Assembly (NCBI RefSeq): GCF_003575965.1
Contig: NZ_QWJJ01000001.1
Span: 1 to 64,000 of the forward strand
Source of the DNA: Pseudooceanicola sediminis
Lineage (GTDB): Bacteria > Pseudomonadota > Alphaproteobacteria > Rhodobacterales > Rhodobacteraceae
Length of the DNA: 64,000 nucleotides
Direction of reading: 5' to 3'
Below the pieces are notes generated by a model, which was not told where the DNA came from, searched no databases, and worked only from the letters and a program-made list of their open reading frames with translations. Below, one piece after another: positions 1 to 64,000 of this stretch; position 1 is the first letter of the stretch, and every line of letters begins with the position of its first letter. A program made the translations under genes and the position numbers.

Positions 1-103
1 CGGATCGGCGCGGGAGGGGGCGGCGCGGTGCGGGGCGCGGGCTGAGCGGGGCCGCTTGGGCGGGCGCGGCGCGGGGGCGTCGGTATTGCGCGGGGATCGA
101 CCT

Positions 104-172
104 GTAAGTCGTTGATATCGCGAGATTCGAACGTCGGTATTTGAACGGTATCTGAGCTGTATCCGAACGGTG
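104..172 (+). repeat. Intergenic 11-bp-periodic repeat element, copy 1
   Basis: This sits between the left window edge and the adenine deaminase gene. From 135 the sequence reads as consecutive 11-mers CGGTATTTGAA, CGGTATCTGAG, CTGTATCCGAA, then CGGTG. It is preceded by a 31-base lead containing GATATC, TCGCGA and TTCGAAC. It aligns without gaps to 38079-38147 (about 60 of 69 positions identical), and its array part also matches 56665-56697. The patch is AT-richer than its surroundings. Bases 1-103 are very GC-rich and show only one further CGGTATT at 80-86 and no gene. Confidence 0.85.
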
Positions 173-183
173 AAAAATCTGCA

Positions 184-2076
184 TCACCAGACCACCGGAT
201 GCGTGGCCCCTGTGGCGACGTTCACCAGCCCTTCGGGGGCATGATCGGAGGGCGCGACAAGGCACCATTTCCAGGGCGAGCAGGTCAGCGTGGCCCATGC
301 GAGGCGTTCGGGAAAACCGGGTTGCCAGCGCGGGTTGAAGGAGGGTTCGTACAGCCAGTCGATCCCTTCGGCCGCCGTGAGCAGGGCCTGCATGTCGCGA
401 TCCAGCGCCTCGGCGGGACGCGCGCTCATCAAGCCGGCGATTTCCCAGCGGATCGTGGCCAGCACCCGACCGCCCGAGACCAGCGCCCAGCCGCCATCCA
501 TGTCCGCGACCGTGTTGGCGGCCAGCGCCATGGCATCGTCGGACGAGCCGCAGGCCCAGAGGTTGTGCTTGTCATGGGCCATCGAGCAGGCAATCGCGGT
601 GTCGGGGGTGCGCGGGCCACAGCCGAGCCAGAACATCTTCGACACCGCGCCTTGCCCCGAGAACCGGTCGATCACGGCAAACTTTGTGACGTTGCGGTCG
701 GCATCGCGTTGCACCGCCCCGTCCTGCACCGGCAGGTCCATCGTCAGGAAGTCATCGGCCCAGTGGAAGGGGCGCAGAAGCGCCGCCGTGACCGTCTGGC
801 GACCCGAGGGCGCGGCGATGCGGAAATCGCCGGGCACCAGCGCGCGCCCGACGTTGATGGTTTTCGTCGCCCAGTCGGGCCAGTCGATGCAGGGCACGTC
901 GATCAGGTAGTCGGTGCCGGTGGCGACGTGGCGGCCATCGGCCCAGACCTGATGAATGGAAAAGCTGTCGAGATCGTCGAGCAGCACGATGTCGGCGTAG
1001 CGACCGGGCGCGATCAGGCCGACCCATTGTTCCAGCCGCATGTGCCGCGCCGGGTTGATCGTGGCGCATTGCACGGCGATTTCGGGGGCAAGACCGGCGG
1101 CAATGGCGGTGCGCACGTTGTGATCGGTCGCGCCGGTTTTCAGCGTGTCGCTGGCAGAGCGGTCATCGGTGGCGAAGGCGACGCGGGACCAGTCGCGCAG
1201 GCCAAGATCCAGCAGGCCGCGCACCATTTCGGAAAGCGAGTGGATGCGCAGCTCGATGAACAGCCCGGCGGCGAGCTTGTCCATCGCCTCTTCTGCCGTC
1301 CACATCTCATGATCGGAGGAGATTCCGGCGGCGGAAAAGGCGTTGATCGTGGGCAGGTCGGTCAGGCCAGCGGCGTGCCCCTCGACCACGGCGCGGCGTT
1401 CCAGCGTGGCGCGGATCATGCCCCAGAGGCGTGTGTGCGAGGGGTTTTCGGGGTCAGAGACGCCGGGCCAGTCCATCACCTCGTCCAGGCCGGCGACCAT
1501 GCGCGAGGCGTCGAGGAAATCGCGCTGTGCGTCATAACCGAGCCAGCCGCCGCCATGTTCATAGGCGGTGGGGGGGACGGCGGAACCGGGCAGCGGAAAG
1601 ATTTTCAGCGGCGAGCCACGGCGGCGGGCCTCAAGCCAGAAATCGAGGGTGCGGTCGGCGTTGACGTTGGAAAATTCGTGGCTGGCCTCGCAGGTCCAGG
1701 TGTTGCCCCGGGGGATGACGAGGGCGGCCTCATGCTCGGGTGTCAGGTGCGAGGATTCGATGTGCTTGTGCACCTCGCCCAGGCCGGGAACGGCCGAAAG
1801 GTCCGGCAGGTCGACGCGGGTTGTGGCGGTGCCGGGCCAGCTGCCTGCGGGGCCGGTGTAGGCGACGCGCTTGCCTGCAATGACGATTTCGCGGTTGTCG
1901 CGCCAGAGGCCGGTGCCGGTGTCGAGCAACCGCCCGACGCGCAGAACGGTGTCGGCGGGGGCGCGGCCAAGGGCAACCTGCACGAGGTGCTGGCGGATCG
2001 CGACTTCGGTTTCCGGGTTCAGGTCGACGTCGGCGTCAAGGTCGGCATCAACATCGGGAAAGGTCTGGTCTGTCAT
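184..2076 (-). CDS. Adenine deaminase-like amidohydrolase
   Basis: The 630-residue protein belongs to the adenine deaminase branch of the amidohydrolase superfamily, which converts adenine to hypoxanthine and ammonia in purine salvage. The metal-binding motif is seen as EVHKHIESS (His103 and His105); the family usual is DGHVHIESS. Further family blocks are GHAAGL, AAGISSDHE and ATDDRSASDTL. The C-terminal half carries the family's second domain (AVIDRFSG, AHDKHN). The ATG at 2076 is preferred because the upstream frame has no family similarity and is arginine/proline-rich. The N-terminus is acidic (DADLDADVD). The deviations around the first metal motif mean the substrate may not be adenine itself. 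It lies 104 bases downstream of the SURF1 gene on the same strand. Confidence 0.85.
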   Translation of the reverse strand: MTDQTFPDVDADLDADVDLNPETEVAIRQHLVQVALGRAPADTVLRVGRLLDTGTGLWRDNREIVIAGKRVAYTGPAGSWPGTATTRVDLPDLSAVPGLGEVHKHIESSHLTPEHEAALVIPRGNTWTCEASHEFSNVNADRTLDFWLEARRRGSPLKIFPLPGSAVPPTAYEHGGGWLGYDAQRDFLDASRMVAGLDEVMDWPGVSDPENPSHTRLWGMIRATLERRAVVEGHAAGLTDLPTINAFSAAGISSDHEMWTAEEAMDKLAAGLFIELRIHSLSEMVRGLLDLGLRDWSRVAFATDDRSASDTLKTGATDHNVRTAIAAGLAPEIAVQCATINPARHMRLEQWVGLIAPGRYADIVLLDDLDSFSIHQVWADGRHVATGTDYLIDVPCIDWPDWATKTINVGRALVPGDFRIAAPSGRQTVTAALLRPFHWADDFLTMDLPVQDGAVQRDADRNVTKFAVIDRFSGQGAVSKMFWLGCGPRTPDTAIACSMAHDKHNLWACGSSDDAMALAANTVADMDGGWALVSGGRVLATIRWEIAGLMSARPAEALDRDMQALLTAAEGIDWLYEPSFNPRWQPGFPERLAWATLTCSPWKWCLVAPSDHAPEGLVNVATGATHPVVW

Positions 2077-2180
2077 CGGTATCCTGTGGGCGCACGCGGG
2101 CCTCAAAACGCCCCGGTTTGATGACCCGGGGGTAGAACATGTCGCCGGGCCGGGCAAGAGAGGCCGCGAACGGGTTTGTG

Positions 2181-2924
2181 TCAGCTTTCGCCGGAACCGC
2201 CACGGCTGCGGCCCAGTTCGTGCCGCAGAAACAGCGCGTAGCCCGCCAGCACCATCAGGGCCAGTGCGAACCACGTGATCGCATAGCTGAGGTGGGCATT
2301 GCGGAAACTGACGACGGTCTGCCCGCCACGCGGCCACGTGTCGCTGTCGGTCTTTTCCTGGTCGACGAAATAGGGCGCGACGTGGCCCAGCCCCTTGGCG
2401 GCGGCGATCGCGGCGATGTCGCGGCGATACCAGGCGTCGTCTTCTGGGCGGTTGTCCTGGCTGAACAGCCAGCCCTGATCTTCGGGCAGGCGCAGCAGGC
2501 CGGTGACGGTCTGCGGGCCTGTCGGGGCGGCGGTGCGGGTGGCGGGGTCGCGCTGTGCCTCGGGCACGACGCCACGGTTGACCATGACGATGCTGTCGTC
2601 ATCGCGCCGCAGCGGGGTCATCACCCAATAGGCCGGGCCGAAATCGGAGGGGGTGTAGACCTGAACCTCGTCGTCATTGAGGAAGGTGCCGTGCAGGGTG
2701 ACATGGCGGTATTCATCGCGCGGCCGGGTGATGGCGGGCCAGTCGGCGGGCCCGGGGGCGGGCTGAGCGGGGGCATGCACGCGGGCATCGACACGTTCGA
2801 TCAGGTCGATCTTCCAGTGCAGGCGGCGCAGCTGCCAGGTGCCGAGGCTGGCAAAGCCCGTGATGGCGAGCGTGGCAACCAGGGTGACGATGATCAGGAG
2901 GGGCCAGCGGAGGGGGCGGGACAT
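2181..2924 (-). CDS. SURF1 family cytochrome oxidase assembly protein
   Basis: SURF1 proteins help insert heme into the catalytic subunit of heme-copper oxidases. This 247-residue protein has the family layout: an N-terminal membrane helix (LLIIVTLVATLAITGF), then the GTWQLRRLHWK motif, a periplasmic domain with VNRGVVP, and a C-terminal helix after HLSYAITWFALA. The ATG at 2924 puts the helix just after MSRPLRW. It follows cyoD by 81 bases, and a hairpin with a T-rich tail lies in that gap. The position suggests a quinol-oxidase-dedicated SURF1, as described for the Paracoccus denitrificans qox operon. Confidence 0.93.
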   Translation of the reverse strand: MSRPLRWPLLIIVTLVATLAITGFASLGTWQLRRLHWKIDLIERVDARVHAPAQPAPGPADWPAITRPRDEYRHVTLHGTFLNDDEVQVYTPSDFGPAYWVMTPLRRDDDSIVMVNRGVVPEAQRDPATRTAAPTGPQTVTGLLRLPEDQGWLFSQDNRPEDDAWYRRDIAAIAAAKGLGHVAPYFVDQEKTDSDTWPRGGQTVVSFRNAHLSYAITWFALALMVLAGYALFLRHELGRSRGGSGES

Positions 2925-2958
2925 GGCGCGAAACTCGGTACGGTCTGGGAAACGGAAA

Positions 2959-2983
2959 ACGGGGCCGGGCGTGCCGGCCCCGT
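2959..2983 (-). terminator. Hairpin between cyoD and the SURF1 gene
   Basis: ACGGGGCCGG and CCGGCCCCGT form a perfect 10-bp stem with a 5-base loop. Read on the minus strand it is followed by TTTCCGTTTCC, so it can act as an intrinsic terminator or attenuator after cyoD. It would reduce but need not abolish read-through into the SURF1 gene. Confidence 0.65.
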
Positions 2984-3005
2984 CGAAGGGCAATAAGGGG
3001 GCGGA

Positions 3006-3371
3006 TCAGCCCTGTTGCGACTGAAGCGACATCATCTTGTCCATGTCGGGCATAGGCATCATGTTTTCGTTCATGTTGTGCATGACCCAGAGCGAGCCTG
3101 CCAGCACGATGACGAGGATGATCACCGCAAAGAGGGTGGCGGCGATGGTCCAGCCCCCCTCGGACGAGCGGTTGACGTGCAGGAAGTAGACCAGGTGCAC
3201 GATGATCTGCAGGGCGCCGAAGCCCATGATGATGCCGATCTTGAGCATGCGCGAGATGTCCGGCTCTCCCAGAATGATCCCGAAGGGGATCACCGTCAGG
3301 ATCGCGGCCAGCACGAAACCGGTCATGAGCTGGTTCATGTTGCCATGGCTATGGGTTGAATGATCGCTCAT
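3006..3371 (-). CDS. cyoD: Cytochrome o ubiquinol oxidase subunit IV
   Basis: This is the small fourth subunit of the bo3-type quinol oxidase, 121 residues with three predicted membrane helices (GFVLAAILTVIPFGIIL, LKIGIIMGFGALQIIVHLVYFLH and AATLFAVIILVIVLAGSLWVM). The motif QIIVHLVYFLHV is typical of CyoD. The N-terminus is His-rich and the C-terminus is Met-rich (MNENMMPMPDMDKMMS), an unusual extension. Its start overlaps the cyoC stop by one base, so the two are translationally coupled. Confidence 0.95.
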   Translation of the reverse strand: MSDHSTHSHGNMNQLMTGFVLAAILTVIPFGIILGEPDISRMLKIGIIMGFGALQIIVHLVYFLHVNRSSEGGWTIAATLFAVIILVIVLAGSLWVMHNMNENMMPMPDMDKMMSLQSQQG

Positions 3372-4000
3372 CAGATCAGCCTCACGAGATAGACAAAGGA
3401 AAAGACGCCGATCCAGATCAGGTCGAGGAAGTGCCAGAACATGCTGAGCGTCGACAGGCGGCGCATGTTGGCCGTCGTCAGCCCGTGCATGCGCAACTGC
3501 ACGCAGAGCGTCACCAGCCAGATCAGGCCACCGGTGACGTGCAGGCCGTGGGTGCCGACCAGCACGAAGAACGCCGACAGGAAGGCCGAACGATCAGGGC
3601 CTGCGCCGATGTGGATCAGGTGGTTGAACTCGTAGATCTCCATCCCGATGAAGCCGAGGCCGAGCAGACCGGTCACGACCAGCCATTTCAGCGCAGTGTC
3701 GAGGCGGTGTGCCTCGGCTTGCAGCATGGCGACGCCGAAGGTGATGGAGGAGAACAGCAGCAACGCCGTCTCGATCAGCACGAAATCGGCCTCGAACAGA
3801 TCCTTGGGGGCCGGGCCACCGGCGTAGTTGTAGCCCAGCACCGCATAGGTCGCGAAGAGCACCCCGAAGATGATGCAATCGCTCATCAGGTAGATCCAGA
3901 AGCCGATGGGCGTCGGGCTTTCGTGGTGGTGATCGGGATGGCTGTCCGGGCCATCGGGCCCGTTCACGGGCCCGGTGACGGGGGTGTCCAACATGGTCAT
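3371..4000 (-). CDS. cyoC: Cytochrome o ubiquinol oxidase subunit III
   Basis: The 209-residue subunit III belongs to the heme-copper oxidase subunit III family with five membrane helices. Recognisable blocks are [21 protein letters not shown] near the N-terminus, the helix with [14 protein letters not shown], and [18 protein letters not shown] at the C-terminus. The start overlaps the cyoB stop in an ATGA arrangement. A second in-frame ATG two codons later is an alternative start. Confidence 0.96.
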
Positions 4001-5994
4001 GCCGTGGCTCCCTTGCTTTCGGTGTGCGCGACCTCATCGACGGGGATGTAGTAGTCGCGGTTGTAGTTGAAGGTATGGGCGATGCCGATGGCGATGCAGG
4101 CGAACAATGCCAGGATCGCCAGCCACCAGATGTACCAGACCATGGCAAAGCCGAAGGCCAGCGCGAACAGCGAGATCACCGCACCCGTTCCCGTGCCCTT
4201 GGGCATGTGGATCGGGGTGTAATGCGTCGACCATTTGAAGCCGGTCTGCTTCATCCGCCAGAATTCGTCGCGGCCGTGCACCTCGATCACCTGCGGAAAG
4301 TTGTAGGGCGCAGGTGGCGATTGCGTGGCCCATTCCAGCGTGCGGGCATTCCACGGGTCGGGGCCACAGGCCAGCGCCTTGCGGTTCCTGATCGACACGG
4401 CAAAGCCGATGAAGGTCGACAGGATGCCGAAGGCGATCAGCACCGCGCCACAGGCCGCAATGATGAAATAGATCTGCCAGCCGGTGTCCATGTACTGCTG
4501 CATCCGGCGCGTCGCGCCCATCAGCCCGAGCGCGTAGAGCGGCAGGAAGGCAAAGTAGAAGCCGATGCACCAGAACCAGAAGGTGCGCTTGCTCCACTTG
4601 TCATCGAGGCGGAAGCCGAACGCCTTGGGCCACCAGTAGGTGACGGCCGCGTAGACGCCGAACACCACGCCGCCGATGATCACGTTGTGAAAGTGCGCGA
4701 TCAGGAACAGGGTATTGTGCAGCTGGAAATCGACCGGGGGAACGGCCAGCAGAACGCCGGTCATGCCGCCGATGGTGAAGGTGACGATGAAGCCCAGTGT
4801 CCAGAGCATCGGCACTTCGAGGCGCACGCTGCCCTTGTACATCGTGAACAGCCAGTTGAAGACCTTGACCCCCGTCGGCACCGCGATGATCATCGTGGTG
4901 ATACCGAAGAAGGTGTTCACGCTGGCACCGGACCCCATGGTGAAGAAGTGGTGCAGCCAGACGACGAAGGACAGCACCATGATGCAGGCCGTGGCCCAGA
5001 CCATGGTCTTGTACCCGAACAGCGGCTTGCCCGAGAACGTCGCCACGACTTCGGAAAACACACCGAAGATCGGCAGGATCAGGATGTAGACCTCGGGGTG
5101 GCCCCAGATCCAGATCAGGTTGACGTACATCATCGCGTTGCCACCAAGGTCATTGGTGAAGAAGTGCGTGCCGAGGTAGCGATCCAGCGTCAGCAGGGTC
5201 AGCGTGGCGGTCAGCACCGGAAAGGCGGCGACGATCAGCACGTTGGTACACAGCGCGGTCCAGGTAAAGACGGGCATGTCGAACAGCTTCATCCCCGGCG
5301 CGCGCATCTTGAAGATGGTGGCGATCAGGTTGATGCCCGACAGCGTGGTGCCGACCCCGGCGATTTGCAGCGACCACAGGTAGTAGTCCATCCCCGGCCC
5401 GGTCGAGAAAGAGGCCCCCGACAGGGGCGGAAAGGCCAGCCAGCCGACCCGCGCGAATTCACCCACGAACAGCGACACGTTGACCAGCAAGGCGCCGGCA
5501 ACCGTCATCCAGAACGAGAAGTTGTTCAGGAACGGAAAGGCCACGTCGCGGGCCCCGATCTGTGTCGGCATGACGAAGTTCATGATGCCGGTGACGAAGG
5601 CCATCGCGACGAAGAAGATCATGATCACGCCGTGCGCGGTAAAGACCTGGTCGAAGTGGTGCGGCGGCAGATAGCCCTCGGCGCCACCGGCGGCCAGCGC
5701 CTGCTGCGCCCGCATCATCAGCGCGTCGGCAAAGCCACGCACCATCATGATAAAGCCCAGCACCATGTACATGATGCCGATCTTCTTGTGATCGACGGTG
5801 GTGACCCAGTTCTTCCAGAACGGCACCCAGAGGCGATAGCGGGTCATTACCGCCAGCACCGCCAGCCCGCCCAGCACGATAGCCAGGAAGGTGCCGACAA
5901 GGATCGGTTCGTGATAGGGAATCCAGTCGAGGGACAGCCGACCGAAGATCGGAGAGACCGTTTCCTGCGTTGTTTCAACGACTTCTGTTGACAT
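3997..5994 (-). CDS. cyoB: Cytochrome o ubiquinol oxidase subunit I
   Basis: This is the catalytic subunit of the bo3 quinol oxidase, reducing oxygen to water with quinol electrons and pumping protons. At 665 residues it matches the usual CyoB length. Visible ligands and motifs are the low-spin heme His in [11 protein letters not shown], the Cu-B/Tyr motif [11 protein letters not shown], the Cu-B pair in [10 protein letters not shown], and the heme ligands in HFHNVIIGG. The ATG at 5994 lies one base after the cyoA stop and is preferred over an upstream extension that would overlap cyoA. It ends inside the cyoC start codon. Confidence 0.97.
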
Positions 5995-5995
5995 A

Positions 5996-7072
5996 TCAGT
6001 TGTGCTCCATTGCCGGGGCCGAACGGGTGTGTTCTTGGACATCGGGGGCGTCGTTGGCACCGGTATCGTCGTTGCCATCGATCAGGCCCGCGCCGGGGGC
6101 CTGCATCAGGTTGCCGAAACCGTCGATCATGCGCTGGCCATCGTATTCGTAGGCGGCCTTGTCACCGATACCGGCCAGGCCTCCGCCGCCGTGCATGTCG
6201 GTCATCATCATCTGGTCCATGCAGACCTTGCCCTCCTCGACGCAGAGGCCGACGATACGCTCGAACAGTTCGGGGTCGGGGTCGGTGTAGAGGGTGACGG
6301 GATTTCCGATGGAGGGTTTTTCCAGCGCGAGATAGGCGTCGCGGGTCAGGGCGGTGCCCTCGGCCCTGGCGGAAGAGACCCAGGCATCGAAATCAGCATC
6401 GCTCATCGCGTCGGTATCGAAGGTCATCTGCGAGAAGCCGGGCCCGGAATAATGCGCGGAGCGGCCCGCGAAGGTGCCGACCTCATCCGCGATCATGTGG
6501 ATCCTGGTTTCCATGCCGGCCATCGAATAGACCATGCCGGACAGCGCCGGGATCGACAGCGTGTTCATCACCGTGCTGGAGGTAAGGCGGAAGTTCACCG
6601 GGCGATTGACCGGGATCGCCAGTTCGTTGACCGAGGCGACACCGTATTGCGGATAGATGAACAGCCATTTCCAGTCGAGCGAGACGGCCTCGACCTCGAT
6701 CGGCTCGCCCGCGTGGGCAAGGTCGAGGGGGCGGTAGGGGTCAAGCCGGTGGGTGTAGATCCAGGTGAAGACACCGAGCGCGATGACGATGGCGACAGGG
6801 GCGCTCCAGATCAGGACTTCGAGTTTGTTGGAATGGGCGAAGTCAGGTTCGTAGTCGGATTTGTCGGGGCGGTCCGCGCGGTATTTCCACGGAAAGTAGA
6901 CGCCCATGAAGATCACCGGAATGATCACGATGAGCATGAGAAGAGTCGAGATGATCAGAAGGTTACGCTCCTGTCCGGCGACCCAGCCGGAGGGGTGGAG
7001 CACATCGTACTGACATCCCGACAAGGACACTGCCAAAAGCAGCATCAGAGGGATCTTGAAGGGTTTCAACAC
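5996..7072 (-). CDS. cyoA: Cytochrome o ubiquinol oxidase subunit II
   Basis: Subunit II binds quinol and lacks a CuA site. The N-terminus reads as a lipoprotein signal ([14 protein letters not shown]) with the lipidated Cys at residue 20. Two membrane helices follow ([21 protein letters not shown] and [20 protein letters not shown]) and then a periplasmic cupredoxin domain with [23 protein letters not shown]. No ATG precedes the signal peptide. The start is therefore GTG at 7072, or TTG at 7069, both behind AGAGG. It is the first gene of the cyoABCD operon. The C-terminus is longer and more acidic than in E. coli. Confidence 0.95.
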
Positions 7073-7741
7073 TGCTTGCCTCTTGCGCGGTTGACGGGCG
7101 GGCCGGTCGCGGGACCGGCAACCCGTAGGAAGGAGAGCCGGTGCGCAAAACGGAGGGGGCGCGACCGGACTTGTGCCGCGGCGAATATGCCGCCGCCGAC
7201 AGGAGCGCGAGGCGTCACACGGCCGCACCTTGCGCAACTTGCCGTTTAATCACAAATGCTTGAGGTGAAATGCGTGCAACCGGGGGTGGACCGCGCGGCG
7301 GGGTTCGCATGGCCGGGCAATGGGCCTGAAGTCGCATCTGCGACGCATATATCCCAACAAAACCGGGCGCTTTGGCGGGGCTGCGTCGCGACGCGGGCCT
7401 GAGCGATTTCCCGCTGTGCGGGTTCGCGGGCGACGGGTCATTTCGCAGGTGCAGCATCGTCGTGCACGCGGGGATTGCGCACGCTTGAGCACGGCGCAGA
7501 GCGGCAATGATCTGAGCGCAGGGCAGAGCGTGAAATTTGTGACCCGGACCCCGCGGCGTGGGGTCCAAAGGGGGGGTGGCCAGGGGCGAAGAGTCGGCGC
7601 GGGCGCGGATCGCGCAGGGGGGTGCGGCACAAATCCACGTGTGGCCCGCAAGTTTGCTGTTGCGAAGGCCGCCCGGCCGCGGGCAAGCATTTCGAGCGCC
7701 TGCCGGGACTTGCGCGTTTTGCCTATTCGGGACCTGTCATC
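7073..7741. other. Long divergent intergenic region between cyoA and uppP
   Basis: This 669-base region should hold the promoters of the minus-strand cyo operon and the plus-strand uppP gene. I see no convincing gene, tRNA, FNR half-site pair (TTGAT-N4-ATCAA) or terminator. A 19-codon frame at 7270-7329 has a GAGGTGAA sequence before its ATG, but nothing else supports it as a leader peptide. Confidence 0.5.
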
Positions 7742-8536
7742 ATGGATTTCATCAATGCCGCGCTCCTCGGGATCATCGAGGGGATCACGGAGTTTCTGCC
7801 CATATCATCGACCGGGCATCTGATCATCGCGGAAACCTGGTTGGGCGCGCGCTCCGAAACCTTCAACGTGGTGATCCAGGCGGGGGCGATTCTGGCGGTG
7901 ACGCTGATCTACTGGCGGCGGATCGTCAGCCTGCTGACCGGCTGGAACGACCCTGAGGCGCGCGATTACCTGGGCAAGATCCTGATTGCCTTTGCCATCA
8001 CCGGGGTGCTGGGCCTGATCGTCAAGAAGCTGGGATTCGAACTGCCGACGGAAATCAGGCCGGTCGCCTGGGCGCTGGTGATCGGTGGCATCTGGATGCT
8101 GCTCGCCGAGGCGCTGGCGGCGCGGTTGCCCGATCGCACGCGAGTCACGCTGAGCGTGGCGATCGCGGTGGGGCTGGCGCAGATCGTGGCCGGGGTGTTT
8201 CCGGGCACCTCGCGATCGGCCACCACGATTTTTGTCGCGATGCTGCTGGGGTTGTCGAACCGGGCGGCGGCGACCGAGTTTGCCTTTCTCGTCGGGATAC
8301 CCACGATGTACGCGGCCAGCGGATACGAGCTGTTGTCGCAGCTGAAGGACGGCGGCATCGAGGAAGACTGGAGCGCGCTTGGCGTGGCGTTCGTGTTTTC
8401 CACGCTTACGGCGTTCATTGCCGTGAAATGGCTGCTGGGTTTCATCCGCAGCCACCGTTTCACGTCGTTCGCGATCTATCGCATCGCCTTTGGCGGGGCG
8501 CTGCTGGCGGCGGTGTCGGCCGGTCTGCTGACCTGA
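7742..8536 (+). CDS. uppP: Undecaprenyl-diphosphatase
   Basis: UppP (BacA) dephosphorylates undecaprenyl diphosphate at the membrane, recycling the lipid carrier for peptidoglycan and polysaccharide synthesis. The 264-residue protein has both family motifs: EGITEFLPISSTGHLI near residue 14 and FPGTSRSATTIF in the centre. It also has multiple membrane helices. The ATG at 7742 is preferred because the upstream in-frame extension is Cys/Pro-rich and not membrane-like. It stands alone upstream of the glycan-like cluster. Confidence 0.96.
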   Translation: MDFINAALLGIIEGITEFLPISSTGHLIIAETWLGARSETFNVVIQAGAILAVTLIYWRRIVSLLTGWNDPEARDYLGKILIAFAITGVLGLIVKKLGFELPTEIRPVAWALVIGGIWMLLAEALAARLPDRTRVTLSVAIAVGLAQIVAGVFPGTSRSATTIFVAMLLGLSNRAAATEFAFLVGIPTMYAASGYELLSQLKDGGIEEDWSALGVAFVFSTLTAFIAVKWLLGFIRSHRFTSFAIYRIAFGGALLAAVSAGLLT

Positions 8537-8734
8537 CGCCGCGGGCGGCGCCCGCGCAGGGCGGCGGCCTGGCATTGGGGGTGGCGCATTTATCAGGACG
8601 GCGCAGCATGCGGCAGCGCGACGGGAAGACGCGGGGTTTGGCCGGGAGGGTGCGAAAATTCTGGTGATCATTAACCCGTGGTGGCACGGTTTAGGTTAGA
8701 CCGGACCTGCCGTAGCCCCAGGAAGAAGACGCTG

Positions 8735-10495
8735 ATGATGGCGAGCCCGAAGCGGACGTACGATGAAATTCTGGATCTGCACGGGATCAAGGTGCCGCTG
8801 TACGCCGACGTCGTGACGCCGAAGATCGAGCGTCAGATGCGCGTCGGGCACTATGAGGCGGGCGAAAGCCGGGCCGCGCGGGCATTTGTGCGCGCGGGCG
8901 ACAGGGTGCTTGAGCTGGGGGGGGGACTCGGGGTGATCTCCTCTGTCGTGGGGCGGATCGAGGGCGTCGAGAAGGTGCTGTCGATCGAGGCCAATCCGCA
9001 GTTGATCGAGGTGATCCGGGAAACGCAGCGTCTGAACGGCGTGGACAGGTGCGAGGTGCGTCACGGCGTGATCGACAGCCATGACCGCGACAGCGTGGCG
9101 TTCTATGTGCGACCGGATTTCTGGGCGTCCAGCATGACGCCGGACGCGCCCGTGTCCGGTGCCCAATCCGGTGCGGTCGATGCGGAGCGGCCCGGCCATC
9201 ACGAAACGGTTTCGGTGCCGGGTCTGTCGCTGGATCGTCTGGTGCAGGAGTTCCGCCCCAGCGTCCTGATCGCGGATATCGAGGGGGGCGAGCTGGATCT
9301 GTTCGAGAGCAGCGCCCTGAACGGTGTGCGCACGATCATCATCGAGCTGCATCCAGGCGTCTATGGCACTGCGGGGCAGGAGCGGATCTTGTCGACCTTG
9401 CGCGGGCTTGGGTTCGTGATCGACGCGGATCATCTGAAAGGGTCGGTCTGGGTATTGCATCGGCAGGCGGTGCCCGCGCTGTCGCCGCCCGGGCATCGGG
9501 GCGCAGCCCCCCGCATCGCCATCGTGACCTGCATGAAGAACGAAGGCCCGTTCCTGTTGGAATGGCTGGCCTATCATCGCGCCATCGGCGTGACGGATTT
9601 CGTCATCTTCACCAACGATTGCACGGATGGCACCGACCGGATGCTGGACAGGCTGGATGCGGCCGGGGTGGTCACGCACCTGCCGAACCCGGCCACTTTG
9701 GTCGGCTCGACGTATTTTCAGCCTGTCGCGCTGAAATATGCGTGCCAGTTGCCGCAGGTGCGGCGGGCGGATTACGTGATGTGCATCGACGTGGACGAAT
9801 TCGTCACCATCCGCGCCGGGGCGGGCCGGTTCAGCGACCTGTTGCAGGCGGCAGGCCCGTTTCATGCCCTGTCGATGAGCGAGCTGAACTTTACCAGCAG
9901 CGCGACCTGGGGTTTCGAGGATTGCTGGCTGACGGAGCGGTTTCGCGATCATGAGACGCCGACGCCGGGACATTGGCAGGCACGGCGCGGGGTCAAGACA
10001 ATCGTGCACGGCATTGAAAACATTCGCGCGATCCAGGTGCACCGGCCCTATCTGACGCCGGGCACCGAGGCGGATTTCGTCTGGCTGGACGGATCGGGAC
10101 GCGCCTTTGACAGGTCGTTCACCTTTTACGATCCGCAGAACGGGGTCGACCGACGCGGGCGCTATGACCTGGTCTGCCTGAACCATTACGCGCTGCGCAG
10201 CGTCGAGAGCTATCTGCTGAAGCTGGACCGCGGGGATGCCGTTTCGCCGCGCAACGTGGTGGACGGCACGTATTTTCGCAAACGTTCGATCGGGGGGGCG
10301 GCCCTGGGCTGGATCGATCCGATGGTGCCCGCCGCGCGCCGGGAATGGAGCGTGCTGATGCAGGACGACGTTCTGGCGGGGCTGCACGACGCGGCGGTCG
10401 CGGCCCACAAGGCGCGACTGAGCCATATCGCGGAACGTCCCGAAATCGCGGGCATCGCGGCGTGGATCCGCGAGACATATTTTGCCGCGCGATAA
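8735..10495 (+). CDS. FkbM methyltransferase fused to a family 2-type glycosyltransferase
   Basis: This 586-residue protein has two parts. Residues about 30-245 look like an FkbM family SAM-dependent methyltransferase: AGDRVLELGGGLGVISS is the SAM-binding loop, and SVLIADIEGGELDLFE and TIIIELHPGVYG are family blocks. Residues about 265-480 look like a family 2-type glycosyltransferase (Glyco_tranf_2_4 type): IAIVTCMKNEGPFLLEWLAYH, IFTNDCTDGTDRML, and the DxD-like MCIDVDEFV. The start is ATG 8735 or 8738, behind AGGAAG. No signal or membrane segment is seen. A combined role in modifying a surface glycan is inferred. It converges on the RTX-tailed sulfatase gene. Confidence 0.85.
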   Translation: MMASPKRTYDEILDLHGIKVPLYADVVTPKIERQMRVGHYEAGESRAARAFVRAGDRVLELGGGLGVISSVVGRIEGVEKVLSIEANPQLIEVIRETQRLNGVDRCEVRHGVIDSHDRDSVAFYVRPDFWASSMTPDAPVSGAQSGAVDAERPGHHETVSVPGLSLDRLVQEFRPSVLIADIEGGELDLFESSALNGVRTIIIELHPGVYGTAGQERILSTLRGLGFVIDADHLKGSVWVLHRQAVPALSPPGHRGAAPRIAIVTCMKNEGPFLLEWLAYHRAIGVTDFVIFTNDCTDGTDRMLDRLDAAGVVTHLPNPATLVGSTYFQPVALKYACQLPQVRRADYVMCIDVDEFVTIRAGAGRFSDLLQAAGPFHALSMSELNFTSSATWGFEDCWLTERFRDHETPTPGHWQARRGVKTIVHGIENIRAIQVHRPYLTPGTEADFVWLDGSGRAFDRSFTFYDPQNGVDRRGRYDLVCLNHYALRSVESYLLKLDRGDAVSPRNVVDGTYFRKRSIGGAALGWIDPMVPAARREWSVLMQDDVLAGLHDAAVAAHKARLSHIAERPEIAGIAAWIRETYFAAR

Positions 10496-10510
10496 CCGGG
10501 TCTGCGCCAT

Positions 10511-12709
10511 TTACTGCCAAGCGTCCCCGTGCCCTTCGGCGCCATCGGGGGGTGAGGCGGGCCTGGGCGTGAGGACGACGCCGGTGACGGTTGGGGCAAT
10601 GTCGTCACGCCGGCTTGTCGCGAGGCGGAGGCTTTCCGTGCCGCAGGTCAGCACCACGTCGTCCTGCACCTGCCGGATCCGTACCGGCCCCATCACCGCC
10701 CAGTCCGACAGGTCGATCACCCCTGTGCGGAACCCCCGCACCAATTGCGGCAGGCCTGTGCGCAGAAAGATCAGCGTCGTGATGCCCTGGGTGGCGTCGA
10801 TGGTGTTCTGACCAGCGTCGAGGGTGATGCGGCTTTGCCCCGGTCCGGTGGTGATCATGTTGACGCCGCCACCGGAATAGATGGTGTCGTTGCCCATTCC
10901 GGCAAAGATCACGGCATTGCCGCTGCCGCCGTGGATCAGGTTGTTGCCGTCGATGGCATGGATGGTGTCCTGGCCTTCGCCGCCATGGATCGTGGCATCC
11001 GACACCCCGGCGTGAACCCGGTTTTCACCGCGCCCAAGGTGGGCGGTCAGGCTGTCGCTGGAGGTGGTGATGTCGTCGCCGCCATCCCCCCCGACCACAT
11101 CCAGCGCAAACCGGTTGTGGCCCCCGGCAAAGAAGATCCGGTTGCCGGCGTCGTTGCACTGGATGCGAAAACGCGTGACGCCGCCGTTGGTGTCGGAGGC
11201 GAAAAGCAGCTCTCGGATGCCATCGGCGAGGTCGAGCGTGCCGTTTTCGCGCAGCGTGGCGAAGTGCTTGCGATGGCCCGGGGCGGACAGGCCTGCGGGC
11301 GCGGACCCCACCGTGATCACGCCGTTCGTGGGCAGCGATTGCAAGGGCGGGCCACCGTCGTGCACCGATATGTAGTCGGCCGTGCCGGAGTGCGGCGGAT
11401 CGCCCGCCGCCGCGATGAGCAGGCCATAATCGCGGCAGGTGGCCAGCAGGCTGCTGCGCATTTTGGCGTAGTGCGGGTGATCGGGGCCCAGATCGGTGGT
11501 CAGCCAGGGGTCGTGCGTCACGTCATAGAGGGCGCTGGTGCCGTCCTGATAGAGCGTGACGCGCAGGTCGCCTTGCCGGATTGAGGCGCTGCCATACCAA
11601 AAGGTCGGCACGGCGCGATCGGGCGCGCGCCCCCCCTCGACCAGCGGACGCAGGGAGGTGCCGACCGCGTGGCGCATCGGGCGCGCCCCGGCATAGTCCA
11701 GGATGGTCGGCCCCAGGTCGAGCAGGGCCACGGGGTCATCGACGACGCGCGCGGGTTGGCGCGGATCATGCACGATCAGCGGGACACGCGTCGCCTCTTC
11801 CCACAAGGTGAATTTGCGGAAACGGTTCTTGTCGCCCATGTGGTAGCCGTGATCGGAGAAGATCACGACGACGGTGTCGTCTGCGTGGGGCGAGGCCTTG
11901 AGCGCGTCCCAGACCCGGCCGATATGGCTGTCGACATGGCTGAAAGCCGAGAAATAGTTGCGGACGGATTTCTGCCAGTCCTCGACCGCGCCGGCCGTGT
12001 CCATGTTTTCCTGCATGAAGGTGGCGGTGAAGGCATTGAGATCGAAGCCCTGCGCCCAGTCGGCCGGCTGGATGAAATCCTCGACCGGGTACATCTGCTT
12101 GAAGCGATCCGGGGTGCGGAACGGCGGGTGCGGGTGGTGAAAGCCGACCTCTCGGTAAAACGGCGCGGCGGCGTCGTAGGATTTGAGGAACCGGATGGCG
12201 TGCTGGGACGAACGGTAATCGTAGTAGGCGCGGTCATCGGCGGTATCGGTGGTGCCAGCGCCGTTCATGCGCCCGCCATACTGGATTGCGGGGGCGTCGC
12301 GTTTCGGGCCGAAATAGACCTGCGCCGCGGGATGCGAATAGAGCGTGTCGTGCACCGCGGGGGGCAGGGGTTTGTAACCATGGTGGATCTTGCCCGCGGT
12401 GGCGCAGTGATAGCCCGCCTGCCGCAGGCGGTATTGCCACATCTGTTCGGGGCGCAGCAGGTCAAAGATGTTGGTGTAATTGTCAAAGATGCCGGTGGCA
12501 TAGGGCGACAGGCCCGACATGGCGCTGGCCCGGCTGGGTCCACAGATCGGCACCTGGCAATAGGCCGAGGTGAACAATGCGGAGTTGGCGCAGATCCGGT
12601 CGAGGTTGGGCGTGTGCAGCGTGGCCCCGAACGCGGTACGGTAGCGCCAGAAGGCGAAGGCGTCGTCCATGCCGATCAGGATCACGTTGCGCCGGTCTGC
12701 CATCTGCAT
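10511..12709 (-). CDS. Sulfatase with RTX-like C-terminal repeats
   Basis: The N-terminal part (about residues 5-400) is a type I sulfatase. Asp15-Asp16 are candidate calcium ligands, Cys56-Gly-Pro-Ser-Arg60 is the C-x-P-x-R signature whose Cys is converted to formylglycine, and VVVIFSDHGYHMGDK is a second metal site. After a linker, residues about 525-640 carry degenerate Gly/Asp/Asn nonapeptides (GGDGGDDI, GGEGQDTI, GGSGNAVI, GMGNDTI) like the calcium-binding repeats of type I secreted proteins. There is no N-terminal signal peptide, which fits type I secretion. The likely substrate is a sulfated glycan, but specificity is not visible. It follows the 435-residue gene by 33 bases. ATG 12703 is an alternative start. 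Confidence 0.88.
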   Translation of the reverse strand: MQMADRRNVILIGMDDAFAFWRYRTAFGATLHTPNLDRICANSALFTSAYCQVPICGPSRASAMSGLSPYATGIFDNYTNIFDLLRPEQMWQYRLRQAGYHCATAGKIHHGYKPLPPAVHDTLYSHPAAQVYFGPKRDAPAIQYGGRMNGAGTTDTADDRAYYDYRSSQHAIRFLKSYDAAAPFYREVGFHHPHPPFRTPDRFKQMYPVEDFIQPADWAQGFDLNAFTATFMQENMDTAGAVEDWQKSVRNYFSAFSHVDSHIGRVWDALKASPHADDTVVVIFSDHGYHMGDKNRFRKFTLWEEATRVPLIVHDPRQPARVVDDPVALLDLGPTILDYAGARPMRHAVGTSLRPLVEGGRAPDRAVPTFWYGSASIRQGDLRVTLYQDGTSALYDVTHDPWLTTDLGPDHPHYAKMRSSLLATCRDYGLLIAAAGDPPHSGTADYISVHDGGPPLQSLPTNGVITVGSAPAGLSAPGHRKHFATLRENGTLDLADGIRELLFASDTNGGVTRFRIQCNDAGNRIFFAGGHNRFALDVVGGDGGDDITTSSDSLTAHLGRGENRVHAGVSDATIHGGEGQDTIHAIDGNNLIHGGSGNAVIFAGMGNDTIYSGGGVNMITTGPGQSRITLDAGQNTIDATQGITTLIFLRTGLPQLVRGFRTGVIDLSDWAVMGPVRIRQVQDDVVLTCGTESLRLATSRRDDIAPTVTGVVLTPRPASPPDGAEGHGDAWQ

Positions 12710-12742
12710 CTTCTTTCTTGCCTTTGCGTTGCGCGGCCGGGG

Positions 12743-14050
12743 TCAGCCGGTGACCACCTTTTGAAGGCCCGACAGGGCGTAGCGCCGCAGCACATGCCCC
12801 GGAACGGCCAGGCTGTCGGCCTGCCATGTGTCGCGCAGGCCGCCGCGATTGGCGGCGCGGTCCTGCTGTCCATCCGCCGTGGCGCCCCAGGCATAGCTGA
12901 GCGAGAGCGCGGCGCCGGTCGGGGCCTTGTCGCAGAAGATCCTGACGATGGGGGGCCCGCGCATGACCCGCACGCCCGTGATCTGCGCGCCGTTGTCGCA
13001 ACCGTGCAGGGCAAATCCATGCGGTTCGTCGGGGTCGAACGCCAGCCCGGCGTCGGTGATGAAATGCGCCCTGAGTTCATCGCCGTCGGGGTGCACCAGG
13101 CTGAGAGAAGGGCAGCGCCAGGGGGTGCCCTGCTGGGTCTGGCGGACCGCCAGCACCTTGATCTCGTCCATCAGGGCGGCGCTGGTTGCGTCGTGCGTTG
13201 CGGGCATTCCGGGCAGAAAGCCATAGGGATAGCCGGGTGTCGCGACGATGAATTTCAGTGTCGGGTGATCCAGGTCCAGCCGCGCCTCGGCCAGGATCAC
13301 GCCCGATGTGCCATCGTCACGGGTGCCTGCCGACTGGGCCACGACGATATGCGGCACGCTGGCCTGTCCGGTCGTCGCGGCCACGGCGCGCCCCAGCCAA
13401 AGGGCGGTCCGGGCATAATGCGCGTCGGCCTGCGCTTCGTCGGTGTCGGGCGCACCGCTGAGCAGGGAAAGGTCGATGCGATCGACATGCAGGTGCTTTT
13501 GCCAGCGCGACAGCGCCTGTGCGCCGGTGGCAAGTTGGTCGTTCAGCGTCGCGGCCAGGGGCGCATCGGGTGCGGCCTCGGCCAGGGTCAGGCCGGGTTG
13601 CTGTGCCTCGATGGCCAGAACGGTGCGAAAGGCCAGGCCGTCGCGGCGGGCGTGCATCTGCGTCAGGACCGCCTGCGACCGGGCCGCCAGATCAGGGGCC
13701 GCACCACTGAGGTGCTGGTTCACGACGTGATAGTCAAAGCGTTCGGGCAGGGTGCGCGGGCTGCTGCGCATGTCGCCAAAGCTGAGCATGGCCAGCGCCA
13801 GCGGCGGGGTCTGGGCCAGGGTCAGGCGTTCGCGTTCCTCGTATCCCATCAGTTGACCGCGATACTGATCCGAAAGATAGCGCAGGGCGGATCCGTCCCG
13901 CTGTATCATCCAGGCATTGCCGCGCGTGCGCGGCGTGTCCGGCGCGGTTGCGGCCTGTGGTTCGGGATCTGATCCCGCCTGTAATCCGGCGTTTGATCCG
14001 GCGTGTAATCCGGCCTGTGATCGGGGGGGCGTTGGTGGGGCGGGTGGCAT
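12743..14050 (-). CDS. Conserved-looking protein of unknown function, 435 residues
   Basis: I do not recognise the family. Residues 1-45 are a Pro/Ala/Gly-rich, low-complexity lead with the near-repeat QAGLHAGSN / NAGLQAGSD. The rest looks folded, with blocks LAMLSFGDMRSS, IVVAQSAGTRDDG and a C-terminal part containing GVRVMRGPPIVRIF. The SFGD and QSAG segments loosely resemble SGNH-type carbohydrate esterases, but no complete catalytic set can be assigned. No signal peptide is evident. It is directly upstream of the sulfatase gene in the same direction, so a shared role on a sulfated or acylated glycan is a reasonable inference. The true start could be further in, beyond the low-complexity lead. 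Confidence 0.75.
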   Translation of the reverse strand: MPPAPPTPPRSQAGLHAGSNAGLQAGSDPEPQAATAPDTPRTRGNAWMIQRDGSALRYLSDQYRGQLMGYEERERLTLAQTPPLALAMLSFGDMRSSPRTLPERFDYHVVNQHLSGAAPDLAARSQAVLTQMHARRDGLAFRTVLAIEAQQPGLTLAEAAPDAPLAATLNDQLATGAQALSRWQKHLHVDRIDLSLLSGAPDTDEAQADAHYARTALWLGRAVAATTGQASVPHIVVAQSAGTRDDGTSGVILAEARLDLDHPTLKFIVATPGYPYGFLPGMPATHDATSAALMDEIKVLAVRQTQQGTPWRCPSLSLVHPDGDELRAHFITDAGLAFDPDEPHGFALHGCDNGAQITGVRVMRGPPIVRIFCDKAPTGAALSLSYAWGATADGQQDRAANRGGLRDTWQADSLAVPGHVLRRYALSGLQKVVTG

Positions 14051-14365
14051 TGGTGTGACCTGATCCTAAACGCTCTTTGGGTCGCCGCGCGGTGATGCCG
14101 CGCCAAGGGCACCCGGTGACCCCATCCCATGACCCCAGATGGCCGCAGTTGCCGCGATACTGGACCATCAACCTGCATCAGGGCAACAGATCCTTTCGCG
14201 GTCGCGCGGCGCCCCGACAACAGTGCCAAGGGGGTGCGGTGCGGCGATCGCGCCGTGGCAACACCGGCCCGACAGGGCGGCGAAGTCGGGCGACGGCCAT
14301 TGCCATTGTCCAGACCACGGGATAGCAATTCGCGGAATCAAGATGTCAATGAGGGAGGACATTCG
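14051..14365. other. Divergent intergenic region before the TRAP operon
   Basis: This 315-base region lies between the 435-residue gene (minus strand) and dctP (plus strand) and should hold both promoters. I see no recognisable sigma-54 or operator motif. The only clear signal is the strong GAGGGAGGA ribosome-binding site at 14351-14359 before dctP. Confidence 0.5.
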
Positions 14366-15352
14366 ATGTTTTTGAAGGGAATTCGGGGCACGGCGCTGCT
14401 TGGTGCCATGGCCAGTGTGACCGCAGGCGCGGCCATGGCACAGACCGAAGTCAAGATCGCCTATGCGCTGGCGCCGGACTCGCACTATGGTGTGGCGGCC
14501 CAGAAATGGCAGGACGTGGTCGAAGCCGAGACCGATGGAAAGTTCACCTTTCGGCATTTCCCGTCCTCGGCACTGGGTGGGGAACGCGAAGTGATCGAGG
14601 GGCTTCAGCTGGGCACCGTCGAGGCCACGATCGTGTCGACCGGCACGCTGAGCAACTTTGTGCCCGAGACGGGGGTGACGGACATTCCGTTCCTGTTCCG
14701 CAGCCTGGAACACGCACGTCACGTGCTGGACGGGCCGATCGGGCAGGAAATCCTGGCCAAGTTCGACGATGCCGGGATGGTCGCGATGGCCTGGGGCGAA
14801 CAGGGTTTTCGTCACATCACCAACAACCGCAACCCGATCGAGACGCCCGAAGACCTGGCGGGCATGAAGCTGCGCACGATGGAAAACCCGGTGCACCTGG
14901 CCGCCTTCAACGCGCTCGGCGCGGCACCGACGCCGATGGCCTGGCCCGAAGTGATCGGCGCGCTGCAACAGGGCACCATCGACGGTCAGGAAAACCCGCT
15001 GTCGGTGATCGTGTCGGTCAAGCTGAACGAAGTGCAGAAATACCTGACGCTGTCCGGGCACGTCTATTCGCCCGCGATGCTGCTGGTGTCCAAGCCGTTC
15101 TGGGAAGGTCTGTCGGATGAGGACAAGGCCGCCTTTGAGGAGGGTGCGTCCGAGGCGGTCGTGGCCATGCGCGCCTTTGTCGACAATGTCGAAAGCAGCG
15201 GCGTCGAGACGCTGAAAGAGCGTGGCATGGAGGTCAACACCCTGTCGCCAGAGCAAAAGGCGGCGTTCCGCGCCTCGGTCGAGGGGGCCTATGAAGGGTA
15301 CTACGAGACCTACGGCAAGGACCTGATCGACCGCATTTCCGCGACGGAATAA
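14366..15352 (+). CDS. dctP: TRAP transporter substrate-binding protein DctP
   Basis: This is the periplasmic receptor of a tripartite ATP-independent transporter for organic acids. The 328-residue precursor starts with a Sec signal peptide ending in AGAAMAQ, then the mature DctP fold. Family features are FRHFPSSALGGEREVIEGLQ, and MKLRTMENP, whose Arg is placed to salt-bridge a substrate carboxylate, followed by NALGAAPTPMAWPEV. The ligand is likely a dicarboxylate or other carboxylic acid but cannot be fixed from sequence. The ATG at 14366 follows GAGGGAGGA. It is the first gene of a three-gene operon. Confidence 0.93.
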   Translation: MFLKGIRGTALLGAMASVTAGAAMAQTEVKIAYALAPDSHYGVAAQKWQDVVEAETDGKFTFRHFPSSALGGEREVIEGLQLGTVEATIVSTGTLSNFVPETGVTDIPFLFRSLEHARHVLDGPIGQEILAKFDDAGMVAMAWGEQGFRHITNNRNPIETPEDLAGMKLRTMENPVHLAAFNALGAAPTPMAWPEVIGALQQGTIDGQENPLSVIVSVKLNEVQKYLTLSGHVYSPAMLLVSKPFWEGLSDEDKAAFEEGASEAVVAMRAFVDNVESSGVETLKERGMEVNTLSPEQKAAFRASVEGAYEGYYETYGKDLIDRISATE

Positions 15353-15424
15353 GCGCTGTTTCCATGATGGATTGGCTGGCGGCGACTGCTGCCGGCCAAT
15401 TCGTGTTTTACCGCCGGAGGAAAG

Positions 15425-15943
15425 ATGCGCAGGCTGGAACGTGTATTCGTCGCGCTGAACGGGGCTGTCGTGATCGCGATACTGTCGTCGATGGCGCTGA
15501 TCGTCGGGGCGAATGTGACCCTGCGCTATACCACCAATCATTCGCTGCCATGGGCCGATGAGGCGGCGCGCTATCTGATGATCTGGATGACGTTTCTGGG
15601 TGCCGGGCTGGCGTTGCGGTGGGGTGGGCATGTGGCCATCACCAATCTGCACGATGTCCTGACGACCCGTGGCCAGCGGGTGTTGCGGGCGGTCATCGTG
15701 CTGGTCCTGCTGCTGTTCTTTGCCTTCATGGTGCATGTCGGCCTGCAATACATGGACCGCGCCCGTTTCCAGAAGACCCCGGCGCTGCGCCTGTCATTCC
15801 TGTATGTCTATGCCGCGATGCCGGTGGGATTCAGCCTGCTGATCGTGCATCTGTTGCTGATCGCGAGACAGTTCATCCGCGCCGGCCATTTCGAGGAGGC
15901 CGAGGGCGCGGGCAACGCGATCTCGGGGGCGGCAAATGGTTGA
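15425..15943 (+). CDS. dctQ: TRAP transporter small membrane subunit DctQ
   Basis: The 172-residue protein has four predicted membrane helices, with the family motif LPWADEAARYLMIWMTFLGA in the second quarter. It forms the membrane complex with DctM and contacts the DctP receptor. A GGAGG site precedes the ATG by a few bases. It starts 72 bases after dctP and overlaps the start of dctM by 8 bases. Confidence 0.93.
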   Translation: MRRLERVFVALNGAVVIAILSSMALIVGANVTLRYTTNHSLPWADEAARYLMIWMTFLGAGLALRWGGHVAITNLHDVLTTRGQRVLRAVIVLVLLLFFAFMVHVGLQYMDRARFQKTPALRLSFLYVYAAMPVGFSLLIVHLLLIARQFIRAGHFEEAEGAGNAISGAANG

Positions 15944-17219
15944 GATCCTGTTTGCGTCGCTGTTCGTGCTGATGGTGCTGGGGTTGCCGGTGGCCTTTGC
16001 CATGGCGATTTCCGTCTTTGTCGCGATTGGCCTGGGCAGTTCGTATCCACAGATCGTGGTGGTCAAGGAGATGTTCTCGGGGCTGGACAGCTTTCCTCTC
16101 CTCGCGGTGCCGTTCTTTATCCTGGCCGCCGAGATCATGACCGGAGGCGCGATAACCACGACATTGTTGCGTTTCGCGGCGCAGTTCGTCGGGCATCTGC
16201 GCGGCGGGCTGGGCTATGCCAACGTGATTTCCTCGACCATGTTTGCCGGTATTTCCGGCTCGGCGCTGGCGGATGCGGCGGGACCGGGCGCGATGATGAT
16301 CCGCATGATGGAAAAGGGCGGCTATGACCGGGCCTATGCGGGCGCGTTGACGATTTCCAGCGCGGTGATCGGGCCGATCATCCCGCCGTCCATCGTGATG
16401 ATCATCTATGCGTTGCAGGACGAGGCGGTGTCGGTGGGGTCGCTGTTCATGGCGGGGGTGATACCGGGGTTGCTGCTGGGGATCGGCAACCTGGTGGCCA
16501 ACGGTGTGGTCAGCTGGAAGCGCGATTACCGCAGTGATGCGCCGCGCCCGGACAAGGCCGAGATGCTGCGCACCACGGTCAAGGCGATGCCGGCACTGGG
16601 ACTGATCGTGCTGATTGTCGGCGGCATTCGCGGTGGCATCTTTACCCCGACCGAAGCGTCGGTGATCGCGGTGTTCTATGCGTTGTTCTGCGGCATGGTG
16701 ATCTACCGGGCGCTGCAGTGGCGCGATCTGCCGGGGATCATCCTGCGCGCCGCACTGATCAGTGCGGCGGTGCTGCTGATCCTTGGCGCGGCGCGCGCGT
16801 TCGCCTGGGTGCTGGTGATCGAGGGGCTGCCGCAATTCCTGGCGCAGACCATCATCAGCTGGGACCTGTCGCCCATCGTGTTCCTGCTGGCGGTCAACCT
16901 GCTGATGCTGATTTTCGGCCTGTTCATGGACCCGTTGCCGGGGGTGATGATCCTGGTGCCGATCCTGGCGCCGATCAGCCATGCTCTCGGCATCGCGCCG
17001 GATCACTTTGCCATCGTGGTCATCGTCAACCTGACGCTGGGATTGACGACGCCGCCGGTGGGCAGCCTGATCTTTGTCGTATCTTCGGCCGCCAATCTGC
17101 GGCCCGCCGCGCTGGTACGGGAAATGCCGCCGTTCTTTCTGGCGAACCTGATCGTGCTGATGTTGTTGACGTTCGTACCGATGCTGAGCACCTGGCTGCC
17201 GGGGATCAGCGGCTTTTGA
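15936..17219 (+). CDS. dctM: TRAP transporter large membrane subunit DctM
   Basis: The 427-residue permease subunit has about a dozen membrane helices and translocates the substrate with a sodium or proton gradient. Characteristic blocks are LPVAFAMAISVFVAIG near the N-terminus, GHLRGGLGYANVISSTMFAGISGSA, and GLTTPPVGSLIFVVSS near the C-terminus. Its ATG overlaps the end of dctQ by 8 bases, so the two membrane subunits are coupled. The downstream gene is on the opposite strand. Confidence 0.95.
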   Translation: MVEILFASLFVLMVLGLPVAFAMAISVFVAIGLGSSYPQIVVVKEMFSGLDSFPLLAVPFFILAAEIMTGGAITTTLLRFAAQFVGHLRGGLGYANVISSTMFAGISGSALADAAGPGAMMIRMMEKGGYDRAYAGALTISSAVIGPIIPPSIVMIIYALQDEAVSVGSLFMAGVIPGLLLGIGNLVANGVVSWKRDYRSDAPRPDKAEMLRTTVKAMPALGLIVLIVGGIRGGIFTPTEASVIAVFYALFCGMVIYRALQWRDLPGIILRAALISAAVLLILGAARAFAWVLVIEGLPQFLAQTIISWDLSPIVFLLAVNLLMLIFGLFMDPLPGVMILVPILAPISHALGIAPDHFAIVVIVNLTLGLTTPPVGSLIFVVSSAANLRPAALVREMPPFFLANLIVLMLLTFVPMLSTWLPGISGF

Positions 17220-17226
17220 CACCTGA

Positions 17227-17253
17227 CGCCGCGCGCGGGGATCACGCGCGGCG
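17227..17253. terminator. GC hairpin between convergent genes
   Basis: CGCCGCGCG and CGCGCGGCG form a perfect 9-bp stem with a 9-base loop, directly where dctM and the methyltransferase gene converge. There is no T tract on either side, so a termination role is only a suggestion. Confidence 0.35.
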
Positions 17254-17868
17254 GAACATCAGCAATTTCGACATGTCGTCCTTGTGCGCACCCTGGCCGC
17301 GCTGGCCGTAGATCGGCACCAGCGGCATGTCCAGCTGTTCGATGCTGTTGCCCAGTGCCGCCAGTTTCGCCCCGAACCCCTGTGCCTGCCAGTGGTCGGC
17401 ATGAACCGAGATCACGGCAAGGCCACCGGGGCGCAGGATGCGCACCACTTCGTCCAGCGCCTGCGGGCCGACGTGGCCGGTGGTGAAGGTGCCGGTGGAC
17501 ACTGCGCCGGCATACTGGCCGTCCCTGACCGGCAAACGCTCCAGCAGATTGCCTTCGAACAGCGACGCATAGATGGTCTTGCGCCGGGCCACCGCCAACA
17601 TTTCCGGGGAAAGGTCAGTGGCATCTATCGGCGAGACGTCCAGTGCCGCGAGGGCAGCCCCACACAGGCCCGTGCCCGCGCCGAGGTCCAGGACAGGGCC
17701 GGTGCCCCCCGCATCTACAAAGGCGGCAGCGACCGCCCCCGGCAGCGCAAAATCCATTTCGGCAGCGAAACTTGTGTCGTAGGTGTCGGCCCAGTTTGCA
17801 TAGAGACGACGGCTGTCATCCGGGGTGCGCAGCCCATAGGCCGCCTGAAGGTCTGTTTTGTCTGTCAT
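17242..17868 (-). CDS. Class I SAM-dependent methyltransferase
   Basis: The 208-residue protein is a small-molecule type methyltransferase. Motif I is VLDLGAGTGLCGAAL; the acidic ribose-binding region is ATDLSPEMLAVARR, and motif IV/V is ILRPGGLAVISVHADH. The substrate is not predictable. The ATG at 17868 gives the family-like start MTDKTDLQAAYGL, followed by a block seen in related proteins (RLYANWADTYD). The upstream in-frame region is a Pro/Ala-rich extension not typical of the fold. It converges on dctM. Confidence 0.85.
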   Translation of the reverse strand: MTDKTDLQAAYGLRTPDDSRRLYANWADTYDTSFAAEMDFALPGAVAAAFVDAGGTGPVLDLGAGTGLCGAALAALDVSPIDATDLSPEMLAVARRKTIYASLFEGNLLERLPVRDGQYAGAVSTGTFTTGHVGPQALDEVVRILRPGGLAVISVHADHWQAQGFGAKLAALGNSIEQLDMPLVPIYGQRGQGAHKDDMSKLLMFRRA

Positions 17869-18040
17869 GAGGGCAGGGTAGCGGCCAGGACCGTGCCATG
17901 CAAACCGCACCGCTGAGACGGACGGCAAGGCCGAGGCAGGCGCGTGCAGGGATGCCGGCGGCTTGAGCGGAGCCAGCGGCGGCAACGGTGCCCGCGTCGG
18001 GGCGCTGAGGGCGATCGGTTGCCGGTATGACGGTGGTGGT

Positions 18041-18081
18041 GTGAGTGGGCGTGGTGTGAGCGGGCGTGGTGTCAGGGGGCG
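18041..18081 (+). repeat. 15-bp tandem repeat, 2.7 copies
   Basis: Two near-identical 15-mers, GTGAGTGGGCGTGGT (18041-18055) and GTGAGCGGGCGTGGT (18056-18070), are followed by a partial copy GTCAGGGGGCG that runs into the stop codon of the mechanosensitive channel gene (minus strand). The two full units differ at one position. Confidence 0.7.
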
Positions 18082-20384
18082 TCGCGCGGAGGGCCGCTGG
18101 TGCCGTTGGCTGATGTCTGCGCCCGGTCGGATTCGGCGCTGTGCTCGGCTGCGGCGGCGCTGATCTTGTGCTTGTCCTCTTCGCTGAGGGTGTCGCGGCC
18201 GGCCCCTTCGAGGTTGACCTTGACCTCGCGGCGGGCAAATTCGATCCCCGCCTTTTCGAACTCTTCCTTGACGCGGGTGTAGACCTTTTTGCGGATCATG
18301 AACTGCGCGCCGGGCTTGTGCGTGAACTTGCCCCGGATGACGATGCCGTGGTCGTTGTATTCATAGACGCCCTGGCTCTTGAACGGTTCGATGAAGCCGG
18401 GGCCGAGCTCCGGGTCTTCCAGCATCTCCTGGCCGATCCGCTTGAAGATCTTTCGCACCTGTTCGACATCGGTATGGAAGGGCACGGTAAAGCGCAGTTT
18501 CATGATGCCCCAGTCGCGCCCGTAATTGGTGACGGTATTGATTTCGGAGTAGGGCACGATCAGTACCGGCCCCTTGGCATCGCGCAGCCGCAGCGAGCGC
18601 AGCGAGATGCGGTCGACCGTGCCGATGGCGCCGCCCGCGTTGACATATTCGTTCAGCCGGAAGGCATCGTCTACCAGGAAGAACATTCCCGAGATTACAT
18701 CGCTGACCAGTTTCTGCGATCCGAAACCGACGGCGATGCCGACGATCCCGGCACCGGCCAGCAGCGCCGTGACATCGACCCCGAGGTTGGCCAGGATCGT
18801 CAGGATGGTCGCCGAGATCACGAAGAACTGGAGCGCGAAACTGATCGGCGGCAGGATCGTCCCCAGCCGCGTGGTGGCGGTGCCGCCCATGCCTTCGCCA
18901 TCCGGGACCCGGGCTGTATCGGCAGCAGTGGGTTGTTCGCGGGCGAGGCGGATGTTGATCAGCAGCCGCACCATTTCCCACACAAGGTAGCCGCAGACGG
19001 TGATCAGGGCGACCTGCACGACGGCGCTTGCCAGAGGGGCGCCGACACCTGCGGTGGCCATGCCGATGGCGGTGATATGCCAGAGCCGGGCGGTGGCCAG
19101 GATCACGGCCCCGAAGACCAGCACCCGACCGATGCGGACATAGGCGCGACGGCTGGCGCGATAGGCGTGGCGGGCCATGTCGCCTTCGCCTTCCATGTCG
19201 GGCATGAAGTGGCGCACGATGGCATGGATCAGCGTGTCGAGCAGGGGCGCCACGAGCACGATGACCATGCTGACAAAATGCCGCCCCCCCGCCAGCACGC
19301 CGGTAGCGTTCATCACGTTGGCGCCGACGCAGAAGATGTAGGTGGCGACGATCGAGACCACGGCAAGGTAGGGATAGGCGCGGATCGACCAGGCGTCGAA
19401 GGCTGTCAGTTCGGTCCGTCCGCCCTCCATTATCGCGCGCCAGCCGTTGCGGGTGAGGATGAACAGCAACAGCATCCACCCGAAGAAGACGATGTTGAAC
19501 CAGTGCCAGAAGCCGGGCGCGCCGCCGAAGGCCTTGTTGAGGGCGGCCATCGCAAAGGTGAAGCCGAGGCCATAGGCAATGCCGACAAAATTCCAGTAGA
19601 TCACCCGCGCCATGTGATCGGAAAGGCTGAGCAGTCGGGCCTGGCGGTGCGTCGGCGCCAGGAAAAAGCGCAACAGCACGATCGCAAAGCGTGGCATGAA
19701 CACGATCCAGAACACGATAGGCGACACCAGCGGCACGGATTCATCGGGTTTGAACAGGTGCAGCACTGCAAAGGCCGAGACGGTAAAGATCAGCGCACCG
19801 ATAATTTCGTAGAACATCCGCAGGGCGGCCAGGCGAAGATTGTACATCAGGTCCGTGCTGCGCCCCAGCGGCGCCCGTGCCCGGGGTCGGCGGAACAGCA
19901 CCCGATGCGCCAGGGTCTGGGCGGCAAGCCCGACGCCGATGGCAAGCGCCACCGCCAGCAGCATCTTGCGCACGCCGTCCGGCCCGAGACGGGCCGCAAA
20001 ACCATTCAGAACCGCGCTTTCCGCGGCGATAAAGGCATCGGCGTTCGCGAAATTGTGCACCGTGGACTGCCAGATCCTGCGCATGGTTTCGGTCATCAGC
20101 GCACCGACGTTGGCATAGGTCACACCATCGGTGGCGGCGGCGGTGGTCGCCGCAGCATCCAGGCGGTCGAGCAGCAGGGCGCGCACCTGTGCATCTGACA
20201 GCCGGGCCATCAAGGCGTTGATCGCCTGGGGGGTCAGGGGGTCGGGCAGGGCGATGGGGTCGGTCGTCGCAGTCGGTGTGAGTGTCTGCGTCAAGGACGA
20301 TACGGTTTGGGCGGTCACGGGCCCTGCCACCAGCCCGGTCAACAGGACCAGAACAGCGCCAAGACTGAAGATAACAGTGCGCAT
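18072..20384 (-). CDS. Large MscS family mechanosensitive channel
   Basis: The protein is 770 residues, far longer than E. coli MscS. It begins with a signal peptide (MRTVIFSLGAVLVLLTGLVAG...VTAQ), then a periplasmic domain of roughly 140 residues, about eleven membrane helices, and the MscS core. The pore helix and beta domain are seen as GAGIVGIAVGFGSQKLVSDV, FRLNEYVN and VPYSEINTVTNYGRDW. It should open under membrane tension and release solutes in osmotic downshock. The ATG at 20384 has CAGGAG six bases upstream. The C-terminus is charged and probably disordered. Confidence 0.93.
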   Translation of the reverse strand: MRTVIFSLGAVLVLLTGLVAGPVTAQTVSSLTQTLTPTATTDPIALPDPLTPQAINALMARLSDAQVRALLLDRLDAAATTAAATDGVTYANVGALMTETMRRIWQSTVHNFANADAFIAAESAVLNGFAARLGPDGVRKMLLAVALAIGVGLAAQTLAHRVLFRRPRARAPLGRSTDLMYNLRLAALRMFYEIIGALIFTVSAFAVLHLFKPDESVPLVSPIVFWIVFMPRFAIVLLRFFLAPTHRQARLLSLSDHMARVIYWNFVGIAYGLGFTFAMAALNKAFGGAPGFWHWFNIVFFGWMLLLFILTRNGWRAIMEGGRTELTAFDAWSIRAYPYLAVVSIVATYIFCVGANVMNATGVLAGGRHFVSMVIVLVAPLLDTLIHAIVRHFMPDMEGEGDMARHAYRASRRAYVRIGRVLVFGAVILATARLWHITAIGMATAGVGAPLASAVVQVALITVCGYLVWEMVRLLINIRLAREQPTAADTARVPDGEGMGGTATTRLGTILPPISFALQFFVISATILTILANLGVDVTALLAGAGIVGIAVGFGSQKLVSDVISGMFFLVDDAFRLNEYVNAGGAIGTVDRISLRSLRLRDAKGPVLIVPYSEINTVTNYGRDWGIMKLRFTVPFHTDVEQVRKIFKRIGQEMLEDPELGPGFIEPFKSQGVYEYNDHGIVIRGKFTHKPGAQFMIRKKVYTRVKEEFEKAGIEFARREVKVNLEGAGRDTLSEEDKHKISAAAAEHSAESDRAQTSANGTSGPPRDAP

Positions 20385-20733
20385 GTCGACTCCTGCTGCC
20401 AACTGACGTCAGGTTAGCCGCGCCCGATGGCAGTGACAATGCGTGTTTGCCGAGGCTTTGCATCTGCCTGTGGTGATCTTTGCAAATCGGATCGTCGTGT
20501 GCAGACAGGCTGGGCTGAGTTTGTTCGGGGCCCTTCCGCGCCCTGGTCCGCGTCGTGATGTCGGTACGGCTTTGCAATGCGCCCGGGCGCGGATCTGCAA
20601 GGTCGTGGGTGTAGAGCGGGGGTCGCGGTGCGTGTGTATCCTCGGCGCGATCGGATGTGCCGGACCGAGCGAGGCATGCGATGGTTCGTTCCACCGCGCC
20701 GGACTTTCGAAGACTGCCTCGATGTCGCAAAAG
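20385..20733. other. Intergenic region between the MscS gene and the tRNA-Asn terminator
   Basis: About 350 bases with no convincing gene. It should contain the minus-strand MscS promoter. One TTTGCAAA palindrome is at 20479-20486. The open frames here have no recognisable protein features. Confidence 0.5.
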
Positions 20734-20767
20734 AAAAAAGGCGACCCGGAAAGGGTCGCCTTTTTTT
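20734..20767 (-). terminator. Intrinsic terminator of tRNA-Asn
   Basis: GGCGACCC, loop GGAAA and GGGTCGCC form a perfect 8-bp stem flanked by six A and seven T. On the minus strand it reads stem-loop followed by six T, placed just downstream of the tRNA. Confidence 0.9.
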
Positions 20768-20769
20768 AA

Positions 20770-20790
20770 ATTTAAACCAAAGGTTTAAAT
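20770..20790 (-). other. AT-rich hairpin abutting the tRNA-Asn 3' end
   Basis: ATTTAAACC, AAA and GGTTTAAAT form a perfect 9-bp inverted repeat whose last base is the terminal A of the encoded CCA. It lies between the tRNA and its GC-rich terminator, so the primary transcript would end in two consecutive hairpins. A role in 3' processing is possible but not shown. Confidence 0.6.
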
Positions 20791-20864
20791 GGCTCCGGCG
20801 GTAGGGATCGAACCTACGACCAATTGATTAACAGTCAACTGCTCTACCGCTGAGCTACGCCGGA
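20790..20864 (-). tRNA. tRNA-Asn (GUU)
   Basis: A complete cloverleaf is readable on the minus strand: acceptor TCCGGCG/CGCCGGA, D-arm GCTCAGCGGTAGAGC, anticodon loop CTGTTAA with anticodon GTT, T-arm GTAGGTTCGATCCCTAC, discriminator G and encoded CCA. Confidence 0.97.
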
Positions 20865-20976
20865 ACATGGCGGCGATATAGCAATGGGATTCTGTGTGAG
20901 CAAGAGGCATTTCGACATATGCAGGAATTTTTTCCTGAGCTCTGATCGGGCGCGCAATCCCGAGGGGCGGTTGACG

Positions 20977-21903
20977 CTAGAGGCGCTTGAAGAGGGCCTC
21001 TGCGTGAAGATCGCCGACGGGACGAGCCAGGTTTCTGCCGGTCAGGTCAATGAGATGGGCGAGGACGTTGCGCGTGGCCGCGGGCATGAGGTGGGGCGGC
21101 GTATCCTGATAGACCATTGCGGCCAGTTGGGACGGTGTCGCGTGCTTGCCGGTAAGAGCATCGAGCAACGCAGCCTCGCGTGATTTGCGGTGCGCAATCA
21201 ACCAGGTCAGCCGTTCAGCGGGGTCCTCAACCGCCGGGCCATGGCCCGGCAGGAAGCGCGCCGCCCGCAGGGTTTGGAGCCTGACGCAAGATGCCATGAA
21301 ATCGGTCAGGTCACCATCGGGCGGCGAGACGAGTGACGTCGCCCACCCCATGACCAGATCGCCGGTAAAGATCGTGTCATTCATTGCAAAGGACAGGTGA
21401 TTGCCAAAATGCCCCGGCGTCCAGAGCGCCCGAAGCGACCAGCCGTCTCCGGTGACCCTTGTGCCGTCGGGGAGGGAAATGTCGGGGACGAAAGCATGAT
21501 CTGTCCCCTCGCCACCGCCCAGGTGTGACGTCGCTGCCAGGTGCTGCATGACGCTCGACCGGCCGGCGAGCGCATCGCCATAGGCAAGCACGGACGCGCC
21601 TGTTCTTGCCGCCAGGGTCCGCGCCAGCGGCGCGTGATCAAGGTGCGCGTGGGTGACCAGGATATGCGTGATCGACTGACCCGGCAAAACCGAACGCAAG
21701 ATCGCGTCCAGATGAGCCTCGTCGTTCGGCCCGGGATCGATCACCGCCAGGCCGCGCTGACCGACCAAGTAGGTGTTCGTCCCCGGTCCGGTAAAGGCCG
21801 AGGGATTGGGCGCCAGAAGGCGGCGGACATCGGGGGCCACTTCTACAGCCTCTCCGGCAGCGCCGAGACCCATGCGCGCGGATAATGTATCGTCTGGCTG
21901 CAT
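20977..21903 (-). CDS. MBL fold metallo-hydrolase
   Basis: The 308-residue protein has the metallo-beta-lactamase core. The N-terminal strand motif is NPSAFTGPGTNTYLVG, the metal motif is THAHLDHA (residues 84-91), then TPGHFGNHLSF, FTGDLVMGW and FLPGHG supply the remaining ligands. A C-terminal winged-helix-like extension (HRKSREAALLDAL to the end) matches the LACTB2/glyoxalase II-like subgroup, some of which act on RNA and others on thioesters. The substrate is not assignable. It is divergent from the histidine kinase gene with only 39 bases between start codons. Confidence 0.88.
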   Translation of the reverse strand: MQPDDTLSARMGLGAAGEAVEVAPDVRRLLAPNPSAFTGPGTNTYLVGQRGLAVIDPGPNDEAHLDAILRSVLPGQSITHILVTHAHLDHAPLARTLAARTGASVLAYGDALAGRSSVMQHLAATSHLGGGEGTDHAFVPDISLPDGTRVTGDGWSLRALWTPGHFGNHLSFAMNDTIFTGDLVMGWATSLVSPPDGDLTDFMASCVRLQTLRAARFLPGHGPAVEDPAERLTWLIAHRKSREAALLDALTGKHATPSQLAAMVYQDTPPHLMPAATRNVLAHLIDLTGRNLARPVGDLHAEALFKRL

Positions 21904-21942
21904 GGCGCTTTTCTCCCGTCACTTACGGGATTAGGTTAGCGC

Positions 21943-23238
21943 ATGTTGTTCAGTTGGCTCAAACATTATGTCCCGCGCGGGATCTATGGTCGTGCAGCGC
22001 TCATCCTGGTGCTGCCGGTCGTGACGTTGCAGCTCGTCGTGTCCGTCGTTTTCATTCAGCGACACTTCGAAGGGGTCACCGTCCAGATGACGGACAGTAT
22101 CAGCCGGGATCTGCGCCTGATCCTAAGCGACCCAGAGGGCGGCGGGCGTCCCGAACTGGCGGGTATCCTGGGGATCAGGGTCGACACGATTGCCCCGGAC
22201 GCGGTGCCGCAAGACGACGGAGCACGCTGGTTCGACGTGTCCGGCCGGGTTGTCATCCGGACCCTGCATAAGGTCGTGCCGGAGGTCGACGCCGTCGTCC
22301 TGCCTGATGATCACGTGGTGCATGCCTATGTCATGCGGGGCTCTCAGGCGCTTCGCCTCAGTTTTCGTCGCGCGCGGGTGTCGGCGTCGAATCCGCACCA
22401 GCTGTTGGTCAACATGGTTGTTTTCGGGGTGCTGATGACCCTGATTTCATTCATCTATCTCCGAAACCAGCTGCGGCCCATCACACGCCTGGCAAAGGCG
22501 GCCGAGGCGTTTGGAAAGGGGCGGCACATCCCCTATCGACCAAGTGGGGCCGTCGAGGTCCGCGCCGCGGGCAATGCGTTCCTTGACATGCGCAGCCGGA
22601 TAGAACGCCAGATCGAGCAGCGCACCCTGATGTTGTCCGGGGTCAGCCACGATTTGCGCACGCCACTGACGCGCATGCGCCTGGCGCTGTCGATGCTAGA
22701 GGACGAAGACCGCATCGGACTTGAGCGTGATGTCGATGACATGCAGCGCATGCTCGACGAATTCCTGTCGTTTGCACGTGGTACCGCCGAAGAGGTGGTG
22801 CAGAACGTGAACCCCATCGAACTGGTCCGCTCGATTGTCAGTGATGCGCAGAGGGGGGGGCAGAATGTGACGCTGGTCCATGCCGTGGGCGAGGGGGAGA
22901 TGCCTTTGCGCCCCCATGCGGTACGCCGGGCCGTCGACAATTTGATCGGAAATGCGGTGCGCTATGGGACGCGGGCGGAGGTTGCCATTGATCTGTCGCA
23001 GCGCAGTCTGCGCATCCGTGTCGAAGACGATGGCCCGGGCATACCGGCTGCCAAGCGCGAGGAAGCCGCCCGCCCGTTCACCCGCCTGGAGCCTGCGCGA
23101 AATCAGAACAACGGCTCCGGCGTGGGTCTGGGCCTGTCGATCGCAACCGACATAGCCCGCGCGCACGGCGGTGTCCTGCGCCTGAGTGAAAGCGAGAGTC
23201 TGGGCGGCCTTCGCGCAGATATCGTGATTGCCCGCTAG
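21943..23238 (+). CDS. EnvZ-like sensor histidine kinase
   Basis: The 431-residue kinase has a first membrane helix at about 17-38, a periplasmic sensor of about 115 residues, a second helix at about 154-172, then a HAMP domain (LRPITRLAKAAEAFGKG). The HisKA box is SGVSHDLRTPLTRMRLAL with phosphoacceptor His236. ATPase boxes are DNLIGNAVRYG, EDDGPGIP and GSGVGLGLSIA. This is the OmpR-partner (EnvZ) class. No response regulator gene is adjacent, so its partner must lie elsewhere. The short shared upstream region with the MBL gene is only 39 bases. Confidence 0.92.
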   Translation: MLFSWLKHYVPRGIYGRAALILVLPVVTLQLVVSVVFIQRHFEGVTVQMTDSISRDLRLILSDPEGGGRPELAGILGIRVDTIAPDAVPQDDGARWFDVSGRVVIRTLHKVVPEVDAVVLPDDHVVHAYVMRGSQALRLSFRRARVSASNPHQLLVNMVVFGVLMTLISFIYLRNQLRPITRLAKAAEAFGKGRHIPYRPSGAVEVRAAGNAFLDMRSRIERQIEQRTLMLSGVSHDLRTPLTRMRLALSMLEDEDRIGLERDVDDMQRMLDEFLSFARGTAEEVVQNVNPIELVRSIVSDAQRGGQNVTLVHAVGEGEMPLRPHAVRRAVDNLIGNAVRYGTRAEVAIDLSQRSLRIRVEDDGPGIPAAKREEAARPFTRLEPARNQNNGSGVGLGLSIATDIARAHGGVLRLSESESLGGLRADIVIAR

Positions 23239-23378
23239 GGTCAGGACCCTAAAAGGTTGGTCTGGGCGCGATGCTCGTCTTGAAGTCGAAAATTGAGGTC
23301 AGTAAGAACCGGTTTTGCGAGAAGGGCCAAGCATTGGTTGGTCACCGATATTCCACTACCTCTAAATAGGATAAAATT

Positions 23379-23636
23379 TTGAAGCGCATTGATCGTTATA
23401 TATTCGTCATCGTCGCCGCGCTTACCGTTGCGATGTTTGCGGCAGCGATGTCTGATGCAATTTCTCGCATGGGAAGGAGCTTTCCACGAGCGTCAGATGC
23501 CCCCAGCTCGCCGGAAAGATATGAGTTGATCCGAGAAGTGAATAACGGATGGCTACTGTTGGACAAAGAAGACGGGCGGATTTGTCTGGTAGCGGCTCAA
23601 GGTGATTTCGGGAGTTGGTGCAAGGCGGTCAAATAG
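23379..23636 (+). CDS. Small hypothetical membrane-anchored protein
   Basis: The 85-residue frame starts at TTG, with AGGA seven bases upstream. It has an N-terminal hydrophobic segment (YIFVIVAALTVAMFAAAM), probably an uncleaved anchor or signal, and a short soluble domain (RYELIREVNNGWLLLDKEDGRICLV) with two Cys. No family is recognised. It lies in a patch that is clearly more AT-rich than the rest of the window, between the kinase gene and a tRNA, which suggests transferred DNA. Confidence 0.6.
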   Translation: MKRIDRYIFVIVAALTVAMFAAAMSDAISRMGRSFPRASDAPSSPERYELIREVNNGWLLLDKEDGRICLVAAQGDFGSWCKAVK

Positions 23637-23932
23637 CGCCTCGCCAAACGATCACGAAGTATCTGCTGTAGTCGGAAGTCTCGGTCGAGCGTCGAGGTGC
23701 CGTCGCGGCGGAAAGCGTGCTCAAACCCTCTGTCCTTCGCTCGACGAAGGCATTCTCTTTCGCCTCCTTCGGGTGCGTGACTGTTCCGCCCGTCCAGTTG
23801 GATGGTTGTTGCAGTTGTATCCAGCCCTTTGAGCGTGGTGCACTTGATGCCTAAGTCACTGAAAAGTGGTGAGCCATTTTCAAGCCGCGTGGTACACACG
23901 AGCATTGAAAACACTGCTGAAAATGTGATTTT
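23637..23932. other. Gene-poor AT-richer stretch next to a tRNA 3' end
   Basis: About 300 bases with no supported gene. A minus-strand frame encodes a segment ECLRRAKDRGFEHAFRRDG that could be a relic of a coding gene, but it runs into the tRNA and lacks a start context. Lower GC and placement at the tRNA 3' end fit a decayed island remnant. Confidence 0.45.
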
Positions 23933-24008
23933 TGGTAGGCCCGGCAGGATTTGAACCCGCAACCAAAGCGTTATGAGCGCTCTGCTCTAACCGTTGAGCT
24001 ACAGGCCC
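23933..24008 (-). tRNA. tRNA with CAU anticodon, probably tRNA-Ile2
   Basis: The minus strand folds as a tRNA: acceptor GGGCCTG/CGGGCCT (G-U closing pair), D-arm GCTCAACGGTTAGAGC, anticodon loop CTCATAA (CAT), T-arm GCGGGTTCAAATCCTGC, discriminator A, encoded CCA. By anticodon it could be methionine. The C4-G69 and C5-G68 pairs and the likeness of the GGTTAGAGCAG...CTCATAA block to E. coli ileX favour the minor isoleucine tRNA, whose C34 is modified to lysidine by TilS. Confidence 0.9.
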
Positions 24009-24110
24009 TACCTTGGCGCAGAGTGGTAGTTTGAGCGCGCCGGACCGTCAAGGGCGTGTTGGCGAGATGGAAACACCTCTTTCGCAGGATCCGGGGAAAC
24101 GCGCCCGTAT

Positions 24111-24126
24111 TGGCACGATTCTTGCA
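24111..24126 (+). promoter_or_regulatory. Sigma-54 (-24/-12) promoter motif upstream of purM
   Basis: TGGCAC, GATTC and TTGCA match the RpoN consensus TGGCAC-N5-TTGCA at every fixed position, with the GG and GC doublets exactly 10 bases apart. It points toward purM and would start transcription near 24137, giving a leader of roughly 100 bases. Sigma-54 control of purM is not the usual arrangement. Confidence 0.6.
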
Positions 24127-24240
24127 GCCGCAAGGCGTCTGGCGGCTTTGTGATTGCGCCAATGGGGCAGATCGGCTACCGGGTGCCGCAACGTTCCCTG
24201 TGAATTTCCGGGGAAATGGCGGCGTGAAAAGGAGCCAGCA

Positions 24241-25284
24241 ATGACCGAGGGCAAAAACGGTATTACCTACGCGGATGCGGGTGTGGATATCCATGCCGGA
24301 AATGCCCTGGTCGAGCGGATCAAACCTGCGGCAAAACGGACGAACCGGCCTGGCACGATGTCGGGGCTTGGCGGTTTCGGTGCTCTTTTTGACCTCAAAG
24401 GGGCAGGATACGACGATCCGATCCTGGTCGCGGCGACGGATGGCGTCGGAACCAAGTTGCGGATCGCGATTGATACCGGTCACGTCGATACAATTGGCAT
24501 CGACCTGGTGGCGATGTGTGTGAACGATCTGGTCTGCCAGGGCGCCGAGCCGTTGTTTTTCCTAGATTACTTTGCCACCGGCAAGCTTGAGCTGGAAAGC
24601 GCGACGGCTATCATCGAAGGTATCGCCAAGGGATGCGAGCTGTCGGGCTGCGCGCTGATCGGTGGCGAAACGGCGGAAATGCCGGGGATGTATGCCAAGG
24701 ATGACTTCGATCTGGCCGGTTTTGCAGTCGGCGCGATGGAGCGTGGCACGGATCTGCCCAAAGACGTTGCGCCGGGTGATGTCCTGCTGGGGCTTGCGTC
24801 GGATGGAGTGCATTCCAATGGCTATTCGTTGGTGCGCAAGCTGGTCGATGTTTCGGGCCTGGGCTGGGATGCACCATGCCCCTTTGGCGCAGGCACCTTG
24901 GGCGAGGCGCTGTTGACCCCGACGCGCCTCTACGTGAAATCCTGCCTTGAGGCTGTTCGGACGGGCGGCGTTCATGCGCTGGCGCATATTACCGGTGGCG
25001 GGCTGACCGAAAACCTGCCGCGCGTGCTGTCGGGCCACGGTGCTGTCATCAACCTCGACGCGTGGGAAAAGCCGGCCGTTTTCCAGTGGCTTCAAGGTGT
25101 CGGCGGTACGTCCACCGAAAACATTCTCGAGACGTTCAACTACGGCATCGGCATGGTCCTGGTCGTGGCACCTGAGCGTGCAGAGGCGCTGAGCACATTG
25201 CTGGCAAACGCGGGCGAGACGGTGTTTCAATTGGGTCACGTCCAGGACGCTTCAGGTGTGCGATATACTGGTGCAGGCCAATAA
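24241..25284 (+). CDS. purM: Phosphoribosylformylglycinamidine cyclo-ligase (AIR synthetase)
   Basis: PurM closes the imidazole ring of aminoimidazole ribotide in purine biosynthesis, using ATP. The 347-residue protein starts [17 protein letters not shown] behind AAAGGAG. Typical blocks are [65 protein letters not shown], and [15 protein letters not shown]. It is followed after 25 bases by purN, the gene for an earlier step in the pathway, in the common purMN order. Confidence 0.97.
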
Positions 25285-25309
25285 TGCGGGCACGGGTGGG
25301 GCCGGTGAA

Positions 25310-25900
25310 TTGACCAAGCGCGTTGCGATCTTGCTGTCGGGTGGGGGGTCCAACATGGTGCGCCTGGTCGAAAGCATGGGGCAGGGGCATCCTGCCCGCC
25401 CTGTGCTGGTGATGTCGAATGATCCCAACGCCGGTGGCCTGGCCAGGGCAAGGGAGATGGGGGTGCCTGTCGCCTCGGTCGACCACAAGCCCTTCAGCAA
25501 GGACCGTGCCGCATTCGAGGCGGTCCTGATCGAGCATCTGGAGGCCGCGCAACCCGACATTCTTTGCCTGGCCGGCTTCATGCGCATTCTTACCGGCGAT
25601 TTCATCCGTCATTTCGAAGGCCGGATGCTGAATATTCACCCATCCCTGCTGCCGAAATACAAAGGGCTGCATACCCACGAACGTGCGATCGCCGCGGGCG
25701 ACAAGGAGGCCGGTTGTTCGGTGCATGAAGTGACGGCAGAGCTGGATGGTGGTCCGATTCTGGGGCAGGCGCGCGTGCCGGTGCTGGAGGAGGACACAGC
25801 CGAAACGCTGGCCGCACGGGTGCTGAAGCAAGAGCATCGCCTGTATCCCGAAGCGCTGCGCCGCTTCGCCGCCGGGGACCGCAGCCGCTTTGAACTGTAA
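25310..25900 (+). CDS. purN: Phosphoribosylglycinamide formyltransferase
   Basis: PurN transfers a formyl group from 10-formyl-tetrahydrofolate to GAR. The 196-residue form begins at TTG 25310, giving the family-like N-terminus TKRVAILLSGGGSNM. A GTG at 25256 would overlap purM and add an atypical 18-residue lead. Catalytic blocks are MRILTGDFIRHFEGRMLNIHPSLLP (the Asn and His of the active site), then GCSVHEVTAELDGGPIL with the catalytic Asp. It ends just before the convergent HxlR gene. Confidence 0.95.
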   Translation: MTKRVAILLSGGGSNMVRLVESMGQGHPARPVLVMSNDPNAGGLARAREMGVPVASVDHKPFSKDRAAFEAVLIEHLEAAQPDILCLAGFMRILTGDFIRHFEGRMLNIHPSLLPKYKGLHTHERAIAAGDKEAGCSVHEVTAELDGGPILGQARVPVLEEDTAETLAARVLKQEHRLYPEALRRFAAGDRSRFEL

Positions 25901-26290
25901 TCAGGCCACGCGCGCATCATAGGTGGCGCGCGCGGACAACACATCACCGAGATGGTGTTTCGTCCAGCCGTACAGGGCACGAAACGGTGGCAGCAATGTG
26001 CCGCCAAGGTCGCTGAGTTGGTACTGTACCGCCACAGGTGATGTGTCGATCACCTCGCGTATCACCAGGCCATTCCGCTCAAGCTTGCGCAGGGTCTGCG
26101 TCAGGGATTTCTGCGAAATCCCCTCCAGCTGTCGCTTTATCTCGTTAAATCGGGTCGGGCCGGTATCCAGCACCGTCAGGATCATCATCGACCATTTGTC
26201 GGCGATCTGGTCGAACAATTCGCGGTTCGGGCAGTCGACGGAAAAGGCGGCAACGTCACAGCGGACGCCCTGATAGCTTAGATCTTCCAT
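25901..26290 (-). CDS. HxlR family winged-helix regulator
   Basis: The 129-residue protein starts at ATG 26290 with GAGG seven bases upstream. It has the HxlR layout: an N-terminal Cys in VDCPNRELFDQIADKWSMMIL, then RFNEIKRQLEGISQKSLTQTLRKLERNGLV (the DNA-binding helix) and the wing QYQLSDLGGTLLPPF. Such regulators often sense aldehydes, quinones or other electrophiles through the conserved Cys. It is divergent from an Old Yellow Enzyme gene, the expected target, and shares a palindrome with it. Confidence 0.93.
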   Translation of the reverse strand: MEDLSYQGVRCDVAAFSVDCPNRELFDQIADKWSMMILTVLDTGPTRFNEIKRQLEGISQKSLTQTLRKLERNGLVIREVIDTSPVAVQYQLSDLGGTLLPPFRALYGWTKHHLGDVLSARATYDARVA

Positions 26291-26293
26291 GAG

Positions 26294-26309
26294 GTTACCT
26301 CGAGGTGAC
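26294..26309. promoter_or_regulatory. Candidate HxlR operator palindrome
   Basis: GTTACCTCGAGGTGAC contains the perfect 10-bp palindrome ACCTCGAGGT, flanked by GT and AC with a single mismatched pair. It lies immediately before the HxlR start codon and includes that gene's Shine-Dalgarno sequence, so bound protein could autorepress. Confidence 0.5.
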
Positions 26310-26331
26310 GTGGTGTACTTCAGGTGCGTGA

Positions 26332-26359
26332 TTGACACTAGGTTTCCCGAATATACTTA
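26332..26359 (+). promoter_or_regulatory. Candidate housekeeping promoter for the Old Yellow Enzyme gene
   Basis: TTGACA at 26332-26337 is a perfect -35 hexamer. TACTTA at 26354-26359 is a weak -10 at 16-base spacing; TATACT at 26352 is a better hexamer but only 14 bases away. The start codon is at 26390. Confidence 0.4.
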
Positions 26360-26389
26360 GGCCGGGACGAGATTGAAAGGATACTTCTC

Positions 26390-27499
26390 ATGTCCCATCC
26401 AACAGACATCCTGTTCCGCCCCTTCACGCTGAAAGGCATCGAGCTGAAGAACCGCATCGTCATGGCGCCTATGACACGCTCCATGGCACCAAAGGGGCTT
26501 CCTGGCCAACCGCAGGCGGATTATTACGCCCGCCGAGCCCAGAACGAGGTCGGTCTGATCCTGTCCGAGGGCACCGTGATCGACCGGCCTGCATCACGTA
26601 ACACGCCCGGCATTCCCTTTTTCCACGGGGATGCGTTGAAGGGCTGGAAGGACGTGATCGACGCCGTTCACGCCGCAGGTGGACGCATGGGGCCGCAGAT
26701 CTGGCATACCGGATCGACCCGCGGCGGCGAGTGGGAACCCGAATCCCCTGTCGAAAGCCCCTCGGGTCTGATTGGCCCCGGTGCACCGCGCGGTGTCGAG
26801 ATGAGTGAGGCGGATATCGAGGCGACCATCGCCGCCTTTGCGTCGGCTGCGGCGGATGCCAAGCGGCTCGGGTTCGACGTGGCGGAACTGCACGGCGCAC
26901 ACGGCTATCTGATCGACCAGTTCTTGTGGGAGGGGACAAACCTGCGCACCGACGCATGGGGCGGTACCACCCTGCCGGAGCGGTCGCGCTTTGCCGTCGA
27001 AGTGGTCAAGGCCGTACGCGCCGCTGTTGGCCCGGATTTTCCGATCATCTTGCGCCTAAGCCAGTGGAAGCAACAGGACTACGCCGCCAAGCTGGCCAAT
27101 TCGCCGCAAGAAATGGACGCGTGGCTGACGCCCCTGGTCGATGCCGGAGTCGATGTCTTTCACTGTTCGCAGCGCCGGTTCTGGGAGCCTGAATTTGCAG
27201 AGATCGACGGCGAAAATGGCCTGAACTTTGCCGGGTGGGCAAAGAAGATCACTGGACAGCCGACCATCTCGGTCGGGTCGGTCGGCTTGTCTGGCGAATT
27301 CCTGTCGGCCTTCGGGGGCGAGGGGTCAGAGGCCACATCGCTGGACAAGTTGCTGAACCGGATGGAGCGAGACGAGTTCGACCTGATTGCCGTCGGTCGC
27401 GCCCTGCTCAGCGACCCGGCCTGGGCGGCCAAGGTCAAACGCGGCGCGGTCGGGGAACTTCAGGGTTTCGAAGCCAAGGATCTGGCCGAACTGGTCTGA
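26390..27499 (+). CDS. Old Yellow Enzyme family alkene reductase
   Basis: The 369-residue FMN-dependent enzyme reduces activated alkenes (enones, maleimides, quinone-like electrophiles) with NAD(P)H. Visible blocks are FRPFTLKGIELKNRIVMAPMTR at the N-terminus, ELHGAHGYLIDQFLWEGTNLRTD, and VGRALLSDPAWAAKVKRG at the phosphate-binding C-terminus. The ATG at 26390 follows AAAGGA. Placed divergently from an HxlR regulator, it most likely belongs to an electrophile detoxification response. Confidence 0.92.
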   Translation: MSHPTDILFRPFTLKGIELKNRIVMAPMTRSMAPKGLPGQPQADYYARRAQNEVGLILSEGTVIDRPASRNTPGIPFFHGDALKGWKDVIDAVHAAGGRMGPQIWHTGSTRGGEWEPESPVESPSGLIGPGAPRGVEMSEADIEATIAAFASAAADAKRLGFDVAELHGAHGYLIDQFLWEGTNLRTDAWGGTTLPERSRFAVEVVKAVRAAVGPDFPIILRLSQWKQQDYAAKLANSPQEMDAWLTPLVDAGVDVFHCSQRRFWEPEFAEIDGENGLNFAGWAKKITGQPTISVGSVGLSGEFLSAFGGEGSEATSLDKLLNRMERDEFDLIAVGRALLSDPAWAAKVKRGAVGELQGFEAKDLAELV

Positions 27500-27625
27500 C
27501 CTGCGCAGTCGCGGAAAAAGCCGCCGCCTTCCATTTCGATGGGGGGCGGACACGGTCGTCCACGTGGTGTTCGGCCACGTGGTCTTTTCAACTCCGGAAA
27601 TGCTGCTTATGACTGGTTCGTGAAG

Positions 27626-27645
27626 GCGGGATGAACCCGCAACCC
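27626..27645 (-). other. tRNA T-arm-like fragment
   Basis: On the minus strand the sequence reads GGTTGCGGGTTCATCCCGCC, closely like the T-arm of the CAU tRNA at 23933-24008 (GGTTGCGGGTTCAAATCCTG) with two bases missing. No acceptor or anticodon arm surrounds it. It may be a relic or a chance hairpin just before rnd. Confidence 0.35.
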
Positions 27646-27659
27646 TAAGAAAGTGCGAA

Positions 27660-28820
27660 ATGCAGACCATTACCAGTACCGAGGGCCTGGCAGCCTTCTG
27701 CGAGCAGGCGAAATCCCATCCCTACGTCACTGTCGACACCGAGTTTCTGCGCGAGCGCACGTATTACTCTCAGCTTTGCCTGATCCAGCTGGCTTTTCCC
27801 GGCCCTGAGGCAACCTGTGCGGCGATTGTCGATCCGTTGGCAGAGGGTCTGTCACTCGATCCGCTTTACGCGCTGTTTCGTGACACTTCGGTGGTCAAGG
27901 TCTTTCACGCAGCGCGGCAGGATCTGGAAATTTTCTTTGTCGATGCCGGTCTGATTCCCGAACCTCTGTTCGATACACAGGTCGCGGCAATGGTCTGCGG
28001 TTTCGGAGAGCAGGTCGGGTACGAGACGTTGGTGCGAAAGATTGCGCATCAACCACTCGACAAATCGTCGCGCTTTACCGATTGGTCGCGACGCCCTCTG
28101 AGCGATGCACAGTTGAAATATGCGCTGGCCGATGTGACCCATCTGCGGGAAATCTACGAATACCTCGCGGGGCAGATCCGCAAGGCAGGGCGAGAGAAGT
28201 GGGTCGAGGAAGAGCTGGGTATCCTGACCAATCCGGACACCTATGTCGTGCGACCCGAAGACGCTTGGCAGCGCGTGCGCACCCGTACGAATTCTGGCAG
28301 GTTCCTCGCCATATTGCGTGAACTGGCAAAGTTCCGCGAAAGTTTTGCCCAGACGCGCAACGTGCCGCGCAACAGGGTCTACAAGGACGATGCCATGGTC
28401 GAGCTTGCCTCGACAAAGCCGCAGAACGCACAGGACCTGTCGCGGTCGCGCTTGTTGCTGCGTGAAGCCCGCAAGGGCGAAATTGCAGACGGCATCATTG
28501 CCGCCGTGAAGGCAGGTCTGGACTGTCCTGACAGCAAATTGCCACGGCCCGACACCTCAGCAGAAAAGCTGCAGGTGAACCCGGCCCTGGCGGATCTGCT
28601 GCGCGTCCTGCTAAAGGCGAAATCCGATACCGCCGGGGTCGCGGCCAAGCTGATCGCCGCCACGTCGGAGTTGGATGCCCTGGCCGCCGGCATGCGCGAT
28701 GTGCCGTCGCTGAAGGGGTGGCGACGCGATGTTTTCGGTGCGGACGCCCTGCGCTTGTGCGATGGCGAAATCGGCCTCGCCACAAAGGGTCAGAAAGTCG
28801 TCACTGTCGACCTGCGCTGA
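27660..28820 (+). CDS. rnd: Ribonuclease D
   Basis: RNase D is a 3'-5' exoribonuclease that trims tRNA precursors and other stable RNAs. The 386-residue protein has the DEDDy catalytic set: VDTEFLRER (Exo I), VFHAARQDLEIFF (Exo II), and YALADVTHLREIY (Exo III). The HRDC-type helical domains follow from about residue 210. The length is typical. A hairpin terminator follows the stop codon. Confidence 0.96.
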   Translation: MQTITSTEGLAAFCEQAKSHPYVTVDTEFLRERTYYSQLCLIQLAFPGPEATCAAIVDPLAEGLSLDPLYALFRDTSVVKVFHAARQDLEIFFVDAGLIPEPLFDTQVAAMVCGFGEQVGYETLVRKIAHQPLDKSSRFTDWSRRPLSDAQLKYALADVTHLREIYEYLAGQIRKAGREKWVEEELGILTNPDTYVVRPEDAWQRVRTRTNSGRFLAILRELAKFRESFAQTRNVPRNRVYKDDAMVELASTKPQNAQDLSRSRLLLREARKGEIADGIIAAVKAGLDCPDSKLPRPDTSAEKLQVNPALADLLRVLLKAKSDTAGVAAKLIAATSELDALAAGMRDVPSLKGWRRDVFGADALRLCDGEIGLATKGQKVVTVDLR

Positions 28821-28827
28821 ATGCTGC

Positions 28828-28856
28828 GACCAGAGCGTCGCGGGCGCGCTCTGGTC
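28828..28856. terminator. Terminator between rnd and the convergent lipoprotein gene
   Basis: GACCAGAGCG and CGCTCTGGTC form a perfect 10-bp stem with a 9-base loop, 7 bases after the rnd stop and 8 bases before the stop of the opposing gene. The T run is short (TTC), so efficiency is uncertain. Confidence 0.65.
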
Positions 28857-28864
28857 TTCACTAC

Positions 28865-29377
28865 CTAGCGGCTTTGGCTGAGCGCATTCAGCCCGCCGAC
28901 CACCTCTATCTTTCGCACGTCGGCCAGCTCGATATCGGACAACCGCGTTGCCGCGACCACCTTGCGCGATGCTTCGGTTCCGACGGGCAGGGAGGTGCGC
29001 GTTGCGGGAAGATAGGCCATCAGGGTATAGCGCGCGACGCCGTCGACAGGGCCTTCGGCATTCTGGGGAACCAGGCCGACCTTGAAGGCCCCTTGGTAGG
29101 CCGAGGTCGCGCTGACGCGGATGATTGCGCCGCCCGGTACCTGTTCGACGTCCAATGTATCGATACGCGCAACGGGCGTGCGCAGGTCCACCACCTGTTT
29201 CTTGCTGCTCAGCACGCGGTCTGGGATTAGTGGATTGGCGGTTCCGCTGGTGCTGGCGCTCGCGGTGGTCTGGGTGCGTCCGAACCAGTTGGCCGGGTTC
29301 GCCCGGCTGTCGCGGATCGTGGCACAACCGGCCACCGAGAGAGCGGCGATCACCACGACGGGAATAGTCTTGCGCAT
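28865..29377 (-). CDS. Predicted lipoprotein of unknown function
   Basis: The 170-residue protein has a lipoprotein signal (VVVIAALSVAGC) with the lipid-attachment Cys at residue 18. A short Ser/Thr-rich linker is followed by a beta-rich domain containing IDTLDVEQVPGGAIIRVSA and VARYTLMAYLP. No family name can be given with certainty. It is likely anchored to a membrane facing the periplasm. It stands alone, convergent with rnd and divergent from sufE. Confidence 0.8.
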   Translation of the reverse strand: MRKTIPVVVIAALSVAGCATIRDSRANPANWFGRTQTTASASTSGTANPLIPDRVLSSKKQVVDLRTPVARIDTLDVEQVPGGAIIRVSATSAYQGAFKVGLVPQNAEGPVDGVARYTLMAYLPATRTSLPVGTEASRKVVAATRLSDIELADVRKIEVVGGLNALSQSR

Positions 29378-29518
29378 ATGTCCGGAGCCTCCGTGAACCT
29401 GTGTCTCCGTCTAACCCACCACGACACGGTTGAAAAGCCGCCCGTGGGTCTGGACCTTCGGTGGAACGGGAACTACCTCGGGGACATCGACCAGGTACCA
29501 CGGCTAGGAAGGCGGATA

Positions 29519-29923
29519 ATGGCGCAGGAAGCATTCGAAGATATCGTCGCGGACTTTGAGTTCCTCGAAGATTGGGAAGATCGCTATCGCCATGTCATCG
29601 ATATGGGCAAGGCGATGGACCCTTTACCGGATGCGTTGAAAGTGCCCGCCACCAAGGTTGATGGCTGCGCAAGCCAGGTGTGGCTGCATCCAAGGCCGGA
29701 AAACGGCATTTTCTTTTTTGACGGTGAAAGTGACGCGATGATCGTGCGCGGCCTGATCGCGGTCCTGCGCGCGCTTTATAATGGGGTGCCGATGGACCAG
29801 CTGGCCGGAGTCGATGCCCATGCGGAATTGGCGCGGCTAAGTCTCGAGGATCACCTGTCCGCTCAGAGGTCGAACGGATTGCGCGCCATGATCAAGAGGA
29901 TCGGCGAGCAGGCGCCGACCTGA
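29519..29923 (+). CDS. sufE: SufE family cysteine desulfuration protein
   Basis: SufE accepts sulfane sulfur from the cysteine desulfurase SufS and passes it to the Fe-S scaffold. The 134-residue protein starts at ATG 29519 (MAQEAFEDIVADFEFLEDW). It carries the conserved acceptor Cys50 in KVDGCASQVWL, followed by the typical GLIAVLRALYNG. No other suf genes are in the window. A short extension upstream in frame has no family likeness and was excluded. Confidence 0.95.
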   Translation: MAQEAFEDIVADFEFLEDWEDRYRHVIDMGKAMDPLPDALKVPATKVDGCASQVWLHPRPENGIFFFDGESDAMIVRGLIAVLRALYNGVPMDQLAGVDAHAELARLSLEDHLSAQRSNGLRAMIKRIGEQAPT

Positions 29924-29929
29924 CCGAGC

Positions 29930-30433
29930 CTACCCACGCGAAACGTAGCGTCTGAGAGAGCGGACAAAGGCGTCGATCGCCGACTCGGCGGCGCTACCGG
30001 GAAAGGCGGCGACGATCTGCGGCTCCAGCCGATCCGACAGTTTCCCGAGGTGGGCCTTCCGGATTTCCTCGTCGCTGTCCGACAGCGGCAAGGTGGCGGC
30101 GGCGACCAGCAGTTCGAGACGCTGGTGAATCGCGCGCATCCCGGCAAACGCCGTGATCATAGGCCCGGCAAGTTTTGGCGCGTCGCGCCAACTCAGCCCA
30201 TCAAAGAGTTCCTGCGTGACCCTTTGCCCGGCGCCCAGGCAATCATAGGCAACGCAACCCGGATACCCCTTTTCGGTCAGTTCAGCGTGGATCGAACAGG
30301 CATGTCCGGCCAGGTTGGGGCAGGGCAGGCCCGCGGGTTTGTCTATGGCAAAGCTGTCGCCCGCATCCAATGCCAGCGCCAGACAGCACAACGCCGCGCA
30401 CTGGCTGCAATCCGCGCTCAGATGCGGTGTCAT
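29930..30433 (-). CDS. Cysteine-cluster protein, YkgJ-like
   Basis: The 167-residue protein has eight Cys in its first 65 residues (9, 12, 16, 17, 38, 46, 60, 65), including CSQCAALCC and YPGCVAYDC. This resembles the YkgJ-type zinc- or iron-chelating cluster. The C-terminal half is helical and Cys-free. Function is unknown. Its start overlaps the stop of the DUF1638 gene in an ATGA arrangement, so the two are coupled. Tight linkage to DUF1638 and the corrinoid protein suggests a metal or cofactor role, by inference only. Confidence 0.8.
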   Translation of the reverse strand: MTPHLSADCSQCAALCCLALALDAGDSFAIDKPAGLPCPNLAGHACSIHAELTEKGYPGCVAYDCLGAGQRVTQELFDGLSWRDAPKLAGPMITAFAGMRAIHQRLELLVAAATLPLSDSDEEIRKAHLGKLSDRLEPQIVAAFPGSAAESAIDAFVRSLRRYVSRG

Positions 30434-31083
30434 TGGCTCGCCTCTTTCGCCAGTTCGCGGGCCAGGTCGCCGTATCCGGTATAGCGTCGCTCAAACCTCA
30501 GCCCCAGCCGATCTGCACAGGCGCGTGCCTTTTTCGTGAGAGCGGGATCGTCAGTTTGCGCCAGGTAGACGAGTGCCTCGTAATTCGCGAAATACATGTC
30601 CTTCAACTCAGGATGGCGATCCAGCCCGAGGGGGTGCCACACGAAGGCATCGAACTGACGCGCCAGAAAATCGGTCAGGTAGAACGAAGTTACTTCGCCC
30701 CGGGCCTCGAAGGCCTCGACGCCATCAAAGAAGGCATAGCAATGGGGGCCGGACAACATCTGCACCCCCATCTCGATGCACGCGGCCTCAAGAAGGCCAC
30801 CGGTACCGCAATCGGCATAGAGGACAAAGATATTTGGATACCGCGCGCGGTGTTCGGCAACCTTCGCCCGCACCGCATCCGTGATCAGGTCGGGGGTATT
30901 GTGCAGGATCGCCGGAAGGCAGATCAGATCCATGTGATCCCAGGCGTTGATCTGCTTCAGCGCCAGCACCTCGCGCGCCAGAGCACCGCAAGCGATAAGC
31001 AGGGTGCGTTCGGCGCCGGGTGCCTGATCGCGCAGATCCGCGCCCTCTTTCGTGAGTACCGGATCGCTGGGTAGCGTGGTCAT
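30430..31083 (-). CDS. DUF1638 domain protein
   Basis: This 217-residue protein matches my memory of the DUF1638 family, whose biochemical function is unsettled but which is often found near corrinoid-dependent methyltransferase genes. Blocks include TLLIACGALAREVLAL near the N-terminus, a central IFVLYADCGTGGLLEAACIEMGV, and HCYAFFDGVEAF. The conserved Cys and His residues could bind a metal. It lies one base after a small membrane-protein gene and overlaps the cysteine-cluster gene. The group follows the corrinoid protein gene after a terminator, on the same strand. Confidence 0.8.
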   Translation of the reverse strand: MTTLPSDPVLTKEGADLRDQAPGAERTLLIACGALAREVLALKQINAWDHMDLICLPAILHNTPDLITDAVRAKVAEHRARYPNIFVLYADCGTGGLLEAACIEMGVQMLSGPHCYAFFDGVEAFEARGEVTSFYLTDFLARQFDAFVWHPLGLDRHPELKDMYFANYEALVYLAQTDDPALTKKARACADRLGLRFERRYTGYGDLARELAKEASQ

Positions 31084-31084
31084 G

Positions 31085-31249
31085 TCATCGACGCTTTTTG
31101 TTTACGGCCAGGCGCAGCAGCAGGACCCCTCCGATCAGGATTGGCATGCCGACGGGGGCGAGCTGTGGAAAGCTGGACGCGACCCAGACAGTGACACCTG
31201 CAAAGGCGACGGCGGCCGCGAGCAACAGCAAGAATTTCGACCAGGGCAT
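31085..31249 (-). CDS. Small membrane protein, 54 residues
   Basis: The frame starts at ATG 31249 with GAGGA upstream and ends one base before the DUF1638 start. It has two hydrophobic segments (LLLLAAAVAFAGVTVWVASS and VGMPILIGGVLLLRLAV) and a basic end NKKRR, so it is a likely two-helix inner-membrane protein. No family is recognised. Coupling to DUF1638 suggests one transcript. Confidence 0.7.
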   Translation of the reverse strand: MPWSKFLLLLAAAVAFAGVTVWVASSFPQLAPVGMPILIGGVLLLRLAVNKKRR

Positions 31250-31291
31250 TGGGTGTCCTCCTGCCTCATAGATAATCGATCCTGTGGGAAA

Positions 31292-31319
31292 CGAAAGGCC
31301 CGCCAAGGCGGGCCTTTCG
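31292..31319 (-). terminator. Intrinsic terminator after the corrinoid protein gene
   Basis: CGAAAGGCCCGCC and GGCGGGCCTTTCG form a perfect 13-bp inverted repeat with a 2-base centre (AA). In a real hairpin the innermost pairs would open into the loop. On the minus strand the 3' side reads CCTTTCGTTTCCC. It separates the corrinoid gene from the small membrane protein/DUF1638 genes. Confidence 0.85.
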
Positions 31320-31371
31320 GATGGACGGTGCCGCACGCCTGTTTGACCAGACCGTACTGCCGCGCGACGGA

Positions 31372-32073
<702 letters not shown>

Positions 32074-32251
32074 GTGCGTTCCTGTGTCTGTTTGCGCGCT
32101 GCAAATCGGTGCTTTGATCAAGCCTTGTCGCAAGTGGCGGCAACCGACTTTCCGAAATGCGACTTATCGCGCGATGCTGCCGACTTATAGCGACTGATGC
32201 AAAAAGAAATATTGAAAAAATTTCATGGAGATCATGGGGCTGAGGGGGTAT

Positions 32252-32266
32252 GTTCCTTGTATGTTC
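32252..32266. promoter_or_regulatory. LexA-type box (GTTC-N7-GTTC)
   Basis: GTTC, CTTGTAT and GTTC match the direct-repeat LexA operator known for Rhodobacter and other alphaproteobacteria. It overlaps the likely start codon (32261) of the radical SAM gene, so repression would block early elongation or initiation. Confidence 0.6.
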
Positions 32267-33349
32267 CAAACAGACTCACATCCAGTCGACAAAGACGCGC
32301 GAAAGGGGCGGGCCGCAGGCAGTAACGCCAGCGGTCGGTTCGAGACGCATGAAAGGGTGCCGGAAGCAGACGGTTGGGATATCGTCGAGGAGACCGGCCA
32401 GATCCGCACGCAGGTGCGTGATGAACAGGCGCGGAGCCTGATCAGCTATAACAAGTCGCCCGATCTGCCGTTCGATCGCTCGATCAATCCCTACCGCGGC
32501 TGCGAGCACGGCTGCATCTATTGCTTTGCCCGCCCCACGCATGCCTATCTGGGGCTGTCGGCGGGGCTGGATTTTGAAACGCGGTTGATTGCCCGGCCGA
32601 ATGCGGCCCTGATACTTGCCGAAGAATTGGGCAGGAAAAGCTATCGCGTGGCCCCGATTGCCATCGGCACCAATACCGACCCGTACCAGCCTATCGAAAA
32701 GCAGCGTGGCATCATGCGGGAATGCCTGGAGGTCTTGTGGGAGCATCGCCACCCGGTGGCGATCGTGACCAAGGGGACCGGCATCCTGCGGGATCTCGAT
32801 ATCCTTCGCAAGATGGCAAAGCTGGGGTTGGTGCGCGTAGGTGTTTCGATCACGACGCTGGATCGTGACATCGCCCGCACGATGGAGCCACGCGTGCCCG
32901 CGCCCGAAAAACGCCTCGAGGTTGTCCGGTCGCTGGCCCGTGCCCAGATCCCGGTGCGCGTGATGGTGTCACCCGTGGTGCCAGGGCTGACCGATTCCGA
33001 GGTCGAGGCGATCCTGACCGCAGGGCAATCCGCCGGGGCCAGTTCTGCCAGCTGGATCATGTTGCGCTTGCCCCGAGAGGTTTCGCCGCTGTTCCAGGAC
33101 TGGCTGGCGGAACATTATCCCAATCGCGCCGCGCGCGTCATGGCCCGTTTGCGCGAAATGCACGGTGGCAAGGAATATGCTTCTGACTGGCATCGGCGGA
33201 TGCGCGGAGAGGGGCCCTATGCCGCCATGATTGGCCAGCGGTTCAAGGCTGCGGCCAGGCGGTTGGGCCTTGATCAGGCACAGCCGGCCCTGCGATGCGA
33301 TCTGTTCCGCGTACCGGTCAAGCCGGGCGAGCAATTGAGCCTTTTTTGA
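32261..33349 (+). CDS. PA0069 family radical SAM protein
   Basis: The protein is a radical SAM enzyme of the PA0069 family, related in sequence to spore photoproduct lyase. The [4Fe-4S] motif is GCEHGCIYCFARPTH, in which the three Cys of CxxxCxxC are visible. Other family blocks are NPYRGCEHG before it and IAIGTNTDPYQPIEK after it. The ATG at 32261 gives MFQTDSHPVDKDARKG (362 residues). Earlier ATGs at 32225 and 32234 lack good ribosome sites. A LexA-type box covers this start, suggesting SOS control and a DNA-repair-related role, which is inference. It ends in LSLF. Confidence 0.88.
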   Translation: MFQTDSHPVDKDARKGRAAGSNASGRFETHERVPEADGWDIVEETGQIRTQVRDEQARSLISYNKSPDLPFDRSINPYRGCEHGCIYCFARPTHAYLGLSAGLDFETRLIARPNAALILAEELGRKSYRVAPIAIGTNTDPYQPIEKQRGIMRECLEVLWEHRHPVAIVTKGTGILRDLDILRKMAKLGLVRVGVSITTLDRDIARTMEPRVPAPEKRLEVVRSLARAQIPVRVMVSPVVPGLTDSEVEAILTAGQSAGASSASWIMLRLPREVSPLFQDWLAEHYPNRAARVMARLREMHGGKEYASDWHRRMRGEGPYAAMIGQRFKAAARRLGLDQAQPALRCDLFRVPVKPGEQLSLF

Positions 33350-33432
33350 TCTACGTGGCCACGACGGCTTCGCCGCGTGGTTCGATGGTCGCGCCCTGCG
33401 CCAGCCCCGTTTCCGCGCACTGACGCACACAA

Positions 33433-33460
33433 AAAAGGCGCCCGTTGCGGGGCGCCTTTT
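33433..33460. terminator. Bidirectional terminator between the radical SAM and homocysteine methyltransferase genes
   Basis: AAAAGGCGCCC and GGGGCGCCTTTT form a long stem with a short GTTGC-containing loop. T runs flank it on both strands (six T on the minus side), so it can serve both convergent genes. Confidence 0.88.
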
Positions 33461-33482
33461 ACTTGGACGGAGAAGAGGGGGA

Positions 33483-34499
33483 TCAGACCTTGCGACGCCG
33501 TGTTGCGCGCCGGGTCGGGGCGTCGCTGAGATCGCCCGTGCCGTCGGTGGCCGAGGAAAATCCCCCGAGCAGTTCGGTGATCTGTTCAAGTGTCGGCCGT
33601 GGCCCCCGAGGCCGGGTCGACAGGGCCTCGTGCATCTTGGCGAGGTGATCAGGCATCGTTCCGCAGCATCCCCCGATGATCGTAGCCCCGCAATCACGCG
33701 CCATGATTGCATATTCTGCCATCAGTTCGGGCGTCCCGTCATAATGGATGTGACCATCTTCGTACTTGGGAATGCCCGCGTTGCCCTTGGCGATGATCGG
33801 GCGCTCGACACCCATGGCGGCGAACCCGAGGACCGTGCGCAGCAGGTCAGAAGCACCGACACCGCAATTCGCGCCGTAGGCCAGAGGTGGATTTTCCAGT
33901 TTTTCAACCATCTTCACCATGGCTTCGGAGGTCACACCCATCATCGTGCGGCCAGCGGTATCAAAGCTCATGGTGCCGCACCATGGCATGTCGGCCAGTT
34001 TGAATGCCTCTGCCGCAGCCTTGTATTCTTCGGGAGCCGAGATGGTTTCAAGCCACAGAACGTCCGCGCCCCCTTCCTTCAGGCCCTCGGCCTGCTGGTG
34101 AAAGATTTCGACGGCCAGTTCATGTGTCAGCGGGCCCATGGGGGCCATGATGTCGCCTGTCGGGCCAACGGATCCGGCCACGATCACGGGACGACCTGCC
34201 TTGTCCGCCACTTCGCGGCCCAGTTCGGCAGAGATGCGCGACAGCTCGCCCGCGCGTTTTTCGGCGTTATGCAGCTTGAGCCGCGAGGCGTTGCCACCAA
34301 AGGAATTGGTCAGAAAGATATCGGAGCCGGAGTCGACCGCACCCTGATAAAGCTTCATGATCCGATCCGGATGCTCCTCGTTCCACATTTCCGGCGCGTC
34401 GCCCGAGCTGAGGCCCATGTTGAAGAGGTTCGTGCCAGTGGCGCCATCGGCCATCAGCCAATCTCGTTTCTCCAGCAGGCGGGAGAGGGCATTCGTCAT
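33483..34499 (-). CDS. Homocysteine S-methyltransferase module
   Basis: The 338-residue protein has the homocysteine-binding barrel of the methionine synthase/betaine-homocysteine methyltransferase family. It starts with LMADGATGTNLFNMGL, and the zinc ligands are in YGANCGVG and the C-terminal GGCCGTMPDH. With the nearby corrinoid protein it would form the first half of a split cobalamin-dependent methionine synthase; the folate and reactivation parts are not in this window. The last 45 residues are a basic tail. It begins 33 bases after the MprF-like gene on the same strand. Confidence 0.9.
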   Translation of the reverse strand: MTNALSRLLEKRDWLMADGATGTNLFNMGLSSGDAPEMWNEEHPDRIMKLYQGAVDSGSDIFLTNSFGGNASRLKLHNAEKRAGELSRISAELGREVADKAGRPVIVAGSVGPTGDIMAPMGPLTHELAVEIFHQQAEGLKEGGADVLWLETISAPEEYKAAAEAFKLADMPWCGTMSFDTAGRTMMGVTSEAMVKMVEKLENPPLAYGANCGVGASDLLRTVLGFAAMGVERPIIAKGNAGIPKYEDGHIHYDGTPELMAEYAIMARDCGATIIGGCCGTMPDHLAKMHEALSTRPRGPRPTLEQITELLGGFSSATDGTGDLSDAPTRRATRRRKV

Positions 34500-34532
34500 A
34501 GCGGACTCCTTGCGGTTTTCCGGCCGCGCTTC

Positions 34533-36446
34533 TCACATGGGGGCGGCCGGGGCAATCCCACGCTCGTCATACCCCTCCTCGTCCGCGGTTGGAAGGGCAT
34601 CGGGCTGAGATGGGCGTCTTCGCATGGTAAGCGCCAGGTCGACCGCACCCAGTATCAGCGAGGCATGGGTGGGCGCCGCTATATAAAGCGCGATGCGACG
34701 CGGCGCAAAGCTGTCCTTGAAGCGGCAAAGGCCATCTCCGCCGGTTTTTTTAGCAACGCGCGTGCGAATCCGAGACAAAAGCGCGTGCTCGGCAACATCG
34801 CGCGCAGGCATCGCGGCAAGAGAGAGCGGCAGGTTGGCGCGTCCCGCATCCTCGATTGCGCGCAGCGTCAACAGGTGCATCGTGCCGTCCGGCAGACCGG
34901 CGCCGTGGCGCATCAGGTCCAGGCAGAGCTGGTTGGGATTCTCGTGAAAGCTGACGAAGGCGACCAACCTGTCCTTTTGCCAGGCACAGTAGACGCGCTG
35001 ATGACGGATATAGCCTGCCTCGAACCGACCCATGGATAGACCGCGAGGTTCGCCATGTGTTTGCTTCCATTGCTGATCCAGTGCCGCCATCTGGTCAATG
35101 AGGCGGGGGGACAGGTCGCTGCCCGAGGATTGTGTGATGACAACCCCGGCCTTTTCGGCCTGGCGGACCTTGCGCCGCAACTGCCGATGGCGTGAGCCGG
35201 ACAGGCTGAAATCACCCGGTACGATCATGGCCTCGTCTGCCACGCGGGCAACACGCCAGCCGGCGCGGCGGGCCGCGATGGCATGCGCCGCACTACATTT
35301 ATACACCAGCGGCAACCGGTTGGAGGCACGCGCGGCGGCGGCAAGGCGCGGCAGCAGCGGGGTGATCGGCCCGGTCAGGGGATCAAACAGCAATGTCAGG
35401 CTTTGCGACGTATCCACGGTCAGGGCGCTGGCATGAGGGCTGGCCAGGACGCGGGCGTTGTTCTGCCGGGCGATCCCGGCCTCGGCGCGCAGGGCGCGTA
35501 ACAGTAGATCTTCGGGCACGCGGCGCTTGATCCGGGTGCGGGGGCGGGCGGGGGTGTGGGTTCTGGGGCGAAAGACATGCACGGCGGCAATGGTGGCCGG
35601 GATGGCGTAGTAAACCAGTCTGAACCCCAGGATCGCCGCGACCATTTCGGCCTCGGCCACCTGGGGCAGCAGGGCCAGCAGGGTCAGCTCGAACGGACCG
35701 ACGCCGCCGGGAGTCCCGGCAAAGAGGCCGGCCCCAAGCGCGAGCAGGAATGCCGGGAACAGTGCCGTAAACGGCAGACCTTCGAGTAGAAAGACCTGTA
35801 GGGCGGCAGCGGCGGCGAGGGTGTCGATAAGCGCGAAAAATCCAATTGCCCCAATGGCGTGCAGGCTGGGAAGCCGTAACCGCCAGCGCCGGATGCGCAG
35901 CGTCGGGCGCAGCAGGCTGAGCAATGGCAGGCTGAGGGCCAGGGCGATCGCGCAACCTGCCAGCCATCCCGGTAGCAGCGCGGGCGCCAGCGCCGCGCAG
36001 GCCACGGCAGCGATCACGGCCCAGGCGAGGAGAAAGGAGGCGGCGACGGCGGCGGTCATCTTGGCGGCGCGCAATGGCCCCAGGTCGGGCAGCAGGCGCC
36101 AGCGGGCCAGCGTGCCGGTCAGCATGCCCAGCCCCAGAACCTGCGACAGCGCGATGGCGGTGATGCCGGACACCTGCGCGCGCCCCTCCGGGACCCCGGT
36201 GCGCAGATGCCTGTGCATCACGGCATCATAGCGGCCCAGTGACCAGAAACTGACGGCGGTTGCCAGCGCTGCGGCCAGCCATTGCGACAGGGTTACCGCA
36301 TTGAATGCCTGCCACATGAGCGCGGGTTCGAGGCTGGTCAGCCGCCCGGCGAGCAGCCAGAGACAGGCCGCCCCAATCAGAAACGGCGCTGAAAGACGCA
36401 CCCATCCGCTGCGCGCCCAAAGACGTGATCCGATTGCCCATGCCAT
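34533..36446 (-). CDS. MprF-like phosphatidylglycerol lysyltransferase family protein
   Basis: The 637-residue protein has two parts. Residues 1 to about 310 form a polytopic membrane domain with many Leu/Ala helices and the flippase-family motif GGVGPFELTLLALLP. Residues about 330-610 form a DUF2156 (GNAT-like) domain with SLSGSRHRQLRRKVRQAEKAGV and DGTMHLLTLRAIEDAG. MprF proteins transfer an aminoacyl group from tRNA to phosphatidylglycerol and flip the product, which lowers surface charge. The amino acid used cannot be read. The start ATG 36446 follows GGAAGGGG. Confidence 0.88.
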   Translation of the reverse strand: MAWAIGSRLWARSGWVRLSAPFLIGAACLWLLAGRLTSLEPALMWQAFNAVTLSQWLAAALATAVSFWSLGRYDAVMHRHLRTGVPEGRAQVSGITAIALSQVLGLGMLTGTLARWRLLPDLGPLRAAKMTAAVAASFLLAWAVIAAVACAALAPALLPGWLAGCAIALALSLPLLSLLRPTLRIRRWRLRLPSLHAIGAIGFFALIDTLAAAAALQVFLLEGLPFTALFPAFLLALGAGLFAGTPGGVGPFELTLLALLPQVAEAEMVAAILGFRLVYYAIPATIAAVHVFRPRTHTPARPRTRIKRRVPEDLLLRALRAEAGIARQNNARVLASPHASALTVDTSQSLTLLFDPLTGPITPLLPRLAAAARASNRLPLVYKCSAAHAIAARRAGWRVARVADEAMIVPGDFSLSGSRHRQLRRKVRQAEKAGVVITQSSGSDLSPRLIDQMAALDQQWKQTHGEPRGLSMGRFEAGYIRHQRVYCAWQKDRLVAFVSFHENPNQLCLDLMRHGAGLPDGTMHLLTLRAIEDAGRANLPLSLAAMPARDVAEHALLSRIRTRVAKKTGGDGLCRFKDSFAPRRIALYIAAPTHASLILGAVDLALTMRRRPSQPDALPTADEEGYDERGIAPAAPM

Positions 36447-36944
36447 TGCACGACCCCTTCCACTCAACCCGCTTGACGAAGTAGGCAGGCTTTCTTGCCG
36501 AGTTCTTAATCCTGCCGCCGGAAACCCGTCGCATTGTAGTGGTCTGCATCGGCACCTGGCCGTTCCGTTGCCGGTTAGGGGACCGATGCGACCGGAAATT
36601 TGCGTGTGTTCTCAAAAGGGTGCTCAGGCAAGCCCGGCGTATTGCGAAGGGGCGTGGAATGGCCGGCGCGAGGCCGTGGGTCGCGATTGTCGGCACCGGT
36701 CGACCGCCGCCGCCTTTTGTCGAGGGGCCCTGAGGCAGGTCTCGGGCGCCGGGGAACCGGCCCGGAGCACACGAAACGCGGCTGCGACAGGGCGATGGAT
36801 TGCGGGTCTATTGCGGCCTTTATTGAGGTTTTCAGGTCACCTGTACCGACGGGCGATGAGGCGTTACTTGCGACATATCACGAGGTACACTAAGAGGGCG
36901 CAAAGGCGAGACTCTCTCGCCGCATCAGAAGAGGCCGTACGCCC
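36447..36944. other. Divergent intergenic region between the MprF-like gene and purC
   Basis: About 500 bases with no convincing gene or RNA. It should hold the promoters for both directions. No clear purine operator or riboswitch fold is visible, and I found no GAGG-type site directly before the purC ATG. Confidence 0.5.
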
Positions 36945-37703
36945 ATGGCACGACGCAAGAAAATCTATGAAGGCAAGGCCAAGATCTTGTATGAAGGCCC
37001 CGAGCCGGGCACGATCGTGCAGTACTTCAAGGATGATGCCACCGCCTTCAACGCCCAGAAAAAGGACGTGATCGAGGGCAAGGGCGTGCTGAACAACCGG
37101 CTGTCGGAATTCTTCATGACCGGTCTGAACAACATCGGCGTGCCGACCCATTTCATCCGTCGTCTGAACATGCGCGAACAGCTGTGCCGGTCCTGCGAGA
37201 TCATTCCGCTGGAAGTGATCGTGCGCAATTTCGCCGCCGGTTCGATGTCGAAACGCCTCGGGATCGAAGAGGGTACGGCGCTGCCGCGGCCCATCGTCGA
37301 ATATTGCTACAAGGACGACGCCCTGGGCGATCCGCTCGTCTCGGAGGAGCATATCGCGGCCTTCGGATGGGCCAGCCAGCAGGACATGGACGATATCGTC
37401 CACCTTGCGCTGCGGGTGAACGACTTTCTGTCGGGTGTGATGATGGCGGTCGGGATCAAGCTGGTCGATTTCAAGATCGAGATCGGCCGCGTCTATGAGG
37501 GCGACTTTCAACGTCTTGTTGTTGCTGATGAAATCAGCCCCGACAGCTGTCGCCTGTGGGATATCGAAACCGGTCGACACCTCGACAAGGACGTGTTCCG
37601 CCGTGACCTGGGCAGCCTGACGGACGCCTATACCGAGGTGGCGCGCCGCCTTGGCGTGATGCCGAAGAACACCGGGCCGTCCAAGCCCACGCTGATCAAC
37701 TAA
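36945..37703 (+). CDS. purC: Phosphoribosylaminoimidazole-succinocarboxamide synthase
   Basis: PurC joins aspartate to CAIR in purine biosynthesis. The 252-residue protein has the SAICAR synthetase motifs: [20 protein letters not shown] at the N-terminus (ATP loop), [18 protein letters not shown] in the centre, and VDFKIEIGR and [13 protein letters not shown] near the C-terminus. The ATG at 36945 matches the family length. It is followed by purS after 12 bases. Confidence 0.97.
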
Positions 37704-37715
37704 GGAGCCTTGCCG

Positions 37716-37946
37716 ATGAAAGCCCGCGTCCATGTCATGCTGAAGAATGGCGTCCTCGATCCGCAGGGCGAAGCCGTGCGCCATGCGCTTGGCGCGCTTG
37801 GGTTCGATGGCGTGCAGGGGGTGCGGCAGGGCAAGGTGATCGAGCTGGACCTGGCCGATGGCACGAGCGAGGCCACCGTGACCGAGATGTGCGAGAAGCT
37901 GTTGGCCAACACCGTGATCGAGAGCTATTCGGTCGAGGTGGTCTGA
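37716..37946 (+). CDS. purS: Phosphoribosylformylglycinamidine synthase subunit PurS
   Basis: PurS is the small subunit of the three-part FGAM synthase (PurL, PurQ, PurS). The 76-residue protein has KARVHVMLKNGVLDPQGEAV and GVRQGKVIELDL, both characteristic. ATG 37716 lies eight bases after GGAG; the TTG at 37710 is too close to it. In many relatives purQ follows directly; here a terminator and a repeat element intervene. Confidence 0.95.
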   Translation: MKARVHVMLKNGVLDPQGEAVRHALGALGFDGVQGVRQGKVIELDLADGTSEATVTEMCEKLLANTVIESYSVEVV

Positions 37947-37978
37947 GCACACCGACGAGGTACGACACCAACGCAAGG

Positions 37979-38012
37979 GACCCCGGCGGCGAGCGCTGCG
38001 CGGGGTCTTTTT
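37979..38012 (+). terminator. Intrinsic terminator after purS
   Basis: GACCCCG (37979-37985) pairs with CGGGGTC (38001-38007), extended by GCG/CGC pairs, and is followed by five T. It should end the purC-purS transcript before purQ. Confidence 0.88.
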
Positions 38013-38078
38013 GCATACCAGACACGCCCGGCGGGGCGGTTTCGCGGGGCGGTATCGGTATTTTCCGTCAGGGGAGGC

Positions 38079-38147
38079 GTAAGTCCTTGATATCGCGAAA
38101 TTCGAACGTCGGTATCTGGGCGGTATCCGAGCGGTATGTGAACGGTG
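38079..38147 (+). repeat. Intergenic 11-bp-periodic repeat element, copy 2
   Basis: This lies in the 352-base gap between purS and purQ, after the purS terminator. The array from 38110 reads CGGTATCTGGG, CGGTATCCGAG, CGGTATGTGAA, CGGTG. The lead from 38079 is GTAAGTCCTTGATATCGCGA, then AATTCGAACGT. It is colinear with copy 1 over all 69 bases. The surrounding gap holds no gene; the purQ promoter should be nearby. Confidence 0.85.
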
Positions 38148-38298
38148 CGAAAGCGGGCGTTCTGCACAGCCAGTCACCATTGGTTCATCCCTGTGCGATA
38201 AGCCTGCCCCGGCGCGGCTAAAGGCTTGATTTGGCCGGTTGGCGCGCGTATCAGCCTCGGGATATTCCGCCCGTTCCTTTTGCCATGGAGTGCCGCCC

Positions 38299-38967
38299 AT
38301 GAAAGCTGCCGTCCTCGTTTTTCCCGGATCGAACTGTGACCGTGACCTGAAAGTGGCCTTCGAGGCCGTTGGGGTCGATGTCACGATGGTCTGGCACAAG
38401 GAGTCCGACCTGCCGGAGGGGATCGATATCGTCGGCATTCCGGGTGGCTTTTCCTATGGCGACTACCTGCGCTGCGGCGCGATTGCGGCCAATTCGCCGA
38501 TCTGTTCGTCGCTGAAGCGGCACGTGGACCGGGGCGGCTATGCGCTTGGCGTCTGCAACGGGTTCCAGATCCTGACCGAAACGCGCATTCTGCCCGGCGC
38601 GCTGCTGCGCAATGCCGGTCTGAAGTACATCTGCCGTCACGTGCCGCTGACAGTGGCGACGACGGATTCGGTGTTTACGCGTGGCTACGAGGCGGGCGCG
38701 ACAATTTCGGTGCCGATTGCGCACCATGACGGCAATTACCAGGCGGACGCCGAGTTGCAGGCGCTGCTGGCGGGCGAGGACCGGATCGCCTTTACCTATG
38801 GCGACAACCCCAATGGATCGGCCGCCGATATCGCCGGTGTGCTGAGCGAGAACCGGCGCGTGCTGGGAATGATGCCGCACCCGGAACGCGCGGCGGACGA
38901 GGCGCATGGCGGTGCCGATGGCGCGGCGCTGTTTAGCGGGATCGTCGAGGCGATGGTCGCCGCCTGA
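38299..38967 (+). CDS. purQ: Phosphoribosylformylglycinamidine synthase subunit PurQ
   Basis: PurQ is the glutaminase subunit of FGAM synthase. The 222-residue protein has the class I glutamine amidotransferase triad: nucleophile Cys in [11 protein letters not shown], and His-Glu in [10 protein letters not shown]. The N-terminus [16 protein letters not shown] is typical. ATG 38299 follows GGAG. With the purS terminator upstream it probably has its own promoter. Confidence 0.96.
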
Positions 38968-39102
38968 GGGCGGCCCCTTTTCGCGGAACAGGCGGGATTT
39001 TCGGCGTAATCGAGCCGGTTGGGCCAGGCAGCACCGCCGGCCTGCCGCATGGCCTCTGCGTGCTGGCTTGAGCGGGCGCGCGGGGCGGAGTACCTTGTGC
39101 GC

Positions 39103-40881
39103 ATGGCAAAAAGAACCCTTCGACAAGGCGCGAGCCGACGTGGCCCGAATGGCCGGATGAGCCGCACGATTTCATGGCGCGCGCGCATCGCGCTTGGCCT
39201 GTTCATCGCGCTGGTCGTGGTGGTGGTGGCGATCACCAACGCCATGTTGATGAACCGCTTTACCGAGACCACGCGCAACCGGGCCGAGCTGCGGCTGGCG
39301 TTGTTCGGGGCCAACCTGGTCAGCGAGCTGCGGCGAAATTCCATCGTGCCGCAATTGCTGGCGCGCGACCCCGAGCTGATCGGGGCGCTGAGTTCTGCCG
39401 ATTATTCCCGATCGACGCAGCGGCTGATCTCGTTCGTGGACGAGATCGGCGCGGCCAGCCTGATGTTGCTTGACAAGGACGGGCGCACGGTGGCGGCGAC
39501 GGATCGCAACCGGCTGGGTGAACAGCACCGGGCGGATGCCTATTTCGTCGAGGCGCAGAGGTCGAACGAAACGGTGTTTTCGGTGATCCAGCGCGAGGCG
39601 TCGGGGTTTCTGTTCGCCTATTCCCGCCGGGTCGAGATGCAGGGCCAGTTCATGGGCGTGATCATCGTCGAGGTGGATTTGCAGAAATTCGAACGCACCT
39701 GGGCGGGGTTTTCCGACGCGTTGCTGGTGATGGATTCGCAGGGCCAGATCATTCTGGCGACCGAGCCGGTCTGGCGCGGGCTGACCGAGCCGCAGGCCGT
39801 GGCGCGCGAAACCCCCGACAGCGCCATTCAGCGTGCGCTGATGGCAACGACCGACTGGGGGTCGGAGGTGGACGGGTACTTGCAGGGCGAGGCGGTGATG
39901 CGGGTCAGTTCGCGCATCCCGTTCCGGGGCTGGCAGGTGGCCAGTTACACGACATATTCGAGCGTGCGCGAAAAAGTGAACGGCGTTCTGGCGCTGGAGA
40001 TCATGGGATTCGCCATTCTGCTGGCGCTGGCATTCTACGCGCTGAGCCGCAAGACGATGCTGCGGATGGCGCTGTTTCAGCGCGAGTCGGCGGAACTTCG
40101 CGCACTTAACGCGAGGTTGCAGCGAGAGATCGCCGAGCGTGAGCGGATGGAAAAGAGCCTTGAGGTGGCGGGGCAGACCCTGGCGCAGAGCCAGAAGCTG
40201 GCCGCCCTGGGCGAGATGTCGGCGGCGGTGAGCCATGAGCTGAACCAGCCGCTGGCGGCGATGAAGACCTATCTGGCGGGCGCGATGTTGCTGCTGCGCC
40301 GCAACCGCCCCGAAGAGGCGCTGTCGAGCTTTGGGCGCATCGACGATCTGATCGGACGGATGGGCGCGATCACGCGACAGCTGAAAAGTTACGCCAGCAA
40401 GGGCGGCGACAGTTTTGCCCCTGTAAACGTTGGCGAGTCGCTGGCGACATCGCTGTCGATGATGGAGCCGCAGCTGCGTCTGCGAAAGGTGCGGATCACG
40501 CGTGCATTGCCGGAAAAACCTGTCATGGTGATGGCCGACAAGGTGCGGCTGGAGCAGGTGATGATCAACCTGTTGCGCAATGCGCTGGATGCCACGTCGA
40601 GCGTCGAGGATGCCCAGATCGACATCCTGCTGTCGGCGGGGGAAACCGCGACGCTGACGGTGCGCGACAATGGCTATGGCATCGCCGATCTGGATGCGCT
40701 GTTCGAGCCGTTCTACACCACCAAGCAGCCCGGCGATGGCGTCGGTCTGGGGCTTGCCATCTCCTCCGGCATCGTCAACGACCTCGGCGGGCGTCTGACG
40801 GCACGGAACGCAGAAGGGGGTGGGGCTGTTTTTGAAGTACAGCTTCCTATCTTGTCAGAAGAAATAGAAGCCGCAGAGTAG
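39103..40881 (+). CDS. dctB: DctB-like sensor histidine kinase
   Basis: The 592-residue kinase has a first membrane helix (IALGLFIALVVVVVAITNAML), a large periplasmic sensor of about 270 residues with a double-PAS/Cache-like content, a second helix (VLALEIMGFAILLALAFYAL), a coiled coil, then HisKA (AAVSHELNQPLAAMKTYL) and ATPase boxes (NLLRNALDA, DNGYGIADLDALFEPFYTTK, GVGLGLAIS). This is the DctB arrangement for sensing C4-dicarboxylates. ATG 39157 is a second possible start, 18 residues in. The response regulator gene follows at once. Confidence 0.9.
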   Translation: MAKRTLRQGASRRGPNGRMSRTISWRARIALGLFIALVVVVVAITNAMLMNRFTETTRNRAELRLALFGANLVSELRRNSIVPQLLARDPELIGALSSADYSRSTQRLISFVDEIGAASLMLLDKDGRTVAATDRNRLGEQHRADAYFVEAQRSNETVFSVIQREASGFLFAYSRRVEMQGQFMGVIIVEVDLQKFERTWAGFSDALLVMDSQGQIILATEPVWRGLTEPQAVARETPDSAIQRALMATTDWGSEVDGYLQGEAVMRVSSRIPFRGWQVASYTTYSSVREKVNGVLALEIMGFAILLALAFYALSRKTMLRMALFQRESAELRALNARLQREIAERERMEKSLEVAGQTLAQSQKLAALGEMSAAVSHELNQPLAAMKTYLAGAMLLLRRNRPEEALSSFGRIDDLIGRMGAITRQLKSYASKGGDSFAPVNVGESLATSLSMMEPQLRLRKVRITRALPEKPVMVMADKVRLEQVMINLLRNALDATSSVEDAQIDILLSAGETATLTVRDNGYGIADLDALFEPFYTTKQPGDGVGLGLAISSGIVNDLGGRLTARNAEGGGAVFEVQLPILSEEIEAAE

Positions 40882-40899
40882 TTGAAGGCGGAGATATAT

Positions 40900-42237
40900 A
40901 TGCAAAAGGCCATGAAGATCGCGATCGTCGATGACGAGCAGGACATGCGTCAGTCGATCAGCCAGTGGTTGGCCCTGTCGGGCTATGACACCGAGACATT
41001 CCCGAGCGCCGAGGAGGCGCTGAAGAAGCTGGGGCCGGATTATCCCGGCATCGTGATTTCCGACATCAAGATGCCCGGCATGGACGGAATGGCGTTTCTG
41101 AAAAAGCTGATGGGCAGCGATTCCGCCCTGCCGGTGATCATGATCACGGGGCACGGCGATGTCCCGATGGCGGTCGAGGCGATGCGCCTCGGCGCGTTCG
41201 ATTTCCTGGAAAAGCCGTTCAACCCGGACAAGATGACCGCCCTGGCCAAGAAGGCGGCCAATGCGCGCCGGTTGGTGATGGACAACCGCCAGCTGCGCAA
41301 GGAGCTGTCGGACGGTGGCCAGATCATGAAGAAGCTGATCGGCACCAGCCCGGTGATGGAGCGGTTGCGCGAGGATATCCTGGACCTCGGGCAGGCCGAC
41401 GGCCATGTGCTGATCGACGGCGAAACCGGCACCGGCAAGACGCTGGTGGCGCATTCTCTGCATGCGGTTGGCGCGCGGGCGGGCAAGAAGTTCGTGCTGA
41501 TTTCCTGTGCGGCGCTGGAGGAAGAGGCGCTGAGCAAGCGGCTGTTCGGCCCGATGATGCCAGAGGACAGCCGGTTGCCGGCGATCGAGGAAGCGCGCGG
41601 CGGGACGCTGGTGCTGGAGGATGTCGAGGCGCTGTCGGACAGTCTTCAGGCGCGTCTGCTGAGCGTGATCAACGAACAGGGGATGCCGGGCGAGACGCGG
41701 ATCGTCGCGATTTCCAACCTGCAGGAGCAGGATCGCACCTGCGAGGACATGCTGCGCCCGGACCTGTTCTATCGGCTGGCCGCGCTGCGCATCACCGTGC
41801 CGCCGCTGCGCCAGCGTGGCGAGGATATCCTGACGTTGTTCACGCGGCTGTCGGAGCAGTTCAGCGATGAATATGGCTGTGATGCGCCGCAGGTCTCGGC
41901 GCAGGAAGCCGCGCAGCTGTTGCAGGCGCCATGGCCGGGCAACGTGCGTCAGCTGATCAACGTGGCCGAGCGCGCCGTGCTGCAATCGCGCCGCGGCTCG
42001 GGCACCATCGCCAGCCTGCTGATGAGCGAGCATGAAGAGATGCAGCCCGTCATGACGACCGAAGGCAAACCGCTGAAGGAATATGTCGAGGCGTTCGAGC
42101 GGATGTTGATCGACAACACCATGCGGCGCCACAAGGGCAGCATTTCGTCGGTGATGGATGAGCTGTGCCTGCCGCGCAGGACGCTGAACGAGAAGATGGC
42201 GAAATACGGGCTGCAAAGGTCCGACTACCTGGGCTGA
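40900..42237 (+). CDS. dctD: DctD-like response regulator lacking the GAFTGA loop
   Basis: The 445-residue protein has a receiver domain with phosphoacceptor Asp55, an AAA+ domain with Walker A GETGTGKT (174-181), arginine-finger region PDLFYRLAALRITVPPLRQR, and a Fis-type C-terminal helix-turn-helix. The stretch between Walker A and Walker B (residues about 214-230, RLFGPMMPEDSRLPAIE) replaces the usual FGHEKGAFTGA loop, and Walker B reads GGTLVLEDV instead of LDEI. Without the GAFTGA loop it should not contact sigma-54, like the NtrC of Rhodobacter capsulatus. The start is ATG 40900, behind GGAG. Confidence 0.9.
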   Translation: MQKAMKIAIVDDEQDMRQSISQWLALSGYDTETFPSAEEALKKLGPDYPGIVISDIKMPGMDGMAFLKKLMGSDSALPVIMITGHGDVPMAVEAMRLGAFDFLEKPFNPDKMTALAKKAANARRLVMDNRQLRKELSDGGQIMKKLIGTSPVMERLREDILDLGQADGHVLIDGETGTGKTLVAHSLHAVGARAGKKFVLISCAALEEEALSKRLFGPMMPEDSRLPAIEEARGGTLVLEDVEALSDSLQARLLSVINEQGMPGETRIVAISNLQEQDRTCEDMLRPDLFYRLAALRITVPPLRQRGEDILTLFTRLSEQFSDEYGCDAPQVSAQEAAQLLQAPWPGNVRQLINVAERAVLQSRRGSGTIASLLMSEHEEMQPVMTTEGKPLKEYVEAFERMLIDNTMRRHKGSISSVMDELCLPRRTLNEKMAKYGLQRSDYLG

Positions 42238-42257
42238 GGTCGGTTTTAAGAAGCGAG

Positions 42258-42293
42258 AAGGGGCGGAGCGGCGAGGGCCGGCTTCGCCCTTTT
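42258..42293 (+). terminator. Probable terminator after the dctD-like gene
   Basis: AAGGGGCGGAGC pairs imperfectly with GCTTCGCCCTTTT across a GC-rich loop; four T close the 3' side, 20 bases after the stop codon. Confidence 0.55.
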
Positions 42294-42371
42294 GATGTTC
42301 GGCTCCGGCATTTGCGGCAAACATGGTTAATTTTATCTTGCCAAGACCGGCGCAGCGGCGTTCCTGGGCGC

Positions 42372-43292
42372 ATGGTGAAACTGGTTTTGATGCACAAGGC
42401 GGACTCGGTCTACGAAGATGTGCCGGAGACGGTCTATGATTTTCCGAAATCCTATCTCAAGGCTGCCCGAGAGGCTGTTGGAGACTGGGTGGTGTATTAC
42501 GAACCGGTGAAAGCCGGGCCGCGGGGCTATTTCGCGGTGGCGCAGATTGCAGAGATCATTGCCAAGCCCGGTGTGCCAGATCGCTATCTGGCGTTGATCA
42601 AGCCGGGTACGTTCCTGGAATTCGATCAAGAGGTGCCGCGTCTGGTGGAGGGGCGGCCACTGGAGGCGTCGCTGACGGCGGTGGATGGCACGCCGAAAAG
42701 CGGCGGCGCGGTTCAGCTGGCGGTGCGGCGTCTTGCGGAGGCCGATTTCGCGCGGATCCTGAACATCGGGCTTCGCGAAGATCTTGAGGCGCATGAGGCA
42801 GGGCGGTATGACCCGAACGGCTATCAGGCGGACGAGGGGGCGGAAATCTTTCGACGCCCGGTGCTGGAGCGATTGACGCGGCGGCCCTACCGCGATGTGG
42901 CATTTCGGCGCCGCGTCCGGGCCGCCTATGATTATCGCTGCGCGATTTCGGGGCTGAGGCTGCGCAACGGTGGCGGGCGCCCCGAGGTCCAGGCGGCGCA
43001 TATTCGTCCGGTAGAGCGGATGGGCAGTGACTCGGTGCGCAACGGGCTGGCGCTGTCGGGCACGTTGCACTGGATGTTCGACCGTGGGCTTGTGACTGTG
43101 GCCGAGGACATGACGATCCTTGTGTCGCGCAATAAGGTACCCGGCGACGTGGTGGCCCGGCTGATCATGCCTGATCGCAAGCTGAGTCTTCCCGCCGATC
43201 GCCACAACTGGCCGCATCCCGAGAACCTGCGCTGGCATCGGGAAAACATCTTCGGGCAGGTGATGACCGACGAGGCGATGCCCTGGGGATAG
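42372..43292 (+). CDS. HNH endonuclease with an N-terminal modified-base-reader-like domain
   Basis: The 306-residue protein has a complete HNH nuclease at its C-terminal half: CAISGLRL (190-197), AAHIRPVE with His210, NGLALSG with Asn224 and LHWMFDRG with His233. Residues 1 to about 130 (DFPKSYLKAAREAVGDWVVY, then GYFAVAQIAEII and TFLEFDQEVP) resemble EVE/SRA-like PUA-fold domains that bind modified bases in methyl-directed nucleases. It has no methyltransferase partner nearby, as expected for a modification-dependent (type IV) enzyme. The domain call rests on pattern only. It sits between dctD and rne. Confidence 0.8.
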   Translation: MVKLVLMHKADSVYEDVPETVYDFPKSYLKAAREAVGDWVVYYEPVKAGPRGYFAVAQIAEIIAKPGVPDRYLALIKPGTFLEFDQEVPRLVEGRPLEASLTAVDGTPKSGGAVQLAVRRLAEADFARILNIGLREDLEAHEAGRYDPNGYQADEGAEIFRRPVLERLTRRPYRDVAFRRRVRAAYDYRCAISGLRLRNGGGRPEVQAAHIRPVERMGSDSVRNGLALSGTLHWMFDRGLVTVAEDMTILVSRNKVPGDVVARLIMPDRKLSLPADRHNWPHPENLRWHRENIFGQVMTDEAMPWG

Positions 43293-43963
43293 ACTGCGGG
43301 TTTGCAGGAGGCGTTGCTCATGCTTGGCGGTCCCCCACTTTGGGTATTTCCGGCCAGATGACAGGGAGGCGGGCGCGGGCGGGGGATGGTCTTGCTGTCG
43401 CCGGAGGGTGATTTTGTGAGGCGGATTGACTGGGTCGTCCAGCCGCGCGCGGTGCTGTTTCAGGTGGCGTATGTCAGGGCGCGCCCTGCGGGGACCGGCT
43501 ACATCTTGGGGGTGCGTGATTTTCTCCATTGTCATTGGGCCATGCGGGGCCTTATGTTCAATGGACGGGGTTGGGTGTTTTCCAGCGCCGCGAGAGTTTC
43601 GCTGATGGCGGGCGCGACGGAGTAAAGTCCGGCCCCGCATTCAGACAGGATTGAACCCCGAGATCGGGGTTTGTGCATCGTCGGCGGGCCTGAGGGTCTG
43701 GCCGGCAAAGAATGGGCGGTCCGCCCCGTGACACGGCAGGTTTCCGATACGGAAGCCGAACACCGCGAAACGGGGAGGCCGTCGGAGAAGAAACGCGATG
43801 AGGCGTGTGAGGAGAGAGACAGTGAGTGGGAGCGCCCTGAGGGACGCCCGCGACCCTGTCACATCCACCGCCGAAATTGCCCCTGACAGACGCGCCTTTC
43901 GGACCCTCGGACCCCCTGGCATTGCCCGGGAAACGGGGCTGGTCTGGTGCGCAATTGGACATA
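43293..43963 (+). other. Long region upstream of rne
   Basis: About 670 bases without a supported gene. RNase E genes commonly carry a long 5' leader used for autoregulation, and the GC-rich hairpin-prone part (about 43670-43930) may be such a leader. A dispersed 21-base repeat is at 43341-43361. A 79-codon frame at 43386-43625 has no recognisable features and is not called. Confidence 0.4.
43341..43361 (+). repeat. Dispersed intergenic repeat TGGGTATTTCCGGCCAGATG-type, copy 1
   Basis: The 21 bases here recur exactly at 47003-47023, in the same orientation. Both copies lie after a gene end, 49 and 106 bases past the stop codons of the HNH and rne genes. Confidence 0.8.
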
Positions 43964-46897
43964 ATGGCAAAGAAGATGCTTATCGATGCCACACACGCGG
44001 AAGAGACGCGTGTCGTGGTCGTGGACGGAAACAAGGTAGAGGAGTTCGACTTTGAATCCGAGAACAAACGCCAGCTAGCTGGCAATATCTACCTGGCGAA
44101 GGTGACACGGGTCGAGCCGTCGCTGCAGGCCGCCTTTATCGACTATGGCGGAAATCGCCATGGTTTCCTGGCCTTTTCGGAAATTCATCCCGATTATTAC
44201 CAGATCCCCGTCGCGGACCGTCAGGCGCTGATGGCCGAGGAACATGCCTATGCCGAAGCGCTGAAGGCACGTGAGGACGAGGACGAAAAGCCCAAGCGGC
44301 GCACCCGTACCCGTTCGAAGACCCGTGCCGAAGAGGCCGGATCGGATGACGCGAAGGTCAGCCAGGACGTTGATGACGCGGCCGAGGGCGCCGAGATCAG
44401 CGGCATGGAGACCATCGACCTGGATGACGGCGATGACGACGAAGGCCGCTCGCCCATGGAAACTGTTGGTGAGACCCCTGTCGAGGAGGCCGACGACGAC
44501 GGCGACTATGACGGGTCTGACGACGACGACAGCGATGACGACAGCGATGACGACAGCGATGACGATGACCATGCCCGCAATGGCAATGGCACGCGCAGCC
44601 GTGGCCGTCGCAGCCGTCGCAAGGATGCGGGCCAGAAGGACAGCGAGATCGAGAGCGTCGCGGACGAGGACGATCACGACGATATTCGCCCGCCGCGCAA
44701 GCCCCGGCCCAAGCGGTACCGGATCCAGGAAGTCATCAAGGTTCGCCAGATCCTGCTGGTGCAGGTCGTCAAGGAAGAGCGCGGCAACAAGGGCGCAGCA
44801 CTGACCACCTATCTGTCGCTGGCCGGCCGGTACTGCGTGCTGATGCCGAACACCGCCCGGGGCGGCGGTATTTCGCGCAAGATCACCAATGCCGTCGACC
44901 GCAAGAAGCTGAAGGAAATCGCCGCCGAGATCGACGTGCCGCGTGGCGCGGGCCTGATCGTGCGCACCGCCGGTGCCAAGCGCACCAAGTCGGAGATCAA
45001 GCGCGATTACGAATACCTGCAACGGCTGTGGGAGCAGATCCGCGAGCTGACCTTGCAGAGCATTGCGCCGGCGAAGATCTATGAAGAGGGCGACCTGATC
45101 AAACGCTCGATCCGCGATCTGTACAGCCGCGAGATCGACGAGGTTCTGGTGGAAGGCGAACGCGGCTATCGCAACGCCAAGGACTTCATGAAGATGATCA
45201 TGCCGTCCCACGCCAAGAACGTGAAAAACTATTCGGACGGTTTGCCGCTGTTCGCGCGCTTTCAGGTCGAGAGCTATCTGGCGGGGATGTTCAACCCGAC
45301 GGTGCAGCTGAAATCAGGGGGCTATATCGTGATCGGCGTCACCGAGGCGCTGGTGGCGATCGACGTGAACTCGGGTCGGGCCACCAAGGAAGGGTCGATC
45401 GAGGAGACGGCGACCAAGACCAACCTGGAGGCTGCCGAAGAGGTGGCGCGCCAGTTGCGTCTGCGCGATCTGGCCGGGCTGATCGTCATCGACTTTATCG
45501 ACATGGACGAGCGGCGCAACAACCTGGCCGTCGAGAAGAAGCTGAAAGACAAGCTGAAGACCGACCGGGCGCGGATCCAGGTGGGGCGTATCAGCGGCTT
45601 TGGCCTGCTGGAGATGAGCCGTCAGCGGTTGCGCCCCGGCATGATCGAGGCGACGACGCAGCCCTGCGCGGCCTGTCATGGCACCGGGTTGATCCGGTCC
45701 GACGACAACATGGCGCTGAACATCCTGCGCCAGATCGAGGAAGAGGGCACCCGCCGGCGCACCCGCGAGGTGCTGGTGAAATGCCCGGTGGCCATCGCCA
45801 ACTACCTGATGAACCAGAAGCGCGAACATGTCGCCCAGATCGAGGCGCGCTATGGCATGGCCGTGATGATCGAGGGCCATGGGCACCTGGTCAGCCCCGA
45901 CTTCGAGATGGAGAAGTTCAAGACGGCGACGCGCAAGGTGGTCGAAGTGGCCCATATCGTGTCGGCGGACATGTCGCTGATGGACAGCGTCGATGGCAAT
46001 GCCTGGGACGATGAGGACGAGAGCGCCGATGAGGACGCCGAAGACCAGGCTGGCGATCCGGCAGCTGAGTCCAAGGCAGAGCCGAAAGCCGAGGGTCGCA
46101 AGGACGAGACTGCAGCCGAGACGGCTGGCGAGGGGGACGAGCAGCCCAAGCCGAAGCGGCGCCGTCGGCGTCGGCGCAAGAAGAAGGGCGGCGGCAACGA
46201 CGACGGCGGTTCGGGTGACGACGACATGAACGCGTCGGATGGCGGCCCGGATGCGGAAGCTGCCGCGAGCGGGTCCGATCCCGAAAACGCGGATGTGGCG
46301 GACGAGAAACCCTCGAACGGGCGCAGCCGCCGGTCGCGCGGGCGCCGCTCGGGCAATCGCGAATCCGGTGAGCAGACCGGTGCGGGCGATACCCCTGCCG
46401 AGGTCGAGGCGCGCCAGGAGGTGATGGCCGAGGCTGAAACCACCGGCGATGCCGTGCCCGAAGGCCAGGTTGCCGGCAGCCCGGCGACGCAGGACAGCGT
46501 CGATGCGGTTGCAAAGGGCACCGTCGATGCGCCGGACGTGCCGGTGACCGCGGCGAAAGCTGAACCCGCCACCGGTGGGACGACTGACGCGGCACGGGCG
46601 GAAACGCTGGCCGACGTGTCCTCTGGCGAGGTGGCCCCGGAAGGTGCCGCCCTGTCGCAGGAACCTGTCGCAGAGCAGGATGACCCGCACAAAGCCGCGC
46701 AGGATGCGCCGGCCGAGGCGGCGAAGCCAGATGATGCCGCAGCGGAGACCGAGGGAGAGGCTGAGCCGGAGGCCAAGCCAGCGCCCGAGGCAGGGCGCGA
46801 GGCGGAGCCTGCCATGGCAGAACAGGCCGGTGATCGCCCACAGGAGACTGCCGAAGCCAAGCCGAAGCGCCGGGGTTGGTGGTCGCTGGGAAGCTGA
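43964..46897 (+). CDS. rne: Ribonuclease E
   Basis: The endoribonuclease that initiates mRNA decay and matures rRNA and tRNA. The 977-residue protein starts MAKKMLIDATHAEETRVVVV. The S1 domain carries an insertion of about 150 residues that is very acidic and includes in-frame DDSD repeats. The catalytic and DNase I-like regions follow (IDVNSGRATKEG, RRNNLAVEKKLKDKLKTDRARIQ), then the zinc link CAACHGTG (Cys568, Cys571). The last 320 residues are a low-complexity acidic/basic scaffold with an Arg-rich patch RRRRRRKKKG for RNA or degradosome partners. ATG 43964 follows GGA closely. Confidence 0.96.
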   Translation: MAKKMLIDATHAEETRVVVVDGNKVEEFDFESENKRQLAGNIYLAKVTRVEPSLQAAFIDYGGNRHGFLAFSEIHPDYYQIPVADRQALMAEEHAYAEALKAREDEDEKPKRRTRTRSKTRAEEAGSDDAKVSQDVDDAAEGAEISGMETIDLDDGDDDEGRSPMETVGETPVEEADDDGDYDGSDDDDSDDDSDDDSDDDDHARNGNGTRSRGRRSRRKDAGQKDSEIESVADEDDHDDIRPPRKPRPKRYRIQEVIKVRQILLVQVVKEERGNKGAALTTYLSLAGRYCVLMPNTARGGGISRKITNAVDRKKLKEIAAEIDVPRGAGLIVRTAGAKRTKSEIKRDYEYLQRLWEQIRELTLQSIAPAKIYEEGDLIKRSIRDLYSREIDEVLVEGERGYRNAKDFMKMIMPSHAKNVKNYSDGLPLFARFQVESYLAGMFNPTVQLKSGGYIVIGVTEALVAIDVNSGRATKEGSIEETATKTNLEAAEEVARQLRLRDLAGLIVIDFIDMDERRNNLAVEKKLKDKLKTDRARIQVGRISGFGLLEMSRQRLRPGMIEATTQPCAACHGTGLIRSDDNMALNILRQIEEEGTRRRTREVLVKCPVAIANYLMNQKREHVAQIEARYGMAVMIEGHGHLVSPDFEMEKFKTATRKVVEVAHIVSADMSLMDSVDGNAWDDEDESADEDAEDQAGDPAAESKAEPKAEGRKDETAAETAGEGDEQPKPKRRRRRRRKKKGGGNDDGGSGDDDMNASDGGPDAEAAASGSDPENADVADEKPSNGRSRRSRGRRSGNRESGEQTGAGDTPAEVEARQEVMAEAETTGDAVPEGQVAGSPATQDSVDAVAKGTVDAPDVPVTAAKAEPATGGTTDAARAETLADVSSGEVAPEGAALSQEPVAEQDDPHKAAQDAPAEAAKPDDAAAETEGEAEPEAKPAPEAGREAEPAMAEQAGDRPQETAEAKPKRRGWWSLGS

Positions 46898-46923
46898 TCA
46901 CGGGATCCCGGATCCGAGACTGG

Positions 46924-46951
46924 AACGCCGCGCAGGATGTTGCGCGGCGTT
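46924..46951 (+). terminator. Hairpin after rne
   Basis: AACGCCGCGCA and TGCGCGGCGTT form a perfect 11-bp stem with a 6-base loop, 26 bases after the stop codon. The following T content is modest (CTGCGTTTGCG). Confidence 0.65.
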
Positions 46952-47002
46952 CTGCGTTTGCGCGACCCGTCGAGGGAGGGCGCATATCGAGACGGCGGTG
47001 AT

Positions 47003-47023
47003 TGGGTATTTCCGGCCAGATGA
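47003..47023 (+). repeat. Dispersed intergenic repeat, copy 2
   Basis: Exact second copy of the 21-base sequence at 43341-43361, here between rne and the convergent tusA gene. Confidence 0.8.
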
Positions 47024-47052
47024 AAGAGCCGGGGTGCCGTGGCCTTGCGAGG

Positions 47053-47286
47053 TCAGTCGCGGGTCTTGCGGATCACGAAGGCATGGCCTGTGTCGGTGTC
47101 TTGCGAGGAGAGCAGCTCGTGTCCGGCTTCGGCGCAGAAGTGCGGCATGTCGATCAGCGCCATGGCATCATCTGTCACGATGCGCAGGCAGGCGCCCGGA
47201 GCGAGGGACATCAGCCGCTTGCGCGCGCGCAGGACGGGCAGGGGGCAGAGCAGCCCGCGGGCGTCGATATCCTCGGCAATCTTCAT
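47053..47286 (-). CDS. TusA family sulfur-carrier protein
   Basis: The 77-residue protein has the TusA/SirA fold signature ARGLLCPLPVLRARK with the sulfur-carrying Cys14. TusA proteins relay sulfur for tRNA thiolation, molybdenum cofactor or other sulfur transfers. The start ATG 47286 gives MKIAEDIDARGLLCP, the family length. It is divergent from ccdA, a pairing that suggests a thiol or sulfur link but not a specific pathway. Confidence 0.93.
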   Translation of the reverse strand: MKIAEDIDARGLLCPLPVLRARKRLMSLAPGACLRIVTDDAMALIDMPHFCAEAGHELLSSQDTDTGHAFVIRKTRD

Positions 47287-47427
47287 GGTATCGGGATAGG
47301 AGGGCGGCGGGGCCAAGTCCAGTGTTTCGTGGCCGGCCCTGCAACAGTTTGACACGTCGATGTGAGGTCGCGCGCGGGTGACGCGGCCACGCGGACGGGG
47401 TAGGAGAGGCAAAGCCTAGGAGGGGTC

Positions 47428-48177
47428 ATGTTCGGAATAGAGATCATGGATGCGGCGCTGTTGCCCGCGATGCTGGTGGCGCTGGCGGCGGGGGTGATCT
47501 CGTTCCTGAGCCCCTGCGTGTTGCCGATCGTGCCGCCCTACCTTGCCTACATGTCGGGGGTGTCGGTGAGCGACATGGGGCGCAGCGGGGCACGAACGCG
47601 CGCGGTGGTGCCGGCGTTGTTCTTTGTCATGGGCCTGTCGACCGTCTTTCTGTTTCTCGGCTTTGCGGCCTCGGCCATCGGGTCGGTGTTGCTGGCCTAC
47701 CAGGGGTGGTTCAACACCATCGCCGGGGTGCTGGTGATGGGGATCGGCGCGCATTTCGTCGGATTGTACCGAATCGGGTTTCTGGACCGGGAGGCGCGGC
47801 TGGATGCCGGGGATCGCGGCGGCAGTGCCTTTGGCGCCTATGTTCTGGGGCTGGCGTTTGCCTTTGGCTGGACCCCCTGCATCGGGCCGCAGCTGGGAGC
47901 GATCCTGTCGCTGGCGGCCCAGGAAGCATCGGTAAGCCGGGGCATGTTGTTGTTGTCGATATATGCGGCGGGTCTTGGCATACCGTTCTTGCTGGTCGCG
48001 GCCTTTCTGCCGCGTCTGGCCGGGCTGATGGGGTGGATGAAGCGCCATATGGAGCAGATCGAGCGCGCCATGGGGCTGTTGCTGTGGACCGTCGGGTTGC
48101 TGATGCTGACCGGCGGATTTTCGCGGTTTTCCTATTGGCTGCTGGAGACGTTTCCGGGGCTTGCCGTTCTGGGATAA
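47428..48177 (+). CDS. ccdA: CcdA-type thiol-reducing membrane protein
   Basis: CcdA carries electrons from cytoplasmic thioredoxin across the membrane for cytochrome c maturation and similar reductions. The 249-residue protein has six membrane helices and two conserved Cys in SFLSPCVLPIVPPYLAYMSG and FGWTPCIGPQLGAILS. The ATG follows TAGGAGGGG. It is divergent from tusA and followed by a membrane hydrolase gene after 50 bases. Confidence 0.94.
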   Translation: MFGIEIMDAALLPAMLVALAAGVISFLSPCVLPIVPPYLAYMSGVSVSDMGRSGARTRAVVPALFFVMGLSTVFLFLGFAASAIGSVLLAYQGWFNTIAGVLVMGIGAHFVGLYRIGFLDREARLDAGDRGGSAFGAYVLGLAFAFGWTPCIGPQLGAILSLAAQEASVSRGMLLLSIYAAGLGIPFLLVAAFLPRLAGLMGWMKRHMEQIERAMGLLLWTVGLLMLTGGFSRFSYWLLETFPGLAVLG

Positions 48178-48227
48178 GCCTTTACATTCGCACGACGTTA
48201 AGACTTATCTGCGCCAAGGAAGAGGAC

Positions 48228-49517
48228 ATGAGCCGAAACGCTACATCCGATCCCCGTGCAGAGGCTGATGGCCCGGAGAATGCACACCCCCTGCCGCCCG
48301 CCGTGGCGCGCAGGCAGGTGTTCTACATTCCCGGCTATGACCCCATTCACCCACGCCGCTATCGTGAGCTGTATCGCAAGGAGTCGGCGGTGCAGGGCGC
48401 GATCTCGGAGTATCGCATCGCGCTGAAGGCGCGACGGCGCCGTGCCGCCTATGGCTGGCAGGTCAATGCGACGATCGAGGGGCGCGATGTGGAAACCGAC
48501 GTCGAGGTCATGGTGTGGTCGGATATCGTGCGCGACAGCATGGGGTCGTCGATCGCGGCGACCTATCTGCAGCTGGCGCGTACGGCCTGGGTCTATCTCT
48601 GGTCGGGGGCGTTGTTCCGGCTGATGCGCCTGCGCAAGGGCCCCGTGATCGCGGCGCTGTATCCGGTGGGCTTCCTGCTGGTGCAGCTGATGGTGGCGGC
48701 CCTGATCGGCGGGGTGATTGGCGGCATTTTCAACTGGGCGGCGCGCGGTGCCCGGCTGGACGGTTTGTCACCCTGGATCGGTATTCTGGTCGGGCTGGGT
48801 GTGATGCCATTCGTGCTGGGCTGGTTCAAGACGCGCGATTCCCGGTTTTATGCCTATTACCTGATGCATGATTATTCGTTTTCCGCACGGGGCAACGGCG
48901 CCAATCCCGAGGCGCTGGAGGCGCGGATGGCGCAGTTTCGCGAGCGGATCGGTGCGGCGTTGAAGGGCGACGCGGAAGAGGTGCTGGTCGTGGGGCATTC
49001 CTCGGGGGCGCATCTGGCGGTCTCGGTTCTGGCGGATCTGCTGCGCAACGGCGAGCTGCCGGAGGACGGGCCGGTGCTGTCGTTTCTGTCGCTGGGGCAG
49101 GTGGTGCCGATGGTGTCGTTCCTGCCCGGGGCCCGCCGGCTGCGCCGCGATCTGGCCTATCTGGCGATGCAGGACCGGGTGTTCTGGCTGGATGTCAGCG
49201 CGCCGGGCGATGGTTGCGCCTTTGCGCTGTGCGATCCGGTGGCGGTGTCGGGCGTGGCGCAGGCGGGCAAGCGCTGGCCGCTGGTCATATCGGCCGCGTT
49301 CAGCGAGAGCCTGACGCCCGAGAGGTGGGCCGAACTGCGCTGGCGGTTCTTTCGGGTGCATTTTCAGTATCTTTGCGCCTTTGACCGGCCAAGGGATTAT
49401 GACTATTTCCGCATCACAGCCGGGCCGCAGACCCTGGCGCAGCGCTATGCCGGGCGTTCCGCCTCGCCCGCGCGGATCGAACGGGCGGTGAACCGGCACA
49501 CGTCGGTCGCCCCATGA
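48228..49517 (+). CDS. Membrane-anchored alpha/beta hydrolase-like protein
   Basis: The 429-residue protein has an N-terminal cytoplasmic segment with RQVFYIPGYDPIHPRRYRELY, two central membrane helices (YPVGFLLVQLMVAALIGGVIGG and SPWIGILVGLGVMPFVLGW), and a C-terminal part with the nucleophile elbow VVGHSSGAHLAVSV (GxSxG type). The position of the catalytic Asp and His is not certain. The substrate is unknown. The start is ATG 48228, behind AGAGGA. It overlaps the P450 gene in an ATGA arrangement, so the two products are made together. Confidence 0.82.
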   Translation: MSRNATSDPRAEADGPENAHPLPPAVARRQVFYIPGYDPIHPRRYRELYRKESAVQGAISEYRIALKARRRRAAYGWQVNATIEGRDVETDVEVMVWSDIVRDSMGSSIAATYLQLARTAWVYLWSGALFRLMRLRKGPVIAALYPVGFLLVQLMVAALIGGVIGGIFNWAARGARLDGLSPWIGILVGLGVMPFVLGWFKTRDSRFYAYYLMHDYSFSARGNGANPEALEARMAQFRERIGAALKGDAEEVLVVGHSSGAHLAVSVLADLLRNGELPEDGPVLSFLSLGQVVPMVSFLPGARRLRRDLAYLAMQDRVFWLDVSAPGDGCAFALCDPVAVSGVAQAGKRWPLVISAAFSESLTPERWAELRWRFFRVHFQYLCAFDRPRDYDYFRITAGPQTLAQRYAGRSASPARIERAVNRHTSVAP

Positions 49518-50878
49518 CACCCCCCAAACCGCCCGCGCGTGACGAGGCGGTTTCGCTATGGCGCTATGCGCGGCTGTTTCGCGCCGATATCCTGTCGGCG
49601 CAACCCGCGCGTCTGTACCGGGCCTGGATGGCCGAATTTCGCACGCCCTTTTTCCGGTCCTACCTGATCAACCAGCCCGATCTGGTGCGGCGCGTGCTTC
49701 AGGACCGGCCCGGGGATTTTCCCAAGTCCGACCGCGTCGGAGAAGGATTGCGGCCGCTGTTGGGCAATGCGGTCTTTCTAAGCAACGGGGCGACATGGCG
49801 ACGCCAGCGGCGCATCATCGATCCGGCCTTCGAGGGGGGACAGCTGCGCGCCAGGTTTCCGGCGATGCAGGCCGCCGCCGAAGCCTGTGCCGCGCGGCTG
49901 GACAGCCGTGTCGGCGAGGCGCTGGAGATCGAGGCTGAAACCAGCCACGCCGCGGCGGACGTGATTTTCCGCGCGCTGTTTTCGATCCCCATCGAGCATA
50001 GTCAGGCGCGCGCGGTGTTCGACCGGTTTCGCCAGTACCAGCGCAGTCAGCCCGTGCTGAACCTGGCGGCTCTGGTGCCCTTGCCCCGCTGGATGCCGCG
50101 GTATTTTCCACGGGCCGTTCGGCGGGCAGGGCACGACATTCGCGCGCTGGTTCGGGGGCTGGTGGAGGCACGGCTGCGCGAGATCCGGGACGGGGTGGCA
50201 CCCGATGACCTGGCCACGCGGATCATGACCACGCCGGACCCTGACAGCGGGCAGACCTTCGAGGCAGAGGAGATGGTGGACCAGGTCGCGATCTTTTTCC
50301 TGGCCGGGCACGAAACCTCGGCTTCGGCACTTGCCTGGGCGTTGTACCTGCTGGCCACGCATCCGGACTGGCAAGAGGCCGTCGCGGTTGAGGTGGCCGC
50401 CGCAGGCCCGCCGGAGTTTGCGGGCTTGTCGCGGCTGGGCCTGACCCGCGACGTGTTCCGGGAGGCGCTGCGCCTGTATCCGCCGGTGCCGATGATGGTG
50501 CGCGAGGCCAGTCAGAGCGAGGTTTTTCGCAACCGGTCGCTGCGCCGGGGCGCGCAGGTGGTGCTGAGCCCCTGGCACCTGCACCGTCATGTCAGGCTGT
50601 GGCAGGATCCCGACGGTTTCGATCCGGGCCGTTGGCAGAGCGAGGCGGGGCGCCATTCGCAGCGCGCCGCCTATATTCCGTTTTCGGCCGGGCCCCGCGT
50701 CTGTCCGGGCGCCGGGTTTGCCATGATCGAGGGGGTTGTGCTGTTGGCCGAGATCCTGCGGCGGTTCCACATCGAGGCGGTGCCGGGCCGTGTGCCGGAG
50801 CCTGTTGCGCATCTGACCCTGCGCAGCCGCAACGGCATATGGTTGCGCCTGACACGGCGCGAGGACCGGTCAAGCTAG
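49514..50878 (+). CDS. Cytochrome P450
   Basis: The 454-residue monooxygenase has the full P450 signature: I-helix FFLAGHETSASALAW, K-helix EALRLYPPVP (ExxR), and heme-binding FSAGPRVCPGAGFAM with the axial Cys397. It lacks a clear membrane anchor and so is likely soluble, with electrons from a separate ferredoxin. The substrate is unknown. Coupled translation with the preceding hydrolase suggests both act on one lipid-like or hydrophobic compound. Confidence 0.95.
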   Translation: MTPPKPPARDEAVSLWRYARLFRADILSAQPARLYRAWMAEFRTPFFRSYLINQPDLVRRVLQDRPGDFPKSDRVGEGLRPLLGNAVFLSNGATWRRQRRIIDPAFEGGQLRARFPAMQAAAEACAARLDSRVGEALEIEAETSHAAADVIFRALFSIPIEHSQARAVFDRFRQYQRSQPVLNLAALVPLPRWMPRYFPRAVRRAGHDIRALVRGLVEARLREIRDGVAPDDLATRIMTTPDPDSGQTFEAEEMVDQVAIFFLAGHETSASALAWALYLLATHPDWQEAVAVEVAAAGPPEFAGLSRLGLTRDVFREALRLYPPVPMMVREASQSEVFRNRSLRRGAQVVLSPWHLHRHVRLWQDPDGFDPGRWQSEAGRHSQRAAYIPFSAGPRVCPGAGFAMIEGVVLLAEILRRFHIEAVPGRVPEPVAHLTLRSRNGIWLRLTRREDRSS

Positions 50879-50927
50879 GCACGGCCTGAGGGTAACGCCC
50901 GACACGCCCTGCGGGCGAGCGGCCAGA

Positions 50928-50952
50928 GGACCCGCCCGCGCCGCGCGGGTCC
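50928..50952. terminator. GC hairpin between convergent P450 and oxidoreductase genes
   Basis: GGACCCGC pairs with GCGGGTCC over a GC-rich loop in the 83-base gap between the two converging genes. No T tract is present. Confidence 0.4.
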
Positions 50953-50961
50953 GCGACAGGA

Positions 50962-53370
50962 TCAGGCGCGCAGGGCCGCGCCGCTGGGATCGAACCCGGT
51001 ATCGGTGATGACGGTGGCCGGACACATGCGGCCCAGGATCTCGATCTCGGCGGCGGTTCCGGGGTGGGAATGATCCGCGGGTAGAAAGCCGAAGGCAATG
51101 CTCTTGCCCAGGTGATGAGAGTAGCCGCCCGAGGTGCAGAAACCGACAACGGCGCCGTCGCGCCAGATCGGTTCGTAGGCGTGCACATCGGCGTCGGTGG
51201 TCGTGACCTCGAACGCGCAGAGCTTGCGGGCGGCCGGGCGGGTGCGCGCAGATTCGGCAGCGGCGCGGCCGATGAAGACCTCGGGCTTGGACCACTGGAT
51301 GAAGCGGTCGAGACCGGTTTCCGCAGGTGTGTAGTCTGGCGAATATTCCCGCAACCATGAACCGAACAACCGATCGAGCCGCAGCGACATCATGGCGCGC
51401 ATTCCAAAGGGCTGCATGCCATGCGGCTGACCCGCCTGCCAGAGGGTCCACCAGAGGCTGCGCTGCGCCATCGGATCGGTGTAGATTTCATAGCCCAGAT
51501 CGCCGGTGTAGGACACGCGCTGTACGATGCATTCGGCCTGTCCGATGGTCATGCGGGCGACATCGAGGAATCGCAACGCCCCGATGTCGCTGAGCGTGCA
51601 GGCCTGAAGTACCTGGGTCGCCTTTGGTCCCGCCAACTGAAATCCGGTAGAAGTGTCCGATATATTAGTGACTTGCACCCCGTCGTGAATGTTCTGCATG
51701 AACCAGCGCAGATGGAAGGCTTGGGCAGAATAGCTGGCGTTCAGGCGAAACTCGTTCTCCGACAGGCAGGAGATGGTGAAATCACCGATGATGCGCCCCG
51801 AGGGCGAGAGCATGGGCGAGAGCGAGAGGCGGCCAGGCTTTGGCACACGTCCTGCCATGATCGTGTCGAGCCAGCTGCGCGCGTTAGGCCCCGTCACCCG
51901 ATACTTGCCAAAGTTCTGAAGTTCGTTGATGCCCACGTCTTGGCGGACGGTCGCGACCTCTCGGGCAGTGGCGGCAAAGGCATTTGAGCGTCGAAAGGAC
52001 GGGGTTTCGAAACTCGGCTCTCCGGCTTGGGCAAAATAGTTCGCGACCTCGAGTCCGTATTGCTGGCCCCAGACGGCGCCCATGTCCGAAAATATGTCGT
52101 ACATGGGGGTGGTGCGGCAGGGGCGCGCGGCGGGCAATTCTTCGTTGGGATAAGACACCGAGAAGCGTTTCTGATAGTTTTCGATGACTTTCGGGCGGGT
52201 GTAGCCGGGGGTGATCCAGGACCCGAAGCGGGCTACATCCAACGCCGTGGTGTCGCGTTCGCATTCGCCCTCGATCATCCATTGCGCCAGCATCAGCCCG
52301 ACACCGCCGCCCTGGGAAAAGCCGGCCATCACCGCGCAGGCGCTCCAGTAGTTGCGCAGGCCGGGGACCGGGCCGACCAGGGGGTTTCCATCGGGGGCAA
52401 AGGTGAAGGGGCCGTGAATGACGGTCTTGACCCCCGCCGTCGCCAGCACAGGGAAGCGGCGATAGGCGAATTCGATGGAATCCGAAATCTTGTCCAGATC
52501 GTCGGGCAGCAGTTCGTGGCCGAACGACCAGGGCGTGCCGTTGACCGCCCATGGTTTTGCGCGCTGTTCGTAAAACCCGATACAAAGCCCGCGCCCTTCT
52601 TGCCGCAGGTAACTTTCGCCTGCCGGGTCCATGACATGGGGGTGTTCGCTAGGGCGTTGATAAATCTCGGGAATGTCGTCCGTGACGATGTAGTGATGTT
52701 CCATCGGATGCAGCGGCAGGTAAACACCGGCCATCGCCGCAACCTCGCGCGCCCAGAGGCCGGCGGCGTTGACGACATGTTCGGCGTGGATCGTGCCCTT
52801 GTCGGTGACCACGTCCCACGTCCCGTCCGGGCGCTGGTTGGTTTCGCGCACCATGCAATGCGTCTCGATCGTGGCGCCTGCCATCTTGGCGGCGCGCGCA
52901 TAGGCGTGGGTGGTGCCCGAGGGGTCGAGGTGCCCGTCGAGCGGATCGTAGAGCGCGCCGATGATACCGTCGAGGTTGGTGACGGGGGCGATATCGCGGA
53001 TCTCGTCCGGGGTGACGATGCGGGTGTCGAGGCCCATGTGGCGGTGCTTGGCGCGTTCGGCCACCAGCATGTCAAAGCGGTCCTGCGTGTCGGCCAGCGT
53101 GACACCCCCGACGTGATGCAGGCCGCAGGACATGCCGGTGATCTCCTCAAGCTCGCGGTAGAGGCGGATGGTATAGCCTTGAAGGGCGGCCATGTTGGTA
53201 TCGCCGTTCAGGGTGTGAAAGCCCCCCGCCGCGTGCCATGTCGAGCCCGAAGTCAGCTCGGAGCGTTCCAGCAGCATGACGTCGGACCAGCCGAGCTTGG
53301 TCAGGTGGTACAGCACGGAGCAGCCGACAACACCGCCTCCGATAACGACGACTCGGGTTGTGGTCTGCAT
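50962..53370 (-). CDS. FAD/GcvT-type dimethylglycine or sarcosine dehydrogenase-like protein
   Basis: The 802-residue protein fuses a DAO-type FAD oxidoreductase with a glycine cleavage T-protein. The FAD site is VVVIGGGVVGCSVLYHL at the N-terminus; SGSTWHAAG has the His that carries covalent FAD in the dimethylglycine dehydrogenase family. The aminomethyltransferase half starts near residue 430 and includes YTGDLGYEIY and GMRAMMSLRLDR. Such enzymes demethylate N-methylated amino compounds and pass the one-carbon unit to tetrahydrofolate. The exact substrate (dimethylglycine, sarcosine or other) is not assignable. Three TTTGCAAA palindromes lie upstream. Confidence 0.9.
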   Translation of the reverse strand: MQTTTRVVVIGGGVVGCSVLYHLTKLGWSDVMLLERSELTSGSTWHAAGGFHTLNGDTNMAALQGYTIRLYRELEEITGMSCGLHHVGGVTLADTQDRFDMLVAERAKHRHMGLDTRIVTPDEIRDIAPVTNLDGIIGALYDPLDGHLDPSGTTHAYARAAKMAGATIETHCMVRETNQRPDGTWDVVTDKGTIHAEHVVNAAGLWAREVAAMAGVYLPLHPMEHHYIVTDDIPEIYQRPSEHPHVMDPAGESYLRQEGRGLCIGFYEQRAKPWAVNGTPWSFGHELLPDDLDKISDSIEFAYRRFPVLATAGVKTVIHGPFTFAPDGNPLVGPVPGLRNYWSACAVMAGFSQGGGVGLMLAQWMIEGECERDTTALDVARFGSWITPGYTRPKVIENYQKRFSVSYPNEELPAARPCRTTPMYDIFSDMGAVWGQQYGLEVANYFAQAGEPSFETPSFRRSNAFAATAREVATVRQDVGINELQNFGKYRVTGPNARSWLDTIMAGRVPKPGRLSLSPMLSPSGRIIGDFTISCLSENEFRLNASYSAQAFHLRWFMQNIHDGVQVTNISDTSTGFQLAGPKATQVLQACTLSDIGALRFLDVARMTIGQAECIVQRVSYTGDLGYEIYTDPMAQRSLWWTLWQAGQPHGMQPFGMRAMMSLRLDRLFGSWLREYSPDYTPAETGLDRFIQWSKPEVFIGRAAAESARTRPAARKLCAFEVTTTDADVHAYEPIWRDGAVVGFCTSGGYSHHLGKSIAFGFLPADHSHPGTAAEIEILGRMCPATVITDTGFDPSGAALRA

Positions 53371-53452
53371 GGCGTGCTCCTTGGGGTGATTGTCGGGATG
53401 CTGTGGGGGGCAGCGCCCGAGGGCAAGCCTGAATGCGACGCCGGGTGTCGGT

Positions 53453-53594
53453 TTTGCAAAGTCGCCCTGCGGGAACGGACAACACGTGTCCCTGCCGTGG
53501 GTCAGTGAGGCGAAGTGCCGAAAATGCTGGCAGGATCAGCCCCCGGGCGATGGTGCTGCGGCCTTTTGCAAATGCCTCGTCCATTCTTTGCAAA
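53453..53594. promoter_or_regulatory. Three TTTGCAAA palindromes
   Basis: TTTGCAAA occurs at 53453-53460, 53565-53572 and 53587-53594 in the intergenic gap between the oxidoreductase and the cysteine-rich protein gene. The last two are 22 bases apart centre to centre, two helical turns. TTTGCAAA half-sites are known for short-chain acyl-CoA regulators (ScfR/PccR) of Rhodobacter, but there they are closer together. Confidence 0.4.
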
Positions 53595-53633
53595 CTGTGT
53601 ATGTTTGGGGAGGGTATGGTTGGGGGACCATTC

Positions 53634-53870
53634 ATGAAAGCGGTGACTTCGCTGATCATCGTGCTTGCTGCGGGCGGGTCCGGCGCCTGTCCCCAGAGCA
53701 CCTGGCACGTGGCGCCGACCTTTCAACAGCGTCTCGAGCAGCTGGGCGCGGGCGGCCCGATGCTGGCATCGTGCTGCAAGATCTGTCGGAAAGGCAAGGC
53801 CTGCGGAAATTCCTGCATCAGCGCATCCTATGCCTGTCACAAGGGGCCAGGTTGCGCCTGTGACGGCTGA
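53634..53870 (+). CDS. Small secreted cysteine-rich protein
   Basis: The 78-residue precursor has a hydrophobic signal (MKAVTSLIIVLAAGGSGAC) and a C-terminal domain with eight Cys: ASCCKICRKGKACGNSCISA then YACHKGPGCACDG. Cys19 near the signal end could be lipidated, though the lipobox is weak. Similar CRKGKACG...C peptides, as I recall, occur in many Rhodobacterales, some next to nuclease domains; function is unknown. The domain probably binds metal or forms several disulfides in the periplasm. A G-rich ribosome site precedes ATG 53634. Confidence 0.8.
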   Translation: MKAVTSLIIVLAAGGSGACPQSTWHVAPTFQQRLEQLGAGGPMLASCCKICRKGKACGNSCISASYACHKGPGCACDG

Positions 53871-53942
53871 CGCCTGAGGTCACGGTGCTTTCCCTTTCGG
53901 CGGAATGCCTTACTTACCTTCAGGACAATTGAAGGACACAGA

Positions 53943-55124
53943 ATGCTTCCATCGCTCTTGCGCAAGATGCACGAATTTTCGCGCCGCCTGGTGATCCGCG
54001 TCATGCTTATTGCCTTGCTGGCCGTGCTGGCCGTGGGGCTGGCCAAGCTGCTGTCGGGGCTGATCCCGGCAGAATGGGATGGCATGGTGGGCAAGGATGC
54101 GGTGGATCACATCCTGTCGATCATTGCCAACTCGATGCTGACGGTCACGACCTTTTCGCTGACGGTGATGGCCGCCGCGCACCGCAACGTCAGTTCGCAG
54201 TGGACCCCTCGGGCCCACCAGATGCTGTTGCAGGACACGACCACGCATACTGTCCTTGCCACCTTTGTCGGGGCTTATCTGTATGCGCTGCTGGCCATCA
54301 TCCTGCGTGATACGGGCATTTTCGTGCATCAGGGGCTGGCCGTCCTGTTCGGCATGACCTTGCTGGTCGTGGCGATGATCGTCGTGGCGATCATTCGCTG
54401 GATCTCGCATCTGGAGATGCTGGGCAGCCTGATCGAAACGTCGCAGCGGATCGAGGATCAGACCGCCGAAGCCTATGAAATGCGGGCGAAATTTCCGGCG
54501 CTCGGGGCGCGCATCCTGGACTTGGCGCAGGTGCCTGACAGCGCGTCGGACGTGCGGGCGCATCAGACGGGCTATGTGCAGAAGATCTACCAGGACCTGT
54601 TGCAGGACGCCGCCGAAGAGGCCGACGCGCGGATCTGGCTGCTGCGGCCGGTGGGGGGATTTGTGCACAAGGGACAGGTCCTGGCGCGGGTGGACAGTAC
54701 CGACGATGACCTTATCGAAACGGTCCGGCGCAACGTCGCCATCGGGACGCTGCGCAATTTCGAACAGGATCCGATCTTTGGCCTGATCTGCCTGTCGGAA
54801 ATCGCCGTGCGGGCATTGTCGCCGGGGGTGAACGACCCGGGCACCGCGATCGACATGATGCGCCGGATCACCCGGGTGCTGATGGATGTGAACGTCGAAA
54901 TCGACAGCAGTGGGCACGAAGTCCTGCACGACAGGCTGTTCGTGCCGGCGCTGGATCGGGCGGCCCTGGTGTTGCGCCCGATGGAGCCGATCCTGGTCGA
55001 TTGGAACCATCGCCCGGAGATGCAGGAACCGATGCACCAGACCTTCGACGCCCTGTCGCAGCACTATGATCCCGAGGTGGCAGGCGCCGCGCGTAAACTG
55101 CGCGCCGAGACATTCAACGACTGA
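53943..55124 (+). CDS. DUF2254 membrane protein
   Basis: The 393-residue protein matches the DUF2254 family, whose function is not known. Residues 1-160 contain about four membrane helices (VIRVMLIALLAVLAVGLAKLL, ANSMLTVTTFSLTVMAAAH, FVGAYLYALLAIILR and FGMTLLVVAMIVVAIIRW). The rest is cytoplasmic and includes FEQDPIFGLICLSEIAVRAL and SPGVNDPGTAIDMM, a highly conserved DUF2254 block. It is separated by 72 bases from the cysteine-rich protein gene. Confidence 0.88.
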   Translation: MLPSLLRKMHEFSRRLVIRVMLIALLAVLAVGLAKLLSGLIPAEWDGMVGKDAVDHILSIIANSMLTVTTFSLTVMAAAHRNVSSQWTPRAHQMLLQDTTTHTVLATFVGAYLYALLAIILRDTGIFVHQGLAVLFGMTLLVVAMIVVAIIRWISHLEMLGSLIETSQRIEDQTAEAYEMRAKFPALGARILDLAQVPDSASDVRAHQTGYVQKIYQDLLQDAAEEADARIWLLRPVGGFVHKGQVLARVDSTDDDLIETVRRNVAIGTLRNFEQDPIFGLICLSEIAVRALSPGVNDPGTAIDMMRRITRVLMDVNVEIDSSGHEVLHDRLFVPALDRAALVLRPMEPILVDWNHRPEMQEPMHQTFDALSQHYDPEVAGAARKLRAETFND

Positions 55125-55206
55125 AAATGGCGCGGCCAAGCGGGGCGTGCAAAAAGCAGGTTCCGCGCTTAGACACTGTTTTTTCAGTCACTTGCGCGGG
55201 CAAGAC

Positions 55207-56547
55207 CTATTCAGCGGCGTCCATCAGCGGGCGGATCTTGAGCCGGGTGAGGCGGTTGTCCTTGCGGGCGGCGACCTCGAAACGGAAGCCATGGAAGGCA
55301 AAGACCTGGCCGACGGTTGGGATCATCTGTGCTTCGTGGATGACGAGGCCCGCGATAGTGTTCGCCTCGTCATCGGGCAGCGACCATTCCATCGCCCGAT
55401 TGAGGTCGCGGATCGTCATCGCGCCGTCGACGAGATAGTTGCCATCTTCGCCCGGGCGCACGACATGATCTGCCCCGGCGGGGTCGAATTCGTCGGTGAT
55501 CTCTCCCACGATCTCCTCCAGGATATCCTCGAGCGTCAGCAGGCCCTGAAGCGATCCGTATTCATCGACCACCAGGGCGAAATGCGTGCGCATGTGCAGG
55601 AACTGGCGCATCTGTTCATCGAGCGTGGTGGTTTCGGGGACGAAGTAGGGCTTCATCATCACGTCCGTCACCTTGAACTTGTCCAGCGCGTTGGCGACGC
55701 CGCCGCCTTCGGTGCCGAGCTTGTAGATGGCGCGCAGCAGGTCCTTGGTGTGCAGGATCCCGATGATATTTTCCGGCTCGTTGCGATAAACCGGCAGGCG
55801 GGTGTGGTTGGATTTCATGCATTGCGACAGGATGTCGGCGGGGGCATCGGTGGCGTTGATCATTTCGATCTGGCTACGATGCAGCATGATTTCTTCGACA
55901 GCGCGGTCACTTAGGTCAAGCGCGCCGAGGATGCGGTCACGATCTTCCTTTTCCACGACGCCTTCGGAATGGCCCAGTTGCAGGGCGCCGGCGATCTCTT
56001 CGCGCACCGCGAGGATCTGGCTGTCGGGGTCGGTGCGCACGCCGAACAGACGCAGCACAAGGCGCACCAGAAGGCGCACGGCACTGACCACGGGCGAGGC
56101 AATGGCGATGATGAACGCGATGGGGGCGGCGACGCGGGCGGCCGCGACCTCGGCGTTGGTGATGGCGTAGGTCTTGGGCAGCACCTCGGCAAAGATGAGC
56201 ACCAGAAGGGTCATCACCAGAGTGGCCAGCGCCACACCGCCATCCCCGAAAACCCCGGTGAACAGCGAGGTTGCCAGCGAGGTTGCGAGGATGTTGACGA
56301 GGTTGTTTCCCAGTAGAACGGATCCGATAAGTCGTTCATTATCCTCGGTAATTTTCAACGCCCGCTCGGCCCCGCTGGAGCCTTTGTCGGCAATCGAGCG
56401 CAGTTTGCCGCGCGAGGCGGCCGTCAGGGCGGTTTCGGAGCCGGAGAAGAAGGCGGAGAACACCAGCAGCAGCAGGATCCCCGCTGCGGTGAGCCAGAAG
56501 GCGGTGTCCATCGTGCCGGTTTCGACAAGTGCTGTCGCGCTGTCCAT
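55207..56547 (-). CDS. CorC/HlyC family transporter-associated protein
   Basis: The 446-residue protein has an N-terminal DUF21 membrane domain (FWLTAAGILLLLVFSAFFSGSETALT), a tandem CBS pair in the middle (IEMINATDAPADILSQC to FALVVDEYGSLQGLLT), and the CorC_HlyC C-terminal domain (DGAMTIRDLNRAMEW). These proteins are linked to divalent-metal (Mg/Co) efflux or homeostasis. The ATG at 56547 is well behind an AGAGGA site; a longer frame to 56760 would include the repeat region and is rejected. Confidence 0.93.
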   Translation of the reverse strand: MDSATALVETGTMDTAFWLTAAGILLLLVFSAFFSGSETALTAASRGKLRSIADKGSSGAERALKITEDNERLIGSVLLGNNLVNILATSLATSLFTGVFGDGGVALATLVMTLLVLIFAEVLPKTYAITNAEVAAARVAAPIAFIIAIASPVVSAVRLLVRLVLRLFGVRTDPDSQILAVREEIAGALQLGHSEGVVEKEDRDRILGALDLSDRAVEEIMLHRSQIEMINATDAPADILSQCMKSNHTRLPVYRNEPENIIGILHTKDLLRAIYKLGTEGGGVANALDKFKVTDVMMKPYFVPETTTLDEQMRQFLHMRTHFALVVDEYGSLQGLLTLEDILEEIVGEITDEFDPAGADHVVRPGEDGNYLVDGAMTIRDLNRAMEWSLPDDEANTIAGLVIHEAQMIPTVGQVFAFHGFRFEVAARKDNRLTRLKIRPLMDAAE

Positions 56548-57076
56548 GAAAGGTCCTCTTTGTTGAAAGGGGTTATGGGCATAGCGGGGCGATGGTTCAA
56601 GTGGTGGTGAAACGACCAGGGCGGCGGGCGCGAAAATGCCGGCAGATCGCATCGGTTTCAACGTCGGTATCTGAACGGTATCTGAGCGGTGCCGGAGACG
56701 GTCAAGGCGATGGGAGGAGGGCGGCGCGGGCTTGGCGTGAGGCGATGAGGAGGCGGGCACAATGCGGGCGTTTGCACCTGGTCATGGCTGCGCGCGGGGG
56801 CGTTTGGTTCCGGATCTTGTCGGCTGGCGGAAAAGTGCACCGCCCGGCCTTGCCCGACGGGCGGGGCAGGTTGGTTGCCCGGGGACCGGAGCCTTTGCAA
56901 GGCGGCATCGGCAGGTTGATCATGGGCGCGGGATCGCGGCCATGATCGGGGTCGGAGAAGACCCCCGACCCCGTAGCAGATCGGAGGCTTGGCAGATCGG
57001 AGGGCCAGCCGAGCAGAGGCCCAGCCGATCAATGAAGCGGCGGGGCAGAGGCGTGACGGGGCGGAAGCGTCGCGCG
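56548..57076. other. Intergenic region between the CorC/HlyC and xerD genes
   Basis: A 529-base region. It holds copy 3 of the 11-bp-periodic repeat (56665-56697) and a GC hairpin, CGGGGTCGG / CCGACCCCG, at about 56947-56972 without a T tract. No gene is supported. Confidence 0.5.
56665..56697 (+). repeat. 11-bp-periodic repeat element, copy 3
   Basis: Reads CGGTATCTGAA, CGGTATCTGAG, CGGTGCCGGAG, with ACGT before it as in copies 1 and 2 (CAACGT versus GAACGT). The lead is less similar (AGATCGCATCGGTTTCAACGT) and the fourth unit is degenerate. It is an eroded member of the family. Confidence 0.75.
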
Positions 57077-58084
57077 TCAGCCGGGTTTGCGGTTCAGGGG
57101 ATGGTGATCCTCGACCAGATCGCGCAGGCGCTCCTCGACCACGTGGGTATAGATTTCGGTGGTGGCGAGGTCTGCGTGCCCCAGCAGCGTCTGGATGGCC
57201 CGCAGGTCGGCGCCGTTTTCCAGCAGATGCGTGGCAAAGGCATGGCGCAGGCGGTGCGGCGTGACCTTGTCGGGTGAAACGCCAGCCGCGACGGCCATTT
57301 CCTTGATCAGCAGGTAGAAGCGGTGGCGCGTCAGGTGGCCATCGCGCGACCGGGACGGAAAGAGAAAGCGCGAGGCAGGCTTGCCCTTGGCCTTGTCCAG
57401 CGCCTCGGCGGCATCGCGGGCAGAGAGCCAGGCCTGCATCGCGTCCTTGGCATGATCGGAAAGGGGCACAAGGCGTTCCTTGTCGCCCTTGCCCTTGATC
57501 AGCAGCATGTCGGGCGCACCGCGCACGGCGGCCACCGGCAGGGTCACCAGTTCGCTGACGCGCATACCGGTGGCATAGAGCAGTTCCATCAGGCAGGTAT
57601 TGCGCAGCTGATCGCGCGATGACCGGCCCTGGCTGCGTGCGGCCGCGAGAAGGGCGTCGACCTCGGCCACGGACAGGGTCTTTGGCAGACTGCGGGCGCG
57701 ACCGGGGCCGCGGATCTGGATCGCGGGATTATCGGTGCGCCAGCCCTCGTCGAAGGCAAAGCGGTAGAGCTGGCGAATGGCCGACAGGCGCCGGGCCCGG
57801 GTCGCCTTGGAAAAGCCCTGTGCATCGCAGTGGATCAGGTAATTTTCGACATCGGTACGCGACAGCGTCTGCCAGTCCAGGCCGTGCCCGGTGATCCAGC
57901 CCTGCACATCCTTGAGGTCGCGCCCATAGGCCAGCAGGGTGTTGCGTGCGGCCCCGGCCTCGGCCGCCTGCGCTTCGAGGAACGCCGAAATCCAGCGGTG
58001 ATCCGGGGCACCGTCTGGGGCAGTGTCTGGGGCAATGTCTGTGGTACTGGTCGCGGCGGTCGCGTCGTTGGGGGGGCGGGCCAT
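57077..58084 (-). CDS. xerD: Tyrosine recombinase XerD
   Basis: XerD works with XerC to resolve chromosome dimers at dif. The 335-residue protein has the N-terminal SAM-like core-binding domain (FLEAQAAEAGAARNTLLAYGRDL) and the catalytic set: Arg in YATGMRVSELVTL, Lys in KGKGDKERLVPL, His-x-x-Arg in TPHRLRHAFATHLLENGAD, His in LLGHADLATT, and Tyr in TEIYTHV. The N-terminus has a Thr/Asp/Pro-rich lead of about 25 residues. ATG 58084 is preferred to the TTG at 58093, which overlaps the upstream gene's stop. It could be a paralogous Xer, but neighbours and length fit XerD. Confidence 0.93.
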   Translation of the reverse strand: MARPPNDATAATSTTDIAPDTAPDGAPDHRWISAFLEAQAAEAGAARNTLLAYGRDLKDVQGWITGHGLDWQTLSRTDVENYLIHCDAQGFSKATRARRLSAIRQLYRFAFDEGWRTDNPAIQIRGPGRARSLPKTLSVAEVDALLAAARSQGRSSRDQLRNTCLMELLYATGMRVSELVTLPVAAVRGAPDMLLIKGKGDKERLVPLSDHAKDAMQAWLSARDAAEALDKAKGKPASRFLFPSRSRDGHLTRHRFYLLIKEMAVAAGVSPDKVTPHRLRHAFATHLLENGADLRAIQTLLGHADLATTEIYTHVVEERLRDLVEDHHPLNRKPG

Positions 58085-58089
58085 TGCGA

Positions 58090-59925
58090 TCAACCCCGCC
58101 GTTCGAGCAGGAGCAGTTGCAGCGCGGCGCGACGGGCCGTGTCCTCCAACCCGACAGCGCGGAAGGTGGCCAAGGCATCGGCGGCGTCTTTCATTTCGCC
58201 CGTCATGGCCGAGGCGTAGAGCCGCATGGCACCCAGGATCGCCTCGCCCAGCTGGCCATTGTCGAGCTGACTTTGCAAACGTTGCGGCGGGCGGGCCGAC
58301 TTTGCAAACCCGGCGGCAACGATACGCGAAGCGGCGTTATAGGGCGGCGCGCGGTCGGGCTGTCCCGACGCCAGCGCGATCAGGAAGGCTTCGGTGCTGT
58401 CGCGCGGCGTAAGGGCGCGCACGTTCGCCTCGTACCCCGGACCCAGCAGCGTGACGGTCAGGGCGATGCGCCCCACGGGGCCGGGTGTGTCGGCGTAGGC
58501 GGCAAGGGCGGGCGCGTACAGGCGGGCAAAGGGCGCTTCGAGTTCGGCGGCGACCATCGCCTGCCAGGCGGCGGGAAGGGTGGCCAGCACGGCGCTGCGA
58601 TCCGGGCGGGCGGCGGTGATGGCGCGGTCGAAGGCCTGCACCGCCTGCACCCTGTCCCAGATCCCGCCAGAGGCCGAGGGGCGGCCATCGGTATAGACCC
58701 CGAGCAGGTGGTTTTCGGGCAGCGCGCCGGTGTGGGCCAGGCGTTCGGCCGCCTCGAGCTCGGCCTTCCAGCCGGTCAGGCCGCGCAGGTCCGATACGGC
58801 ATAGGCGCGTGGCAGGGCGGCGGTCGACAGCGGTTCGCCAATCGCCTCGGCCAGCCGGAAATACAGCGGCGACATGGTGGCGGGGGGCGGCAGGCGCACG
58901 GCGTCATCATCCAGGTCGGCGTTGAGAAACCGCGTCAGCAGGCGTTCCTGGGCAGGGTCGAAGGCCCCGAGCGCGCGGGTGGTGTCGAGGATCAGCGCGG
59001 CGGTGTCCCATTGCCCCTCGCGCGCGAGGCAGAAGATGCGCGCGGCCTGGTCGGGGGCGAGGCGCGGATCGCTGACCATCTGGCGGCAGGCCTCGGTTTC
59101 GGTGCCCGCCAGCAGCGACAGGTCGAACCAGCTGGCGAACAGCGCCGGATCGCGGGTGGGGCCTGCGCGTTCGACAAGCGCCAGCGCCGGATCGACGGCG
59201 CCGAGGTCGCGCAGCTTGGCCAGCCGGGCCAGCAGCATCGGGTCGCCGTCGCCGGGGGACATGGGCGGGTCTGCCTCGGCCAGCAGCAGGGTATAGAGCA
59301 GGGATTGCATCGCGGGCAGTTCCGAAACGTCGAGCGCGCGGATCAGTCGGATCACATCGGCGCTGCGCGATGCCTGCCAGAGCGAGGCGGGCAGACCGGT
59401 GACGCCGGCGGGCAACAGCCCGACCGCGCCAACCTGCTGGGCATCGAGGGGTTGCGAGCTGACGACGGGAATATCGGCGCGGTCGCTGACCGGCGGCTCG
59501 TTGCGCGCGAAGGGGTGCGTGCCGGGCGCGGGCATGGTCAATCCGGCGGCGGTGCCGGGCAGGGTGATCGGGGCAGGGGGCGTGCCCGAGGCAGCCGCAG
59601 GGGGCGTGCCGGGCGCAGTGACGCCGCTGGCGGGCAGGCTGTTGAGCCAGTCGATTGCCGACATCGGGGTGTTCTGCGGGCTGTTCGGCGCGCGGGTGGC
59701 GCGTGTTCGGTCGTTGTCGCGAAACGACGCCGGTTCGGCGATGGCGGGGTGGATCAGGGGCGCCCCGGTCAACACAAGACAGAGGATGAGGCCGGCGGCG
59801 GGCAGTGCCCGAGCCTTGCCGCGGGTCCTGTGATGCGTTGGGAACATGCGGCGCACGTCCGAGGGCCGCAGGGCCTGCGCCGCCGGTCCGAACGTCAGAT
59901 CATCTGGCCCTGCGTCATTGGACAT
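58090..59925 (-). CDS. Secreted or periplasmic helical-repeat-like protein of unknown function
   Basis: The 611-residue protein has a membrane/signal segment near residue 45 (LPAAGLILCLVLTGAPLIHPAIA), a Pro/Ala/Thr-rich linker, and then a long Leu/Ala-rich helical region with DPALALVERAGPTRDPALFASW and TGWKAELEAAERLAHTG, which reads like tetratricopeptide-type helical repeats. No family is certain. It overlaps by 11 bases with an upstream 49-residue membrane gene and ends 5 bases before xerD, so the three genes are probably one transcript. The start is ATG 59925, or 59847 which begins nearer the signal. Confidence 0.8.
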   Translation of the reverse strand: MSNDAGPDDLTFGPAAQALRPSDVRRMFPTHHRTRGKARALPAAGLILCLVLTGAPLIHPAIAEPASFRDNDRTRATRAPNSPQNTPMSAIDWLNSLPASGVTAPGTPPAAASGTPPAPITLPGTAAGLTMPAPGTHPFARNEPPVSDRADIPVVSSQPLDAQQVGAVGLLPAGVTGLPASLWQASRSADVIRLIRALDVSELPAMQSLLYTLLLAEADPPMSPGDGDPMLLARLAKLRDLGAVDPALALVERAGPTRDPALFASWFDLSLLAGTETEACRQMVSDPRLAPDQAARIFCLAREGQWDTAALILDTTRALGAFDPAQERLLTRFLNADLDDDAVRLPPPATMSPLYFRLAEAIGEPLSTAALPRAYAVSDLRGLTGWKAELEAAERLAHTGALPENHLLGVYTDGRPSASGGIWDRVQAVQAFDRAITAARPDRSAVLATLPAAWQAMVAAELEAPFARLYAPALAAYADTPGPVGRIALTVTLLGPGYEANVRALTPRDSTEAFLIALASGQPDRAPPYNAASRIVAAGFAKSARPPQRLQSQLDNGQLGEAILGAMRLYASAMTGEMKDAADALATFRAVGLEDTARRAALQLLLLERRG

Positions 59926-60064
59926 CCAGCACCACGGGGGTTCGCATCTCTTGCACGGGGGGCGAAAAATCCGCGCCCAGCCAGGGTCCGACATAGGCAT
60001 AGGCCACGAGGGCGATTCCCCCGAGGATAGCCAGATAAACCAGCCACTTGATAATGCGCAGCAT
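59915..60064 (-). CDS. Small single-helix membrane protein
   Basis: The 49-residue frame from ATG 60064 begins MLRIIKWLVYLAILGGIALVAYAYVGPWLG, one membrane helix, and ends in a short soluble tail MRTPVVLDVQ. It overlaps the next gene by 11 bases (ATGTCCAATGA), so the two are translationally coupled. It is divergent from aroK. Function is unknown. Confidence 0.75.
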   Translation of the reverse strand: MLRIIKWLVYLAILGGIALVAYAYVGPWLGADFSPPVQEMRTPVVLDVQ

Positions 60065-60186
60065 AAAGTTCGTGCCCCATAGGTTTGTTCTTTTGACCAA
60101 CTTATAACTGGCCTTTTTCGCAAGATCACGTCATTCAGGCCCGAAATCCGTGAAAAGGCAGGGCAGCGCCGACAGGCGCGATCGTG

Positions 60187-60732
60187 ATGAGCTGGAAACT
60201 GAACAAAACTGTCGTCATGGTCGGCATGATGGGCGCGGGAAAGACCGCCGTGGGCAAGGCGCTGGCACAGCTGCTGGGCGTGGACTTTCGTGATTCGGAT
60301 GCCGAGATCGAACTGGCGGCGAACATGAGCATCGGTGAAATCTTTACCCGCGACGGAGAGAGCTTTTTCCGCGCCCGCGAATCCCAGGTGATCGCGCGAA
60401 TGCTGGACGAGGCGCCCTGCGTGCTGTCGACCGGCGGGGGCGCCTTCATGAGCGCGGCGAACCGCGCACTGATCACCGAGCGGGGTGTCTCGCTGTGGCT
60501 GAATGCCGATCTGGATCTGCTGTGGAGCCGGGTGAAACACCGGGATTCGCGCCCCCTGCTGAAAACACCGAACCCCCGCGCGACGCTGCGTGGACTGTAC
60601 GAGGCACGCGTGCCGATCTATGCAGAGGCGGATCTGGAGGTGCGCTCCGAGCCGGGGTACAGCGTGGCGGACATGGCGCAGCACGTGGTTCGCGCGCTGA
60701 TGCAGCGCCCGGATGTACTGGAGGCCACATGA
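60187..60732 (+). CDS. aroK: Shikimate kinase
   Basis: AroK phosphorylates shikimate in aromatic amino acid biosynthesis. The 181-residue protein has Walker A VGMMGAGKTAVGKAL, DFRDSDAEIE for substrate and Mg, FFRARESQVI, VLSTGGGAFM and the lid RPLLKT. The start is ATG 60187 (a GTG lies one codon earlier). The stop overlaps the aroB start in ATGA. Confidence 0.96.
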   Translation: MSWKLNKTVVMVGMMGAGKTAVGKALAQLLGVDFRDSDAEIELAANMSIGEIFTRDGESFFRARESQVIARMLDEAPCVLSTGGGAFMSAANRALITERGVSLWLNADLDLLWSRVKHRDSRPLLKTPNPRATLRGLYEARVPIYAEADLEVRSEPGYSVADMAQHVVRALMQRPDVLEAT

Positions 60733-61853
60733 TGCGGGAATTGCAGGAAAAATTGCGGGTCGAGCTGGGCGAGCGCGGCTATGAGATCCTGATCGGGCCG
60801 GGGCTGCTGGCCGAGGCAGGGGCGCATATCGCGCCGCTGCTGCGGCGGCCCCGCGTGGCGGTGCTGACGGACGAGACGGTGGCGGCGCTGCATCTTGAGA
60901 CGCTGCGTGCCGGGCTGGCTGAGGCGGGCATCGACATGGTGTCGCTGGCGCTGCCGGCGGGCGAGTCCACCAAGAGCTGGCCGCAGTTTACCCGCGCGGT
61001 CGAATGGCTGCTGGACCAGAAGGTCGAGCGGAGCGACGTGGTGGTCGCGCTTGGCGGCGGGGTGATCGGCGACCTGGCAGGTTTTGCGGCGGCGGTTCTG
61101 CGGCGCGGCGTGCGTTTCGTGCAGATTCCGACCAGCCTGCTGGCGCAGGTCGACAGCTCGGTCGGGGGCAAGACAGGCATCAACGCCCCGCAGGGCAAGA
61201 ACCTGATCGGGGCGTTTCATCAGCCCAGCCTGGTGCTGGCCGATACGGCGGTGCTGGGCACGCTGGCGCCGCGCGATTTCCTGGCGGGCTATGGCGAAGT
61301 GGTCAAATACGGTCTGCTGGGCGATGCCGCATTCTTTGACTGGCTGGAGCGCATGGGCCCGGCGCTGGCGGCGGGCGACATGGCGGCGCGGGTCGCGGCG
61401 GTGAAACGGTCGTGCCAGATGAAGGCCGAGATCGTGGCGCGTGACGAAACCGAACAGGGCGACCGCGCGCTGTTGAACCTGGGCCATACCTTTGGTCATG
61501 CGCTGGAGGCCGCGACGGGATATTCCGACCGGCTGCTGCATGGTGAAGGGGTGGCGATCGGCTGTGCGCTGGCGTTCGAGTTGTCGGCAAAGCTGGGCCT
61601 GTGCGCGCAGGAAGACCCCAGCCGGGTGCGCGCCCACCTGCGCGACATGGGCATGAAGGTTGACCTGCGCGACATTTCCGGCCCCCTGCCGGATGCCGAC
61701 GGCCTGCTGGTGTTGATGGCGCAGGACAAGAAGGTGGTGGACGGGGCGCTGCGGTTCATCCTGGCGCGCGGCATCGGGACGGCCTTCGTCACCGCCGATG
61801 TGCCACAGGAGGCAGTGCGCGCGCTGCTGCAAGAGGCGCTGCGGGACCGCTGA
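60729..61853 (+). CDS. aroB: 3-dehydroquinate synthase
   Basis: AroB converts DAHP to 3-dehydroquinate using NAD and zinc, the second step of the shikimate pathway. The 374-residue protein has VALGGGVIGDLAGFAAA, IPTSLLAQVDSSVGGKTGIN, GYGEVVKYGLL, and the zinc ligands in NLGHTFGHALE. The start ATG 60729 (or the next ATG at 60732) overlaps the aroK stop, so the two shikimate genes are coupled. Confidence 0.97.
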   Translation: MMRELQEKLRVELGERGYEILIGPGLLAEAGAHIAPLLRRPRVAVLTDETVAALHLETLRAGLAEAGIDMVSLALPAGESTKSWPQFTRAVEWLLDQKVERSDVVVALGGGVIGDLAGFAAAVLRRGVRFVQIPTSLLAQVDSSVGGKTGINAPQGKNLIGAFHQPSLVLADTAVLGTLAPRDFLAGYGEVVKYGLLGDAAFFDWLERMGPALAAGDMAARVAAVKRSCQMKAEIVARDETEQGDRALLNLGHTFGHALEAATGYSDRLLHGEGVAIGCALAFELSAKLGLCAQEDPSRVRAHLRDMGMKVDLRDISGPLPDADGLLVLMAQDKKVVDGALRFILARGIGTAFVTADVPQEAVRALLQEALRDR

Positions 61854-61940
61854 GCGGAGCTTGCATTTCGCGGCGCTGCTCTTGCATTTCCGGACGCGGG
61901 GGGGTGTTATCGCGGCGTAGTCACGTCGAGGATACCCGCG

Positions 61941-62456
61941 ATGATCACGCCTGCCTATTGCCTGACGATGGCGCGCTACAACGCCTGGCAGAACCGCGCG
62001 ATGCAGCGGGCCATGGAGACGTTGAGCACCGAGGATCTGACGCGGGATCGCGGCGCGTTCTTCGGGTCGATCCTGGGCACGGTGAACCATATCCTGTGGG
62101 CGGATCAGACCTGGCTGTCGCGGCTGAGCGATATGCCAAAGCCGCAGGGCGGCATCCCGGAGAGCCCGAATATCTGTCCGACCCTGCCGGTGTGGTCTGC
62201 CGAGAGGTTTCGCATGGACGGGCGGTTCATCCTGTGGGCCGAGGCGCTGCGCGCACTTGATCTGACGGGTGATTTGTCTTGGTATTCCGGGGTGTTGAAG
62301 GGCGATGTCAAGATGCCTGTGGCGCGGGTTGTGGTGCATGTCTTCAATCATCAGACGCATCATCGCGGGCAAGTGCACGCCATGTTGACCGCCGCAGGGG
62401 CCACACCCGATGCAACGGACCTTTTTGCCATGCCAGATGCGGGGCCATGGCCGTGA
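61941..62456 (+). CDS. DinB family protein
   Basis: The 171-residue protein has the DinB four-helix fold. The three-His metal site is in LGTVNHILWADQTWLSRL and VVHVFNHQTHHRGQVHAML. DinB-fold proteins include thiol-dependent transferases and proteins of unknown role. It is a separate gene 87 bases after aroB and 48 bases before the reductase gene. The function is not predictable. Confidence 0.9.
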   Translation: MITPAYCLTMARYNAWQNRAMQRAMETLSTEDLTRDRGAFFGSILGTVNHILWADQTWLSRLSDMPKPQGGIPESPNICPTLPVWSAERFRMDGRFILWAEALRALDLTGDLSWYSGVLKGDVKMPVARVVVHVFNHQTHHRGQVHAMLTAAGATPDATDLFAMPDAGPWP

Positions 62457-62504
62457 CCTCTACATGAGGTTTGCGGCGCAAGAAATTGAAATATCGGAGG
62501 AAAC

Positions 62505-63497
62505 ATGTTCAAAGCTCTATTGGTCGAAAAAGACGACGACGGCACTGTCACCGCAGCTGTGAAAGAGCTGGACGTGGCAGACCTGCCGGACGGCGAGGTG
62601 CTGGTCGCGGTGGAATATTCGACCGTGAACTACAAGGACGGTCTGTGCCTGTCGCCCAACGGGGGCGGGCTGGTGCGGCAGTATCCGCATGTGCCGGGCA
62701 TCGATTTCGCCGGAACCGTCGAGCAGAGCAGCGATGATCGTTATGCCCCCGGTGACAAGGTCGTGCTGACCGGTTGGCGCGTCGGAGAGGCCCATTGGGG
62801 CGGCTACGCGCAGAAGGCCCGGGTCAAGGCCGATTGGCTGGTGCCGCTGCCCGAGGGGATGAGCGCGCAGGATGCCATGGCGGTGGGAACGGCGGGGTTC
62901 ACCGCCATGCTGGCCGTGATGGCGCTGGAGGATCATGGTCTGACGCCGGACAAGGGCGAGGTTCTGGTGACCGGTGCCGCAGGGGGCGTCGGGTCTGTCG
63001 CCACGGCGATCCTGGGGCATCTGGGATACCGCGTGGCGGCGGTGACGGGGCGTCCGGAAACGGGCGACTACCTGCTGTCCCTCGGGGCGGCGCGGATCGT
63101 GGCGCGCGCGGAGTTGAACGAGGTCGTCAAGCGGCCGCTGGAGGCCGAAACCTGGGCCGGCTGTGTCGACGCGGTGGGGGGCGACATGCTGGCACGGGTC
63201 CTGGGGCAGATGGCGTATGGTGCATCGGTCGCGGCGGTTGGCCTGGCGGGGGGCGCAAAGCTGCCGACCAGCGTCGTGCCGTTCCTGCTGCGCGGCGTCA
63301 ACCTGCTGGGGATCGACAGCGTCATGCAGCCGTTCGAGAACCGTCAGCGTGCCTGGGCGCGGGTGGCGCGGGATCTGCCGATGGACAAGCTGTCGTCGAT
63401 GATCCAGCCCGCGCACCTGTCGGATCTGCCGCGGCTGGGGGCCGACATCCTGAACGGGCAGATCAAGGGCCGCGTTCTGGTCGATGTGAACGGCTGA
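62505..63497 (+). CDS. acuI: Acrylyl-CoA reductase-like MDR oxidoreductase
   Basis: The 330-residue protein belongs to the AcuI/YhdH group of zinc-free medium-chain reductases. AcuI reduces acryloyl-CoA to propionyl-CoA with NADPH, a step in DMSP and 3-hydroxypropionate metabolism of roseobacters. Blocks are EYSTVNYKDGLCL, PGIDFAGTVEQS, GTAGFTAMLAVMALE, and the nucleotide site VTGAAGGVGSVATAIL. The AcuI versus YhdH choice is by general likeness; other DMSP genes are not in this window. A GGAGGAAAC site precedes the ATG. Confidence 0.85.
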   Translation: MFKALLVEKDDDGTVTAAVKELDVADLPDGEVLVAVEYSTVNYKDGLCLSPNGGGLVRQYPHVPGIDFAGTVEQSSDDRYAPGDKVVLTGWRVGEAHWGGYAQKARVKADWLVPLPEGMSAQDAMAVGTAGFTAMLAVMALEDHGLTPDKGEVLVTGAAGGVGSVATAILGHLGYRVAAVTGRPETGDYLLSLGAARIVARAELNEVVKRPLEAETWAGCVDAVGGDMLARVLGQMAYGASVAAVGLAGGAKLPTSVVPFLLRGVNLLGIDSVMQPFENRQRAWARVARDLPMDKLSSMIQPAHLSDLPRLGADILNGQIKGRVLVDVNG

Positions 63498-63513
63498 GGT
63501 GAGGGGATGCGTG

Positions 63514-63927
63514 ATGTATGACAGGATAGCGGTGCCGGTCGACCTGGCGCACCCCGATCGCAGTGAAAAGGCCCTGAAAAGCGCCGCGGCGCTGTCGCGC
63601 AGTTTTTCCGCCGACGTGATCGTCGTCGGCGTCACCTCGGCCCTGGGGAGCGAGGTGGCCGGCGATCCGAAAGAGTTTGCAAACAGGCTGGCCGAATTTG
63701 CAAATGAGAGGTCTGGTGCCCTTGGCCTGGACCTGCGGTCACACGTGGTGATCAGCCACGAGATGGAGGTCGAGGTGGACCAGGAGCTGTTGCGCGCCAT
63801 CGAGGAGACCGGCGCGGATCTGATCGTGATGGCCAGCCATGCCCCAAAGCTGACGGATCTGCTGTGGCCCTCGAATGGGGGACGAGTTGCCAGCCATGCC
63901 CGCATTTCCGTGATGCTGGTGCGCTGA
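63514..63927 (+). CDS. Universal stress protein (UspA family)
   Basis: The 137-residue protein has the single Usp domain: YDRIAVPVDLAHPDRSEKAL at the N-terminus, and ADLIVMASHAPKLTDLLWPSNGGRV with the ATP-loop variant near the C-terminus. The canonical G-2x-G-9x-G(S/T) loop is altered (HAPKLTDLLWPSNGG). ATG 63514 follows GAGGGG. It follows the reductase gene by 16 bases, so the two may be co-transcribed. Confidence 0.9.
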   Translation: MYDRIAVPVDLAHPDRSEKALKSAAALSRSFSADVIVVGVTSALGSEVAGDPKEFANRLAEFANERSGALGLDLRSHVVISHEMEVEVDQELLRAIEETGADLIVMASHAPKLTDLLWPSNGGRVASHARISVMLVR

Positions 63928-63935
63928 TCCCCGGT

Positions 63936-64000
63936 CGCTTGACGTGGGGCGCCTGACGTGGGGCGCCTGACTTGGGCCGCTTGACATGGGCCGCCTGACA
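63936..64000 (+). repeat. 14-bp tandem repeat at the window end
   Basis: Four full 14-mers of CGCYTGACNTGGGS and a partial fifth unit run to the edge: CGCTTGACGTGGGG, CGCCTGACGTGGGG, CGCCTGACTTGGGC, CGCTTGACATGGGC, CGCCTGACA. The array probably continues beyond the window. Confidence 0.85.

Follow-up and report, generated by a model that had tools for sequence, protein, structure and literature searches.

What is an intergenic stretch of 11-bp direct units, each close to one helical turn, doing in a bacterial chromosome, and is it more than a coincidence within one contig? The original prediction, made for the 64,000 nucleotides analyzed here (hereafter the window), described three dispersed copies of an element built from units spelled CGGTATCYGAR, and offered a protein-binding array, a REP-like repeat or a small-RNA family as possible explanations. 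All three copies are present at the positions given for them, and the phenomenon is larger than was claimed. The two-unit CGGTATCYGAR pattern (at most three mismatches) has 185 matches (75 and 110 on the two strands) in the genome that contains the window (G000, Pseudooceanicola, 4.44 Mb in 54 contigs) and 0 in the reversed control; the outcome named as refuting, that no further copies would be found, did not occur.

Arrays in the window and across the genome

The features of the three copies are listed below, where YAANNNNTTGATW is the reverse complement of the IHF consensus.

79..86, plus strand: upstream box GTCGGTAT of copy 1, 54 bp ahead of an identical octamer within the array
105..117, plus strand: IHF-like site TAAGTCGTTGATA of copy 1, an exact fit to YAANNNNTTGATW, inside the A/T-phased lead (by eye)
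135..172, plus strand: four-unit 11-bp array of copy 1, with third core CTGTAT and a CGGTG end
38054..38061, plus strand: upstream box ATCGGTAT of copy 2, one mismatch from GTCGGTAT (by eye)
38080..38092, plus strand: IHF-like site TAAGTCCTTGATA of copy 2, an exact fit (by eye)
38110..38147, plus strand: four-unit array of copy 2, in the purS/purQ gap
56665..56691, plus strand: copy 3, a shortened variant with two full units and CGGTG

The 11-mers of copy 1 stand back to back at 135/146/157 with a terminal CGGTG at 168; those of copy 2 follow one another at 38110/38121/38132 and close with CGGTG at 38143; and copy 3 has 11-mers at 56665/56676, then CGGTG at 56687. Consecutive 11-mers are thus found in every copy, as predicted, but arrays hold four units rather than three, copy 3 being shortened. 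The gapless alignment of copies 1 and 2 over 69 bases was recovered by blastn (87% identity across 38079-38147). The conserved lead described for these two copies also stands, recast as a block with phased A/T runs and a fit to the IHF consensus; copy 3 has no such lead. With at most one mismatch, CGGTATCYGAR matches the window 11 times, compared with a shuffled mean of 2.97 and a largest shuffled value of 8 (none of 100 shuffles attains the observed count). Copies 1-3 account for eight of these matches, and the remaining three single 11-mers are at chance level.

The statement that all copies lie in gene gaps holds for copies 2 and 3, each of which has called genes on either side. As the contig starts at base 1, copy 1 is bounded by a called gene on the right alone. 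The array of copy 1 ends 11 bp from the end of a convergent adenine deaminase-type gene (184-2076, minus strand). That of copy 2 follows a terminator-like hairpin (by eye) and has an orthologous array in P. spongiae (L376), and copy 3 is flanked by a CNNM/CorC-type gene and a tyrosine-integrase-type gene. This integrase (57077-58084), with an N-terminal SAM-like domain, is XerC/D-like in make-up. Elsewhere in G000, an 80-bp tandem repeat of 3.2 copies at the end of contig C27 (L373, 4126-4378) reaches the contig end and is built on a three-unit variant similar to copy 3.

Genome-wide, four cores at 11-bp steps (at most one mismatch) gave 111 matches in G000 and 0 in the control. A sequence-only model built from 36 copies found, at E<=10, at least 152 matches in G000 and at least 128 in P. 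spongiae (G315), where 150 candidates were scored per genome out of 1783 and 1481 first-look candidates; among the matches listed, E-values run from 3e-21 to about 1e-8. Anatomy was studied in 96 G000 and 62 P. spongiae stretches fetched around matches. G000 (including the window) has 103 CGGTA chains at 11 bp and P. spongiae has 69, 172 in total; alternative spacings of 7-10 and 12-17 occur in the fetched stretches in 0 or 1 array each. As these stretches were selected for matches, the unbiased controls on spacing are the genome counts of 185 versus 0 and 111 versus 0.

Four units are present in 148 of the 172 arrays of the two species, three in 18 and five in 6, and the final unit is CGGTG in 67/83 (G000) and 63/65 (P. 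spongiae) four-unit arrays. The element, about 75 bp long, comprises an A/T-phased lead followed by units at exactly 11 bp. In brief, the G000 consensus is YAA-N4-TTGAWAT, an AATT run and then ACGTCGGTATCTGAACGGTATCNGAGCGGTATCTGAACGGTG; in P. spongiae little more than the A/T runs is retained in the lead, and ATGTCGGTATCNCGTCGGTATCTGAACGGTATCTGAACGGTGCGATTTT is the array consensus. The copies had been described as AT-richer than the genome, in agreement with a G+C content of 55% in G000 four-unit arrays versus 64.1% in the window. Linkage between array columns is strongest within one spacer, with weaker linkages between units. Identical array pairs exceed column shuffles in P. spongiae (21 versus a mean of 1.6, maximum 10) and in G000 (4 versus 0.1, maximum 3).

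The small-RNA alternative was not sustained: none of nine predicted pairs in the consensus fold of 36 copies (0/9) had a compensatory change, eight strand folds of four copies had z values from -1.14 to +1.79, and Rfam at gathering score returned only two tRNAs from the window. On these three results an RNA element was rejected. An origin from mobile plasmids or phages was also rejected, since neither consensus had a match in plasmids or phages with the low-complexity filter on. In a viral collection, the general spelling described below gave a three-core match in one contig and the G000 spelling in none; this single array (L379, 7480-7520) lies in a 30-kb contig that is possibly host DNA. Among the papers listed on dispersed, extragenic or 11-bp repeats in Rhodobacteraceae and on the letters of the unit, with subscription journals thinly covered, none looked like this array family.

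Lead, flanking boxes and gene context

Leads were analyzed for 99 of the 103 G000 arrays, four being dropped for want of flank. A fit to YAANNNNTTGATW with at most one mismatch occurs at exactly -30 in 50/99 of them, and a match at any position of the lead in 55/99, where shuffled leads give 1.2 on average and at most 5. The match is also found in 4/6 arrays of genus G242, at -31. Among 33 further CGGTA-type arrays (one congener and other genera), five leads fit the consensus (shuffled mean 0.57, maximum 4), the four of G242 included. The count in P. spongiae, 3/69, is inside the shuffled range (mean 0.5, maximum 4), and it is 0/43 for arrays of the ATGGC type introduced below. The sequence speaks for an IHF step in no lineage other than G000 and G242, and IHF bending may be lineage-specific, because the match is weak in P. 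spongiae and absent from the ATGGC-type genera. Upstream A/T runs stay in helical phase in both unit types: enrichment of A/T near -20, -10 and -1, weaker near -30, is present in both the 33 CGGTA-type and the 43 ATGGC-type arrays.

Farther upstream, the GTCGGTAT box (at most one mismatch, within -75..-30) accompanies 45/99 G000 arrays versus 2/99 in the downstream control, with 25 boxes starting at -56 and 9 at -46; in P. spongiae it accompanies 2/69. Some arrays form a GTTAAC subclass, defined by a site at about -32 or +60, either of which suffices (17/82 four-unit arrays in G000, 14/65 in P. spongiae), and a GTTAAC half-site lies on both sides of 17/99 and 13/69 arrays, respectively. GTTAAC or a near variant flanks the array, about 92 bp apart, in both species (L118, L122, L136, L138, L143, L155, L306, L324 and others). 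A CtrA site is TTAA-N7-TTAA, and this identity was rejected for the subclass, whose GTTAAC sites are about 92 bp apart, not 7.

Arrays are mostly intergenic, with a preference for convergent gene pairs. By a home-made codon-usage caller, 93 of the 103 fetched G000 arrays lie between called genes (33 convergent, 49 codirectional, 11 divergent), 4 overlap a called gene and 6 are at stretch edges; the proposed check that copies are always intergenic was therefore passed by most arrays and not by all. The P. spongiae arrays comprise 24 convergent, 32 codirectional, 9 divergent and 4 gene-overlapping cases, with 0 at edges. For gaps of at least 60 bp, arrays occupy 33/78 convergent, 48/169 codirectional and 11/66 divergent gaps in G000, and 23/45, 33/117 and 9/47 in P. 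spongiae, fractions that are inflated by the selection of the fetched stretches for matches, under which one-sided losses are also under-sampled. In L114/L160 and L135/L158, at seemingly matching places in the two species, the overlap of array and called gene is either a gene miscall or a genuine coding overlap. In L240 and L246 (G347, G176), a three-core match apparently lies within a RecQ-like coding region (by eye).

The strand of the array relative to neighboring genes varies. Intrinsic-terminator-like hairpins are more frequent on the sense side (28/59 in G000, 20/34 in P. spongiae) than on the antisense side (10/55 and 16/41); at gene ends of array-free gaps the counts are 40/150 and 31/78. 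The idea of the array as a terminator substitute was set aside, the hairpin counts being mixed. The 69 fetched P. spongiae arrays are spaced in a random-like manner (gap CV 1.017 vs 0.98; 1331/2000 simulations at or below). A KOPS-like chromosome-polarity signal was rejected as well, no strand bias being visible by eye in 200-kb bins in P. spongiae, although a weak bias could escape a test of 69 arrays in a genome with 122 four-core matches.

Distribution and changing spelling at shared loci

The search of related genomes, which had been suggested at the outset, extended the family to four further genomes of the genus: the four-core pattern has 111 matches in G000, 122 in P. spongiae, 94 in G299, 54 in G312 and 24 in G298. 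The other 18/23 genus genomes, two of them less than 80% complete, have zero matches, and the function is therefore dispensable. Among 295 family genomes, none other than G000 has more than two matches to the G000 spelling, which is the control level in most. The exact 27-base form occurs among GTDB contigs in P. spongiae only (19 stretches), own-genome records being possibly omitted. A looser general unit, CGTCGGTATYR, is present in 35/394 family genomes, with at least five matches in 20 (own included). Beyond the family, 7/380 sampled class genomes have one match each and none has more.

A second type, with ATGGC-N5-T units at 11 bp, surfaced through the reversed control and is found with 5 to 74 matches in eight genomes of eight genera; a few further genomes have up to 4 control matches. 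This second 11-bp family, with unit GTATGGCNNGC, was seen in G145, G067, G285, G135, G105, G074, G175 and G130 (L400-L419, L269-L298), and in G145 an inverted TGCCA or GCCA often comes right after the final unit (by eye). These ATGGC-unit arrays of eight other genera have a similar architecture. Four units are present in 19/21 G145 arrays and in 26/43 of all ATGGC-type arrays, and in 19/33 of the further CGGTA-type arrays; the non-four arrays of both types have 3, 5 or 6. Among the 394 family genomes, no genome with at least five CGGTA-type matches has a match of the ATGGC type.

A motif-free scan of 53 loci (23 pntB, 23 purQ, 7 epimerase) gave period 11 four times (in P. spongiae, G312 and twice in G299), and the other periods from 7 to 15 together gave one hit. 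The scan is insensitive, having missed the G000 arrays at all three loci and the P. spongiae arrays at purQ and epimerase, and it leaves room for other motifs in congeners without CGGTA arrays.

The comparison of G000 with P. spongiae was based on 249 reciprocal best hits between stretches of both species (median identity 91%). Among 175 orthologous gaps, arrays are present in both species in 37, in neither in 137, and in P. spongiae only in one by script. This exception (L142) is probably shared, its G000 array lying just beyond the script tolerance, beneath a doubtful gene call. Six of the 37 shared pairs were dropped from letter comparisons, one side being without four units, and 31 were kept.

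The units have been re-spelled genome-wide while the loci stay shared between G000 and P. spongiae. In the 31 pairs, agreement is 94-100% for the CGGT of every unit and 34-50% for the flanks; at position 10 the two species always differ (G000 has A or G, P. spongiae has T), and -3 agrees in 16%. Column identity within the array is 0.780 for orthologues versus 0.778 for shuffled pairs (z 0.5), a comparison to be read with caution, as transitions make up the differences at many variable positions of the array, which might saturate faster than the flanks. Ancestry is retained outside the array, with z 7.6 for the lead, 6.2 for the upstream flank and 6.4 for the downstream flank. The contrast persists in the 23 pairs in which both arrays fall outside the GTTAAC subclass (z -0.1 for the array, 4.5 for the lead and 5.5 and 4.2 for the flanks); for the five pairs in which both fall inside it, too few to judge, flank and array are both non-significant.

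At the pntB locus, G299, P. spongiae and G000 each have an array after a terminator, in three different spellings, and G314, G296, G308 and G312 show no array within the 330 bases displayed. Spacers in the listed G299 arrays are mostly of the CGT or GGT type throughout. In P. spongiae the first spacer is still of the CGT/GGT type and the last two are of the GAA/GGG type, and in G000 all three are of a GAA-like type.

Candidate explanations and their meaning

We give about an even chance to the reading, drawn from the DNA letters, that the element is a DNA-level putative protein-binding site read on one face over about seven helical turns. The four 11-bp units place the same bases on one helix face, and the A/T runs of the lead are in about the same phase. 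One-face binding is proposed because of this exact helical phase, the nearly fixed unit number, the phased lead and the shared loci; the sites also prefer gene 3' ends and are kept at common loci despite species divergence. The idea that the array presents the same helix face to a protein is thereby supported indirectly (11-bp spacing, near-fixed number, phased A/T runs, shared loci), with binding as such putative. Against this reading, the unit number is looser outside G000 and P. spongiae, P. spongiae gives only a weak IHF match (3/69) and the ATGGC type none (0/43), the upstream box is nearly missing from P. spongiae (2/69), a homo-oligomer has no obvious need for differing unit spellings in one array, and 18/23 congeners are without a match.

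The most serious rival, unlikely in our judgment, is a REPIN- or MITE-like repeat population that spread anciently through an unspecified transposase or other copying machinery, was homogenized as dispersed sites were copied onto one another, and has no role for the host today. Such a population would agree with the high copy number, the mostly intergenic and patchy occurrence (20/394 family genomes with at least five matches), the homogenization of arrays within a genome (0.780 vs 0.778) whereas flanks keep ancestry, and the excess of identical arrays over column shuffles in P. spongiae and G000. It is at odds with three observations: no gap with an array in one species only has been established (one-sided cases being under-sampled), target duplication or common flanks are not evident by eye among the displayed copies, and the strongest linkages lie within one spacer, unlike whole-array copying. 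Chance or low-complexity similarity has practically no probability left: short repeats can arise randomly in one window, where three single 11-mers are at chance level, but the counts of 185 vs 0 and 111 vs 0 and the shared orthologous positions refute it.

An RNA-level transcript-end signal on the C-rich strand, for example for Rho loading or processing, appears improbable. Arrays are close to gene ends, and in G000 the genes whose transcripts would include the C-rich strand have fewer terminator-like hairpins (10/55) than array-free ends (40/150) or genes on the other side (28/59), but in P. spongiae there is no difference between the antisense side and the array-free control (16/41 vs 31/78). 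The array strand relative to genes is not constant, fold and covariation are absent, and a strict phase of 11 bp, together with A/T runs in helical register, resembles a DNA feature. OmpR/PhoB-type response regulators bind hexamer-N5-hexamer direct repeats at 11 bp, and the CGGTAT-N5-CGGTAT spacing, measured at 11 bp, agrees with such an operator. The shared hexamer spacing is not matched by a shared promoter location: divergent gaps, the site of promoters, are the least used (11/66 in G000, 9/47 in P. spongiae), and there are four units instead of two and about 100 sites per genome. Promoter operators of this type are therefore a very improbable explanation.

Among known repeats, REPs are palindromes in opposite orientation and REPINs are built from palindromic REPs; the arrays consist of direct 11-bp units of nearly fixed number and phase. 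A likeness to REPINs, the repeats associated with RAYT transposases, lies in their description as sequence populations persisting in a genome for long times (PMC8049555). The arrays differ from these palindrome-based repeats in having loci common to two species and array bases that change together. PMC2817692 describes an interaction of IHF with the inter-REP sequence of BIME-1, gyrase binding by BIME-2 and atypical BIMEs and, for REPs, both an interaction with DNA polymerase I and a facilitating effect on Rho-dependent termination. Like E. coli BIME-1, the family has many extragenic copies with an IHF-like segment beside repeated motifs, array binding being putative; unlike BIME-1, the arrays are without a conserved stem-loop, and the IHF match occurs in some lineages only. 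By analogy, the array may work somewhat like BIME-1, the nearest system by possible action, yet it is not classed as REP/BIME because the palindrome test fails. The REP-like alternative thus keeps its high copy number and intergenic placement and loses its anatomy, the arrays being direct repeats without a conserved stem-loop palindrome.

Plasmid parC offers another likeness in its direct repeats of about one helical turn (11 bp); the parC repeats are described as bound by ParR, with the DNA wrapping around the protein, and R1 ParR as requiring at least two 11-bp repeats (PMC9426499). However, the usual place of parC is on a plasmid, upstream of parM, whereas the arrays occupy about 100 sites per genome, not a single site at a parMR operon, and none of the five genes flanking the window copies is a par gene.

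If the element is a one-face protein-binding site, IHF or another bender would fold the lead, and in G000 this bending would draw the upstream GTCGGTAT box towards the array. A putative sequence-specific protein would occupy the array, with one domain or subunit per unit, and the complex would form an architectural or insulating node between adjacent, often convergent, transcription units. The shared loci with different spelling suggest that a putative protein reads the signal, and genome-wide re-spelling would follow shifts in its reading of each unit.

A more specific proposal is possible, and we hold it tentatively: the arrays may be a family-wide chromosomal signal for a modular protein with one module per turn, in which modules switch specificity singly and about 100 sites are re-spelled unit by unit, or else a dedicated copying system may do the re-spelling. 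The steps observed are the spacer types that shift from G299 through P. spongiae to G000 and the wholly different unit of other genera. Either driver of the concerted change, a co-evolving reader or copying on 40-bp targets, would be an unusual mechanism. The best-known dispersed intergenic repeats of bacteria are palindromic (REP, REPIN), and this family is built of direct units in helical phase; it is distinctive in its nearly fixed unit number, shared loci and concerted genome-wide change. The pair of G000 and P. spongiae, with matched sites in differing spellings, is suited to seeking the cognate factor by swaps.
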